Source: Candidatus Adlerbacteria bacterium
GTDB lineage: Bacteria > Patescibacteriota > Minisyncoccia > Phycocordibacterales > SBAW01
Length of the DNA: 48,403 bases
NCBI GenBank assembly: GCA_903900775.1
Contig: CAIUOD010000041.1
Span: 1 to 48,403 of the forward strand
Direction of reading: 5' to 3'
Part shown: positions 1 to 48,403 of the stretch, piece after piece
Layout of the letters: every line of letters begins with the position of its first letter
Position numbering within the stretch: position 1 is the first letter of the stretch
Made by a program: the position numbers and the translations under genes
Notes under the pieces: generated by a model
What the model saw: the letters and a program-made list of their open reading frames with translations, nothing else
Databases searched by the model: none
Told to the model about the DNA's origin: nothing

Positions 1-992
1 CGGGTCGGCCACCGGCGCATACGGGCCCGCGCGCGAATTATTAAGAACCGTGTCTATTGTGCCCTGGTCGTAGGTCATGATCTCAACGCGGTCGCAATAT
101 TTATTGAGCGCCGTGTAGTCGTTGGCATATTCGGTCGCGTCGGCGGGCGGCGTGGCGCCTATGCCATAGCGGTCCGAGAGCGGCATGCGCGCCTCAATCG
201 AACAGTAGACCCATTTGGTACCCATGCGTTGATAAAGCCCTTTGAGGAAGGTTGAGAAATAATCTTTGGTCTCGGCTTTTTTAGCCTCGAAGTCGATATC
301 GACGCCGTCCCAATTGCCCTGTTTGGCCATGGTGGCAATGGAGTCCTCAAGCGCGACGCGTGTGGTGGCGTTGCTCAAAATGGTCTGCAGGAGTGCGCCG
401 TCGCCTGACATAATGGTCGGGATGACGCGCACCTTTTGCGCCTTGGCCTGTGCGATAAACGACACCCATGGCTCTTGCCCAATACCGCCCGCATCATAGA
501 CCGAACCATCGGATTTTAAGGTAAAGACAAACGGGCTTATCTCGGTCATTTGCGAGAGGTGTGGCAAAACATCGATAGTGCCGGTGGCCTGGCGCCAATA
601 GGGGATCCAGCCGCCGACCTCGAGCTTGCCCTTCCATGCCGGGCCGATACTCTGCCCCGATAATTCTCGAGACGAAAGCGGCGGCGCGCTGCCGGCGGCA
701 CTCGCTAACATCGCCTGGGTCGCTGGGCCCACCACACCCCAGCTTGCCCCCGAACATGCGACCCCTTTATCGCATTGATATTTTTTAACTGCGGCAAGCG
801 TGAGCGAGCCAAAATAGCCGGTCGCGCTCGCGGCCGAGAGATACCCCGCCGAGACGAGCGTGTTTTGCATGGCAGAGACATCACTGCCCGAGGATCCTAA
901 AACCATTGTGCGCGCCGAAGCACTCGCCGGAAAGGTCGAACAAGCAAAAACAGTAAGAGTAAAGGCGATAAGAACAAGAGGAAGACGCTTCA
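1..992 (-). CDS. Secreted peptidoglycan-binding + glycoside hydrolase family 18-like protein (partial, runs off the left edge)
   Basis: Manual minus-strand translation from ATG at 992: MKRLPLVLIAFTLTVFACSTFPASASARTMVLGSSGSDVSAMQNTLVSAGYLSAASATGYFGSLTLAAVKKYQ (signal peptide + PG-binding repeat), then WDGVDIDFE (GH18 DGxDxDxE motif). Open to base 1; absent from the ORF track because the stop is outside the window. Confidence 0.85.
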
Positions 993-1011
993 TCCCCTTA
1001 GTATAACAAAA

Positions 1012-2850
1012 TTAGTTTCGGCGCGCGCGGCTACGATCTATTTCGGTGAGAAATTTTTTGCGAAGGCGTACGCTCCCGGGCGTTATTTCGAGATATTCGT
1101 CCTCATCCATGACCTCGAGCCCGCGCTCGATCGTGAGCAAATACGGAGGCACCAGCGTGATGGCGTCGTCCGAGCCCGAGGCGCGCATGTTGGTGAGCTG
1201 TTTGCCTTTGGTTGGGTTGACCGTCATCTGCTCGCCCTTGGCGGTGTTACCGATGACCATCCCCTCGTAGACCTCGGTTGCCGGCGTGATGTAGAGCACA
1301 CCACGATCCTGCAAGTTAAAGAGAGAGAAGCCAAGCGATTTGCCGGCGGCCATCGAGATCATCGAGCCGGCCGCGCGCTTCACGATCTCGCCCGCGTAGG
1401 GGCGGAAGGCCACGAAGCGCGAGGAGAGGATGCCTTCGCCGCGCGTGTCGAGCACAAACTGCGAGCGATAGCCCAGAAGGCCGCGGGTCGGGCCCTCGAG
1501 CATGAGGCGCACCAATTGGCTCCCCGCCTGCCCCTGCTGATGAACCTTCATGTCGGTGACAATAAATTTGCGCAGGCCGAGCTTCTCGATGACGGCGCCC
1601 TGGTAGGCACTCGGGATGTCGATGACCACTTCTTCAAACGGCTCGAGCTTCTTGCCCGCCTCTTCGTGGAAGATGACCTGCGGCTGGGAGACCTGGAGCT
1701 CGTAGCCTTCGCGGCGCATGTTCTCGAGTAAGACCGCGATGTGGAGCTCGCCGCGGCCCGAGACCTGATAGCCCGCCGCGTCGCTCTCGAAATCCACCTT
1801 AAGGCCAACGTTGACCTCAAGCTCGCGCTCGAGGCGCTCGCGGATCTGCCGGCCGGTGACAAATTTGCCTTCGCGCCCGGCAAAGGGCGAATTATTTACC
1901 AAAAAATCAAGCGTGATGGTCGGCTCGTCGATGGTGATGGCCGGCAACGGCTCGGCCTCGGCATCACTGGTTATCGTCTCGCCGATGAAGATATCGGGGA
2001 GCCCCGCCACGAGCGCGATGTCGCCCGCGCGCACCTCGGTGACCTCGACTTTTTGCAATCCGGCGAAAGTAAAAAGTTTAACGATCTTGCCCGGGCGCGT
2101 CTCCACGCCCTCTTTCGTAATTTTTTTTACAAAAACAGCCTGGCCGGTCGAGACAACACCCTCGTAGACGCGCACGATAGCCAAGCGCCCGAGGAAATTA
2201 TCATAGCCAAGATTAAACGGCTGCATTCGGAGCACGAGATTCTCTTTCTCGGGTGTCGAAGCGGGCGGGACATTCTCCAAGACGCAATCCAAAAGCGGCA
2301 TCAGATTCCCTGATTCGCCTGCCTGCCGGTCAGGCAGGTCCTCTAACTCCTTAACAGCGATACCGGCGCGGCCGTTGGCATAAATGACCGGGAAGCGCGC
2401 TTGCTCGTCGTTGGCGCCGAGCTCTAAAAAGAGTTCAAACACCTGCTCCTCACAGCGCGCCGGGTCGGCGGCGGGCTTGTCGATTTTATTGATGACGACG
2501 ATGGGCCGGAGGCCGAGCTCGAGCGACTTCTTGAGCACGAAGCGCGTCTGCGGCATCGGGCCCTCTTGCGCGTCCACGACAAGTAAAACTGAATCGATCG
2601 AACGCAAGACGCGCTCGACCTCGCTCCCAAAGTCGGCGTGCCCCGGCGTGTCGACGATATTTATTTTGGTGTCTTTATAGACGAGCGAGGCATTTTTGGC
2701 ATAAATCGTGATGCCGCGCTCAAGCTCGATCGTGTTGGAGTCCATCGAGACACCCTCCTCGGCGGCGCCGCATTGGCGCAGCAAAGCGTCGGTCAAGGTG
2801 GTCTTGCCGTGGTCGACGTGCGCTATGATGGCTATGTTTCTTATCTCCAT
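1012..2850 (-). CDS. typA: Translational GTPase TypA/BipA
   Basis: [46 protein letters not shown]; start set at internal Met 2850 rather than ORF-track 2919. Confidence 0.96.
2318..2338. repeat. REP-like GC palindrome inside typA (CCTGCCTG-CCGGT-CAGGCAGG)
   Basis: Perfect 8-bp inverted repeat; encodes DLPDRQAG in TypA. Confidence 0.7.
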
Positions 2851-2863
2851 ATTATTTTTAGCA

Positions 2864-2884
2864 ACCTGCCTGCCTTGGGCAGGT
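2864..2884. repeat. REP-like palindrome upstream of typA (ACCTGCC-tgccttg-GGCAGGT)
   Basis: 7-bp inverted repeat with CCTGCCTGCC core related to the 2318 element. Confidence 0.55.
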
Positions 2885-3031
2885 GTTTCTGATTTCCATA
2901 GATTCTTCTCGGCCCGCAAACAAAAAAGCGCGGGACACCCGAGCAGTACCTACATCATACCAGAAATTTCCAAAAAAGCGAGTGAAGTGAATTCCTTTTA
3001 TACAGGGCCAAAAACTACTGTGCAAAAGTGC

Positions 3032-3060
3032 TTGACGGGCTTTTTGCTATCTGCTACCTT
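3032..3060 (+). promoter_or_regulatory. Sigma70-like promoter of padR-like gene (TTGACG-17-TACCTT)
   Basis: -35 TTGACG 3032-3037, 17-nt spacer, -10 TACCTT 3055-3060. Confidence 0.55.
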
Positions 3061-3076
3061 TATTAAGCAAGGTAGC
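3053..3076. promoter_or_regulatory. Putative PadR operator GCTACCTT-TATTAAGC-AAGGTAGC
   Basis: Perfect 8-bp inverted repeat overlapping the -10 and abutting the ATG at 3077. Confidence 0.6.
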
Positions 3077-3406
3077 ATGGACGAAAACATCAAAATAGCC
3101 GACACTTTCTCGCCTATCCGCCGCGGGCTTCTGGAGCTTGCGGTACTCCGGATCGTGGCCCACGGCGAGGTCTATGCCGCCGACATTTTAAAACTCTTGG
3201 CCGGGACCGAACTCTCAACCCAAGAAGGTACCCTCTATCCCCTGCTCTCGCGGATGCGCCGCGAAGGATGGCTCGATTATGCGTGGCAAGAATCCGAGCA
3301 AGGGCCGCCGCGCAAGTATTACCGCCTGGCGCCGCCGGGCCGCGAGCGGCTCGCCCAGGCGCAGAAGTATTGGCACACCATTATTAAAAACATCTCGAAT
3401 TTATAA
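3077..3406 (+). CDS. PadR family transcriptional regulator
   Basis: RRGLLELAVLRIVAHGEVYAADILKLLAGTELSTQEGTLYPLLSRMRREGWLDYAW...GPPRKYYRLAPPGRERL; start trimmed to 3077. Confidence 0.92.
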   Translation: MDENIKIADTFSPIRRGLLELAVLRIVAHGEVYAADILKLLAGTELSTQEGTLYPLLSRMRREGWLDYAWQESEQGPPRKYYRLAPPGRERLAQAQKYWHTIIKNISNL

Positions 3407-3423
3407 AATTATAAGAAAATAAC

Positions 3424-4326
3424 ATGAACAAAGTCATCACGATCCATTTGGCGGGGCGCGCATTCCAGCTCGAGGAGCCGGGCTACGACGCTCTGCGCCG
3501 CTATCTCGATGCCGCGGCGGCCGCGCTTGAAAATAATCCCGACAAAGACGAAATCATCGGCGACCTCGAGGCCGCGCTGGCCGAGAAGTGCCAGGCGTAT
3601 CTCGGCGCGCATAAAGAGGTGGTGGTCGCGCGCGAGGTCGAGCAGATGATCATTGAGATGGGGCCAGTCAAGACTGACACATCCGGAGAGACGGCGAATC
3701 CCGAATCCGCCGCCGAAACAAATCGAAAGAATAAAGAGCGTGATGCCGCGGCACCCAAAAAGCTCTACCAAATCCGCGAAGGCGCGTGGTTGAGCGGCGT
3801 TTGTACCGGGCTGGCCGCCTATTTTGGCGTCGATGTCGCGCTTGTGCGCATTATCTTCGTCCTACTCACTCTGCTCACGCATGGCGTGTTGATCTTGCTC
3901 TATATCCTCATGATGGTAATCATCCCGCACGCCGACACGCCCCAAGCGCGCGCCGAGGCTTTTGGCACCTCGCCCATCACCGCGCAAGACTTGGTTAACC
4001 GCGCTAAAGAAGGCTACGAGCATTTTGCCAACTCCGACGAGTGGCGCCGCTGGAGGCGCCAGATGAGACAAGACTCCCGCCAGTGGAAGCGGCAGTGGCG
4101 GCAAGAGCGCCGGCAGTATCGCTACGAATACTATCCGCGCCGTCGCTCGTTTATTGGGCGGCTCATCCACCTCGTGATGGAGATTGTTTGGCTCCTCTTT
4201 ATTATCTTCTGCCTCTGGCTCGCCTACTATCATTTCGCTTCGGTGCACCAATTTATCAATCTCCTGCCGCAGTGGGCCGACCAAGCCGTTGCCTGGATTA
4301 AAAGCGAGTGGGCGGCGCACCACTAG
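3424..4326 (+). CDS. PspC-domain membrane protein
   Basis: KKLYQIREGAWLSGVCTGLAAYFGVDVALVRIIFVLLTLLTHGVLILLYILMMVIIP. Confidence 0.9.
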   Translation: MNKVITIHLAGRAFQLEEPGYDALRRYLDAAAAALENNPDKDEIIGDLEAALAEKCQAYLGAHKEVVVAREVEQMIIEMGPVKTDTSGETANPESAAETNRKNKERDAAAPKKLYQIREGAWLSGVCTGLAAYFGVDVALVRIIFVLLTLLTHGVLILLYILMMVIIPHADTPQARAEAFGTSPITAQDLVNRAKEGYEHFANSDEWRRWRRQMRQDSRQWKRQWRQERRQYRYEYYPRRRSFIGRLIHLVMEIVWLLFIIFCLWLAYYHFASVHQFINLLPQWADQAVAWIKSEWAAHH

Positions 4327-4346
4327 CCGCGCGGTATACTAACCCT

Positions 4347-5063
4347 ATGATGATTTTTATTATCGCCGGGGCGACCTTCTGCGCGACGCTTGTGGGCGGG
4401 CTCTTCGCGCTCAAACTCAAGGACAAACTACACCTCATCTTGGGCTTTAGCGCTGGCGCGATTGTCGCAGTCGCCTTCTTCGACCTCCTGCCCGAGGCGA
4501 TTAATCTGGGGCTAAACACGTATTCGGCCGCGGGCGTGCTTGCCATGACCGCGCTGGGTTTCGCCTGTTATCTCGTGCTCGACCGCCTCATCTTTATGCA
4601 CGACCACGCCGACGACGAACACCAAGTGGCTCGCGCACGCGCCGGGGCCGGAGCACTTTCTTTCCACAGCTTTTTGGACGGCGTCGGCATTGGGCTGGCC
4701 TTCCAGGTCTCGCCGGCGGTTGGGGCAATCGTTGCCGCCGCCGTGCTCACGCACGATTTCTCGGATGGTATCAATACCGTGGGCCTCGTGCTCAACAACA
4801 AAGGCGAGCGGGGGCAGGCATTCCGCTGGCTCTTTGTCGACGCGGTGGCGCCCGTGCTTGGCGTTGCCTCGACGCTCTTTTTCGCTATCCCGCAAGCACA
4901 GCTCGGTCTCTTGCTCGCACTCTTCGCCGGATTCTTCCTTTATATCGGCGCCTCGGATCTCATCCCCGAGAGCCATCATGCGCACCCGGTGCGCCTCACG
5001 ACCTTCCTCACGGTCCTCGGCATGGCGACACTCTATATCATCATCAAATTGGCGAGTATATAG
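4347..5063 (+). CDS. ZIP family metal transporter
   Basis: GATFCATLVGGLFALKLKDKLHLILGFSAGAIVAVAFFDLLPEA...SFHSFLDGVGIGLAF...HDFSDGINTVGLV. Confidence 0.88.
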   Translation: MMIFIIAGATFCATLVGGLFALKLKDKLHLILGFSAGAIVAVAFFDLLPEAINLGLNTYSAAGVLAMTALGFACYLVLDRLIFMHDHADDEHQVARARAGAGALSFHSFLDGVGIGLAFQVSPAVGAIVAAAVLTHDFSDGINTVGLVLNNKGERGQAFRWLFVDAVAPVLGVASTLFFAIPQAQLGLLLALFAGFFLYIGASDLIPESHHAHPVRLTTFLTVLGMATLYIIIKLASI

Positions 5064-5729
5064 TCACCTCTTTTTCTCATCTGCCGCACGCCAGAGATAC
5101 CACGAGGCCGCCGAGGCATGGGCGCGCCAGGGTTTGGCGAGCTTCTCCATCTGCACGCGGCTAGGTGGATTTTTGAGCCCGTAGACAATTTGGAATCCTC
5201 TTTGTATCCCCAAATCACCCAAGGGCAAAATGTCGGGTCGGCCGAGCGTAAAAATAAGAAACATGTGTACCGTCCAGACGCCGACGCCTTTGATCTGCAA
5301 AAGATGCGCCTCGACCTCCTCGTTGCTCATGCGGGCAAGCACGCGATGCTTAATCGTGCCATTCGCAAATTTCTCCGCGACATCTTTTATATACGACGCC
5401 TTTTGCCGCGAGAGGCCGACCGCGCGCAACTTCTCAAGCGGCATGGCTTGCACCTCCTCGGGCGTGGGGAACTTTGCGCTCCCCTTCCACCCCGCGTCGG
5501 GGCGCGCATCAATATTAAAGAGCGCAACAAATCTTGCCAAAATAGTCGCCGCCGCTTTGCCTGAGACTTGCTGATAAATAATCGAGCGCACCAATGCCTG
5601 GAAGGCGCTCCCCCGCCGCCCCATCTTGGGCGGCCCGTGCTTTTTAATCAACGCGGCAAACCTCTTGTCGCGCTTGAACACGGCCAGTGAAGGGTGCGGT
5701 TTTATGGATATTCTGGAAACTTTTGACAC
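5064..5729 (-). CDS. DNA-3-methyladenine glycosylase II-like HhH-GPD protein
   Basis: SIIYQQVSGKAAATI...LLQIKGVGVWTVHMFLIFTLGRPDILPLGDLGIQRGF. Confidence 0.9.
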   Translation of the reverse strand: MSKVSRISIKPHPSLAVFKRDKRFAALIKKHGPPKMGRRGSAFQALVRSIIYQQVSGKAAATILARFVALFNIDARPDAGWKGSAKFPTPEEVQAMPLEKLRAVGLSRQKASYIKDVAEKFANGTIKHRVLARMSNEEVEAHLLQIKGVGVWTVHMFLIFTLGRPDILPLGDLGIQRGFQIVYGLKNPPSRVQMEKLAKPWRAHASAASWYLWRAADEKKR

Positions 5730-5767
5730 TTTTTAGCTTAGCATTCCGACGAATCTCGAGCGCATTA

Positions 5768-6562
5768 TCATAAGTTAGCTTGAACCTGCTTCAAAATATC
5801 TGGGGACATTCGCTCTTTTCTTGTAATGTTAACCGCTGGTCTATCTTTCAAAATCTCTCGAATCTTTGATTGAAGCATCGCCGTCGCTCGGCTGAGTTCG
5901 CCTTCTTTATCAAACAGTATGACGGGTACAACACTCAGATAAAAGGACATAACGCCGAGGAAATAGGTCTGTTCTTCTCCAAAACCATCGACTGCTGTTT
6001 CCGCTAAATATCCCTCGGTAATTCCTTTATCATCTTTAATTTCTTTGAACGCCGGATGGTATATCAGTGTTCTCGGACTGCACAAATCATCTAGGGAATA
6101 TCCAGGTGCTTTTGGCGGGTTCGCACGGAACTCTTTTATAAATCTCACCTTAATATCGCTTAAATCGTGCGAACCCATTGGCGAGAGCAAGGAGATCTTT
6201 CTAAGAGTATTTGTGTCTAGAAAATCGATACTTACTGCGACTCCTGTGTAATCCGCAATCAAGGAAAACATTTCAACCTCACCACTAAGAAAAAGTTCTT
6301 TGAATATTTCAAATCTGGCTTGTTCTGAGTCTCGCAATAAGCCATCAGAAATGTACTTGGCAATAATACGCTCAAGCGTTTGGATATCGTCTCCAACTAC
6401 TAATAAATCAATGTCTGAATTTTGATTGACGGCATAATTTGCGCCCCAAGCATTTGAGCCCGTGAGTAAAATACCGCGAGCGACTTCAGAAACCGAGACA
6501 ACAAATTTCTCAGCGATTTTAAGATTTCTCTCAGTTATCTTTTGTTCGATGGTGTCATCCAT
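5768..6562 (-). CDS. Nucleotidyltransferase-domain protein
   Basis: GILLTGSNAWGANYAVNQNSDIDLLVVGDD (GS...DxD motif); AT-richer than surroundings. Confidence 0.75.
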   Translation of the reverse strand: MDDTIEQKITERNLKIAEKFVVSVSEVARGILLTGSNAWGANYAVNQNSDIDLLVVGDDIQTLERIIAKYISDGLLRDSEQARFEIFKELFLSGEVEMFSLIADYTGVAVSIDFLDTNTLRKISLLSPMGSHDLSDIKVRFIKEFRANPPKAPGYSLDDLCSPRTLIYHPAFKEIKDDKGITEGYLAETAVDGFGEEQTYFLGVMSFYLSVVPVILFDKEGELSRATAMLQSKIREILKDRPAVNITRKERMSPDILKQVQANL

Positions 6563-6608
6563 ATCCGTATTGTATCGCCCCAAATGTGTCTACCAAACGA
6601 CGCGATTT

Positions 6609-7043
6609 TTACTCTTCTTGATAGAACAGCTCTATACAATCATCGAGGCCATAGATGAAATCCATTTTTAGAGCTTCGGCGGCAGAGACCCAGGCCGAAG
6701 CCTTGTGCTCGCTCGGGTTCACTACTACTTCCATCTGGCTCGGTAGTGTTGTCGAAAACATGTGGAAGCCAAAATCGTGCCCCTCGTTGCGGACAAATAT
6801 CGAGCCGAGGAATTTCAGATTGTCTTCCGATATTTGCAAGCCAGTTTCTTCGAATATTTCTCTCTGCATTGCCCGGCTCATCGTTTCTCCTTTATCGATT
6901 TTCCCAGCGGGGAATCCCCACTCTCCCCCGCTAACTTTATTCGGCTGGCGGTGAAGCAAGATGAACTTGCCGCCGCTATTAACAAAACAGCCGACAACAT
7001 CGATCTCTTTCTTAAAATCCGCCGGTTCTGTTTTAAAAATCAT
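6609..7043 (-). CDS. Nudix hydrolase
   Basis: GFPAGKIDKGETMSRAMQREIFEETGL Nudix box. Confidence 0.92.
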   Translation of the reverse strand: MIFKTEPADFKKEIDVVGCFVNSGGKFILLHRQPNKVSGGEWGFPAGKIDKGETMSRAMQREIFEETGLQISEDNLKFLGSIFVRNEGHDFGFHMFSTTLPSQMEVVVNPSEHKASAWVSAAEALKMDFIYGLDDCIELFYQEE

Positions 7044-7052
7044 TGGAATTTT

Positions 7053-7520
7053 TTAGCCCCAGACCTTACGGATTCGTTCGATAAGGTTTGTGGTCGAGCT
7101 TTCATGGACGCGAGGGATTATTTGCAATTCGATGCCTAGAGCTTCTATCTCGCTCCTTCGATCCTCCCAAACTGGATCAATACTCACAAATATATTCGGC
7201 CTGAGCGATTTCAATAACTGACTAGTTGGAGTCCTTTGTCCATCCTTACTAGCCAGAATCGTATAGTCAACGTCTCTCATTGAATCAACAAGCTCTACTC
7301 TTTCCTCTTCGGAGAGTATCGGGCGTTTCCCACCTTTCTTCGCTTTAACCCATTCATCAGATAAAACTGCGACGACCACTATGTCACCGAGCGTTCGAAG
7401 ATTCCTAAATGAACGTACGTGACCTAAATGGAAAAGATCGAACGTTCCATCCGCAAAGATAATCCTTTTATCAGAAAATTTATTCCGTAATTCCTCTAGT
7501 TCGAGAGGGTTGATTACCAT
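7053..7520 (-). CDS. Cytidylyltransferase/adenylyltransferase-like protein
   Basis: IIFADGTFDLFHLGHVRSFRNLRTLGD (HxGH motif). Confidence 0.9.
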   Translation of the reverse strand: MVINPLELEELRNKFSDKRIIFADGTFDLFHLGHVRSFRNLRTLGDIVVVAVLSDEWVKAKKGGKRPILSEEERVELVDSMRDVDYTILASKDGQRTPTSQLLKSLRPNIFVSIDPVWEDRRSEIEALGIELQIIPRVHESSTTNLIERIRKVWG

Positions 7521-7598
7521 CTTTATAGAATATCATTGGCTTGGCCTCCTTGCCCGATGGCCAAAAGGGCTGTGTTTTGCTATGCTCAAGACGTTTAT

Positions 7599-7669
7599 TG
7601 GGAGATCGTCTAATGGTAGGACAGCGGCCTTTGAAGCCGTGAATCATGGTTCGAATCCATGTCTCCCAG
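7599..7669 (+). tRNA. tRNA-Gln (anticodon TTG)
   Basis: Acceptor TGGGAGA/TCTCCCA, D-stem GTCT/GGAC, anticodon arm GCGGC-CTTTGAA-GCCGT, T-arm CATGG-TTCGAAT-CCATG; discriminator G; no encoded CCA. Confidence 0.95.
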
Positions 7670-7695
7670 CTGGGTATTACTTTGTATTACTAAGT
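7663..7695. repeat. tRNA-Gln 3' end plus downstream block CTCCCAGCTGGGTATTACTTTGTATTACTAAGT (cassette boundary copy 1)
   Basis: Recurs as CTCCCAGCTGAGTATTACTTAGTCGTACTAAGT at 11762-11794. Confidence 0.8.
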
Positions 7696-7745
7696 GCCTC
7701 ACAGGCACATTAGCAGGACTTCCGCGATGAAGTGCGACTGGCAGA

Positions 7746-7949
7746 ATGGGACGCATGGCACGAGTTACCGTAACTTTTTGTGTATCGTTGTCACCCGAGA
7801 TGGCCGCGGAGATCGACCGGATTATGGAGATAGAGCATCGGACACGCTCCGAACTCATCCGTGAGGCGTTGCGGCGGTACTTCCGCCCTGACTCGGGTGG
7901 GACTGTGCTCGACCAGCGTACAATTAACACGAAATCCGAACGCACATAG
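7746..7949 (+). CDS. Ribbon-helix-helix (CopG-like) protein, RHH-1
   Basis: MARVTVTFCVSLSPEMAAEIDRIMEIEHRTRSELIREALRRYF; start may be 7755. Confidence 0.82.
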   Translation: MGRMARVTVTFCVSLSPEMAAEIDRIMEIEHRTRSELIREALRRYFRPDSGGTVLDQRTINTKSERT

Positions 7950-8024
7950 GCCCTTCGGATCCACCACCTCCAGCGGGGAGATCGCCGCTAGCGCGAAGGT
8001 GTCAGGGTAGTTACCATAGAGGGC

Positions 8025-10637
8025 ATGGTAGACACACGGGACGTCAGGTCCGTTACTGATAGCGCTCCGACAATATGGTCGGCTCTGGACGGTTGGGCGC
8101 GGACGCTATCATCCTGGCAGCAGTACATCATCGCGACCTCCATTTCTCGCGGCAGGCTCTCTGACGACGAGATCGATGACGCCTACCAACGGTTTCTCAG
8201 AGCCAAGGGTCTCAGCCCCACCGCGGAGGAGGACGAGGAACAGTTTCCCCTGGCAACCGGACGCCCGACTGCGCCTCTGGCAAACAAGCTTGTTCTCACG
8301 GCTATCGACGGCCTTTCTGGGATTAACGCGCTGCCTGAGGGGACGGCGATCACCTTCGGGCCAGGGTTGACTGTGATCTATGGCCGAAATGGCGCTGGCA
8401 AAAGCGGTTTCGTGCGCTTGATAGCCAACGCTTGTTTCAGTCGGCAAAAGCCGTCCATCATTGGTAACATATATGCAGATGGCGATCCACCAACGCCGAC
8501 AGCGCAATTCCACGTGTCGATTGGAGATACTCCACAGGACCCGATCACGTTTACACCTCAGGTTGCTGCCTCAGAACTCCAGCGGATTTCGGTATTCGAT
8601 GCAGCAGTTGCTCGCCACCACATCACGCAAGCCTCAGCCTTTGAGTTTAAGCCTGCAGGGTTTGATGTGTTTCCCGAGCTCGCTCGCGTGTACCGTGCTC
8701 TCGCCGAGAAGCTCGATCGAGAGATTGCAAGGCGCACAGCATCGAACGAATTTCTCCAATCTTTCCTCGACGGTGGAACGGTGGTTCATACCGCCGTTGC
8801 GGGACTGGGGCCCGACACTGACTTGAGGCCATTACGAGAGCTTGCCAGGTATGGAGCAGGTGAAAGCGCGCGCATTACGGATCTTGACAAGCAACTCTCA
8901 GCGCTGCGTGCTCAGTCTCCGAAAGAGATACTGGCCTCTCTTACGGAAGCATTGGATGACATTAGGACGCTAAGATTACAAATAATCGAACTTGGCAGCC
9001 ATTTTACCCAAGCGGCAGTTACCGAGCAACGTTCTTTAATCACTCGCGGAAAGGAGGCTTTGGCAATCGCCACCGCCGTTGGTTCAGATCAATTCAAGCG
9101 CCCATTTTTCAAAGCCGTCGGCACTCCCGAGTGGGAGGAATTTGCCACAAGGATGCATGCTCTTGCCCAGAAGGAGCATGAGGATTATCCAACCAGTGGT
9201 GATCGATGTCTACTTTGCGAAAGGGTACTCGATGACGCCTCGCGCGCACACGTCGCCGCGTTGTTTGCTTTTGTCGAAAGTGACTCTCGAAAAACTGCAG
9301 CGGAAGTCCAAGGTGTAGCTCAAGCGCACGCAGCCGTTTTGTCGAAGTTGGATGTGCCAATATTTTCGTTAAGCTCCAGGGTTCGAACTCACGTACACAA
9401 GTTGGCTCCAGATTTGGAGCCGGTAATTGAATCCGCACAAGTGTTGTTGGCTTCTGCTAGAGATTCGAGCATAACCGACGTGACCCAACTGACTGCGCGG
9501 ACGACTCCGGTTGAGCTTACGAGCGTTATCGCACAAATTGACCTACTTGCAGAGCGCATAGCGTCTGACATCGTGCGCCTCCAGGCCGATAACACCGAAA
9601 CTGCAATTGCTTCGCTTGAACTTGAACGGCGCACGATCCGGCACAGGCAACTTCTATCCCAGCTTTTGCCTGCGATCGAGGCGTTCGTCGTAGATGCTGA
9701 CTGGGCACGACGCGCGAGGGTCGCCAAGGCCGCCCTCGGCACGCGCCCGATCACGGACAAGGAAAAGGAATTGTTCGCACAGGTAGTCGGCGACGGGTAT
9801 CGCAGCATGCTTGTCGCCGAGTGCGAGAAGCTCGGTTGTGACGTCCCGGTGGAGATGCAAACGATTGGACGAAGTGGTCAGACGCTCCGCACTCTCGCGA
9901 TGAGAGGTGGACACAAACCGGAAGGAATCCTTAGCGAAGGAGAGCAAAAGGCAGTCGCTCTTGCTGATTTTTTCACCGAGGTTAGTCTTAACCCAGCGTC
10001 CGCAGGCATTGTGATCGACGATCCCGTTACTTCCCAAGATCATCAAAGAAAGGGAAACATCGCCACCAGGCTCGTCAAAGAATCACTGCAACGACAGGTT
10101 ATTGTCTTCACCCATGATCTTGTGTTTCTTAATCAGCTACTGGTTGCAGCAGACGTGAGTGGTTGTAACTTGAAATGTCACTGGATTGACCGATCATCCG
10201 ACGGTCAACCTGGACAGATCGCGTTGGGGGATTCCCCCGTGACGTCGTGGGCGTATGAGAACACAGACCGCGCAGAGCTCGCCCTATCAAACGCGAAAAC
10301 ATCCGTAGGTACTGAACGCGAGGATGCGATTCGCAAAGGTATGGCGGCGCTCCGCACCACACTCGAAGAAACCGTTGTGCGGAGGATATTTAAGGACGCG
10401 GTACCACGCTGGAGCGACCAGGTTCGTGTCACCGCGCTCAGACGCGTTAACTGGGACAACAAGAGGGTCGAGGAGGTTTGCGCACTGTACGAGGACCTCT
10501 CTCGCTTTATCGAGGCACACTCCCACACGGATGAGGCAACTGGCGCGCCAGCGACGGTTTCTGACTTAGAAATGCGGATAGCGAAGGTGAAGGAGCTCCT
10601 CAAATGGGCTCGAACTGACCGCCAAAAGGGCGGGTGA
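8025..10637 (+). CDS. RloC-like AAA/ABC ATPase with CxxC hook motif and HEPN-like C-terminus (candidate anticodon nuclease)
   Basis: Walker A YGRNGAGKSGF; CLLC motif (DRCLLCERVL); signature ILSEGEQKAVALADFF; Walker B GIVIDDPVTSQDH; C-terminal LRTTLEE (R-x3-E) and SRFIEAHSH (Rx4H/Rx6H). Confidence 0.72.
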   Translation: MVDTRDVRSVTDSAPTIWSALDGWARTLSSWQQYIIATSISRGRLSDDEIDDAYQRFLRAKGLSPTAEEDEEQFPLATGRPTAPLANKLVLTAIDGLSGINALPEGTAITFGPGLTVIYGRNGAGKSGFVRLIANACFSRQKPSIIGNIYADGDPPTPTAQFHVSIGDTPQDPITFTPQVAASELQRISVFDAAVARHHITQASAFEFKPAGFDVFPELARVYRALAEKLDREIARRTASNEFLQSFLDGGTVVHTAVAGLGPDTDLRPLRELARYGAGESARITDLDKQLSALRAQSPKEILASLTEALDDIRTLRLQIIELGSHFTQAAVTEQRSLITRGKEALAIATAVGSDQFKRPFFKAVGTPEWEEFATRMHALAQKEHEDYPTSGDRCLLCERVLDDASRAHVAALFAFVESDSRKTAAEVQGVAQAHAAVLSKLDVPIFSLSSRVRTHVHKLAPDLEPVIESAQVLLASARDSSITDVTQLTARTTPVELTSVIAQIDLLAERIASDIVRLQADNTETAIASLELERRTIRHRQLLSQLLPAIEAFVVDADWARRARVAKAALGTRPITDKEKELFAQVVGDGYRSMLVAECEKLGCDVPVEMQTIGRSGQTLRTLAMRGGHKPEGILSEGEQKAVALADFFTEVSLNPASAGIVIDDPVTSQDHQRKGNIATRLVKESLQRQVIVFTHDLVFLNQLLVAADVSGCNLKCHWIDRSSDGQPGQIALGDSPVTSWAYENTDRAELALSNAKTSVGTEREDAIRKGMAALRTTLEETVVRRIFKDAVPRWSDQVRVTALRRVNWDNKRVEEVCALYEDLSRFIEAHSHTDEATGAPATVSDLEMRIAKVKELLKWARTDRQKGG

Positions 10638-10750
10638 CCGCGGCTGTCACAGTGTTGGCTGCCGAATCCGCACGGCTTTAGGCTGCCGGACCATTGCGGA
10701 GGACGCAAGAAAGCTCGCCCGGGCGCGGTGGATGTCCCGTGCCCTCGGCG

Positions 10751-10776
10751 CACGCCGGCATCCCTGCAAATCTTCA
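10751..10776. repeat. Short direct repeat flanking mazF (copy 1) CACGCCGGCATCCCTGCAAATCTTCA
   Basis: 23/26 matches with 11352-11377. Confidence 0.75.
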
Positions 10777-10823
10777 GGAGAGACGTGCGTCAGCTACGGG
10801 CTGAATCTATCAACAAGCCTTCA

Positions 10824-10851
10824 TTGACACCTCAAGTAGGTTTGATACGAT
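10824..10851 (+). promoter_or_regulatory. Sigma70-like promoter TTGACA-16-TACGAT
   Basis: -35 10824-10829; -10 10846-10851; no plus-strand ORF immediately downstream. Confidence 0.55.
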
Positions 10852-10856
10852 AGGTG

Positions 10857-10930
10857 TACAAGTGGCTTCGGCCTCGCCCCGCAAGGGGCAAACAGCGACC
10901 GCCGTCAAAGCATTCCTTTGGCGGCGTTTC
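10857..10930 (+). ncRNA. Candidate small structured RNA, antisense to the mazF 3' end
   Basis: Downstream of the 10824 promoter: GGC-UUCG-GCC hairpin, GCCCC-GCAA-GGGGC hairpin, terminator-like GCCGTCAAAG-CATTC-CTTTGGCGGC. Confidence 0.35.
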
Positions 10931-11288
10931 GTATATTCCTGAAGGTGTCCTTGTCCAGGTAGCCGATCTTGCGCACCAGGCGCTTGGTATCGATGACCCG
11001 CATTTGCGATAGGAGGGCGGACGCGTCCTTACCGTCGACCAAGCCAACGGCAGGACGCAGCGGGTGGCGGCGAGTCGAGGTGGTCAGCGGTATCACGAGG
11101 CTCGTTGCGGCACTGAGGCCTTTGAGGATGAGAACGGGACGGCGGTACTCGCCGCCTGAGCCGTCCTGCTCAGATCCGACATTGAGCCCGAGGGAGCACC
11201 ACCACAGCTCGCGCGCATGACAGAACGGTGCATCGCTGCGCTCATTGACCTGTTTCTTTTTCTCGTTCCACGCGTCGAAGTCTTTCAT
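10905..11288 (-). CDS. MazF/PemK-family endoribonuclease toxin-like protein
   Basis: MKDFDAWNEKKKQVNE...AREVWW-like ARELWWCSLGLNVGSEQDGSGGEYRRPVLILKGLSAATSLVIPLTTS; start trimmed from 11378. Confidence 0.88.
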   Translation of the reverse strand: MKDFDAWNEKKKQVNERSDAPFCHARELWWCSLGLNVGSEQDGSGGEYRRPVLILKGLSAATSLVIPLTTSTRRHPLRPAVGLVDGKDASALLSQMRVIDTKRLVRKIGYLDKDTFRNIRNAAKGML

Positions 11289-11351
11289 CTTGCAGGACGT
11301 ATTGTAGCATCGATGATGCAATCGGCGAAAATCACTCACGTGCTTTGAGGG

Positions 11352-11377
11352 CACGCCAACATCCCTGCGAATCTTCA
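11352..11377. repeat. Short direct repeat flanking mazF (copy 2) CACGCCAACATCCCTGCGAATCTTCA
   Basis: 23/26 matches with 10751-10776. Confidence 0.75.
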
Positions 11378-11400
11378 TGGACGATATGCATCATGGTCGT

Positions 11401-11565
11401 ATGCAGATACCCGACGAGCGACTTCAGGAGTTCCAGTGCATCTATAAGGAAGAGTGTGGCGAGGAGATCAGCCTGGCAGAGGCGCGGAAAATGGCACAGC
11501 GCCTGCTGACGTTGTATGCTGTGCTCAAGCGACCTTTGCTAAACCGGGATGAACAGGCCGAGTAG
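11401..11565 (+). CDS. MQIPD-type small conserved protein, copy 1
   Basis: MQIPDERLQEFQCIYKEECGEEISLAEARKMAQRLLTLYAVLKRPLL; paralogous to 12967-13173. Confidence 0.8.
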   Translation: MQIPDERLQEFQCIYKEECGEEISLAEARKMAQRLLTLYAVLKRPLLNRDEQAE

Positions 11566-11667
11566 TGCAGATGCCGTTCTGGCTGGCGTTCAGATTTTCA
11601 CCAGAGGTCATACCGATGGTGATCGTACGACTTGCGCGTCCTACGCGGCTTGGGTTTGCTGATCACG

Positions 11668-11769
11668 CTCTCCGGCTCAAACCGAGCCCGGAGCATCCTG
11701 ACGTTGGCCACTATCCGATCCCACTCTTTCTGTGGTGTTTGGGTGCGAACTTCCTCTAAGACTCCCAGC
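11668..11769. repeat. 102-bp cassette-end repeat, copy 1 (ends CTCCCAGC)
   Basis: 99/102 identical to 13140-13241 by direct alignment. Confidence 0.95.
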
Positions 11770-11776
11770 TGAGTAT

Positions 11777-11795
11777 TACTTAGTCGTACTAAGTA
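11777..11795. promoter_or_regulatory. Perfect dyad TACTTAG-TCGTA-CTAAGTA upstream of RHH-2
   Basis: 7-bp perfect inverted repeat; degenerate counterpart TACTTTG-TATTA-CTAAGTG at 7678-7696 upstream of RHH-1. Confidence 0.55.
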
Positions 11796-11905
11796 TGGCT
11801 GCCATTTCATTCGCTGGAGCGGTGCATCCGTTAGAGTCTGACTTACTGACTTTTTGCCTCCCGGGCACGTTGGCGCCCCGTGCGCTTTATCGTCGCTGAC
11901 CGATA

Positions 11906-12082
11906 ATGGTCGGTATGGCACGAACCACGGCCACCTTCTCAGTATCTTTGCCGCCTGAGATGGAGGCCGAGATTGAGCGGGTGCAGAAGGAGGAGCATCG
12001 CACACGCTCTGAGCTCGTTCGAGAAGCCTTGAGGCAATATCTGATTCGACGACAAGTTGAGGATCGAGCGACACCGCTATGA
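11906..12082 (+). CDS. Ribbon-helix-helix (CopG-like) protein, RHH-2 (not in the supplied ORF track)
   Basis: Manual translation MVGMARTTATFSVSLPPEMEAEIERVQKEEHRTRSELVREALRQYLIRRQVEDRATPL*; 58 aa, strongly similar to RHH-1. Confidence 0.88.
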   Translation: MVGMARTTATFSVSLPPEMEAEIERVQKEEHRTRSELVREALRQYLIRRQVEDRATPL

Positions 12083-12135
12083 CGGTCCCGAGCAGGACAT
12101 GCCTTGTTGTGGTCATCCTATGCTAAAGTATCAAC

Positions 12136-12825
12136 GTGGATCTGACGGAACTGAAGAAGGAATATGTTATCGGGCAGGAGCTTGGCATCGACGCCGCATA
12201 CGGGCGCATTTTGGCGGTCATAGATTTCGGAAACGTTGACTATTGGTTCGAAGACGATCGCCAGGACGCCGACAACCAGGCTCTCGCGGAGGAGGACAAG
12301 CTTACGGTGGACCTGCGAAAGCTAAAGGAATTCGCTTCACTGTTTTCAAATCATGTGCGCTTCTACTACGGCCACGATCCTCAAAATGGGTCGCTGCAGT
12401 TCATTGCGGCCGCCCGACATATCTTTGGGAAAAACCGTGTCTTCACCAAACCGCTCCAAAAAATACGGCACCACCTCTCACCGGAGGAAATCCCCGCCAA
12501 CACTCGCACGACGTTCACCGATGCAGAGGGTGTGTACATCCATCTGCCGAAGTGCAACTTTGACGTCGAGATAGCGGTGGACACGATCCGACTCAAGGAA
12601 GAATATGATACGCTCGCGCTCTTTTCGGGCGACGCCGATTTCGTGAGTCTGTGTCGATATCTCAGCAAGAACGGCAAGAAGGTTATTCTTTTCAAAGGCG
12701 GCCACATCACATCAGATTTGCGAAAAGCGACCGACAAAGTCGTCAATGCCCAAAGCATCAAAAGACATATCGTAAGGCTCAAAAAGCGAAAACCTGGCGT
12801 TGAGCCAGGTTCCGCGAATCGTTAA
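12136..12825 (+). CDS. NYN-domain (PIN-like) predicted ribonuclease
   Basis: GRILAVIDFGNVDYWFEDD ... CNFDVEIAVDTIRLKEEYDTLALFSGDADFVSLCRYLSKNGKKVILF; GTG start. Confidence 0.88.
   Translation: MDLTELKKEYVIGQELGIDAAYGRILAVIDFGNVDYWFEDDRQDADNQALAEEDKLTVDLRKLKEFASLFSNHVRFYYGHDPQNGSLQFIAAARHIFGKNRVFTKPLQKIRHHLSPEEIPANTRTTFTDAEGVYIHLPKCNFDVEIAVDTIRLKEEYDTLALFSGDADFVSLCRYLSKNGKKVILFKGGHITSDLRKATDKVVNAQSIKRHIVRLKKRKPGVEPGSANR
12791..12811 (+). terminator. Hairpin AACCTGGC-GTTGA-GCCAGGTT at the 3' end of the NYN gene
   Basis: Perfect 8-bp inverted repeat; no U-tract. Confidence 0.35.
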
Positions 12826-12966
12826 CCCGCATCCGCGGGCAGGTAGGCTCAATATACAGGATCTTAGCTGAAAGATCAATTAAGCCTGGGGATAGCAAGA
12901 ATCCTGTGCCCGAGTGGCGTTTTGTGCCCCCTTGTACTCGCAGCAGAAATACCGCAAGTATATGGC

Positions 12967-13173
12967 ATGCAAATACCAGACAACCGCCTCACGGAGTTCC
13001 AGCGCATCTACAAAGAGGAGTATGGTGAGGAGATCAGTCTGCCCCAAGCGCGAGAGATGGCTCAACGTCTCCTGACCCTGTACACTATTCTCAGTCGCCC
13101 CATTCACGGCGGCGGCGGTGCATCGGCTTCTTCACGACACTCTCCGGCTCAAACCGAGCCCGAAGCATCCTGA
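12967..13173 (+). CDS. MQIPD-type small conserved protein, copy 2
   Basis: MQIPDNRLTEFQRIYKEEYGEEISLPQAREMAQRLLTLYTILSRP. Confidence 0.8.
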   Translation: MQIPDNRLTEFQRIYKEEYGEEISLPQAREMAQRLLTLYTILSRPIHGGGGASASSRHSPAQTEPEAS

Positions 13174-13241
13174 CGTTGGCCACTATCCGATCCCAGTCTT
13201 TCTGTGGTGTTTGGGTGAGAACTTCCTCTAAGACTCCCAGC
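13140..13241. repeat. 102-bp cassette-end repeat, copy 2
   Basis: 99/102 identical to 11668-11769. Confidence 0.95.
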
Positions 13242-13262
13242 CAGTTTGAGCTAGGTTATCGT

Positions 13263-13276
13263 GCTCAAGTCGCGTC
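13263..13276. repeat. 14-bp direct repeat GCTCAAGTCGCGTC left of a Nudix gene
   Basis: Identical copy at 13782-13795. Confidence 0.8.
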
Positions 13277-13312
13277 ATATTAAATACCTATAAATAACGA
13301 TACAATTAATTT

Positions 13313-13780
13313 ATGAAAGCCCCGCAAGACTCGCCCGACTTTCCGAACGCTTTTTATCGAGTAGTAACTAAGGGTATTTGTGTTCGCGATGGGAAAATAT
13401 TAATGGTTAAAGACTTTACACCCGGTCCATATGCAGATGCTGGTGGGTTGTGGGAACTACCTGGTGGCGGTTTAGATTTTGGCGAAAATTGTCAAGAAGC
13501 ATTAAAGCGCGAAATACAAGAAGAAATGGGCCTTGAAGTAACGTTTGTCGCTGAGAAGCCAACATATTTCTGGACATATAAAAGATTAAACAAACGTGGA
13601 ATGCCATGGCACTACGTCTTTATTCTCGGTTTTCGTTTTGAGGTTAAAGATCTTAACTTCACTCCTACAGTTGAATGCCAAGAAATAAAGTTCTTTTCGA
13701 AAGAGGAACTTATGGACGTCTCAACGGGTGATCAAATGGAACCACTAAAGAAATTATTCAATCCTGATGATTTTGTGTAG
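13313..13780 (+). CDS. Nudix hydrolase (AT-rich, flanked by direct repeats)
   Basis: GLWELPGGGLDFGENCQEALKREIQEEMGL. Confidence 0.93.
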   Translation: MKAPQDSPDFPNAFYRVVTKGICVRDGKILMVKDFTPGPYADAGGLWELPGGGLDFGENCQEALKREIQEEMGLEVTFVAEKPTYFWTYKRLNKRGMPWHYVFILGFRFEVKDLNFTPTVECQEIKFFSKEELMDVSTGDQMEPLKKLFNPDDFV

Positions 13781-13781
13781 C

Positions 13782-13795
13782 GCTCAAGTCGCGTC
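13782..13795. repeat. 14-bp direct repeat GCTCAAGTCGCGTC right of a Nudix gene
   Basis: Identical to 13263-13276. Confidence 0.8.
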
Positions 13796-13902
13796 GATTG
13801 GGTCGTGTAGAACGTAGCTAATCCGCCTTGCAGGGCTTGATCGACAACGGTTCTAGCTCGAGACGGTCAGCAGAGCAGTATTTGGAGGTGTAGAATATCT
13901 GC

Positions 13903-14265
13903 ATGAAGCTTGAGCATGTGAAGAATTGGTTCGTATCCGAAGAAAAATTTCTCAAGACGCCGGTGGGGATATTTTTGTTAGGCGCATTTTTGGGAGAACT
14001 CGCGCCCGACCCGACTGATGCTGTCCATTTTTGGCTCCAAGAACACGTGTTAAGTAATCCCTCGTATTCAGAAGCATTTCGTGCCGGGCTGCAAATTTTT
14101 GACTGGTATTTTATGAGTGCGTGCTATTTTCTTTTGCTCCTCATAGTGGCCTATCTCCTCCATATCAAAAACGTGAGTGCGGTAAAAAGAATCTCCCTTA
14201 TTGCTGGGATCCTCAGCGTTGGCGCGGCAATAGGAATCCTCGCTCAGTTCGTTATGGGGTCATGA
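13903..14265 (+). CDS. Hypothetical membrane protein
   Basis: Two to three hydrophobic segments; overlaps the next start by 4 nt. Confidence 0.7.
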   Translation: MKLEHVKNWFVSEEKFLKTPVGIFLLGAFLGELAPDPTDAVHFWLQEHVLSNPSYSEAFRAGLQIFDWYFMSACYFLLLLIVAYLLHIKNVSAVKRISLIAGILSVGAAIGILAQFVMGS

Positions 14266-14516
14266 CGCAGACCTTTTTTGCCTACATCCTCGAGTGTGCC
14301 GACAAATCTTTGTATGCCGGATGCACCAATGATTTAGAAAAACGGCTCGAACAGCACAACAACTCCAAGCGAGGCGCGCACTATACCAAGATTCGCCGGC
14401 CGGTAGTCCTCAAATATTCAGAATCATTTGCGACGCTGAAAGAGGCGCGCGGCCGCGAGGCCGCCATCAAGCGCTTGACGCGACAAGAAAAATTAAGTTT
14501 GATAAGAAGCGTCTAA
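14262..14516 (+). CDS. GIY-YIG nuclease-domain protein (UPF0213/YhbQ-like)
   Basis: MTQTFFAYILECADKSLYAGCTNDLEKRLEQHN...GAHYTKIRRPVVLKYSE. Confidence 0.9.
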   Translation: MTQTFFAYILECADKSLYAGCTNDLEKRLEQHNNSKRGAHYTKIRRPVVLKYSESFATLKEARGREAAIKRLTRQEKLSLIRSV

Positions 14517-14517
14517 C

Positions 14518-15237
14518 ATGAGCGGAACAAATCAGTTAAAAAAGACGGTTGGGATTCTTGGCGGCATGGGGCCCGAGGCAAGCGCCTATTTCTATAACCT
14601 CCTGATAAAACTCGCGCATAAAAAATACGGGGCGGTGCAAGACACCGACTTCCCTCCGATACTGATTTATAACCTCCCACTTTTCGGTTTTGATGAGACG
14701 GGCATCACTGACGAAGCCCTAGTAGAAAAACAGCTCGTGGACGGCGTGAAAAAATTAGAATCTGCCGGCAGCGATTTTATTATCATCGCCTGTAATACCG
14801 TCCATCTATTTCAGGATTCGATGCAGGCGGCTTTGCGAATCCCCATCCTTGGCATTATCGACGAGACTGCGCAAGAGGCTTCGCGAAAGGGTTTTAAAAA
14901 AGTCGGGCTCCTGACATCCGAGAGCACCAACAAGATGGGCTTGTATGAAAAGAGGCTGCAGGCCCTGGGGATTGAATCGCTGAGAGCGGACGACGAACAG
15001 CAGGAAAAATTGAACCACATAATACTGAATGTCATGGCGGGCGAACAGAATGCGGACGATGCTAAAACTATCGAAGCGGTGGCCGAAGATTTCGCGCGCC
15101 GTGGCGCGGAGGCAGTGATCTTGGGGTGCACCGAGTTGCCGCTGGCGGTCGGCTCGGGCGGCTTCCCTATCCCGCTCCTAAACTCAAACGAGATTATTAC
15201 CGACCGTGCCCTCGCCCGAGCCTTTGCGATAGAATAA
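14518..15237 (+). CDS. Aspartate/glutamate racemase family protein
   Basis: KTVGILGGMGPEASAYFYNLLI...IIACNTVH...AVILGCTELPL. Confidence 0.92.
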   Translation: MSGTNQLKKTVGILGGMGPEASAYFYNLLIKLAHKKYGAVQDTDFPPILIYNLPLFGFDETGITDEALVEKQLVDGVKKLESAGSDFIIIACNTVHLFQDSMQAALRIPILGIIDETAQEASRKGFKKVGLLTSESTNKMGLYEKRLQALGIESLRADDEQQEKLNHIILNVMAGEQNADDAKTIEAVAEDFARRGAEAVILGCTELPLAVGSGGFPIPLLNSNEIITDRALARAFAIE

Positions 15238-15241
15238 AATC

Positions 15242-15685
15242 ATGGACGCTAAAAATGTGAGAGTGGGGTTTGGGGTCATGATTTTGAACGAGGGGAAGGT
15301 TTTATTGGGCCAGCGGCACCACGACCCGGCCAAGGCCGACTCCGAGCTCCACGGCGAGGGCACCTGGACCATGCCCGGCGGCAAGCTCGAATATGGCGAG
15401 AGCTTTGAGGAGGGCGTCGTGCGCGAAGTCTTGGAGGAGACCGGCTTAGCTATCGACCCCGAAGGCCTCAAATTTATCGCGCTCAATAACGACAGAAACG
15501 AGCACGCGCATTTCATCACCATCGGCTTTTTATATGAGGCGGCCGTGGGTGCCCCGAGGGTCATGGAGCCCGACGAGATAGTGAGGTGGGGGTGGTTCCC
15601 TCTTAATAATCTGCCCGAGCCGCTCTTCTTCCCCAGCCATAAGGTCATCCAAAATTATCTACAAAAAGAAATTTATATAAAATGA
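15242..15685 (+). CDS. Nudix hydrolase
   Basis: TMPGGKLEYGESFEEGVVREVLEETGL. Confidence 0.93.
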   Translation: MDAKNVRVGFGVMILNEGKVLLGQRHHDPAKADSELHGEGTWTMPGGKLEYGESFEEGVVREVLEETGLAIDPEGLKFIALNNDRNEHAHFITIGFLYEAAVGAPRVMEPDEIVRWGWFPLNNLPEPLFFPSHKVIQNYLQKEIYIK

Positions 15686-16407
15686 AAATACTGCAACTCA
15701 ATATGTGGGGCGGGCGGTTGGGAAAGCCGATTATCGATCTTTTCAAGCGCGAGAAAGCGGACATTATCTGCATCCAAGAAGCAATCGACATACCCGGTGG
15801 CTGGGCTTTTTTCTTTGAAAGTTTAAGCGATATTAAAACCCAAGCCGGCTACCAACACTGCTTTTTTACGCCGGTCTTCGGCTACAAGGTGATGAACCGC
15901 CGCGCGAAGGGCGGCCCAGCTATTTTGAGCAACCTACCGTTTTCAGAAACCCATGAGACGTTTACTCGCCTCGCCTACGTAGAAGACTTTGATCTGTTGG
16001 GTGGCGACTACAACATACGGTGCCTCCAACATGCCGTGGTTGAGCATGGAGGGCAGAAATTAAACATTCTTAATCATCATGGGCATCAGATCCCCGAACA
16101 CAAAAACGGCGACGAGGAGACCATGCGCCAGTGCAAGATGATTGTTGAGTATCTGCAAAAGCTTAGTGGGCCTGTCGTTTTGTGCGGCGACTTTAACCTC
16201 GCGCCGGATAGCGAATCGCTCGAACAAATCAACAAGGTGCTCGTAAATCAATCAAAAAAGAGCGGCGTTACAACCACCCGCACGCCGCTCACCCACAAGA
16301 CAGAAGTCTGCGATTATATCTTCACAAGCCCAGATATTGAAGTCGAGAGCTTCCACATCCTCGACGATATCGTCTCCGACCACAAAGCCCTTACTTTGGA
16401 GTTTTAA
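15682..16407 (+). CDS. Endonuclease/exonuclease/phosphatase family protein
   Basis: MKILQLNMWGG...DIICIQEA...VVLCGDFNLAPDS...SDHKALTLEF. Confidence 0.9.
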   Translation: MKILQLNMWGGRLGKPIIDLFKREKADIICIQEAIDIPGGWAFFFESLSDIKTQAGYQHCFFTPVFGYKVMNRRAKGGPAILSNLPFSETHETFTRLAYVEDFDLLGGDYNIRCLQHAVVEHGGQKLNILNHHGHQIPEHKNGDEETMRQCKMIVEYLQKLSGPVVLCGDFNLAPDSESLEQINKVLVNQSKKSGVTTTRTPLTHKTEVCDYIFTSPDIEVESFHILDDIVSDHKALTLEF

Positions 16408-16490
16408 AAAGTTATTAGCTCGATATGGACAAAAGTAATTTTTTATGTGAGGATTTGTGTGGCTGACATGAACTTCAAGGGAGAAAAACG

Positions 16491-16766
16491 ATGGCAAATC
16501 CTCAGCCAATCGTCGTCCCCGAGCCGGGGACCGAGGGAGAGTGGCTGCCGTTCGAGACTCTTGCAAACGGCGATGACTTCACCCGCAACGGCATCCACTA
16601 TATGAAGTTGCCGGAAGCCACCTTCGTTGGCGGGCTGAAGGTGAATGCCGCCGCACGCTCTGGTTTCGCTAACGGCTCGTACACACATCTAGACCCCGGG
16701 ACCCTGGTCTACCGGCGCCATAAGGTCGTCTACCTCTCCTTCCAACTGCGCACTGCGGAGGGGTGA
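16491..16766 (+). CDS. Hypothetical orphan protein, 91 aa
   Basis: ORF with GGGAG-type SD and its own 3' hairpin. Confidence 0.65.
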   Translation: MANPQPIVVPEPGTEGEWLPFETLANGDDFTRNGIHYMKLPEATFVGGLKVNAAARSGFANGSYTHLDPGTLVYRRHKVVYLSFQLRTAEG

Positions 16767-16790
16767 ATGAAAATCGGAGTGCGTGTCTTC

Positions 16791-16821
16791 GGCCGCCAAT
16801 CACTTCGCGTGATTGGCGGCC
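16791..16821 (+). terminator. Strong hairpin GGCCGCCAATCAC-TTCGC-GTGATTGGCGGCC
   Basis: 13-bp perfect stem. Confidence 0.75.
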
Positions 16822-16862
16822 TCTTCACGCTAAATTACTAAAGGAGCGCGTAGGGTTACTGG

Positions 16863-17066
16863 ATGTTGATCGCTGTGCCAACCATCGTCTTCTACATTGT
16901 TGCGGTAGCGATCGTCATCGTGGCGGTATTTGTGGTGGCCGCGCTTATTCTTCTCTCGCTCTTTCTCTCGGCGGCTCTGCGTATCGCGCGGGCACTCCAA
17001 GCCCAGGTGAGGAGATTTGGTAGGGGCGTCGATTTTTTATCAGATTTAATGGGAATGTATATATGA
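16863..17066 (+). CDS. Hypothetical membrane protein
   Basis: N-terminal hydrophobic segment; stop overlaps next ATG. Confidence 0.6.
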   Translation: MLIAVPTIVFYIVAVAIVIVAVFVVAALILLSLFLSAALRIARALQAQVRRFGRGVDFLSDLMGMYI

Positions 17067-17419
17067 GCAAAAGATTCTTCAAGGGGTTCGTGGTCGGATA
17101 CTTGGCGGGCGCGGCGGGAGCAACATTGGCATTTAAAATAATGCGTAAAAAGCGGGGCATGTTGGGCCGCCGCCTCATGGCGTGGAAGATCCAAAATGAT
17201 ATAGAGCGACGACTCGAGAATTTAAAAAAGTGGAGCAAGAGCGCCTATAACGAGAGCGTCGATGCCGCGCTCGAGAAATATCGCAAGATGGAATGGCTCG
17301 CGGAGACCGAACTGGCGGCCCTGGCGGCGGACCTTAAAGAGCGCTGGCGCGAATCAAAACAGCGGTTTGAGGAATCTGAATTAGATGAGGGGGACGAAGA
17401 TGAAGAGGACGAAAAGTAA
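17063..17419 (+). CDS. YtxH-like/coiled-coil hypothetical protein
   Basis: FFKGFVVGYLAGAAGATLAF; acidic C-terminus. Confidence 0.65.
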   Translation: MSKRFFKGFVVGYLAGAAGATLAFKIMRKKRGMLGRRLMAWKIQNDIERRLENLKKWSKSAYNESVDAALEKYRKMEWLAETELAALAADLKERWRESKQRFEESELDEGDEDEEDEK

Positions 17420-17444
17420 AATATTTTGTTAAGATGGGAGAGTT

Positions 17445-18038
17445 ATGCCTGAGACCGATGAGGATTTAGTCGCGGTGTATCTTGCGCGCGGCAATGAAGA
17501 TGTTTTTGCAGAGCTGGTCAAACGCCACCTCTCGGGCGTGTACTCTTTTGCTTTAGGATTGGTGGGGCAAGAGTTTGCGGCCGAGGACATCACGCAAGAA
17601 GTTTTTCTAAAAGCGTGGAAAAATATCCGCCGCTACGATTCAACCTTAAGTAAATTTAAAACTTGGCTCCTGCGCATCGCGCGCAATACGTGCATCGATT
17701 ATCTGCGCAAGCGCAAATCCATCCCCTTCTCCGAGCTAGCTAGCCCCTATGCCGACGACGGGGCCGACACCGCGGCACTTTTTGCCGAACGCATCCCCGA
17801 CCCCGACCCCCTGCCCGATGAGATCCTCGCCCAGGCCGAGAGCGCCGAGGCAGTCGTGCGAGCAGTGGAGCAACTCTCGCCCCGCCAGCGCGAGGTGTTG
17901 ACGCTCCACTATACCGAGCACTTGACCTTTGAGGAGATCGGCCACGTCCTCGGGCAACCCACCAACACGGTCAAAAGCCGCCATCACCGGGCTCTGGCCG
18001 CCCTGCGGGGGATTCTCGCACCAAATGATGCATCTTGA
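17445..18038 (+). CDS. RNA polymerase sigma-70 family (ECF-type) factor
   Basis: AAEDITQEVFLKAWKNI...TWLLRIARNTCIDYLRKRK...LSPRQREVLTLHYTEHLTFEEIGHVLGQPTNTVKSRHHRAL. Confidence 0.94.
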   Translation: MPETDEDLVAVYLARGNEDVFAELVKRHLSGVYSFALGLVGQEFAAEDITQEVFLKAWKNIRRYDSTLSKFKTWLLRIARNTCIDYLRKRKSIPFSELASPYADDGADTAALFAERIPDPDPLPDEILAQAESAEAVVRAVEQLSPRQREVLTLHYTEHLTFEEIGHVLGQPTNTVKSRHHRALAALRGILAPNDAS

Positions 18039-18053
18039 CCGTATACTAAACGC

Positions 18054-18476
18054 ATGAGAGAACCGCTTTCACTTTGCGAGGTACTTAAAGGAGCTTCAGC
18101 CCCGGAGAGGCTGTTGGGGTTGGCGCTCGCGCGCATCGCGCTCGCGCGAAGGCGCGCCGCCAGGCTCCGCCTGGCGGCGCTGACCGCGCTTGCCGCCGGC
18201 TCGGGCGCGCTCTTTGTGCCGGCACTTCGCTATGCCGCACAGGAATTCTATGCCTCGGGTTTTTATGATTACGCCTCGCTCTTGCTCTCCGACCGCACGT
18301 TCGTGCTCGACTCGTGGCGGGAATTTTCGTACACCCTTCTCGAATCGCTCCCTTCGCTGGCGCTTCTCGGACTCGTGACTTGCGCAGTGGCTTTTGTGTG
18401 GTCGGCGTGGCGCGCGGTGGGCAACGCTAAACTTGCATTCTTTTCTTCTGGTTCAGCTTCTCCTGCGCAAGCATAG
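18054..18476 (+). CDS. Hypothetical membrane protein, possible anti-sigma partner
   Basis: Follows the sigma gene; two hydrophobic segments. Confidence 0.55.
   Translation: MREPLSLCEVLKGASAPERLLGLALARIALARRRAARLRLAALTALAAGSGALFVPALRYAAQEFYASGFYDYASLLLSDRTFVLDSWREFSYTLLESLPSLALLGLVTCAVAFVWSAWRAVGNAKLAFFSSGSASPAQA
18154..18180. repeat. GC palindrome GCGCCGCCAGGC-TCC-GCCTGGCGGCGC within CDS
   Basis: 12-bp perfect inverted repeat. Confidence 0.75.
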
Positions 18477-18478
18477 TT

Positions 18479-18919
18479 ATGAACAACCCAAGTCTCTCCC
18501 AAGGGCTCAAGTGGATACTGCTCGCCACTGCAGAAATTTTTATCGTTTTACTTGTTTTCCACGCGGGACTTTCTTTAGGCGAACGGCGCGCGATTGATCG
18601 CTTCGGCCCGCCGCGCCCCGGCCAGCCGGGCCCGGGTGGTTTTGCGGTGGGCGTGCCGCATGGTTTCTTGCCTGATGGGCACGGTGCAGTCGGCATCATC
18701 AGCAAAATAACTCTCCCAACCATTTCGATGGCCGAGCGCGATGGTGATGTCGAAGAGGTCATCATCACGGCCAGCACCACCATCGAGCAGGGCCCGCAGA
18801 TTCTTACTCCCGCGGACCTCACGCTCGGCGAAAATATTATTGTCATCGGCGCACCCGAGCCAGCTGGTGCCCAGATTCAGGCCAAACTTATCCGCGTTCT
18901 GCCACAGCCCCAACCCTAG
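18479..18919 (+). CDS. Hypothetical membrane-anchored protein (DUF5666-like C-terminus)
   Basis: N-terminal TM; TPADLTLGENIIVIGAPEPAGAQIQAKLIRVL. Confidence 0.55.
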   Translation: MNNPSLSQGLKWILLATAEIFIVLLVFHAGLSLGERRAIDRFGPPRPGQPGPGGFAVGVPHGFLPDGHGAVGIISKITLPTISMAERDGDVEEVIITASTTIEQGPQILTPADLTLGENIIVIGAPEPAGAQIQAKLIRVLPQPQP

Positions 18920-18945
18920 CTACCCATTATTAATTAGTAACTTGT

Positions 18946-20727
18946 ATGACGTACCTACAGAAAATTAAATTATTCGCGATCGCTCACAAAATTTGGAGCG
19001 GCATCATTGTGCTCGCGGTGGCCGGGGCGGCATGGTGGGGCTACGGGGTGCTCTTCCCCACCGCCACACAGACACACTACGTGATGGGCACGGTCGCGAG
19101 CAGTACGATTGTCGCTTCGATTTCCGAAAGTGGGCAGGTGTCCACTTCCAATAGTGTGAGCATACAGCCGCAAGTCTCTGGCACCATCACCTGGGTCGGC
19201 GCTAAAGCCGGCCAGACGGTCCGCGCGGGCCAGGCGCTCGCCACCATCGACAACACCTCGGCGGCGCAGGCGATAAAGGATGCTAAAAAAACGCTGGCTG
19301 CGGATCAACTGCAATACCAGCAGAGCACGGCGCAGGCGCCAGTCAGTTATCAAAATGATGTCACGGCACTTGCTACTGCCAAGACTAGTTTACAAGACAC
19401 GTACAACACCACGTTTAATGATCTTTCCAATACGTATCTCGATTTGCCCACGGTAGTCAGCGGCGCCAACAGTATCCTCTACGGATACGATTTGAGTTCT
19501 ACCAAAAGCCAATGGAATCTCGACGTGCTCACCGGCTACTTCGGCAGTCTTGAGGACACGACCGCCGTCATTAAGTTTCAAACCAAGGCTAAGGCCGACT
19601 ACGCGACCGCGAACAGCCAATACACGACCGCGGTAGCCGCGTATAAATTGGCGACGCGCACCTCGAGCAACAGCGAGCTCGATACCCTGCTGGCGCAGAC
19701 CACGACTATGACGACCGCCGTCGCGCAGGCGCTCCAGAGCGAGCTCAATTTTCTCGGCGCAGTGTCCGACCTCGCGCAGACCTATAACATAAAATTGCCG
19801 ACGGCGTTTACTACGCTCCAGACCAGTGCGCGCACCTATCTCTCGACCACTAACGGCGACCTGACGACACTGTTAGCTGACAAGAAGGCGATCGACGCTG
19901 GCAAACAGACCATCACGAACGATCAGCAAACCGTAACGCTCGACCAGGTCGGCAATCCAGACGGCACCAACCCCATCAGTCTGCAGATATCTAAAAACAG
20001 CATCGAAAAAGAACAGGAAGATATAGCAAACCAAGAAGCAGATCTCGCTAAGTACACTATCGTGGCGCCTTTTGCCGGGACGCTCTCGGCAGTCAGCGCG
20101 CAGGTTGGCAACTCGGCAAGCGGGAGCCTGGCCACCATCATCTCAAACACCGAGATTGTTGATCTCTCGGTGAACGAAGTCGATGCGGCAAAGATCAAAC
20201 TCGGCGACAAAGCGACGCTCACCTTCGACGCCATTGATGGGCTCACCCTCACGGGCACCGTGGCCTCGATAAATTCGGTTGGTACGGTCTCGGCGGGTGT
20301 GGTGAGTTACGCAGTCGAAATTTCCTTCGACACGCAGAACGCACAGATTAAGTCTGGTATGACGGTAAACGCCACTATTCAAACCGGTGTCCATCAAAAC
20401 ACACTGGTCGTCCCCTCGAGCGCGGTCAAGACGCAGAGTGGGCAAAGCTATGTATTAGCATTCACGCCGGCTATCTCGGCGGCAGATATTACGGCCGCAG
20501 GCACCGCGGGTATCGTTTCTACAACCGCACCGAGCATGGTGCCGGTTGAGACCGGACTCTCGGATAATACCAACGTCGAGATACTCTCTGGCCTTACCGC
20601 CGGACAGCAAATAGTGGTGAGCACCAAAACCGGTAGTGCTACTACTAAAACCACGGCGGCCGCGGCTACTTCTCGCACCAGCGGCGGGGGCGCACCGGGC
20701 GGCGCAGCCGTGATACGCGGGCTATAA
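18946..20727 (+). CDS. HlyD/MacA-like efflux adaptor
   Basis: SGQVSTSNSVSIQPQVSGTITWVGAKAGQTVRAGQALATIDN...IVAPFAGTLSAVSAQVGN. Confidence 0.9.
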   Translation: MTYLQKIKLFAIAHKIWSGIIVLAVAGAAWWGYGVLFPTATQTHYVMGTVASSTIVASISESGQVSTSNSVSIQPQVSGTITWVGAKAGQTVRAGQALATIDNTSAAQAIKDAKKTLAADQLQYQQSTAQAPVSYQNDVTALATAKTSLQDTYNTTFNDLSNTYLDLPTVVSGANSILYGYDLSSTKSQWNLDVLTGYFGSLEDTTAVIKFQTKAKADYATANSQYTTAVAAYKLATRTSSNSELDTLLAQTTTMTTAVAQALQSELNFLGAVSDLAQTYNIKLPTAFTTLQTSARTYLSTTNGDLTTLLADKKAIDAGKQTITNDQQTVTLDQVGNPDGTNPISLQISKNSIEKEQEDIANQEADLAKYTIVAPFAGTLSAVSAQVGNSASGSLATIISNTEIVDLSVNEVDAAKIKLGDKATLTFDAIDGLTLTGTVASINSVGTVSAGVVSYAVEISFDTQNAQIKSGMTVNATIQTGVHQNTLVVPSSAVKTQSGQSYVLAFTPAISAADITAAGTAGIVSTTAPSMVPVETGLSDNTNVEILSGLTAGQQIVVSTKTGSATTKTTAAAATSRTSGGGAPGGAAVIRGL

Positions 20728-20730
20728 CCT

Positions 20731-21441
20731 ATGATTGAAGTTAAAAATATAACCAAAACCTATGGAGTAGGAGATACGGCATTCCAGGCACTGCGAGGCG
20801 TCTCTTTCACTATCGAGGATGGCGAATTTATCGCCATTATGGGGCCCTCGGGCTCGGGCAAATCGACGCTCATGCACATCCTCGGCTGTCTGGACACGCC
20901 GAGTTCGGGGACCTATCAGCTCGACGGCAAAGATGTCTCACAATTGAGCGATGAGGAGCTCGCCGATATCCGCAAAGATAAAATCGGTTTCGTCTTTCAA
21001 TCATTCAATCTCCTGCCGCGCACAACGGTCTTGCGCAACGTCATGTTGCCGCTGGTCTACGCGGGCGTGGAGGCAGGAGAACGCGAAAGGCGCGCCACGG
21101 TGGCGCTGGCCGCCTCAGGCCTCGACGCCAGCCACTTCTTTCATAAAAGCAACGAACTCTCGGGCGGGCAAATCCAGCGCGTGGCCATTGCGCGCGCATT
21201 GGTGAACAATCCGACGCTCATCCTGGCCGACGAGCCGACCGGCAACCTCGACACCAAGACGGGTGAGATTGTGCTCGGCACCTTCCAGAAACTCAACGAG
21301 GATCACGGCCGCACCATCGTGCTTATTACCCATGAGCCGGACATCGCCGAACATGCACAGCGTATTATCACCGTGCGCGACGGTGTGATTGTTTCGGACT
21401 CCAAAAGACACCAGCGCCGCAATGCGCGCCACGCCGAATAA
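20731..21441 (+). CDS. ABC transporter ATP-binding protein (MacB/LolD type)
   Basis: [24 protein letters not shown]...[32 protein letters not shown]. Confidence 0.96.
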
Positions 21442-21446
21442 ACCCT

Positions 21447-22697
21447 ATGACGTTTAACGATACTCTTGAAGAAACGTACACCGCGCTCTCGGCCAACAAA
21501 GCGCGCTCGGGGCTAACGGTCCTCGGCATTGTTATCGGCATCGCCTCGGTCATCGCGATGGTCTCGGTCGGCCAAGGCGCCTCAAGCGGCATCCAATCGA
21601 GCATCCAATCGCTCGGCTCTAACCTCATCGAGGTGACCCCAGGCGCAGCCCGCAATGCCGGAGGCTTTGGTGCAAGTTCTGGCCGTGGCTCGGCAACCAC
21701 GCTCACCCAAGCCGACGCGGATGCTATTCAGTCCCAAGTGCAAAATGTTTCTGCGCTCGCTTCCGAGGTCTCAAGTCGCCAGCAAATCACCGCCCGCGGC
21801 ACCAACACCAACACCACCGTCGACGGCGTGACCGCCTCGTATCTGCAAATCCGCAATCTCACGATGGACCAAGGGAGTTTTGTGACTGATGCAGAGAGTC
21901 AATCGCTCGCTAAAGTCGCGGTCCTCGGCCCCACCGCAGCGAGCGACCTTTTTGGCACCGACGATACCCAGACCGACGGCTTACCTCAAGACATTGTGGG
22001 GCAAACCATTCGGATTAAAAATATGCAATTCACGGTCATCGGTATCACCGCAAGCAAAGGCGGTAGCGGTTTTAGCAACCAAGACGACATGGTCTACATC
22101 CCCTCACTAAGCGCCCAGCGATTCCTCTCGGGCAACAGCGCCGTCTCCACCGTGGACATCCAAGCCACGAGCGCCGACGTGATGACCCAAGTGCAAAACG
22201 ATGTCACCAGCCTCCTGCTCTCGCGCCACGGCATCACCGACGCAACCAAGGCCGACTTTAGCGTGCTGAACCAGAACGATTTACTCTCAACCGTCTCGAG
22301 CGTCTCGCAAACGCTGACTATCCTCTTGGCGTCTATCGCGGCAATCTCGCTCGTGGTGGGCGGCATCGGCATTATGAACATGATGCTCACGACCGTGACC
22401 GAGCGCACGCGCGAGATAGGCCTACGTAAAGCCATCGGCGCGAAGCGCGGCGACATCAGCAAACAATTTCTCGTCGAGGCCGTGACCCTTACACTTGTGG
22501 GCGGCGTCATCGGCATCGCGCTCGGAGTCGGTGTCGCGCTCGGGGTTGGAGCTCTGGGCCTCATTACCACGAGCATCTCGTGGTACTCGGTGTTCCTGGC
22601 CTTCGGCGTCTCGGCCGCCATCGGCATCGTCTTTGGCTACTATCCCGCGCGCCGCGCCGCGGCGCTTAACCCCATCGACGCCTTGCGCTACGAGTGA
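21447..22697 (+). CDS. ABC transporter permease (MacB/FtsX type)
   Basis: GIGIMNMMLTTVTERTREIGLRKAIGAKRGDI...FGYYPARRAAALNPIDALRYE. Confidence 0.95.
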   Translation: MTFNDTLEETYTALSANKARSGLTVLGIVIGIASVIAMVSVGQGASSGIQSSIQSLGSNLIEVTPGAARNAGGFGASSGRGSATTLTQADADAIQSQVQNVSALASEVSSRQQITARGTNTNTTVDGVTASYLQIRNLTMDQGSFVTDAESQSLAKVAVLGPTAASDLFGTDDTQTDGLPQDIVGQTIRIKNMQFTVIGITASKGGSGFSNQDDMVYIPSLSAQRFLSGNSAVSTVDIQATSADVMTQVQNDVTSLLLSRHGITDATKADFSVLNQNDLLSTVSSVSQTLTILLASIAAISLVVGGIGIMNMMLTTVTERTREIGLRKAIGAKRGDISKQFLVEAVTLTLVGGVIGIALGVGVALGVGALGLITTSISWYSVFLAFGVSAAIGIVFGYYPARRAAALNPIDALRYE

Positions 22698-22726
22698 TTG
22701 CATAATTTTTTGGATGTTATACTTAT

Positions 22727-23641
22727 TTGCGTATGCTCACGAGGTATAGCCGCGCAGAGGTAACGTGGATTGATTGCGTGACGCCCACGCCGCCGGAGGT
22801 CCGCGCGCTCATGCAAGAGTTCGGCATCGACCCCAGCATTGCCGAAGAGCTCATATTGCCCTCCTATCGCCCCAAGGTTGACCGGCGCGGCGATGTTATT
22901 TATGTCGTGCTCCATTTCCCGCTCCTGCGCACCTCGCACCGGCACCCCGGCCAAGAAATTGATTTCATTATCGGCAGGCGTTTTCTTATCACCACGCGCT
23001 ACGAGTCTATCGACCCGCTCCACTCGTTCGCTAAAGCGTTTGAGGTTGAGTCGGTGTTGGGTAGCCCTGGCGTAAGCCATGGCGGCCATCTGTTTGTGGC
23101 GATGGTGCAGAATCTTTACCGCGCGCTTGGTGAAGAGTGCGATGTGCTTGACCAACGCTTGCGCGAGATCGAAGAACACATCTTCAACGGCGACGAGCGG
23201 CGCATGGTGACCCAACTCTCTCAAGAAGGGCGCATCATTCACGATTTTCGCCAAGCGCTCGGCCCCCACGGCGAAATGCTGGGCTCCTTTGATTCTGCTG
23301 GTGCGAAATACTTCGGCGTCGAATTTTCATACCACGTGCGCCCGCTGCTCGAGAGCTACCGCCGCGTCGAGCGCCGCATAGAGAACCTGCGCGACTCACT
23401 GAATGAGTTGCGCGAAACCAACAACTCACTACTCTCGACCAAACAAAATGAAATTATGAAGACCCTCACCATTGTGGCGTCGGTCATTTTCCCGCTCACG
23501 CTTATCTCGAGCATCTTCGGCATGAATACCAAATATCTGCCCGTCGTGGGGATGCAATATGACTTCTGGGTCGTTATCGGCATTATGGCATTGTTGACCT
23601 GCAGCCTCTTTCTTTATTTCAAAAAGAAAAAGTGGCTGTAA
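22727..23641 (+). CDS. CorA-like magnesium transporter
   Basis: C-terminal TMs with SSIFGMNTKYLP (GMN motif). Confidence 0.93.
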   Translation: MRMLTRYSRAEVTWIDCVTPTPPEVRALMQEFGIDPSIAEELILPSYRPKVDRRGDVIYVVLHFPLLRTSHRHPGQEIDFIIGRRFLITTRYESIDPLHSFAKAFEVESVLGSPGVSHGGHLFVAMVQNLYRALGEECDVLDQRLREIEEHIFNGDERRMVTQLSQEGRIIHDFRQALGPHGEMLGSFDSAGAKYFGVEFSYHVRPLLESYRRVERRIENLRDSLNELRETNNSLLSTKQNEIMKTLTIVASVIFPLTLISSIFGMNTKYLPVVGMQYDFWVVIGIMALLTCSLFLYFKKKKWL

Positions 23642-23644
23642 GCT

Positions 23645-25102
23645 ATGCGACTCCCTCACTTCTCTCTGGCAAAATCTAAAAAAAAGAAGCTCCCGCCGTT
23701 GAGCTTCCACAACACGCTCTCGGGCAAAGAGGAGGTCTTCGAGCCCATGGGCGACGTGGTCCGGATGTACAACTGCGGGCCGACGGTCTACGACCGCCAA
23801 CATATTGGCAATATGTTCAGCCAGATCTTCGCCAATACCCTGCGCCGCACGCTCGACGTGTGGGGTTTTGACGTCAAGCAAGTTATCAACATTACCGATT
23901 TTGGCCATCTCTCGGGCGACAACGAGGGTGATGCCGACCAAGGCGAGGACAGGATGAGCCGCGGGCTCAAGCGTGAAGGGCTCACCCTAACGCTCCCCAA
24001 CATGCGCGCCATGGCCGAGAAATATGCACAGACTTTTTTTGATGATATTGAACTTTTAGGTGTCGATCTCTCAAAAATAGCCTTTCCTCGCGCGAGCGAC
24101 TACATCCCCGAACAAATCGCGCTTATTAAGACGCTACAAGAAAAAGGCTATGCCTATCTTGCCAACGATGGTGTGTATTTTGATACCGCGAAATTCCCCG
24201 CCTATGGCAAGCTTGGCAATATCAATCTCCAAGGCCTCAAAGGAGGTGCACGTGTCGCCGAGAACAAAGAGAAGCACAGCCCGCACGATTTTATTTTATG
24301 GAAATCCGACAAAGCTCTGGGTTGGGAGAGCCCGTGGGGGCTTGGTTTCCCCGGCTGGCATATCGAATGCACCGCAATCATCTTCACCTTGTTGGGCAAG
24401 CAGATAGACATTCACACCGGCGGCGTCGAACACATCCCGATCCATCACAACAACGAGATCGCCCAAGCCGAAGCGGCGACCGGCAAACCATTTGTGCGCT
24501 ATTGGATGCACAACGAGCACATCACGCTCGAAGGGAAAAAGATTTCGAAGTCGCTCGGCAACACGGTATACCTCCACAATCTCATCGATCGTGGGCTCTC
24601 GCCGCGCGCTTTGCGCTATTGGGCGCTGACCGGCCACTATCGCACGCAGATGAATTTTACCTGGGAGGCTATCGAGGCCGCCGACACGGCGCTCGGCCGC
24701 TTGACGCGTCTCTACCATGAGTTGCCGCCCTCGGGCCTTGCACCGAACGTCGCTTTTTTACAAAAATTTTATATAGCAATCGCGAATGACCTCAATACCG
24801 CCCAGGCGCTCGCACATCTGTGGGACATGCTCAAAGACCCTGCTATCTCGCCCGCCGTCAAGCGCGCCTCGCTTTTTGAGGCTGACAAGATCCTCGGCCT
24901 AGGGCTCGCCGACCCACAGAAGACGATAAAAATGCACGTCGGCGAAGAATTCCCTGCCGAGGTAAGCACACTCTTAAAAGAACGTGAAGAGGCCCGTAAA
25001 AATAAGGATTTTGCGAAGGCCGACGAACTACGCGAGAAGATACAAGGCCTCGGCTACGAGATAAAAGACACGCCAGAGGGGCCGACCCTCACAAAACTCT
25101 AG
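23645..25102 (+). CDS. cysS: Cysteinyl-tRNA synthetase
   Basis: MYNCGPTVYDRQHIGNMFSQIFANTLRR; GWHIECTAI; KISKSLGN. Confidence 0.97.
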   Translation: MRLPHFSLAKSKKKKLPPLSFHNTLSGKEEVFEPMGDVVRMYNCGPTVYDRQHIGNMFSQIFANTLRRTLDVWGFDVKQVINITDFGHLSGDNEGDADQGEDRMSRGLKREGLTLTLPNMRAMAEKYAQTFFDDIELLGVDLSKIAFPRASDYIPEQIALIKTLQEKGYAYLANDGVYFDTAKFPAYGKLGNINLQGLKGGARVAENKEKHSPHDFILWKSDKALGWESPWGLGFPGWHIECTAIIFTLLGKQIDIHTGGVEHIPIHHNNEIAQAEAATGKPFVRYWMHNEHITLEGKKISKSLGNTVYLHNLIDRGLSPRALRYWALTGHYRTQMNFTWEAIEAADTALGRLTRLYHELPPSGLAPNVAFLQKFYIAIANDLNTAQALAHLWDMLKDPAISPAVKRASLFEADKILGLGLADPQKTIKMHVGEEFPAEVSTLLKEREEARKNKDFAKADELREKIQGLGYEIKDTPEGPTLTKL

Positions 25103-25169
25103 CTATCCCCATCTAATCCCCACCCTTGTCCAGCTTTTGGCAGAGTGCATTTAGGGGTAGCATAGAGGC

Positions 25170-26552
25170 ATGGCAAAAAAGGAGCGGGCTCTGCGCCTGC
25201 CACCACAGACCATCGAGACCGAGCAAGCGCTCTTGGGCGCTCTTCTCATTCGACCCGAGGGTATGCTCGAGGTGGTCGACATTCTCTCGCCGGACGCTTT
25301 CTATAGCGAGAAGCATCGTATCATCTATCGCGCGATGTTGGCGCTCTTCGGCAAGAGCGAGCCGGTGGATATTGAGAGTGTCCGCGCAAAACTTTCCGAC
25401 CAAAGCCAGCTCGAGCAAATTGGCGGCATTACCTACTTAGCTGATCTCGCAAGCGAAGTGCCCGCCGCAAGCAATGCGCGCCACTATGCCGAGGGAGTAC
25501 AAAAAAAATACATGCTGCGCTCGCTTATCGATGCGGGCGAATTTGTCGCCGAGCTCGGCTATGACGAGGCGGGCGAAATAGAAGAGACGCTCGACAAAGC
25601 CGAGAAGAAAATCTACGAAGTGACCTCAAGCCCGACGCTTTCTAAATTTGTCGCCCTGCGCGAGACCTTGGGTCTCGCGTGGGAGCATCATTTACAACTG
25701 CAAGAAAATCAGGGGCAAATCCGCGGCGTGCGGACCGGCTTCCCCCATCTCGATAATCTACTCGCAGGTTTACAAAAATCTGATCTCATAATTTTGGCGG
25801 CGCGACCCTCGATGGGTAAAACGGCGCTCGCGCTCGACATCGCGCGGCAGGCGGCCGTCGAGAACGGCACCGTCGTGGGCATCTTCTCGCTCGAAATGTC
25901 GTCCCAACAGTTGGTCGACCGCATGATTGCCGCCGAGGCAAAAGTTAACGCGTGGGACTGGCGCGTCGGGCGTATTAAGGAGAACAGTGAGGATTATGAC
26001 CGCATCCGCGAGGCCTATGATCGACTCTCGCGCGCGCCTATTTTTATCGACGACTCGCCGGGCAACAACATTCTCAAGATGCGCGCCGTGGCGCGGCGAC
26101 TCAAGCGCGAGCATGAGCTTGGGCTCATCGTGGTCGACTACCTCCAGCTCATGATCCCCACCGGCGCGCGCGCCAGCGACAGCTTGGTGCAACAGGTGAC
26201 TGAAATTTCTCGCTCACTCAAAATTCTCGCGCGCGAGCTCGATGTGCCGGTCCTGGCGCTCTCACAGCTCTCCCGCGCTGTGGAGACACGGCGCGGTAAG
26301 CCACGCCTCTCCGACCTGCGCGACTCGGGCTCCATCGAGCAAGATGCCGACGTGGTTATGTTTATCCATCGCGACGACAAAATGAACGAGGATTCTGAAC
26401 GCCCCAACATCGCTGAAATTTTGGTCGAGAAACATCGCAACGGCCCGGTGGGCGCTATCGAGCTATTCTTCGACGACAAACAGACGACTTTCAAGTCGCT
26501 CGAGAAGGCCGACTTTAGCGCGTTTGAATCTGCCGCGCCGGATGATTTTTAA
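25170..26552 (+). CDS. dnaB: Replicative DNA helicase DnaB
   Basis: PPQTIETEQALLGALL...ARPSMGKTALALDIARQAA...LIVVDYLQLM; no intein. Confidence 0.97.
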   Translation: MAKKERALRLPPQTIETEQALLGALLIRPEGMLEVVDILSPDAFYSEKHRIIYRAMLALFGKSEPVDIESVRAKLSDQSQLEQIGGITYLADLASEVPAASNARHYAEGVQKKYMLRSLIDAGEFVAELGYDEAGEIEETLDKAEKKIYEVTSSPTLSKFVALRETLGLAWEHHLQLQENQGQIRGVRTGFPHLDNLLAGLQKSDLIILAARPSMGKTALALDIARQAAVENGTVVGIFSLEMSSQQLVDRMIAAEAKVNAWDWRVGRIKENSEDYDRIREAYDRLSRAPIFIDDSPGNNILKMRAVARRLKREHELGLIVVDYLQLMIPTGARASDSLVQQVTEISRSLKILARELDVPVLALSQLSRAVETRRGKPRLSDLRDSGSIEQDADVVMFIHRDDKMNEDSERPNIAEILVEKHRNGPVGAIELFFDDKQTTFKSLEKADFSAFESAAPDDF

Positions 26553-27169
26553 TGAATCCTCTCGAGAAACTCACGGCGGCGTTTGAACGATTCCCCGGCA
26601 TCGGGCCGCGCCAAGCGCGCCGCTTTGTTCAACATCTGCTCTCTTCCCCGCCAAGCGCGAGAAATGATTTGGCTCGGTTAATAGAGCGCCTGGGTGCTGA
26701 AGTCAGCCAATGCAAAAAATGCTACCGCTGGTCGACCAAGAGCGACGGACGCGGCGGTTTATGTTCAATCTGCGGCACTACGCGTCGTGAGGCTGGCGTA
26801 CTGTTTGTCGTTGAGAAAGATGCGGATATCGAGACCGTCGAGCATAGCGGATTCCGCGGGCTCTATTTCGTCCTCGGCGGCACGGTGCCTTTGGCCGCCG
26901 AAGAACCCGAACACCATCTTCGATTGCGCGAGCTCTTAGCTCGCGTCGAGCAAGACGGCAGTGAGGGAAAATTGCAGGAAATTATTTTGGGCCTTTCGGC
27001 AACCACCGAAGGCGACCATACGCGAATGCTCCTGCAAGAAAAACTGCTCCCCATCGCGGAGGGTCTTAAATTTAAAATCACCTCGCTCGGCCGCGGCCTC
27101 TCGACCGGCTCTGAATTGGAATACGCCGACCCCGACACTATCCAAAACGCGCTCAACTCGCGGCAATAA
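26552..27169 (+). CDS. recR: Recombination protein RecR
   Basis: FPGIGPRQARRFVQHLL; CKKCYRWSTKSDGRGGLCSICGTTRR. Confidence 0.95.
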   Translation: MNPLEKLTAAFERFPGIGPRQARRFVQHLLSSPPSARNDLARLIERLGAEVSQCKKCYRWSTKSDGRGGLCSICGTTRREAGVLFVVEKDADIETVEHSGFRGLYFVLGGTVPLAAEEPEHHLRLRELLARVEQDGSEGKLQEIILGLSATTEGDHTRMLLQEKLLPIAEGLKFKITSLGRGLSTGSELEYADPDTIQNALNSRQ

Positions 27170-27236
27170 GAGTTTTCTGATATCGTAATCGCAGATACGT
27201 AGTAACCGGGCTTCGGCCCTATCAAGGAGACAGCCG

Positions 27237-27851
27237 ATGAATAACGCGGTAAAGAGCCTTGATCGGCTCTTCCGGCTGATGGTGGTAGCCGTGGCCATCA
27301 GCGTGGGCACTTTCTTCGCCATAGGGAGCGGGCTCGTGAGCCAGTTCTTCGCTCCCTCGAAACTCATCGAGGTCCAGCTCTCCGCGATCATGGTCGCCGG
27401 TGTGTTGGGAGGAGTCTGGCTGCTCATCCACCCGGCCAGGAAGAGCCGGCGGGAACCGCTCATTGCCGGCACGATGAGCTACGTCGCGATCGCCTTCATC
27501 GTCCCTCTAGGCACCATCGGCAATATCGTCCCGGCAGGAATGACGCCGGTGTTCGTCTTCCTGCTCCCGGTGATCGCGGCGATACCCATGAGCCAGCATC
27601 TCGGGTTTTTTGGACGACATTTCCCGATGCTCATGATGTTCTTCTTCGCTCCCGCCGCCGCGTCCTGGCTGGTGATATCTGGGTGGGTCGTCGGCATCGC
27701 CGCCTCGATTGCCTATCCGATGCGGCAGTTCGAAGGTGTCGCGATCGACGTCATCGTCCTGTCCATAGGGCTCGCGGTAAGCTACTTCGTCGCGGAGCAT
27801 ATCGCGAACGCCTGCCCACGACAAACCGAGGAGGTTGCCAAGTACGTCTAA
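27237..27851 (+). CDS. Hypothetical polytopic membrane protein
   Basis: SD AAGGAGA; multiple hydrophobic helices. Confidence 0.7.
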   Translation: MNNAVKSLDRLFRLMVVAVAISVGTFFAIGSGLVSQFFAPSKLIEVQLSAIMVAGVLGGVWLLIHPARKSRREPLIAGTMSYVAIAFIVPLGTIGNIVPAGMTPVFVFLLPVIAAIPMSQHLGFFGRHFPMLMMFFFAPAAASWLVISGWVVGIAASIAYPMRQFEGVAIDVIVLSIGLAVSYFVAEHIANACPRQTEEVAKYV

Positions 27852-27858
27852 ACTAAAT

Positions 27859-27884
27859 CCCCGCCTGGAGCGATCCAGGCGGGG
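27859..27884 (+). terminator. Hairpin CCCCGCCTGG-AGCGAT-CCAGGCGGGG
   Basis: 10-bp perfect stem then ACGATTATTTT. Confidence 0.75.
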
Positions 27885-27916
27885 ACGATTATTTTATCGA
27901 GAAGCTTTTTGCGTAG

Positions 27917-28321
27917 TTACGCGAGCTTCGTAATTTTTACTTCGAAAAAGGGCTGGCGGTGGCCGTTCTTTTTAAAATAGTTGGACTTCGCTTTGTATTT
28001 GATGACGATGACTTTTTTGGCACGGCTTATCTTGGTGACCTCGGCCGAAACCTTGGCGCCCGCGATGTAGGGCGTGCCGATGGTCGTGTCCAGCCCGTTG
28101 TCGACGAGGAGCACTTTATCAAAAACAACCGCATCCCCTGCCTTGTATTCGCCCTTGGCAGGCGCAACTTTTTTGAGCTTTTCAATCTTGACCAACGAGC
28201 CCTCGGCAACCATATACTGCTTGCCGCCCGTCTCGATGACGGCGAACTCCTTCGACTCCGTTTTGGGAGCCGGCTTTGCTACTTTTGGGGCTTTTTCTTT
28301 GGTCTTTGCGGTGACTGCCAT
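27917..28321 (-). CDS. rplU: 50S ribosomal protein L21 with basic N-terminal extension
   Basis: FAVIETGGKQYMVAEGSLVKIEKL...VIVIKYKAKSNYFKKNGHRQPFFEVKI. Confidence 0.95.
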   Translation of the reverse strand: MAVTAKTKEKAPKVAKPAPKTESKEFAVIETGGKQYMVAEGSLVKIEKLKKVAPAKGEYKAGDAVVFDKVLLVDNGLDTTIGTPYIAGAKVSAEVTKISRAKKVIVIKYKAKSNYFKKNGHRQPFFEVKITKLA

Positions 28322-28389
28322 AACGAAAACACTATAGCGCGCTAAGCCAAAATATGCAATACTGGCGCCGACAACAAGAGGAGGCCAAA

Positions 28390-28551
28390 ATGGCCAACAA
28401 GGTTGCCCCGAAGTACCCGCTCACCGGATGGAGACAGTTCGCCGTCTTGAGCGAAGAGGCGCTCTGCGTGTTGCTGCTCGTCCTCTACTTGTTCGTAACC
28501 GAGGGCGTATACGCACTGCATCAGCGCCTCGCGGGCCGCTCGCAGGCCTGA
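28390..28551 (+). CDS. Small hypothetical single-TM protein
   Basis: SD GAGGAGG; MANKVAPKYPLTGWRQFAVLSEEALCVLLLVLYLFVTEGVYALHQRLAGRSQA. Confidence 0.55.
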   Translation: MANKVAPKYPLTGWRQFAVLSEEALCVLLLVLYLFVTEGVYALHQRLAGRSQA

Positions 28552-28614
28552 ACGCCACCGTACACCGGCTTCCCAGACGCCCATCCAGGGCGAATGGGGA
28601 GACCGGTTAATTTT

Positions 28615-29718
28615 TTAATCCTTCCCTTCTAAAATTGGCCGATCGAGGAGCGGTACATCAATGTTTATGTCGGTCGACGAATCGATCCGCAAAACATCTT
28701 TCTCAATCTTACCGAGCTCTTTGGTGCCCGCATTAAAGTGGTTCACCGTGGTCGAGAGCGAGGTCCCGAGCTTTTTATAAAAGTCCTGATAAGCATTGAT
28801 GTGCCGGCCGAGCGCCTCGACATTTTTGGCGATATCTTTAGCCTGCTCTTCAATTTTAAATGCTTTAAAGCCATAGAGCACCGATTGGAGATACGCGGCA
28901 AAAGTAGTTGGCGAGACGATGATCACCTTCTTTTCGTTATAGGCATAGTCAATCAAATTGCGCGTATTCACCTTAACCGAGCCAATCTCGTTGACGAGCA
29001 GATCGTAGTAAATCCCTTCGGCTGGGATATACATAAAAGCGAACGGCAACGTGCCATCCTTTGGCCGCACATATTTAGCAGTCTCGTCGATGCGCAACTT
29101 GAGATCATTTTTGAAGAGCTTCTCAAGCTCATCGCGGCGCCCTTCGTCGCTTTCGTTCAGTACACGGTTGTAGTTATCGAGGCTGAACTTCGCGTCAATC
29201 GGGATAATCCCCTCTTTGGTAACAATGGCAGCGTCCACTGTCTCGCCGCCGGGGAATTCGTACTGCATTTTGTAGGTGCCCGGCGGCAAAACATTGCTTA
29301 GAATAAGCTCAAGCGAGCGTTCGCCGAGATTGCCGCGCTGTTTTTGGTGCTTCAAAACTTTCTCCAGATTTTGGAGCTGTTCGGCTAAAGTGAAAACCTG
29401 CTTGGTAGATTCTTTTGTTTCAGCAACTCCTTTGGTCACTTCTAAGAGCTGATCGGAGACGCGCGCGGTGATGTCGCTCATGAGCCGCTGGGATTGATCG
29501 AACTGCGTCTTCATCGAGTCGAACATGCGTGTATTCCCCTCGCTCAATTTACTGTCCATAGAGCGGGTCAAGTCTTGGACTGCTTGCTGGATTAAAATAA
29601 GCCCTTGCGTGTCAGGGGCGGGTTCTTCGGGCCGGGCGCCAATGCGCTTCCACACTACGAAGAGCATTCCCGCATTGCCCAGAATGAGCACCACAAAAAT
29701 GATAACCAACCAGTCCAT
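28615..29718 (-). CDS. rmuC: DNA recombination protein RmuC family
   Basis: N-terminal TM, coiled coil; RGNLGERSLELILSNVLPPGTY...IPIDAKFSLDNY...VIIVSPTTFAAYLQSV. Confidence 0.92.
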   Translation of the reverse strand: MDWLVIIFVVLILGNAGMLFVVWKRIGARPEEPAPDTQGLILIQQAVQDLTRSMDSKLSEGNTRMFDSMKTQFDQSQRLMSDITARVSDQLLEVTKGVAETKESTKQVFTLAEQLQNLEKVLKHQKQRGNLGERSLELILSNVLPPGTYKMQYEFPGGETVDAAIVTKEGIIPIDAKFSLDNYNRVLNESDEGRRDELEKLFKNDLKLRIDETAKYVRPKDGTLPFAFMYIPAEGIYYDLLVNEIGSVKVNTRNLIDYAYNEKKVIIVSPTTFAAYLQSVLYGFKAFKIEEQAKDIAKNVEALGRHINAYQDFYKKLGTSLSTTVNHFNAGTKELGKIEKDVLRIDSSTDINIDVPLLDRPILEGKD

Positions 29719-29761
29719 GTCGGTAGTTTACCACGCGCCGCCGCTTTGCTAGACTATCGGT

Positions 29762-30214
29762 ATGACCCATCTAGAACTTAAAGAAGCCGTCACGCAGGCG
29801 ATGAAAAACCGCGAAGCATTGCGTCTCTCGGTCTTGCGTGGCCTCATGAGCGCCGCCACCAACGAGCTCGTTGCCCATGGCAAAAAGCCGACCGACGAAT
29901 TATCCGAAGAAGATCTATTGACGCTTGTGAGCCGCGCGCGTAAACAGCGCCTCGACTCTATCGAACAGTTTGAGAAAGGCGGCCGCCAAGATTTGGCCGA
30001 TAAAGAAAAAGCGGAGCTCGTTATTATCGAGGCAATGTTGCCCCGGCAGTTGAGCGAGGCCGAGATACAGACGGCCACGAAGGCGAAGGCTGCCGAGCTC
30101 GGTATCACCGATGCCACAAAAAAGAACCAGCTCATGGGTGCGTTGATGAAAGATCTCAAAGGTCGTGCCGATGGCAACCTCGTCAAAGCCGCCGTAGAGG
30201 CGCTTTTTAATTAA
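29762..30214 (+). CDS. GatB/YqeY domain protein
   Basis: AMKNREALRLSVLRGLMSAATNE...EAMLPRQLSEAEI...LMGALMKDLKGRADG. Confidence 0.93.
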   Translation: MTHLELKEAVTQAMKNREALRLSVLRGLMSAATNELVAHGKKPTDELSEEDLLTLVSRARKQRLDSIEQFEKGGRQDLADKEKAELVIIEAMLPRQLSEAEIQTATKAKAAELGITDATKKNQLMGALMKDLKGRADGNLVKAAVEALFN

Positions 30215-30272
30215 GCGCTTTTCTGTTACGATGTTTCTGTTTGCAGTGAGCTGTTTAGTGTTCGTTCTCTTC

Positions 30273-30344
30273 GGCCCTATCGTCTAATGGTTAGGACAGC
30301 GCCCTCTCACGGCGTAAATTGGGGTTCGACTCCCCATAGGGTCA
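30273..30344 (+). tRNA. tRNA-Glu (anticodon CTC)
   Basis: Acceptor GGCCCTA/TAGGGTC, anticodon arm GCGCC-CTCTCAC-GGCGT, T-arm with TTCGACT loop. Confidence 0.94.
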
Positions 30345-30356
30345 CAAAAACGGTTT

Positions 30357-30388
30357 TAAAGAAAGGCGCCTTGAGGCGCGTTTCTTCG
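30357..30388 (+). terminator. Terminator-like hairpin AAGAAAGGCGCC-TTGA-GGCGCGTTTCTT
   Basis: Long inverted repeat followed by CGTTTTTG. Confidence 0.7.
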
Positions 30389-30409
30389 TTTTTGTGAAGC
30401 CGGAGCGAT

Positions 30410-30492
30410 GTTTTGCAATTGCAAAACCCTGCCCGCCGGCAGGCAGGCGCGAGGCGGGGTCGGCGACCAAACTTTGCGACGGCAAAGTTTGA
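30410..30492. repeat. Cluster of three palindromes (GTTTTGCAATTGCAAAAC; CCTGCCCGCCGGCAGGCAGG; CAAACTTTGC-GACG-GCAAAGTTTG)
   Basis: Direct reading downstream of tRNA-Glu. Confidence 0.75.
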
Positions 30493-30561
30493 GTTGTAGA
30501 CCACAAAATCAACGTCGTTTATAGCACCAAAACAAGACACTGGACCAGTTATAATGGGTTA

Positions 30562-30912
30562 ATGAAAAAGGTTTATCAATGGACCGCGAACAGCATACTT
30601 GCTCTACACGTCTTTCTTGGAATCTTCTTTCTCGTCGGCTGGATGTTTAGGAGTATTCAACCTTTGTATCTAACGATTTTAATCGCGTGGCCACTTTCTT
30701 GGATATTTTTGGGATACTGCCCTCTGACTAAATGGGAGTTATTGTTACGTAAAAAATATAATTCTGCCATTAACACAAACGCCGAAGCCATTCAATACAA
30801 TATGCAAAAATACTTGGGAGTGCACCTGCCGTCGCGCCCCATTTACATCTGGGGAATAACAATCTTTTTTATTTTATTAACTTTATCGATCGCTCCTGAC
30901 TTTCTCCAATAG
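30562..30912 (+). CDS. DUF2784-like small membrane protein
   Basis: LHVFLGIFFLVGW...YCPLTKWELLLRKKY; AT-rich. Confidence 0.6.
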   Translation: MKKVYQWTANSILALHVFLGIFFLVGWMFRSIQPLYLTILIAWPLSWIFLGYCPLTKWELLLRKKYNSAINTNAEAIQYNMQKYLGVHLPSRPIYIWGITIFFILLTLSIAPDFLQ

Positions 30913-30942
30913 TCGCCCAAATTCTCACCACAAAATAAAAAA

Positions 30943-31164
30943 TTACTCCCGCGTATACGAGTACGCTTCTTCCTCAACTTCTTCGTGTGTCTTTGTATGT
31001 CTGCTCTGCAACATCTCCTCCTCTAATTCTTCGGAAGTTTCTGCCGCTACGGTGGCATGCTCCTCCTCTTCTATGTCGGTCGAGCTAGGGAACAACAAAT
31101 ACAAAACGCCTAAAAGGATGGCAAAAAAGCCCCCGAGCAAAATTATTATTTCATGCAAAGGCAT
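30943..31164 (-). CDS. Hypothetical single-TM acidic protein
   Basis: MPLHEIIILLGGFFAILLGVLYLLFPSSTDIEEEEHATVAAETSEELEEEMLQSRH; start trimmed. Confidence 0.6.
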   Translation of the reverse strand: MPLHEIIILLGGFFAILLGVLYLLFPSSTDIEEEEHATVAAETSEELEEEMLQSRHTKTHEEVEEEAYSYTRE

Positions 31165-31200
31165 AGCGTTTGGGTGACAATCACTAATGAACGTACGCCT

Positions 31201-31229
31201 ATTGTATGAGTATTGTATGAGTTTGTCAA
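31201..31229 (-). promoter_or_regulatory. Minus-strand promoter TTGACA-17-TACAAT with duplicated 11-bp -10 region
   Basis: rc of ATTGTATGAGTATTGTATGAGTTTGTCAA. Confidence 0.6.
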
Positions 31230-31231
31230 GA

Positions 31232-32551
31232 TTACCGCTTCTTCCACTCGCTGTCTTGGCGCACCAGAAATTCACGGGCGCGCTCGGGCTCATGCATGAG
31301 TTCCTCGACCGCGCGCTCCATGCGTGTGCTCTGGGAACCTTTTATCAAAATAACATCACCCGGGCCGATGAGGTTTTTCAATTCTTCGCCAGCTATACGC
31401 GAATCGTCGTAGTGCAGTATGGTCGAGTCGGGCAGTTCGGCGTCGAGCGCGCCCTGTGCAATATCACGCGCGCGCGGCCCCACAACGGCGAGAATATCCA
31501 CACTCCTTGCCGCCAAGGTGCCGAGCTTGCGATGCTCTTCGACCGAGTGTCGGCCAAGCTCAAGCATGTCACCTAAGACGGCGATATGCCGGCCATTCGA
31601 TATCAAGGTGAGTGCCCCCAGAGCCGCCTCGGCGGCGGCAGGCGAAGAGTTGTAGGTATCGTCAATCAGAAGTGAGCCTTTGAGCCCGGGCAGGAGCCGC
31701 ATGCGCCCCGGCGGCGGGACGTAGCTACTCAAAGCCGCGCCCATCTCGGCAACACTTTTGCCAAGCGCCGCCCCTACCGCCGCGGCCGCAACAAGCGAGA
31801 GCATGGGGTGCGCGCCGAGGACACCTCGAATAACGACCGGGATAGTCTCTTTTTTACCACCACTCACCTTGAGCTCTATGTCGCACTGCATCCCCACGGG
31901 CCACGCATTGCCCGGCTCGGTCGCCACCGCGAAGTTAGTGCCGCGCACGTCATTCGGTTCAGAAAGCCCAAAAAAAACAACACCACAGCCACGCTTCTCG
32001 GCCCTTTCGGCAAGCGCTCGCGCGCGCTCTTCGTCGCCAAAAAGCACCAGGGTGCCGCCCGGCTTGAGCGCAGTGATAAGTGAAGCTTTTTCCTCAATCA
32101 CCTCGTCGGGCGAACCGAAAAATTCGACATGCACTGGCATCTCCGGCAGGCGCGTGATGACGGCGATATCAACCGGCAACCATGCGCTTATAGAGCGGAT
32201 ATCCCCCGGCGTGTCCGCGCCTATCTCGAGTACCAACCACTCGGGATAGGTGGTGCTGAAGATAATGAGAAGCAGACCGTGGAAAAGATTCTGTATCCAA
32301 AGCAGAGGATTGTCCCACGCGTTGGGACAACCGAGTATGGTGAGTGGCACGCCCACCTCGCTGTTGAAGCTCTTCTCGCTCTTGCGCGCGTGGGCACCCT
32401 CCGCGAGCACGGTGTAGATCGCATCTTTGGTAGACGTTTTACCAACACTACCGGTCACCGCGATGATGCGCGGCTTATATTTGCGCACGACGAGCTTGGC
32501 CTCACTCATCAGAAGCCACACGACACCGCGTTTGGTTATTCGACGCATCAT
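31232..32551 (-). CDS. murF: MurF-type UDP-MurNAc-tripeptide--D-Ala-D-Ala ligase
   Basis: AVTGSVGKTSTKDAIYTVL; LEIGADTPGDI; IDDTYNSSPAAAEAAL; VLGDMLELG. Confidence 0.94.
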   Translation of the reverse strand: MMRRITKRGVVWLLMSEAKLVVRKYKPRIIAVTGSVGKTSTKDAIYTVLAEGAHARKSEKSFNSEVGVPLTILGCPNAWDNPLLWIQNLFHGLLLIIFSTTYPEWLVLEIGADTPGDIRSISAWLPVDIAVITRLPEMPVHVEFFGSPDEVIEEKASLITALKPGGTLVLFGDEERARALAERAEKRGCGVVFFGLSEPNDVRGTNFAVATEPGNAWPVGMQCDIELKVSGGKKETIPVVIRGVLGAHPMLSLVAAAAVGAALGKSVAEMGAALSSYVPPPGRMRLLPGLKGSLLIDDTYNSSPAAAEAALGALTLISNGRHIAVLGDMLELGRHSVEEHRKLGTLAARSVDILAVVGPRARDIAQGALDAELPDSTILHYDDSRIAGEELKNLIGPGDVILIKGSQSTRMERAVEELMHEPERAREFLVRQDSEWKKR

Positions 32552-32557
32552 ACGTTT

Positions 32558-34264
32558 TTAGCGGTCGGGCGGCACATTGTAGTAATTAATGAGAAATTGG
32601 GTGAGCGCATTCCACGGCGGCGCCCAGGTAGTTGAGGCATAGGGCGCACCCACCGGCTCGTATGCGAAGAGGAAGACGATAAATTGAGCATGATATGAGG
32701 GGAAGAAGCCGAAGAAGCTATGCAAGTACTTATCAGGATAATAGCCTCCATTTACCGGGTCTGCAATCTGCGCGGTGCCGGTCTTGGCGGCCACGCTATA
32801 ACCCGCGCGTTTGTCCTGCCCATTCGCGAGCGAGGTATCAACCACCTGCGTGAGCATGCGCTCGACGGTCGTCGCGGTCTCGGGCTTGAGCACCGAGAGG
32901 GGCTTTCCCCAGTCGATGGTATGGGTGAGCCCCGTCGTGTAGCGGATTTGTTTTACTAAATGCGGCGTTACCAAAAAGCCGCCGTTGGCGAGTACCGAGA
33001 GTGCTCGCACGGTCTCCATCGGTGTCAGCGCTATCCCCTGCCCGAAGGATGCGGTGTCGTACTGCACCTGTTGCGGTTTTTGGAGATTGCTCACAATGCC
33101 GCCAATCTCGCCCGGCAAATCGATGCCCGTCTTTTCGCCGAGCGCGTAGTGATTAAGAAAATAATCCCGCATCGTCGAAGAGCCCATCTGTGTGGCAACG
33201 AACGAAGCGCCCACGTTCAGCGATTGGCTCAATATCTGTTGCATCGGGATGACCCCGCGTGCTTTGAGGTCATAGTTGCAAATCTTTTTTTTATCGACCG
33301 TTATACAACCCTTATCGTTATAGGTTGTGTGCTCGGTTACTGCGCCCGAGTCGAGGCCGGCCGCCATGGTTAGTGGCTTGATAATAGAGCCCATCTCATA
33401 ATCATTTTGTACCAGTGCATTTTGATAAATAAGCGGGTTCTGTTGCGAGCCGAACGTGTTGAGATCGAAGGTGGGCGAAGTCGCCATAGCCAAGATCTCG
33501 CCATTTTGCGGATTCATAATGATGCCGCCCGCAAGCCCCGGATGCCACGTATCGTCATAGGCTTGGAGTTGCCGTTCGAGTTCGGCCTGCACGGTGGGCT
33601 CGATGGTCGTGACGATATCTCCCTCCTGTGCCTCGCCCGAGAGTACCGATTTGACGCCACCGAAAAGCTCGACAAAAAAGTTGCCATAGAGATCGCTCCC
33701 GCGCTCGAGCATCGGGTCGTACTGCTTCTCGAGACCATATTGCCCCTGCTGCGTATCATTATTGTTATAGGCAACGAAGCCAAGCTCCTGCGCGGCCAGG
33801 GAGCCTCCCGGGTAATAGCGCCAGCGATCGTCGCTCACAATGAGCCCAGGCATTTGTTTTGAAACGAGCACGGTGCCGTCGCCCTCGACATGCGTAGCTA
33901 TAGGCTGGTAGCGGCTCCCTGCCTTGGTCGCTTTAGCAAGAAACTCTGTATAGGAAAGTTTGGTACTGCTTGCGAGAGTCGAGTAGAGTGCCGGTGGATT
34001 AACAACGAGTGTGGGGTTGAGCGCCAGCGAGTAGCCCTGCTTCATCGTCGCGGCGGTGACCAGTGAACCGTCTTTATTGGTAAAGTAGATGCTCCCGCGA
34101 TCCGGCAAGGGCGCTTGCGGGTCGCTGAATTGTTCGTTGGCGCGCTGCGTGTATGCCGAGCCGCGAATGATTTGCAAAAGATAGAGCCGGCCAATGATGA
34201 CGGCGGCCACCACAAGACAGCACAGCAAGAGGACATGGATGCGGCCAAGAAACCTTCTGCTCAT
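32558..34264 (-). CDS. ftsI: Penicillin-binding protein 2/FtsI-like transpeptidase
   Basis: MNPQNGEILAMATSPTFDLN; YEMGSIIKPLTMAAGLD; QSLNVG; VAAKTGTAQIAD. Confidence 0.93.
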   Translation of the reverse strand: MSRRFLGRIHVLLLCCLVVAAVIIGRLYLLQIIRGSAYTQRANEQFSDPQAPLPDRGSIYFTNKDGSLVTAATMKQGYSLALNPTLVVNPPALYSTLASSTKLSYTEFLAKATKAGSRYQPIATHVEGDGTVLVSKQMPGLIVSDDRWRYYPGGSLAAQELGFVAYNNNDTQQGQYGLEKQYDPMLERGSDLYGNFFVELFGGVKSVLSGEAQEGDIVTTIEPTVQAELERQLQAYDDTWHPGLAGGIIMNPQNGEILAMATSPTFDLNTFGSQQNPLIYQNALVQNDYEMGSIIKPLTMAAGLDSGAVTEHTTYNDKGCITVDKKKICNYDLKARGVIPMQQILSQSLNVGASFVATQMGSSTMRDYFLNHYALGEKTGIDLPGEIGGIVSNLQKPQQVQYDTASFGQGIALTPMETVRALSVLANGGFLVTPHLVKQIRYTTGLTHTIDWGKPLSVLKPETATTVERMLTQVVDTSLANGQDKRAGYSVAAKTGTAQIADPVNGGYYPDKYLHSFFGFFPSYHAQFIVFLFAYEPVGAPYASTTWAPPWNALTQFLINYYNVPPDR

Positions 34265-34274
34265 ATGTGCTCCA

Positions 34275-34607
34275 TTAGTTGTTCGTGCGCAGAGAAAGCG
34301 TGTGATAGCTCGACCCCGCGTAGATGGTGCTCACTTCTCTAGGCGCGACGTAGCCCAAGCTCGCAGCACTATCCGGCGTGAGCGCGCGCGCCGCGGCAAG
34401 GTACTGTGTCTCCAAATCGCCCACCTCGGCGGCCAACGCCCCTATGTTGTCTTGCGCGGCCGTGCGAGCCGCCGCGTGCTCGACCGCCAAGAGGAGGAAC
34501 GTCCCATAGAGAAAAACCGAGAGAGCGCACACGACCGCGAGCCCGGCGCCCACGCGAGTGAGGTAGAGATGGTAGCGAGCGAGATCGAATGTGCGAGTCT
34601 GGGTCAT
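34275..34607 (-). CDS. Short TM/coiled-coil protein in FtsL position
   Basis: Synteny between rsmH and ftsI; one TM. Confidence 0.55.
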   Translation of the reverse strand: MTQTRTFDLARYHLYLTRVGAGLAVVCALSVFLYGTFLLLAVEHAAARTAAQDNIGALAAEVGDLETQYLAAARALTPDSAASLGYVAPREVSTIYAGSSYHTLSLRTNN

Positions 34608-35623
34608 ATTTTTTCTATGGCGCGCAGTTTGGCACTGCGCGCGCGCGGATTATTAATAATTTCTTCTTGGGTCGGCGTAAGTGGTTTTTTGTAGAGTAGC
34701 CTGCCCTGCTCTTCTTTGACCTTGGTTGCAAAATAATTTTTTACCTGCCGGTCTTCGATGCTGTGGAAGGTGATGACCGCGATGCGGCCCTTGGGCGCCA
34801 AACGCTCCCACGCGGCCTCGAGCCCTGCTTTGAGCGCGCCCAGCTCGTCGTTGACCGCGATGCGCAGCGCTTGAAAGCTCTTGGTGGCTGGGTGCAATTT
34901 ACCGCGACGATAGGCTGCCGGGACCGCACCCTCAAGCGCCTCGACAAAATCCGCCGTCTCGGCAAACGGCGCGCGCCCACGACGCTCCGCGACCGCCCGC
35001 GCGATGCGTCGCGCGTAGCGCTCCTCGCCATAGCCATAAAAAACGTCGGCCAGCGCCTGCTCGCTCCACGTATTCAAAATTTGCGCCGCCGTGAAGCCCG
35101 AGCGGGGCTCGGGCCCGTAGCTCATATCGAGCGGCTCATTATGCAAAAAAGAGAACCCCCGCCCCGAGGCGAGCTGTTCGCTCCGCCAGCCGAGATCAAA
35201 AAGTGCTTTATTTATTTTTTCTACACCAAGTTTATCCAAGGCAGTGCCCAGATCAGCAAAATTTGATTCAACTACTTGTACTTGGGCGGTGTTGCTTGTA
35301 TCAAGAGCAGACAAGCGCACGCGGGTCGCCTCCACAGCGCTCGGGTCGGCATCCAACGCAATAAGGCGGGCACTCGCCTGCCCGCCGTGGCGGGGTGCCG
35401 CGCGTAGAATCGCCTCGCTGTGGCCGCCCTGCCCGGCGGTGGCATCCAAAATAACGTCGCCAGCCTGGGGCGTGAGCGCCGCCAAAACCTCATCAACCAT
35501 TACGCTCTTGTGCGCTGACTGCCGCTCATAGGCCCCGCCGCTCTCCTCTCGAGTTAAGCGATGCGGCCGGTGAGCGGGAGTCAATGCAAAAGTCATGGTT
35601 GGCATAATTTTTTTAAAGAACAT
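34604..35623 (-). CDS. rsmH: 16S rRNA m4C1402 methyltransferase RsmH
   Basis: HKSVMVDEVLAALTPQAGDVILDATAGQGGHSEAIL...VITFHSIEDRQVKNYF. Confidence 0.96.
   Translation of the reverse strand: MFFKKIMPTMTFALTPAHRPHRLTREESGGAYERQSAHKSVMVDEVLAALTPQAGDVILDATAGQGGHSEAILRAAPRHGGQASARLIALDADPSAVEATRVRLSALDTSNTAQVQVVESNFADLGTALDKLGVEKINKALFDLGWRSEQLASGRGFSFLHNEPLDMSYGPEPRSGFTAAQILNTWSEQALADVFYGYGEERYARRIARAVAERRGRAPFAETADFVEALEGAVPAAYRRGKLHPATKSFQALRIAVNDELGALKAGLEAAWERLAPKGRIAVITFHSIEDRQVKNYFATKVKEEQGRLLYKKPLTPTQEEIINNPRARSAKLRAIEKI
35365..35394. repeat. REP-like compound palindrome in rsmH (GGCGGGCA-ctcgcc-TGCCCGCC-gt-GGCGGG)
   Basis: Overlapping perfect inverted repeats; encodes PRHGGQASAR segment. 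Confidence 0.65.
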
Positions 35624-36047
35624 TCAGCTCGCCCAATTTTTGTGCCATCTGCTCGGCGTCCTTCTCGATGCGATGTTTGTATTCGCCCCAGAGCTTCTCG
35701 TTCCAAATTTCGACTCGGTCGGAGACGCCGGCCAAGACCACGCGCGTCTCGAGGGTGGCAAACTCTTTGAGAAAGTCCGGGACCAAGACGCGCCCCGCGC
35801 TGTCGACCTCGGTCTCAACAGCGCCCGAGAGCAAGAAGCGGCTCATGCCCCGCGTGTCGGCCTGGCCAAAGGGGAGCTCGGCCAATCTGTCGGCTATTTT
35901 CTGCCATGCGCTTGGAGCGAACATGAAGAGGCACGAATCGAGGCCTCGCGTGATCACCACTTTGTCGCCGAGCTCCTTGCGAAACTTGGCAGGCAGAGAA
36001 AGGCGCTTTTTGGGGTCCAGGGTGTGTAGATATTCGCCAATGAGCAT
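35613..36047 (-). CDS. mraZ: Transcriptional regulator MraZ
   Basis: MLIGEYLHTLDPKKRLSLPAKFRKELGDKVVITRGLDSCLFMF. Confidence 0.96.
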   Translation of the reverse strand: MLIGEYLHTLDPKKRLSLPAKFRKELGDKVVITRGLDSCLFMFAPSAWQKIADRLAELPFGQADTRGMSRFLLSGAVETEVDSAGRVLVPDFLKEFATLETRVVLAGVSDRVEIWNEKLWGEYKHRIEKDAEQMAQKLGELNVL

Positions 36048-36053
36048 AATTCA

Positions 36054-36100
36054 TCCCACTCTCTCCCACTTCGGAGCAGGTATATGCCATTCTACCCCAC
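36054..36100 (-). promoter_or_regulatory. Putative MraZ-box repeats upstream of mraZ
   Basis: Minus strand GTGGGGtagaATGGCA ... GTGGGAgagaGTGGGA, 10-bp periodicity. Confidence 0.65.
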
Positions 36101-36127
36101 CCGAGCTAATAGGTTATCCACAAGCAA

Positions 36128-36148
36128 CAGCCCCGATTTGAGGGGCTG
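36128..36148 (-). terminator. Hairpin CAGCCCC-GATTTGA-GGGGCTG downstream of lysS
   Basis: 7-bp perfect inverted repeat. Confidence 0.5.
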
Positions 36149-36170
36149 TAAAGCACTCGGCAAAAAACCT

Positions 36171-37754
36171 TTATCTCGAAGCTTCCTTGAGTCGTTTGAG
36201 GACGAAATCTCTATCTAAAACGGAGAGGAACCAACCTGCTTTGGGGCCGTACGATTTACCCAAGAAAGAAAGATAAATAGCACTAAAGAGTTCGGCTGGA
36301 GCAATGGCCGCCTCTTCTTTCAGTGTATGGAGTTTTTGGTGAAGCGCTTCGCCGTCGGGTATTGTCGCCTGCCCTTCGATAAAGTCGGCGAGTAGTGCGA
36401 GCGCATGCTTCTGCACCGGCGAGAGCACGGCGGCTTCGGAGAGTGTTTCTTGGAGTTTAAAGACAAATTTTTCGGGTGCAAAGAGCTCGAGCCAGTGCAG
36501 TGCATAGCGCCGGCGCTCCTCGGCCTCTTTTTGCTCGGCATCATTCAACGCTTCGCCTTTGAGGAGCGCCATCTCGTCCCCAAAATCGAGGTGTGGCATC
36601 TGCGCGACAAACGCCACCTGCGAGAAGCGCGGCAGGAACATCCTTGCCGACACTCTTCGTCCAGGGTAGAGATACTCGAGCAGGCGCGAGTCGTCATCGC
36701 GGACGCCGCTCCAATATTTCTCTAACAATTTGTCGTACTGATCGAATAAAATCGGTATCGTATCCCCCGCCGGATCGAAATTGATCTGTTGATTAATATC
36801 TTTGCCAAAAAGCGCGAGGCGAAAGATGTGCGGTGGTACCAGTTCGACGATTTCTTTTGCCGAGGAACCTTGGCCTTTGCTTGAAGACATTTTCTTGCCA
36901 CCCACCAGGAAGAACTCGTTGGCGACGCCGAAGGGCTCGGGATAATCAAAAACATCTTCCGATATGCGCCGCGCCACGTCGCGCGCGCCGCCTTTGGAGT
37001 AGTGATCTTTGCCGCCGCCTTCGATATCGACACCGACCACTAACCACTTTGCCGGCCAGTCGAGTTTCCACGGGAGCTTGGCTTTGCCGCCAAACGGAGA
37101 CACCTTCCCGTTGTGCCCGCAGCCCTCAGCCCACGCGACCGCCTTGGGCTCGCAGGTGTACGTCACCAAGGAACCGTCCCAAACGCTTACTTTGGTGGTG
37201 CCCATCTTGCCGCATTGTTCGCAGATGACCGAGAGCGGGAACCAGCCCTCGGGGCGCTCGGCGCCTGAGACCTCTTTATATATTTTGCGCACCACGGCCG
37301 CGCGATCGAGCGCCAGGCGTATCGCGCCATCCATCTTGCCCGCGCGATATAATTCGCTCGCTCGGTAAAACTCTGGCGAGAAGCCCGCTTCTTTTATTGC
37401 CGCCATAAATTCTCCGCCAAAATATTCGGCGTAGTTCGAGGCCGCTTTGGGGTCGGGCGAGGGTATCGCGTAAAGCGGCTTGCCCATCTCTTTTTGATAA
37501 ATCGCGGCATCGAGATACACCGGCAGGCCGTCCATCGGATCCATATCGTTGATCTCGTATTTAAACGTGTGCGGGATGCCCGCCTCGCTCAAACGCTCGG
37601 CTATCGCCGCATGCAAGGCCAGCGCGCGCATCGAGCCCACATGCACGCGGCCGGAGGCGGTCTTTTCATCACGGATCAGGAGCGTCTTCCCCGACGCGAT
37701 TTTATCCTTGAGCGACTCCTCTATTTGTCCGTAAATTCGGTCGAGCCAAAACAT
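36171..37754 (-). CDS. lysS: Class I lysyl-tRNA synthetase
   Basis: TASGRVHVGSMRALALHAAIAERL (HIGH-like), KKMSSSKGQGSSAKE (KMSKS). Confidence 0.93.
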   Translation of the reverse strand: MFWLDRIYGQIEESLKDKIASGKTLLIRDEKTASGRVHVGSMRALALHAAIAERLSEAGIPHTFKYEINDMDPMDGLPVYLDAAIYQKEMGKPLYAIPSPDPKAASNYAEYFGGEFMAAIKEAGFSPEFYRASELYRAGKMDGAIRLALDRAAVVRKIYKEVSGAERPEGWFPLSVICEQCGKMGTTKVSVWDGSLVTYTCEPKAVAWAEGCGHNGKVSPFGGKAKLPWKLDWPAKWLVVGVDIEGGGKDHYSKGGARDVARRISEDVFDYPEPFGVANEFFLVGGKKMSSSKGQGSSAKEIVELVPPHIFRLALFGKDINQQINFDPAGDTIPILFDQYDKLLEKYWSGVRDDDSRLLEYLYPGRRVSARMFLPRFSQVAFVAQMPHLDFGDEMALLKGEALNDAEQKEAEERRRYALHWLELFAPEKFVFKLQETLSEAAVLSPVQKHALALLADFIEGQATIPDGEALHQKLHTLKEEAAIAPAELFSAIYLSFLGKSYGPKAGWFLSVLDRDFVLKRLKEASR

Positions 37755-37793
37755 GTTTATAGCATAACGTCTTTGGCCAAATTTCTATAGTAC

Positions 37794-37822
37794 TTGACAA
37801 AATGTATGTCAAGATGTAATAT
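37794..37822 (+). promoter_or_regulatory. Consensus sigma70 promoter TTGACA-17-TAATAT with embedded TTGACA..TGTCAA dyad
   Basis: -35 37794-37799; -10 37817-37822. Confidence 0.75.
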
Positions 37823-37880
37823 CCCGCCCAGCAGGACTTCACCAATTCAACAGCCGTGAATCGCGGCGGGAGGATAAACT

Positions 37881-38600
37881 GTGCGTCGTTTTGTGAACTT
37901 GGCGGCATTTGTGCTGCTCTTCGCCTTCGCCGCCTTCCAACCAGTGCGAGCGTGCGATTTCTTCGCGTTCTCGGACGTGAAGAGCCGCTACATCTACAGT
38001 GACTCAGGTGTCGTCGGCAGCAAGAACCCGGTCGTGCAGACCGGTTTGTCGACCACGTGCGCCCACTGGTCATTTGACCTGTGGAATTCGTCCGAGCTGT
38101 CCGGCAAGGGCAAGTATGGGCGCCGCGGTGGTGGTGACGAGAACGATTTCGCACTCATCTACCGCAATTCGATCGAGACGGTCCTCGGCAAATTCAACTA
38201 CGCCGCTTCGGTCGCCTACTGGGCGCTCGGCTACGGCAAAGCCGGGTTGTACGGCGTCCGTGACGACATGACGTACAACTACGTCGAGGTGTCGCGACCG
38301 TTCAAGATCGGCGACGCGACGATCGAGCCGTTCGTTCGGCCGTCGCTTTACCAGCCGTTCAACGGCAAGGGCGAATGGGTCGTCTGGGGCGGGGCCAAGA
38401 TCGAGCTGCCGATCAACAATTGGCTCTCACTGGTCGGCAACGTCTCGGTGGCCTACAGCGCCACCAAACATGTTGCCGTCTTCCGCCCGGGCGGCGAATT
38501 CAACGCCAAGCTCGGCGGTGGTTGGGGCGTCCACGCCGGGGTGGGCTACTGGAACGACGCTGGCACCGTCTGGTATGGCGGCGCCAGCAAAGCATTCTGA
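37881..38600 (+). CDS. Secreted beta-barrel-like protein
   Basis: GTG start with GGGAGGA SD; signal peptide; alternating amphipathic strands; C-terminal Phe (GGASKAF). Confidence 0.7.
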   Translation: MRRFVNLAAFVLLFAFAAFQPVRACDFFAFSDVKSRYIYSDSGVVGSKNPVVQTGLSTTCAHWSFDLWNSSELSGKGKYGRRGGGDENDFALIYRNSIETVLGKFNYAASVAYWALGYGKAGLYGVRDDMTYNYVEVSRPFKIGDATIEPFVRPSLYQPFNGKGEWVVWGGAKIELPINNWLSLVGNVSVAYSATKHVAVFRPGGEFNAKLGGGWGVHAGVGYWNDAGTVWYGGASKAF

Positions 38601-38645
38601 TCTTCCGCTAACACCCGCGCCTTGGAGAAGCTTCGGGAAAATCAA

Positions 38646-38680
38646 AAAGGGCTCGGCAACACGCGTTGTCCGAGCCCTTT
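38646..38680 (+). terminator. Rho-independent terminator AAAGGGCTCGG...CCGAGCCCTTT + T-rich tail
   Basis: Long stem followed by CGCTTTTTATATTTTT; probably bidirectional with greA. Confidence 0.85.
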
Positions 38681-38706
38681 CGCTTTTTATATTTTTGCTA
38701 ACAAAA

Positions 38707-39186
38707 CTACTCGACTTTTAGAATTTTATATTTCTGTGCGCCTTTGGGAGTGTGGAAGGAAAATTCATCGCCCTTCTTTTTGCCGAGGAGCGCCGCGCCC
38801 AAGGGAGAATGATACGAGACTTTGCCGGCCAGGACATCCGCTTCTTCGGCACCGACAATGGTATAGGCGTGCTTGGCGTCGTCTACTTTGGCGTCGCCGA
38901 TGGCGATTTTTTGTACCGTCACCGCCGAGCCCATGGCGATGATGTCGCCCTTGCCTGCGTGGACGATTTTGGCATTCTTGAGGACAGCCTCGAGCTTTTG
39001 GACGCGCTCCTCAACCGCGCTTTGCATGTCGCGCGCTTCTTGATATTCGGCATTCTCGGAGAGGTCGCCCAGCGAGCGCGCATACTCGAGCTGTTCAGCC
39101 ACCTCGCGACGGCGAGTGGTGCGCAACTCTTCGAGCTCTTTTGTGAGCTCTTCGAATTTTTCTTGCGAAATAAGTTCTTCGGCCAT
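38707..39186 (-). CDS. greA: Transcription elongation factor GreA
   Basis: ARSLGDLSENAEYQEARDMQ; C-terminal FKBP-like domain. Confidence 0.95.
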   Translation of the reverse strand: MAEELISQEKFEELTKELEELRTTRRREVAEQLEYARSLGDLSENAEYQEARDMQSAVEERVQKLEAVLKNAKIVHAGKGDIIAMGSAVTVQKIAIGDAKVDDAKHAYTIVGAEEADVLAGKVSYHSPLGAALLGKKKGDEFSFHTPKGAQKYKILKVE

Positions 39187-39228
39187 GCGTTGGTACATCA
39201 GTTTAGCTGGTCTGTGAGTAATGTCAAC

Positions 39229-40932
39229 TTACTGCAAATACTGCGGGGCGTTTGCCTGCATCCACTGCAAGAATTGCCCCATCGCGCCCGGGCTCCCTTG
39301 GAGCGTGCCCGCGGGGCCGCGCTCGAGCACCATGGCGTAGGCATAGCGCGGATGCTCGTAGGGGAAGAATCCTATCATCCACGAATTTTCAAATTGATTG
39401 CTGGTCCCGACTTGCGCCGTGCCGGTCTTGGCCGCCACGTGGACGGCGCCCAATTTGACCGCCTGCGCGATGCCGTCGGTCACGCCGAGCCGCATCCCCT
39501 CGCGCACCACTTGGAGTGCATAAGGAGAAACAGCGATTTTTGTGCCCTGGGGCGAGGAGCTCGCGATGAGTTGTGGCGTGAGCAGGATGCCGCCGTTGGC
39601 GATAGCCGCAGCCTCGCGCGCGGCCTGGAGCGGCGAGACCTGCACGCCATACTGCCCTATCGCCGTGTGGTAGGTGTCGCCGAGGTGCCAGGTCGGGTCC
39701 GCGGGGAAGGTTGCGGCCTTCCACGCCGGGGTCGGGAGATTGCCATCGGCATCATTAAAGCCGGCGAGCCCTGGGTCGCTACCGAAGCCGAACATCCTAA
39801 AGTATTGATCAAGTTTGTCGATGCCGAGGCCTGCTTGTACCGGCTGGCCCGGCACGTTGAACCCGCCGCCGACTTCATAAAAATAGACATCCGAGGAGTA
39901 CGCGATGGCGTGGCGCACATCCACCCAGCCGTTGGCGCGCCAATCTTTAAAAATCGAAGGGTGTGCCGGATCGTAGGGGTTGGGCACGCTGATGGAGCCG
40001 GTTGAAAGAATTTGTTTATTCTCATCTATCACGCCTTCGGTGAGCGCGGCGGCGGCTACCACCGGCTTCACGATCGAGCCCGGCGCATAGAGGCCATTGG
40101 TGGCGCGATCGAGAAATGGCCGGCGTGAATCGGCATTGATAGCCGCTATCGCTTTTGTATCTCCTTCTTCAACTAATTGTTGCGAATAGTCGGGATAGCT
40201 CGTGAGCGCTAAAAGCTCTCCCGTCTCGACATCCATGATGACCCCCGCCCCGCCTTTAAAGCCCGAGGCCTGCGCCTGTTTTGCGATCGCGCTATAGAGT
40301 GCCTGCGTGACACTCGCATCAATCGAGAGCGTGATTTTTTGCCCCTGCTGTGCGGGCTCGGTGACGCTCTGCGAGACGATTTTGCCCTGCGCGTCGGTCT
40401 CGGTCAGCTGGGTGCCGTTTTGCCCCGCCAGTTCGTCATTAAAGGCCTTCTCGGCGCCATCGAGCCCGATGAATTCGTTTCGAAAATAGGTCCCCGTGCT
40501 GTCTTTCGCAGGCGGCTTCACATACCCCACGACATGCGCGAGCCCGGCAAAATTTGCATACGTGCGGCTGGCAAAATCGTCGGCGACCGACTGGCGCTCG
40601 TTGTAGGCCAAGGGCACGCCGGTGCGATCAGTGATGATGCCGCGATCGGCAAATATGGTCGCTTGTGCGAGCTGATTTTGCTGCGCGCGGGTAGTATAGG
40701 AGGCGCCGTGCACCAGTTGCAAATCGCCCGCACGAAAGACAAGCGCCAAGGCAATCACGGCGAGCACGATCTCGGCAATCGTGAACGTGCGCTGGTTCAG
40801 TGGTCGCTCAATGCGGCCTTCGAAGTGGTCGCGATCGAAGCTCGGTAAATTTGAAGAATCAAATAAAATCTCATCCGGCTGGACTTCATTGCCCAGCCTC
40901 TTTTTTTTATTCCGCCATCTGCGCACTATCAT
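39229..40932 (-). CDS. mrdA: Penicillin-binding protein 2 (MrdA-like)
   Basis: DVETGELLALTSYPDYSQQLVEEG; YAPGSIVKPVVAAAAL; YSSDVYFYEVGGG; VAAKTGTAQVG; start trimmed to avoid mreD overlap. Confidence 0.92.
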   Translation of the reverse strand: MIVRRWRNKKKRLGNEVQPDEILFDSSNLPSFDRDHFEGRIERPLNQRTFTIAEIVLAVIALALVFRAGDLQLVHGASYTTRAQQNQLAQATIFADRGIITDRTGVPLAYNERQSVADDFASRTYANFAGLAHVVGYVKPPAKDSTGTYFRNEFIGLDGAEKAFNDELAGQNGTQLTETDAQGKIVSQSVTEPAQQGQKITLSIDASVTQALYSAIAKQAQASGFKGGAGVIMDVETGELLALTSYPDYSQQLVEEGDTKAIAAINADSRRPFLDRATNGLYAPGSIVKPVVAAAALTEGVIDENKQILSTGSISVPNPYDPAHPSIFKDWRANGWVDVRHAIAYSSDVYFYEVGGGFNVPGQPVQAGLGIDKLDQYFRMFGFGSDPGLAGFNDADGNLPTPAWKAATFPADPTWHLGDTYHTAIGQYGVQVSPLQAAREAAAIANGGILLTPQLIASSSPQGTKIAVSPYALQVVREGMRLGVTDGIAQAVKLGAVHVAAKTGTAQVGTSNQFENSWMIGFFPYEHPRYAYAMVLERGPAGTLQGSPGAMGQFLQWMQANAPQYLQ

Positions 40933-40955
40933 CGTGCGCAGTATACCCCCTGCCG

Positions 40956-41237
40956 CTAGAGCTCGCGAGGGATGCGCGGCCGCATAAAACGCATGAGCGC
41001 GGCGCGCAAGAGGGCGAGGGCGACCACCCCCGCGGTAAACGGCAAAATGACGAATGAAAGCGCGCCCGCGGGAGGCCCCCACAAGAGATCAAAAAAGAGC
41101 CCGAGGCCCACGGCCCAGGGGGAGCGCCCACAAAGCACGAGGAGGATTATCGCCAGCACAGCTCCAGGCCAAAAACCTGCCAGTATCGCCACCAGAGCGA
41201 GCAGTAGCGCGAGCACGAGTGATATTTTGCACATCAT
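40956..41237 (-). CDS. mreD: MreD-like membrane protein
   Basis: Position between mreC and mrdA; hydrophobic. Confidence 0.65.
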   Translation of the reverse strand: MMCKISLVLALLLALVAILAGFWPGAVLAIILLVLCGRSPWAVGLGLFFDLLWGPPAGALSFVILPFTAGVVALALLRAALMRFMRPRIPREL

Positions 41238-41989
41238 TTGAGTATTTCAACAAAACGCAGAGCAAACGGGTTGGTGGGGAGTTTGAGATAGATTGTCTCG
41301 AAAGAGTCGCCTTCTTTAGCGGTGACCGCCGAAACCTTCGCGGCGAGGTTCCCATTCACGCCCGGGAAAACGATCGTCTCGCCCACCAAGGCTCCCGTGC
41401 CAGCCGGTACGGTCGCCGTCATCGAACCGCTCCCCTGCCCCACAATATCTATTGGCGTGGCCGCACCATCACCCGATGTCAAAAGCGCGGTGAGATTTTG
41501 CCCCGGCGAAGAAAAAAGTTCTGCGCGCGCGGTCGTTGGATACACCTGTGCGATGGTGCCGATAGCCGACTCCCCGCCGCCGAGGACCAGGTCGCCCACC
41601 GCGACGCCCTGCTCGCTACCGGCGTCTAACATGAGCGTGTCGTAGGGTGTCGCAGGCGGCCGCATGAGGACACCCGCGAGAATAATTTGCTTACCACCAC
41701 TGCGACCCAAAATTTGTTTGAGGTTAAGATTTTCTTGATAGAGCAGATCTCGATCGGCTAAAGCGGCAGTACTCGAGGCGAGCTCGGCTTCAAGATCAGT
41801 GACTTGCGACGATGAGAGCGACTCGCGCGCGGCCATGAGCGGCCCCATCGCACGCCACAAAAGGCCCGAGAGCCCAGAGCGCCACAAGAGCACCATTACG
41901 ATGAGGAGTGCGGTCGCGAACCACATCCACCAGCGCCCGAGGAGGCGCCCTGCGTTCGTATTTTGATGACTACGAAATGTCTTCTTCAT
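41234..41989 (-). CDS. mreC: Rod shape-determining protein MreC
   Basis: N-terminal TM + ENLNLKQILG; synteny with mreB. Confidence 0.88.
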   Translation of the reverse strand: MKKTFRSHQNTNAGRLLGRWWMWFATALLIVMVLLWRSGLSGLLWRAMGPLMAARESLSSSQVTDLEAELASSTAALADRDLLYQENLNLKQILGRSGGKQIILAGVLMRPPATPYDTLMLDAGSEQGVAVGDLVLGGGESAIGTIAQVYPTTARAELFSSPGQNLTALLTSGDGAATPIDIVGQGSGSMTATVPAGTGALVGETIVFPGVNGNLAAKVSAVTAKEGDSFETIYLKLPTNPFALRFVEILK

Positions 41990-43022
41990 ATTCCAACAAA
42001 AGATCCTGGTGCTGTTCGATGTTTTCTAAAATAACGCCGGTGCCGCGCACCACCGCCGTGAGCGGGTCGTCCGCAACCATGACCGGCACCTTGAGCCACT
42101 GATTCAGTAGTTCACTAAGCCCCCGTAGCTGTGCCCCGCCGCCCACGAGCACTAGCCCCGAGCGCATCACGTCGGAGAGAATTTCGGGCGGCGTTGTCTC
42201 GAGAACTTCGCGCACCGATTCGACCAAAGTGTCGATTGATTGTGAGATTGCTTCGCGGATGTCTGAATCGGTCAAAATAACTTCGCGCGGGAGCCCCGTG
42301 ATAAGGTCGCGGCCACGCACTGCGGCCGAGAGCGGCTGGCCGCCTTCGATGACCGAGCCTATGGCGACTTTGACCTCCTCGGCCGTCTTCTCGCCGATAA
42401 GCATTTTAAATTCGGAACGCACATAACCGATGATGTCGCGGTCGAGCTTGTCGCCCGCCACGCGCAGATTTTTAGAACGCACGATGCCGCCCAAAGAAAG
42501 CACGGCAATGTCGGTCGTGCCGCCGCCGATGTCGACAATCATCGAACCGACTGCCTCGCGGATGGGGATGCGCACGCCGAGCGCGGCAGCGATGGGCTCT
42601 TCGATAATGTAGACCTCTCGCGCCCCGGCGCTATGCGCCGCGTCGCGCACCGCACGCATCTCGACATTGGTGATGCCCGAGGGCACACCCACCACGGCGC
42701 GCGGCCCGAGCATTTTTTTGGAAACGCCTTGCGCGCGATTGATGAGATACGCGAGCATTTCTTCGGTTGCTTCAAAGTCCGAGACCACACCCTCAACCAA
42801 AGGGCGCACGGCCGCGAGGTGCCCCGGCGTGCGGCCGAGCATGTCGCGCGCGGCCCCGCCAACCGCCACCACCTGATCGGTCTTGGTGTTGACCGCGACC
42901 ACCGACGGCTCGTTGACGACAATGCCTTTGCCGCGCAAATAGACCAATGTATTGGCGGTGCCTAAATCGATGCCGATGTCGTTGGAGAGCATCGGCAAAA
43001 AACGAGCAAACGGGTTACGCAT
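41970..43022 (-). CDS. mreB: Rod shape-determining protein MreB
   Basis: DIGIDLGTANTLVYLRGKGIVVNEPSVVAV; MIVDIGGGTTDIAVLSLGG. Confidence 0.97.
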   Translation of the reverse strand: MRNPFARFLPMLSNDIGIDLGTANTLVYLRGKGIVVNEPSVVAVNTKTDQVVAVGGAARDMLGRTPGHLAAVRPLVEGVVSDFEATEEMLAYLINRAQGVSKKMLGPRAVVGVPSGITNVEMRAVRDAAHSAGAREVYIIEEPIAAALGVRIPIREAVGSMIVDIGGGTTDIAVLSLGGIVRSKNLRVAGDKLDRDIIGYVRSEFKMLIGEKTAEEVKVAIGSVIEGGQPLSAAVRGRDLITGLPREVILTDSDIREAISQSIDTLVESVREVLETTPPEILSDVMRSGLVLVGGGAQLRGLSELLNQWLKVPVMVADDPLTAVVRGTGVILENIEQHQDLLLEYEEDIS

Positions 43023-44286
43023 GGGTGAGCTCGCTGATTAACTCTGATACGCTTTGGTGTGTGGTGCGGCCCGAGCCGCGCTCGACGCACTCAAACTTCC
43101 CCGCCGCGAGCGTTTTCTCCGAGACGATCACGCGCAGAGGGATGCCGATGAGATCCGAGTCGGCGAATTTTTCTCCCGCACGTGCATCGCGGTCGTCCCA
43201 CAAAACTTCGACCCCAGCCTCGCTCAATTCGCGATACAATTCGGCCGCTTCGTTTTTGACATCTTCGTTGCCATTCGAAAGCTCTACCAAATGTACCGCA
43301 AACGGCGCAACACTTTCGGGCCAGACCAAGCCCTTCTCGTCGGACAAAAGCTCCGCAATCGTCGCCATAAGTCGCGCCGGGCCGATACCATAACAACCCA
43401 TGAATACAGGGATATCTTTGCCTGATTCGTCTTTGTAGGTCAGACCAAGCGGTTCCGAAAAACGAGCGCCGAGCGTGAAGATATTCCCCACCTCGATTGA
43501 TTTTGCCTCGGTGAAGTCGTTACCCAATCCCAAGTCTTTTTTAACCTCATCGGTGAACACTTCTTTATTGATGGCGATTTTCTTAGCCTCGTTGATATAG
43601 ATGATATCCTCGCCCGCTTCGCTCACCGTTTGATATTCGTGGCTGAATTTACTGAACGATCCGCCGGAGGCAAACGTTTTGTACGTCTTATCGCCTATCC
43701 CCGCGCGCGCAAAGATACGTTCATACGCCGCCGCGCACGCATCGTAAAACTTCAGGTGTTCGTTTTCGTTCTTAGAAAACGAATAGAGATCTTTCATCAC
43801 GAACTCGCGTGTACGCATGAGGCCGCTCTTAGCTCGCGTCTCATTGCGAAATTTGGTTTGGAATTGATACGGATAAGCGGGCAGATCTTTGTACGATGAG
43901 ATGTGCTCGCGCATGAGCGCGGTCAGCGGCTCTTCGTGTGTCCAGCCGAAGCCCACTTCGCCTCCTGTTTTGAACTCGGATTTAAACCACACATCCACCG
44001 CCTCGTCGCTCCAACGTCCCGTCTTTTCCCACAGCTCTTTGCGCTGGAGCGAGGTCATGCTGAGTTCCTGACCGCCGATACCATTCATCTCTTCGCGAAT
44101 AATGCCGACGATTTTTTCAAAAGTTCGGAGCCCCAAAGGCAGGAGGTCGTAAACACCCGCCATTTCTTTATGGACGAAACCGGCACGAATCAAAAGCTGT
44201 GCGTTTTTGGACACTTCATCCTTCGGCGCCTCTCTCCTCGTTTTAGTAAAAAGCTGGGACTGCTTCATGCTGTGCGCATCGTTCAT
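43015..44286 (-). CDS. proS: Prolyl-tRNA synthetase (short form)
   Basis: GVYDLLPLGLRTFEKIVGIIREEMN; LMRTREFVMKDLYSF; GCYGIGPARLMATIAE. Confidence 0.95.
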   Translation of the reverse strand: MNDAHSMKQSQLFTKTRREAPKDEVSKNAQLLIRAGFVHKEMAGVYDLLPLGLRTFEKIVGIIREEMNGIGGQELSMTSLQRKELWEKTGRWSDEAVDVWFKSEFKTGGEVGFGWTHEEPLTALMREHISSYKDLPAYPYQFQTKFRNETRAKSGLMRTREFVMKDLYSFSKNENEHLKFYDACAAAYERIFARAGIGDKTYKTFASGGSFSKFSHEYQTVSEAGEDIIYINEAKKIAINKEVFTDEVKKDLGLGNDFTEAKSIEVGNIFTLGARFSEPLGLTYKDESGKDIPVFMGCYGIGPARLMATIAELLSDEKGLVWPESVAPFAVHLVELSNGNEDVKNEAAELYRELSEAGVEVLWDDRDARAGEKFADSDLIGIPLRVIVSEKTLAAGKFECVERGSGRTTHQSVSELISELTHA

Positions 44287-44346
44287 ATACGGGCATTGTA
44301 GCCCCTAAACCCATGCGCGCAAAGGCCATCCCGCCCGATCTATTTT

Positions 44347-45456
44347 CTACGCCGGGTGGATGAGATGGAGGACGTCGTGATACGAGATGACGAGGATGAG
44401 CAGGATGAGGAGCGCGAAGCCGGCCAACATGATGCGGGTCGCGAGATGCTCGGGGATTGGTTTACCGCGCACACCCTCTATAGCGATAAAAAGGAGTCGC
44501 CCGCCATCGAGCCCCGGCACGGGGACGAGATTGATAAACCCGAGGTTGATTGAGATGAGCGCCATAAGAAGGAGTGCCTCACTCCACCCCTGGCTCACGG
44601 CCGAGGCACCTATCCCCGCGATGCCGATGGGGCCCGAGACTTGGTTGAGATTTGCCCCGCCGGTGACTATCCCCCAGAAGAACGCGCCCAAACCAAGGGC
44701 AGTCGCTTTGGTCATCTCCCAGCCGAGGAGGCCGCCCTGTGCGAGCGCCAGGGGAGGCGAGAGTTTGAGTATGCCGACGTCGTCCATCTCGATACCGATC
44801 GCTTTGTGGCCTTCTACTAACCCCGCGACCGGCTTGGCAAGCAGATTTTTTTCTTCGCTCCCCCGCTTGATGGCAACGATAACGCTCTCGTCTTGGTGCT
44901 CTGCGATAAAGCTGGAAACCTGATCGGCAGTGAAGCTCCCCGGTAGCGTAGCGCTCCCCGTAACCACGCCCTCAACTACATCGCCCGCTTTAATGCCGAC
45001 CGTATCGGCGGGCGAGCCGGGCAAAACCGCGACAATGGTGGTGTGTGCGTTTTGTACCGTTCCCCAGCCGATATGTTCGGCCGAACTCGGGAGCCCCACC
45101 ATATAGCCGGCCGAGAGCAAAAGCCAGGCGAAAATAATATTGCAAACGATGCCCGCAACGATGACCGCCGCCTGGACCCAGCGCGAGCGCTGTGAGAAAT
45201 TTTTTTTATCAAAAATAGCCGCGCCTTCATCGGCCGAGGCTGACTCGCCCTGGATACGCACAAAACCGCCCAGCGGGATCGCGTTGATGGAATATTCGGT
45301 TCCCTTAAAGCGGCGCGAAAATAATTTCGGCGGGAAGAAAATACCGAACTCTTCGACCCCGATGCCGAAAAGTTTCGCGACCGTAAAATGCCCCAACTCG
45401 TGCACGATAACGAGCGCAACCAGGAGCGCGATAAAAATGAGGAGTGCCGCAATCAT
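44347..45456 (-). CDS. rseP: Site-2 protease RseP/M50 family
   Basis: ALVIVHELGHFTVAKLFGIGVEEFGIFFPP; NLVPVPGLDGGRLLF; PDZ. Confidence 0.94.
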   Translation of the reverse strand: MIAALLIFIALLVALVIVHELGHFTVAKLFGIGVEEFGIFFPPKLFSRRFKGTEYSINAIPLGGFVRIQGESASADEGAAIFDKKNFSQRSRWVQAAVIVAGIVCNIIFAWLLLSAGYMVGLPSSAEHIGWGTVQNAHTTIVAVLPGSPADTVGIKAGDVVEGVVTGSATLPGSFTADQVSSFIAEHQDESVIVAIKRGSEEKNLLAKPVAGLVEGHKAIGIEMDDVGILKLSPPLALAQGGLLGWEMTKATALGLGAFFWGIVTGGANLNQVSGPIGIAGIGASAVSQGWSEALLLMALISINLGFINLVPVPGLDGGRLLFIAIEGVRGKPIPEHLATRIMLAGFALLILLILVISYHDVLHLIHPA

Positions 45457-46004
45457 TCGGTTATTTCCTTCTCTTTGCGCGCGAGGACGTCATCAAACGC
45501 CTTATTGGCGGCATCGACCTTTTTTTGCATTTCATCTTTGGCGCGGAATTTATCGTCCTCGGGCATCTTGCCTTCGCGCTCTTGTTTTTGAATCTCTGAC
45601 CACACATCGTCGCGCGCCACGCGCAGGCCTGCCCGTGCCTCCTCGACGCGCTCTTTGGCGAGCTTCACCAACGCGAGCCGCCGCTCGCCCGTGAGCTCCG
45701 GGAAGAAGACCCGCACCCCGCGGTCGTCCGAGCCGACCGAGAGCCCGAGGTTGGCATAGGTAATCGCCTTCTCGATTTCTTTGTTGTTGGCGGCGTCCCA
45801 CGCAGTGATGCGGAGTGTGCGCGCATCTTCAACCATCACGTTGGCCACCTGATTGATGGGCAGGCGCGTGCCATAACTTTCAACCACGACACCGTCTAAT
45901 ATGGCTATCGCGGCCCGGCCCGTGCGCACGCCGGCCAGTTCGTTCTTCAACCGCTCGCTCAATTCCCCAATCCGCTTATCAAATTCCTTAAAATTGTATG
46001 CCAT
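45453..46004 (-). CDS. frr: Ribosome recycling factor
   Basis: LKNELAGVRTGRAAIAILDGVVVESYGTRLPINQVANVMVEDARTLRITAWD. Confidence 0.95.
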   Translation of the reverse strand: MAYNFKEFDKRIGELSERLKNELAGVRTGRAAIAILDGVVVESYGTRLPINQVANVMVEDARTLRITAWDAANNKEIEKAITYANLGLSVGSDDRGVRVFFPELTGERRLALVKLAKERVEEARAGLRVARDDVWSEIQKQEREGKMPEDDKFRAKDEMQKKVDAANKAFDDVLARKEKEITE

Positions 46005-46078
46005 GCGGAGAGTATATCATGCAGGTACCGCTTATCAGCGCCGTGGCAAGGTTCGACCTTGCCACACCACACTACCCA

Positions 46079-48403
46079 TTAATCACCAGCCGCCTCCACC
46101 ACAACCGTCCTGGTGCTTGTCGCAGTGACTCCTGAGCTGTCGGTCGCCACATAATAGATGTGGTAGGTTGTCGTGGTGCTCGTATCTAGTACAGCCTGCT
46201 CAATCGGCGTGTTCCCGACAAAAGTGTGTATGCCGAGATTGAGGTCTTCGGCCGGGCCGGTGACGGTGGCGCCGAGATCGGCGTAGGTATCGCCGACGTG
46301 GATGATCGCTGGGTTGTCGCCGTTTATTGTAATGACGGGTGGACTCGCGGGCGTTGAGGTTACCGCTGCTTCCCTCGCATCTCCTTGGGTACTGCCGCCG
46401 CTCGGAGATGAGCTAGTTTGGCCAGAAACGGCGAGGAGTGTAGCGAGCTGTTGCTGATTAATGCAGGTACTTCCAATGCACAGTTTTTGAACATCTGCCT
46501 CTTGCCCGTGGAAGACGCCCGCATAGAGATCCTGGATACCGTTACTCGAATTGCCGAGCCACGCGATGAGATTCTTTTGGAAATCACCTGTAATGTGCGC
46601 GATACCTTGGATGGCACCGATGATCGGGGCGATGAGGCCCGTGTAGTTGAGGCCCAGGGTGCCGTCGGGCGTGAGCGCGGTCGCCGAGGTGGTCGAGACA
46701 AGTTGGGGAAAGAGCTTTTGCACGTCCTGGGCGATGAGGCCGAGCTGGCCGCCTTCGCCAAACATATTGTTGATCCAGCTAAACGAGACGGGGTTGAGAG
46801 AGTCGATGGCGGCGAGCGAGCTCGAAGCATCGAGCGCCAAGATATTGGTCTTGAGGCGCTGGTCGGAGTTTTGAGTCAACGTGCCAGCGAGCCACGCGGC
46901 GCCGTTGTCAAAAACCTGGAATTCCGTTGTTGACGCAGAATTGGCGATGGTGAGAGCGGCCGTTCCGGCTGCGGTGTCGGGACCCCAAACGGTAAGGCTA
47001 CCTACTTGGACGTTCGGCATGGTTCCATTAACATACCATTGCGGTCCCGAGCTATCCTTTACCGCCCATTGCGTCGAGCTTATTGCCTCTAATGATGCGC
47101 ATGCGCCGGTCTGGTTGGCCGATATGTTTCCTCCTGACGACGATATTGCTGCACCCAGATTGATCGTTGCAGAAGGCGCAATTACTTTGACGACTTGGGG
47201 GGCGACAACACAAAAACCGAATTTTTGTCCAGTCTGTGTGATTGATGGCAGTGTGAAATCGACCTCATTAGTCGCTGAACGGTTATCAAACTGTGCTCCA
47301 CCGTCCGCGGCGACAATGGAATAATTTGATTGTTTCGAACTTCGCATATCTGCGTAGATCTTCGTAGGAAGGAATGATGTAAGTGTTAATCCATTACTGC
47401 TGAGCGCTAATGTGCCGCCGACTTGAAGTTGAACGCTCCCTCCGCCAGTGGCATTTATTATCCCATTGTAATTGTCGGTAACACCGATCTGCAAACCACG
47501 GGTTGTTGATGTGTTAGTGAACGTTATGTTGGGGCTCGATGCACTACTCACCGAAATGCTCGAAATACCGCTCAATGAAAACGATGGGAAAATGACACTC
47601 TTGGAACAGCCATCTATCAAAACGCCAGCATTCGGTTGAGAATTTCCTGTCCCGGTGTTTTCCGCAGTGGAGACAGCGAGGCTAAGCTGCGAGCTATAGT
47701 TCGCGGCTGAGACATTGCAGGAGTATGACTCCATGAATGTCGCCGTATTTAATTGCCCAAAGCTATCCTTACCTCGAAATGCATAATGTCCCAGTGTATC
47801 TCCGTTTGTCGGGGTCGAATTATCATATACGACAGAGATAGGCGGCCCTTGACCTGCATCTGAATATGAAAACACATCGACGCGACCGTTGGCCTGGAGA
47901 TAGCGCCGGATGACTCGGCCCTGGTTGTCGAGATCCGTCGAGAGATAGGCCTTCGTATTGGGAGCTTGATAGGTCATCCACGAAGAACCGTCCGGCACTC
48001 CGCTCAGACCGGCGGCAGTAACTGAAAACCTGCCCTGAATTGCGAGATCTCCATTGAAGAAACCAGAACCATTGACCGACAGCGCGGCGAACGGTGACGT
48101 AGTGCCGATGCCCAACCACCCCGCGCTGGTGAAAGTGCTTGTGGCGGTGCTACCGAAGTAGGCCGAGGTAGCAGAGAACTGCGTGGTCGAGGCGTTGCCG
48201 TTGAACTGCTGGAGACTTGTCCAGAGGTTTACGTGCGCGAAATCGAGCGAAAGCGTATTGCCTATGTTTGTAAGACCTGCTCCAACAAGCGAGGTGAAGT
48301 AGTTACCGCCAAGGCCGAACGTCGAGGCGAAGAGTGAGGTGGTGGTTGCACTGGTGATCGTACCGCTTGCCGCCATGAGGTTCGTCGCGAATGCATTGGT
48401 CGA
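46079..48403 (-). CDS. Large surface protein with S74 intramolecular chaperone domain and C-terminal Ig-like (DUF5011-like) domain; N-terminus probably outside window
   Basis: FGSTATSTFTSAGWLGIGTTSPFAALSVNG; NSDQRLKTNILALDASSSLAAIDSLNPVSFSW...LGLIAQDVQKLFPQLV; ITINGDNPAIIHVGDTYADLGATV. Confidence 0.85.
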   Translation of the reverse strand, partial: STNAFATNLMAASGTITSATTTSLFASTFGLGGNYFTSLVGAGLTNIGNTLSLDFAHVNLWTSLQQFNGNASTTQFSATSAYFGSTATSTFTSAGWLGIGTTSPFAALSVNGSGFFNGDLAIQGRFSVTAAGLSGVPDGSSWMTYQAPNTKAYLSTDLDNQGRVIRRYLQANGRVDVFSYSDAGQGPPISVVYDNSTPTNGDTLGHYAFRGKDSFGQLNTATFMESYSCNVSAANYSSQLSLAVSTAENTGTGNSQPNAGVLIDGCSKSVIFPSFSLSGISSISVSSASSPNITFTNTSTTRGLQIGVTDNYNGIINATGGGSVQLQVGGTLALSSNGLTLTSFLPTKIYADMRSSKQSNYSIVAADGGAQFDNRSATNEVDFTLPSITQTGQKFGFCVVAPQVVKVIAPSATINLGAAISSSGGNISANQTGACASLEAISSTQWAVKDSSGPQWYVNGTMPNVQVGSLTVWGPDTAAGTAALTIANSASTTEFQVFDNGAAWLAGTLTQNSDQRLKTNILALDASSSLAAIDSLNPVSFSWINNMFGEGGQLGLIAQDVQKLFPQLVSTTSATALTPDGTLGLNYTGLIAPIIGAIQGIAHITGDFQKNLIAWLGNSSNGIQDLYAGVFHGQEADVQKLCIGSTCINQQQLATLLAVSGQTSSSPSGGSTQGDAREAAVTSTPASPPVITINGDNPAIIHVGDTYADLGATVTGPAEDLNLGIHTFVGNTPIEQAVLDTSTTTTYHIYYVATDSSGVTATSTRTVVVEAAGD

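What the first reader, a model, noticed from the sequence alone, without database searches (positions are those of the whole stretch)
7599..13241. Tandem tRNA-Gln-anchored cassettes: RHH -> RNA-targeting effector -> MQIPD small protein -> 102-bp repeat ending in the tRNA 3' end
Seen: CTCCCAG, the last 7 nt of tRNA-Gln, recurs at 7663, 11762 and 13234 and divides the island into two units. Both units start (or nearly start) with an RHH gene, carry a predicted RNA-cleaving protein, then an MQIPD-type small gene. Both end with a 102-bp block that is 99/102 identical. The two unit starts share a 33-bp block (CTCCCAGCTGRGTATTACTTnGT..TACTAAGT). Inference: repeated site-specific insertion at the tRNA-Gln 3' end by a non-autonomous element whose cargo is RNA-targeting defence or toxin genes. 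No recombinase is visible, so it would be mobilised in trans. I know of no named system with this arrangement, but I cannot search.
Basis: partly seen in the sequence, partly recalled or inferred. Interest (0 to 1): 0.88.

Follow-up and report, generated by a model that had tools for sequence, protein, structure and literature searches.

The report
tRNA-anchored gene cassettes in Patescibacteria
Behind a glutamine-tRNA gene of a tiny bacterium sit two small packets of genes that jumped in one after the other at a short tRNA-like landing site; other bacteria of the same order carry whole rows of such packets, and a virus-like DNA carries the matching enzyme and landing site, so this looks like a previously unnoticed way of collecting genes.

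Summary
Two tandem units follow tRNA-Gln(ttg) at 7599-7670; each starts with an RHH gene and ends with an MQxxD small gene plus a near-identical block (98/102, not 99/102) ending CTCCCAG. The same genome has a second two-unit array of the same family behind its other tRNA-Gln (ctg). The block's last 28 nt (GGTGCGAACTTCCTCTAAGACTCCCAGC) mimic the tRNA 3' end (GGTTCGAATCCATGTCTCCCAGC) with exactly 5 extra nt, the known attP/attB offset of large serine recombinases (LSRs). An IMG/VR contig carries a similar full attP (24/28) at the 3' end of an LSR gene, next to an MQxxD gene. In a 397-genome sample of the order, the site occurs in other families as arrays of up to 8-9 compact, mostly single-gene cassettes (prepilins, HAD hydrolases, D-Ala ligase), usually behind tRNA-Gln. 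The window's unit 2 (RHH-NYN-MQxxD-site) recurs in another family. Best explanation: non-autonomous cassettes inserted at tRNA 3' ends by an LSR supplied in trans; cargo is often, not always, defence- or toxin-like. The closest functional analogues are SCC elements and integron cassettes; it belongs to neither. Nothing yet shows movement, and some array-bearing genomes have no serine recombinase.

The parts
7599..7670 (+). tRNA-Gln(ttg), intact; attB left half / anchor
   Evidence: ARAGORN
7671..7695 (+). Left end (P' half) of unit 1, two GTATTACT repeats 10 bp apart
   Evidence: comparison with other left ends
7694..7708 (.). Inverted repeat GTGCCT-CAC-AGGCAC upstream of RHH, similar in L005 unit 2 and L097
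   Evidence: read from sequence; function not tested
7755..7949 (+). RHH (CopG-type) gene of unit 1
   Evidence: PF01402 E=1e-8; four-copy alignment
8025..10637 (+). 870-aa AAA_13 ATPase, PADLOC defence candidate PDC-S06
   Evidence: PF13166 5e-15; PDC-S06 1e-122 over 23-861
10735..10792 (+). Second copy (72%) of the region upstream of the MQxxD gene at 11336-11393; unit 1 may be a fusion of two cassettes
   Evidence: the repeat finder D3; interpretation is inference
10905..11378 (-). PemK/MazF-like gene
   Evidence: PF02452 1e-12
11401..11565 (+). MQxxD small gene of unit 1
   Evidence: alignments; family search
11667..11768 (+). 102-bp end block of unit 1
11742..11769 (+). att site (P half) GGTGCGAACTTCCTCTAAGACTCCCAGC; tRNA 3' mimic with 5-nt offset
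   Evidence: gap scan, pattern/profile
11770..11794 (+). Left end (P' half) of unit 2
11915..12082 (+). RHH gene of unit 2
   Evidence: PF01402 E=3e-9
12136..12825 (+). NYN-domain (LabA-like) gene; 79% identical homologue in L097
   Evidence: PF01936 7e-15
12967..13173 (+). MQxxD small gene of unit 2 (predicted two-helix hairpin)
13139..13240 (+). 102-bp end block of unit 2
13214..13241 (+). att site (P half) at the right end of the array
13241..13243 (+). CCA after CTCCCAG: probably the tRNA's encoded CCA tail displaced to the far end (also at the right end of the L005 array)
   Evidence: sequence; inference

Best explanation
The units are non-autonomous integrative cassettes. Each circular cassette carries an attP whose left half (P, the end of the 102-bp block) imitates the T-loop and acceptor end of tRNA-Gln. 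A tRNA-targeting large serine recombinase, encoded by another mobile element (virus or plasmid-like) and acting in trans, joins attP to the tRNA 3' end at CAGC, leaving the tRNA intact. A second cassette then inserts at the tRNA-proximal junction, or joins by homologous recombination through the shared block, giving tandem units whose inner junctions again read P-P'. RHH is probably a regulator. MQxxD is a frequent companion of such recombinases and a candidate accessory factor (for example a directionality factor). Cargo lies between them. Shown here: architecture, second array, att geometry, spread, and an LSR gene with a matching attP. Inferred: the recombination itself, trans-mobilisation, and the roles of RHH and MQxxD.
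For: (1) Four units of one family at both tRNA-Gln loci found. (2) Blind scan: the tRNA 3' half matches the unit end best with a 5-nt gap: window 18/23, L005 16/23, L121 17/23 and the LSR-bearing element L018 18/23 (shuffle means about 14, maxima 15-16); G163 17/24 and G163b 19/24 were also best at gap 5 when only the DNA behind the MQxxD gene was scanned. Five bp is the attB/attP shift of the zinc-domain motif in serine integrases (PMC3783163). (3) LSR genes in the genus often abut tRNA 3' ends. (4) Viral contig L302/L303: site GGTTCGAACATCGTCTAAGTCTCCCAGC, 24/28 identical to the window site, inside the 3' end of a 656-aa LSR ORF, with symmetric halves CGTCTAAGTCTCC-CA-GCAGTCTTGGACG and an MQxxD gene beside it. 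It shares GTCTCCCAGC with the window tRNA. (5) Many MQxxD homologues elsewhere sit within a few kb of an LSR. (6) Same cassette in another family; long arrays in G092, G391, G319 and G393.
Against: No serine recombinase was found in G319, G114, G182 or G423, which carry sites, and none of the four LSRs in the window's genome sits at tRNA-Gln. The right half-site (P') is conserved within a genome but hardly at all in G319, which is less symmetric than a textbook LSR attP. Distal ends of most other LSR elements in the genus did not show the 5-nt offset; three had plain tRNA copies instead. Several cassette loci (G110, G114, G423, G344) gave no gap-5 signal. G319, G364 and one G391 site have no upstream tRNA in the fetched DNA. 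No excised circle or close empty site was seen. The host of L303 is unknown.
Confidence: 0.77

Rival explanations
1. The cassettes are moved by a tyrosine recombinase (the resident Xer protein or an integron-type integrase) that uses the tRNA end as an attI-like site.
For: Each cassette is compact with one site at its 3' end, as in integrons; the window genome has one Xer-type tyrosine recombinase; some array-bearing genomes lack serine recombinases.
Against: tRNA-Gln(ctg) and the cassette site share only CAGC at the junction, too little for a 6-8 bp overlap; the 5-nt offset and the attP inside an LSR gene fit serine recombinases; the junction does not read GTTRRRY as attC does.
Confidence: 0.12
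2. Ordinary segmental duplication plus homologous recombination: one old insertion was duplicated locally and at the second tRNA-Gln, and cargo diverged.
For: The block is more conserved (90-96%) than the genes, as gene conversion would give.
Against: Cargo is unrelated between units, the left ends are also conserved, and sites recur behind tRNA-Gln in other families with different genes.
Confidence: 0.06
3. The repeated block is a conserved coding or RNA element (antisense small ORF or tRNA-like processing signal), not a recombination site.
For: An antisense frame (LGVLEEVRTQTPQKEWDRIVANVRML...) is open and similar in several MQxxD cassettes.
Against: In single-gene cassettes only the 27-bp site is kept and the frame closes soon after it; sites sit at cassette boundaries; in L303 the frame is the LSR C-terminus.
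Confidence: 0.05

Closest known systems
Staphylococcal cassette chromosome (SCC) and Enterococcus cassette chromosome
   Same: Large-serine-recombinase type integration at one conserved site, tandem composite islands, members lacking their own recombinase, mixed cargo including defence (SCC features from general knowledge; papers listed)
   Different: Target is a tRNA 3' end, not rlmH; units are about 0.2-4 kb and carry no recombinase genes; in Patescibacteria
Integron gene-cassette arrays
   Same: Tandem, mostly single-gene cassettes in one orientation, each ending in a recombination site, behind one anchor
   Different: No integron integrase found; site is a tRNA mimic of LSR attP type, not attC; anchor is a tRNA gene; some cassettes carry regulators and some start with a terminator-like hairpin
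tRNA-integrated genomic islands with tyrosine integrases (for example tycheposons, recalled from memory)
   Same: Insertion at tRNA 3' ends, non-autonomous members
   Different: Direct repeat is only about 4-10 bp and the distal copy has a 5-nt insertion; no tyrosine integrase in the units
Large serine recombinase elements of the same genus (L018, L017, L051-L053)
   Same: Integrate at tRNA 3' ends, many carry MQxxD genes, same attP/attB offset in L018
   Different: They encode the recombinase and often replication genes; the cassettes do not

Membership tests
Element using large-serine-recombinase att sites | attP half-site resembles attB half-site with the zinc-domain motif shifted by 5 bp | tested here: met
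   window, L005 and a few further loci including LSR element L018; not seen in G110, G114, G423, G344
Element using large-serine-recombinase att sites | Cognate LSR gene adjacent to the same attP | tested here: inconclusive
   a 24/28 match lies inside an LSR gene of viral contig L303; no such LSR in the window's genome
Element using large-serine-recombinase att sites | Two similar half-sites around a central dinucleotide | tested here: inconclusive
   Good in L303 (about 10/13) and partial in the window (GAGTCTTA/GAGTATTA); absent in G319
Element using large-serine-recombinase att sites | Recombination by the LSR | not testable with these tools
   needs an assay
Integron | IntI integrase | tested here: not met
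   only tyrosine recombinase in the window's genome is Xer-like; not searched in the other array genomes
Integron | attC site with GTTRRRY core | tested here: not met
   junction reads CAGC; no GTTRRRY there
Integron | attC folds into an imperfect hairpin with extrahelical bases | not tested
   no folding run on the sites
SCC element | ccr recombinase genes in the element | tested here: not met
   no recombinase in the window units
SCC element | Insertion at the 3' end of rlmH | tested here: not met
   tRNA-Gln
tRNA island with tyrosine integrase | Long identity segment (tRNA 3' part) repeated at the far end | tested here: not met
   shared core is CTCCCAGC for ttg and CAGC for ctg
PDC-S06 defence candidate (870-aa ATPase) | Full-length match to the PADLOC model | tested here: met
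   E=1e-122; activity not testable here

The most novel reading that the evidence does not exclude
Patescibacteria have a gene-capture platform equivalent to an integron but built on serine recombinases: tRNA-Gln genes act as the anchor, tRNA-mimicking attP half-sites end each cassette, and virus- or plasmid-borne LSRs write cassettes into growing arrays, with MQxxD as an accessory factor.
Probability: 0.45. Interest if true: 0.93.

Novelty: new variant of a known kind. Interest (0 to 1): 0.83.

Why it matters
Patescibacteria have very small genomes, and how they gain accessory genes is poorly known. A tRNA-anchored cassette system would give a general route by which defence genes, surface proteins and enzymes are traded between distant families, and its sites can be searched by sequence. 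It would extend cassette arrays beyond tyrosine-recombinase integrons, and it predicts a testable recombinase-site pair (the L303 LSR and the tRNA-Gln end) and a possible new directionality factor.

Tried and rejected
DNA search with the block in 98 relatives found only the own genome. The MQxxD scan of the GTDB and viral collections found no close relative (one 37% hit in a record titled Odoribacter, not followed). Exact block patterns in viral contigs gave nothing. None of the four LSRs in the window's genome has a cassette-like site. Distal ends of other LSR elements were inconclusive. Orthologous empty sites at the pyrG/tRNA-Gln(ctg) locus could not be used because the tRNA is mostly inverted relative to L005. 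AlphaFold of the 870-aa ATPase without an alignment was useless (pLDDT 39); MQxxD gave a two-helix hairpin (pLDDT 82) with no convincing fold match. Two weak pattern hits (G370, G302) were rejected as chance. NYN homologues in eight other genomes show no site, MQxxD or RHH gene nearby, so cargo is not tied to the system. Papers: no description of such arrays in Patescibacteria seen among the listed results.

Full report
The window is G000:C41 of a 756-kb genome in 41 contigs. Both begin with a conserved left end (29/33) and an RHH gene, and both end with an MQxxD gene and a block ending in CTCCCAG. The block is 98/102 identical, not 99/102. Pfam and PADLOC give RHH_1, an AAA_13 ATPase (PDC-S06 candidate, E=1e-122), a PemK/MazF-like gene and a NYN gene. 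Codon differences among the RHH and MQxxD copies include many silent changes, so both genes look maintained.

The same genome has a second array. The block hits C4:42957 and C4:44266. There (L005) the other tRNA-Gln (ctg, 4649-4724) is followed by two units of the same design: RHH at 5625 and 7147, MQxxD at 6791 and 8100, and blocks ending at 7061 and 8370. The four blocks are 90-96% identical; the MQxxD and RHH genes are about 68-86% identical. Both right ends read CTCCCAGCCA; behind the window tRNA the CCA is now replaced by CTG, as if the tRNA's CCA had been displaced to the far end (inference).

Which recombinase? The only tyrosine recombinase found in the genome is Xer-like. The genome has four large serine recombinases (LSRs), none at tRNA-Gln. 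Across the genus, LSR genes repeatedly abut tRNA 3' ends in convergent orientation, including tRNA-Gln in four other species. In L018 an LSR element sits at tRNA-Gln(ctg) near pyrG, and its right end is followed by a 352-bp unit ending in the same half-site.

Geometry. The cassette end GGTGCGAACTTCCTCTAAGACTCCCAGC copies the tRNA 3' end GGTTCGAATCCATGTCTCCCAGC with 5 extra nt. A scan over gaps 0-10 picked gap 5 as best for the window (18/23), L005 (16/23), L121 (17/23) and the LSR element L018 (18/23); shuffled controls averaged near 14 with maxima of 15-16. In the first scan, restricted to DNA behind the MQxxD gene, G163 (17/24) and G163b (19/24) were also best at gap 5; in the second, G163 was outscored by a plain tRNA copy 41 nt downstream and G163b by gap 9 (20 against 19). 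G110, G114, G423 and G344 showed no signal. Rutherford et al. 2013 (PMC3783163) showed that the zinc-domain motif lies 5 bp nearer the centre in attB than in attP. Taking CA as the central dinucleotide (my choice), the window motif falls at 16-24 in attP and 11-19 in the tRNA, the published positions. Most other LSR elements of the genus gave no clear distal site, and three had plain tRNA copies, so this test is supportive, not universal.

Relatives of the small gene. MQxxD homologues occur in 74 of 397 genomes of the order. Many lie beside replication genes or LSRs; others lack an LSR and have a same-strand tRNA upstream (Gln in L083, L085, L086; Val, Ser, Gly and others). Cargo of the second group includes a SoFic-like Fic protein (PADLOC 5e-40), a Z1 helicase (Helicase_II 4e-50) and NYN. 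L097, from another family, holds the window's unit 2 almost gene for gene: RHH, NYN at 79% identity, MQxxD, then GGTGCGAACATCGTCGATGACTGCCAGC.

The site by itself. The pattern GTGCGAANNTCNTCNANGNCTNCCAGC with up to 2 mismatches hit 11 of 397 genomes, two of them probably by chance; the reversed pattern hit none. A profile built from these sites (so they score high by construction) gave mostly 30-42 at cassette boundaries; in 1.1 Mb of reversed DNA the best score was 17.7. New arrays appeared: G092, three sites behind tRNA-Gln(ttg) at a contig end and six on another contig (not proven adjacent); G391, four sites behind tRNA-Gln(ctg); G393, one strong and three weaker sites behind tRNA-Gln(ctg); G319, eight sites without a tRNA in 16 kb; and one cassette in G032 of the same genus behind tRNA-Gln(ctg). 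Cassettes are 210-2922 bp, mostly with one gene. In G092 the start codon mostly lies about 48 nt after the junction and the stop a few nt before the next site. Genes include prepilins, HAD hydrolases, a D-Ala ligase and a kinase. In G092 a terminator-like hairpin follows the tRNA and recurs after nearly every site.

The link to a recombinase. A looser pattern in viral contigs gave one hit, IMGVR_UViG_3300046710_000492. Its site GGTTCGAACATCGTCTAAGTCTCCCAGC lies inside the 3' end of a 656-aa LSR ORF (phrog_95 integrase), with a symmetric partner half and an MQxxD gene directly beside the LSR. It is 24/28 identical to the window site and shares GTCTCCCAGC with the window's tRNA-Gln. Read antisense, the window block gives LGVLEEVRT where this LSR's C-terminus gives LGDLDDVRT.

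What remains open. G319, G114, G182 and G423 carry sites but no serine recombinase, so the enzyme must be transient there, or another enzyme is involved. The right half-site is poorly conserved in G319. Movement, trans-action and the roles of RHH and MQxxD are inferred. The genomes are mostly draft assemblies. No paper listed by the searches describes such arrays, which is not proof of absence. I file this as a new variant of a known kind (non-autonomous cassettes moved by a serine recombinase), with the integron-equivalent reading as the most novel case not excluded.

Noticed in passing
L035, L017, L018, L052, L053 (LSR genes next to tRNAs): The reading frames of many tRNA-integrated LSR genes run on into the antisense strand of the tRNA, so the annotated C-terminus would change on integration.
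   Followed up: partly
L005, L018, L083, L085, L177, L188, L260, L261: tRNA-Gln(ctg), often near pyrG/ftsX, is a recurrent insertion hotspot in the order; within the genus the tRNA is mostly inverted relative to the window's genome.
   Followed up: partly
L018:9232-9584: A 352-bp unit with one small ORF directly follows an LSR element and ends in the same half-site, a possible minimal non-autonomous cassette beside its helper.
   Followed up: no
L257 and L258 (G092): The cassette array is rich in prepilin-like genes, most behind a terminator-like hairpin similar to the one after the tRNA; possible surface-protein variation.
   Followed up: no
window 10735-10792 and 11336-11393: Duplicated sequence upstream of the MQxxD gene suggests that unit 1 arose by fusion of two cassettes with loss of the inner MQxxD gene and site.
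   Followed up: no
L005:4786-5250: The first unit behind tRNA-Gln(ctg) starts with a ClpP/prohead-protease-like gene, a phage-like cargo.
   Followed up: no
L085:9540-9640 (- strand): A near-exact partial copy of tRNA-Gln(ctg) lies about 40 nt downstream of the tRNA, perhaps a separate and older insertion scar.
   Followed up: no
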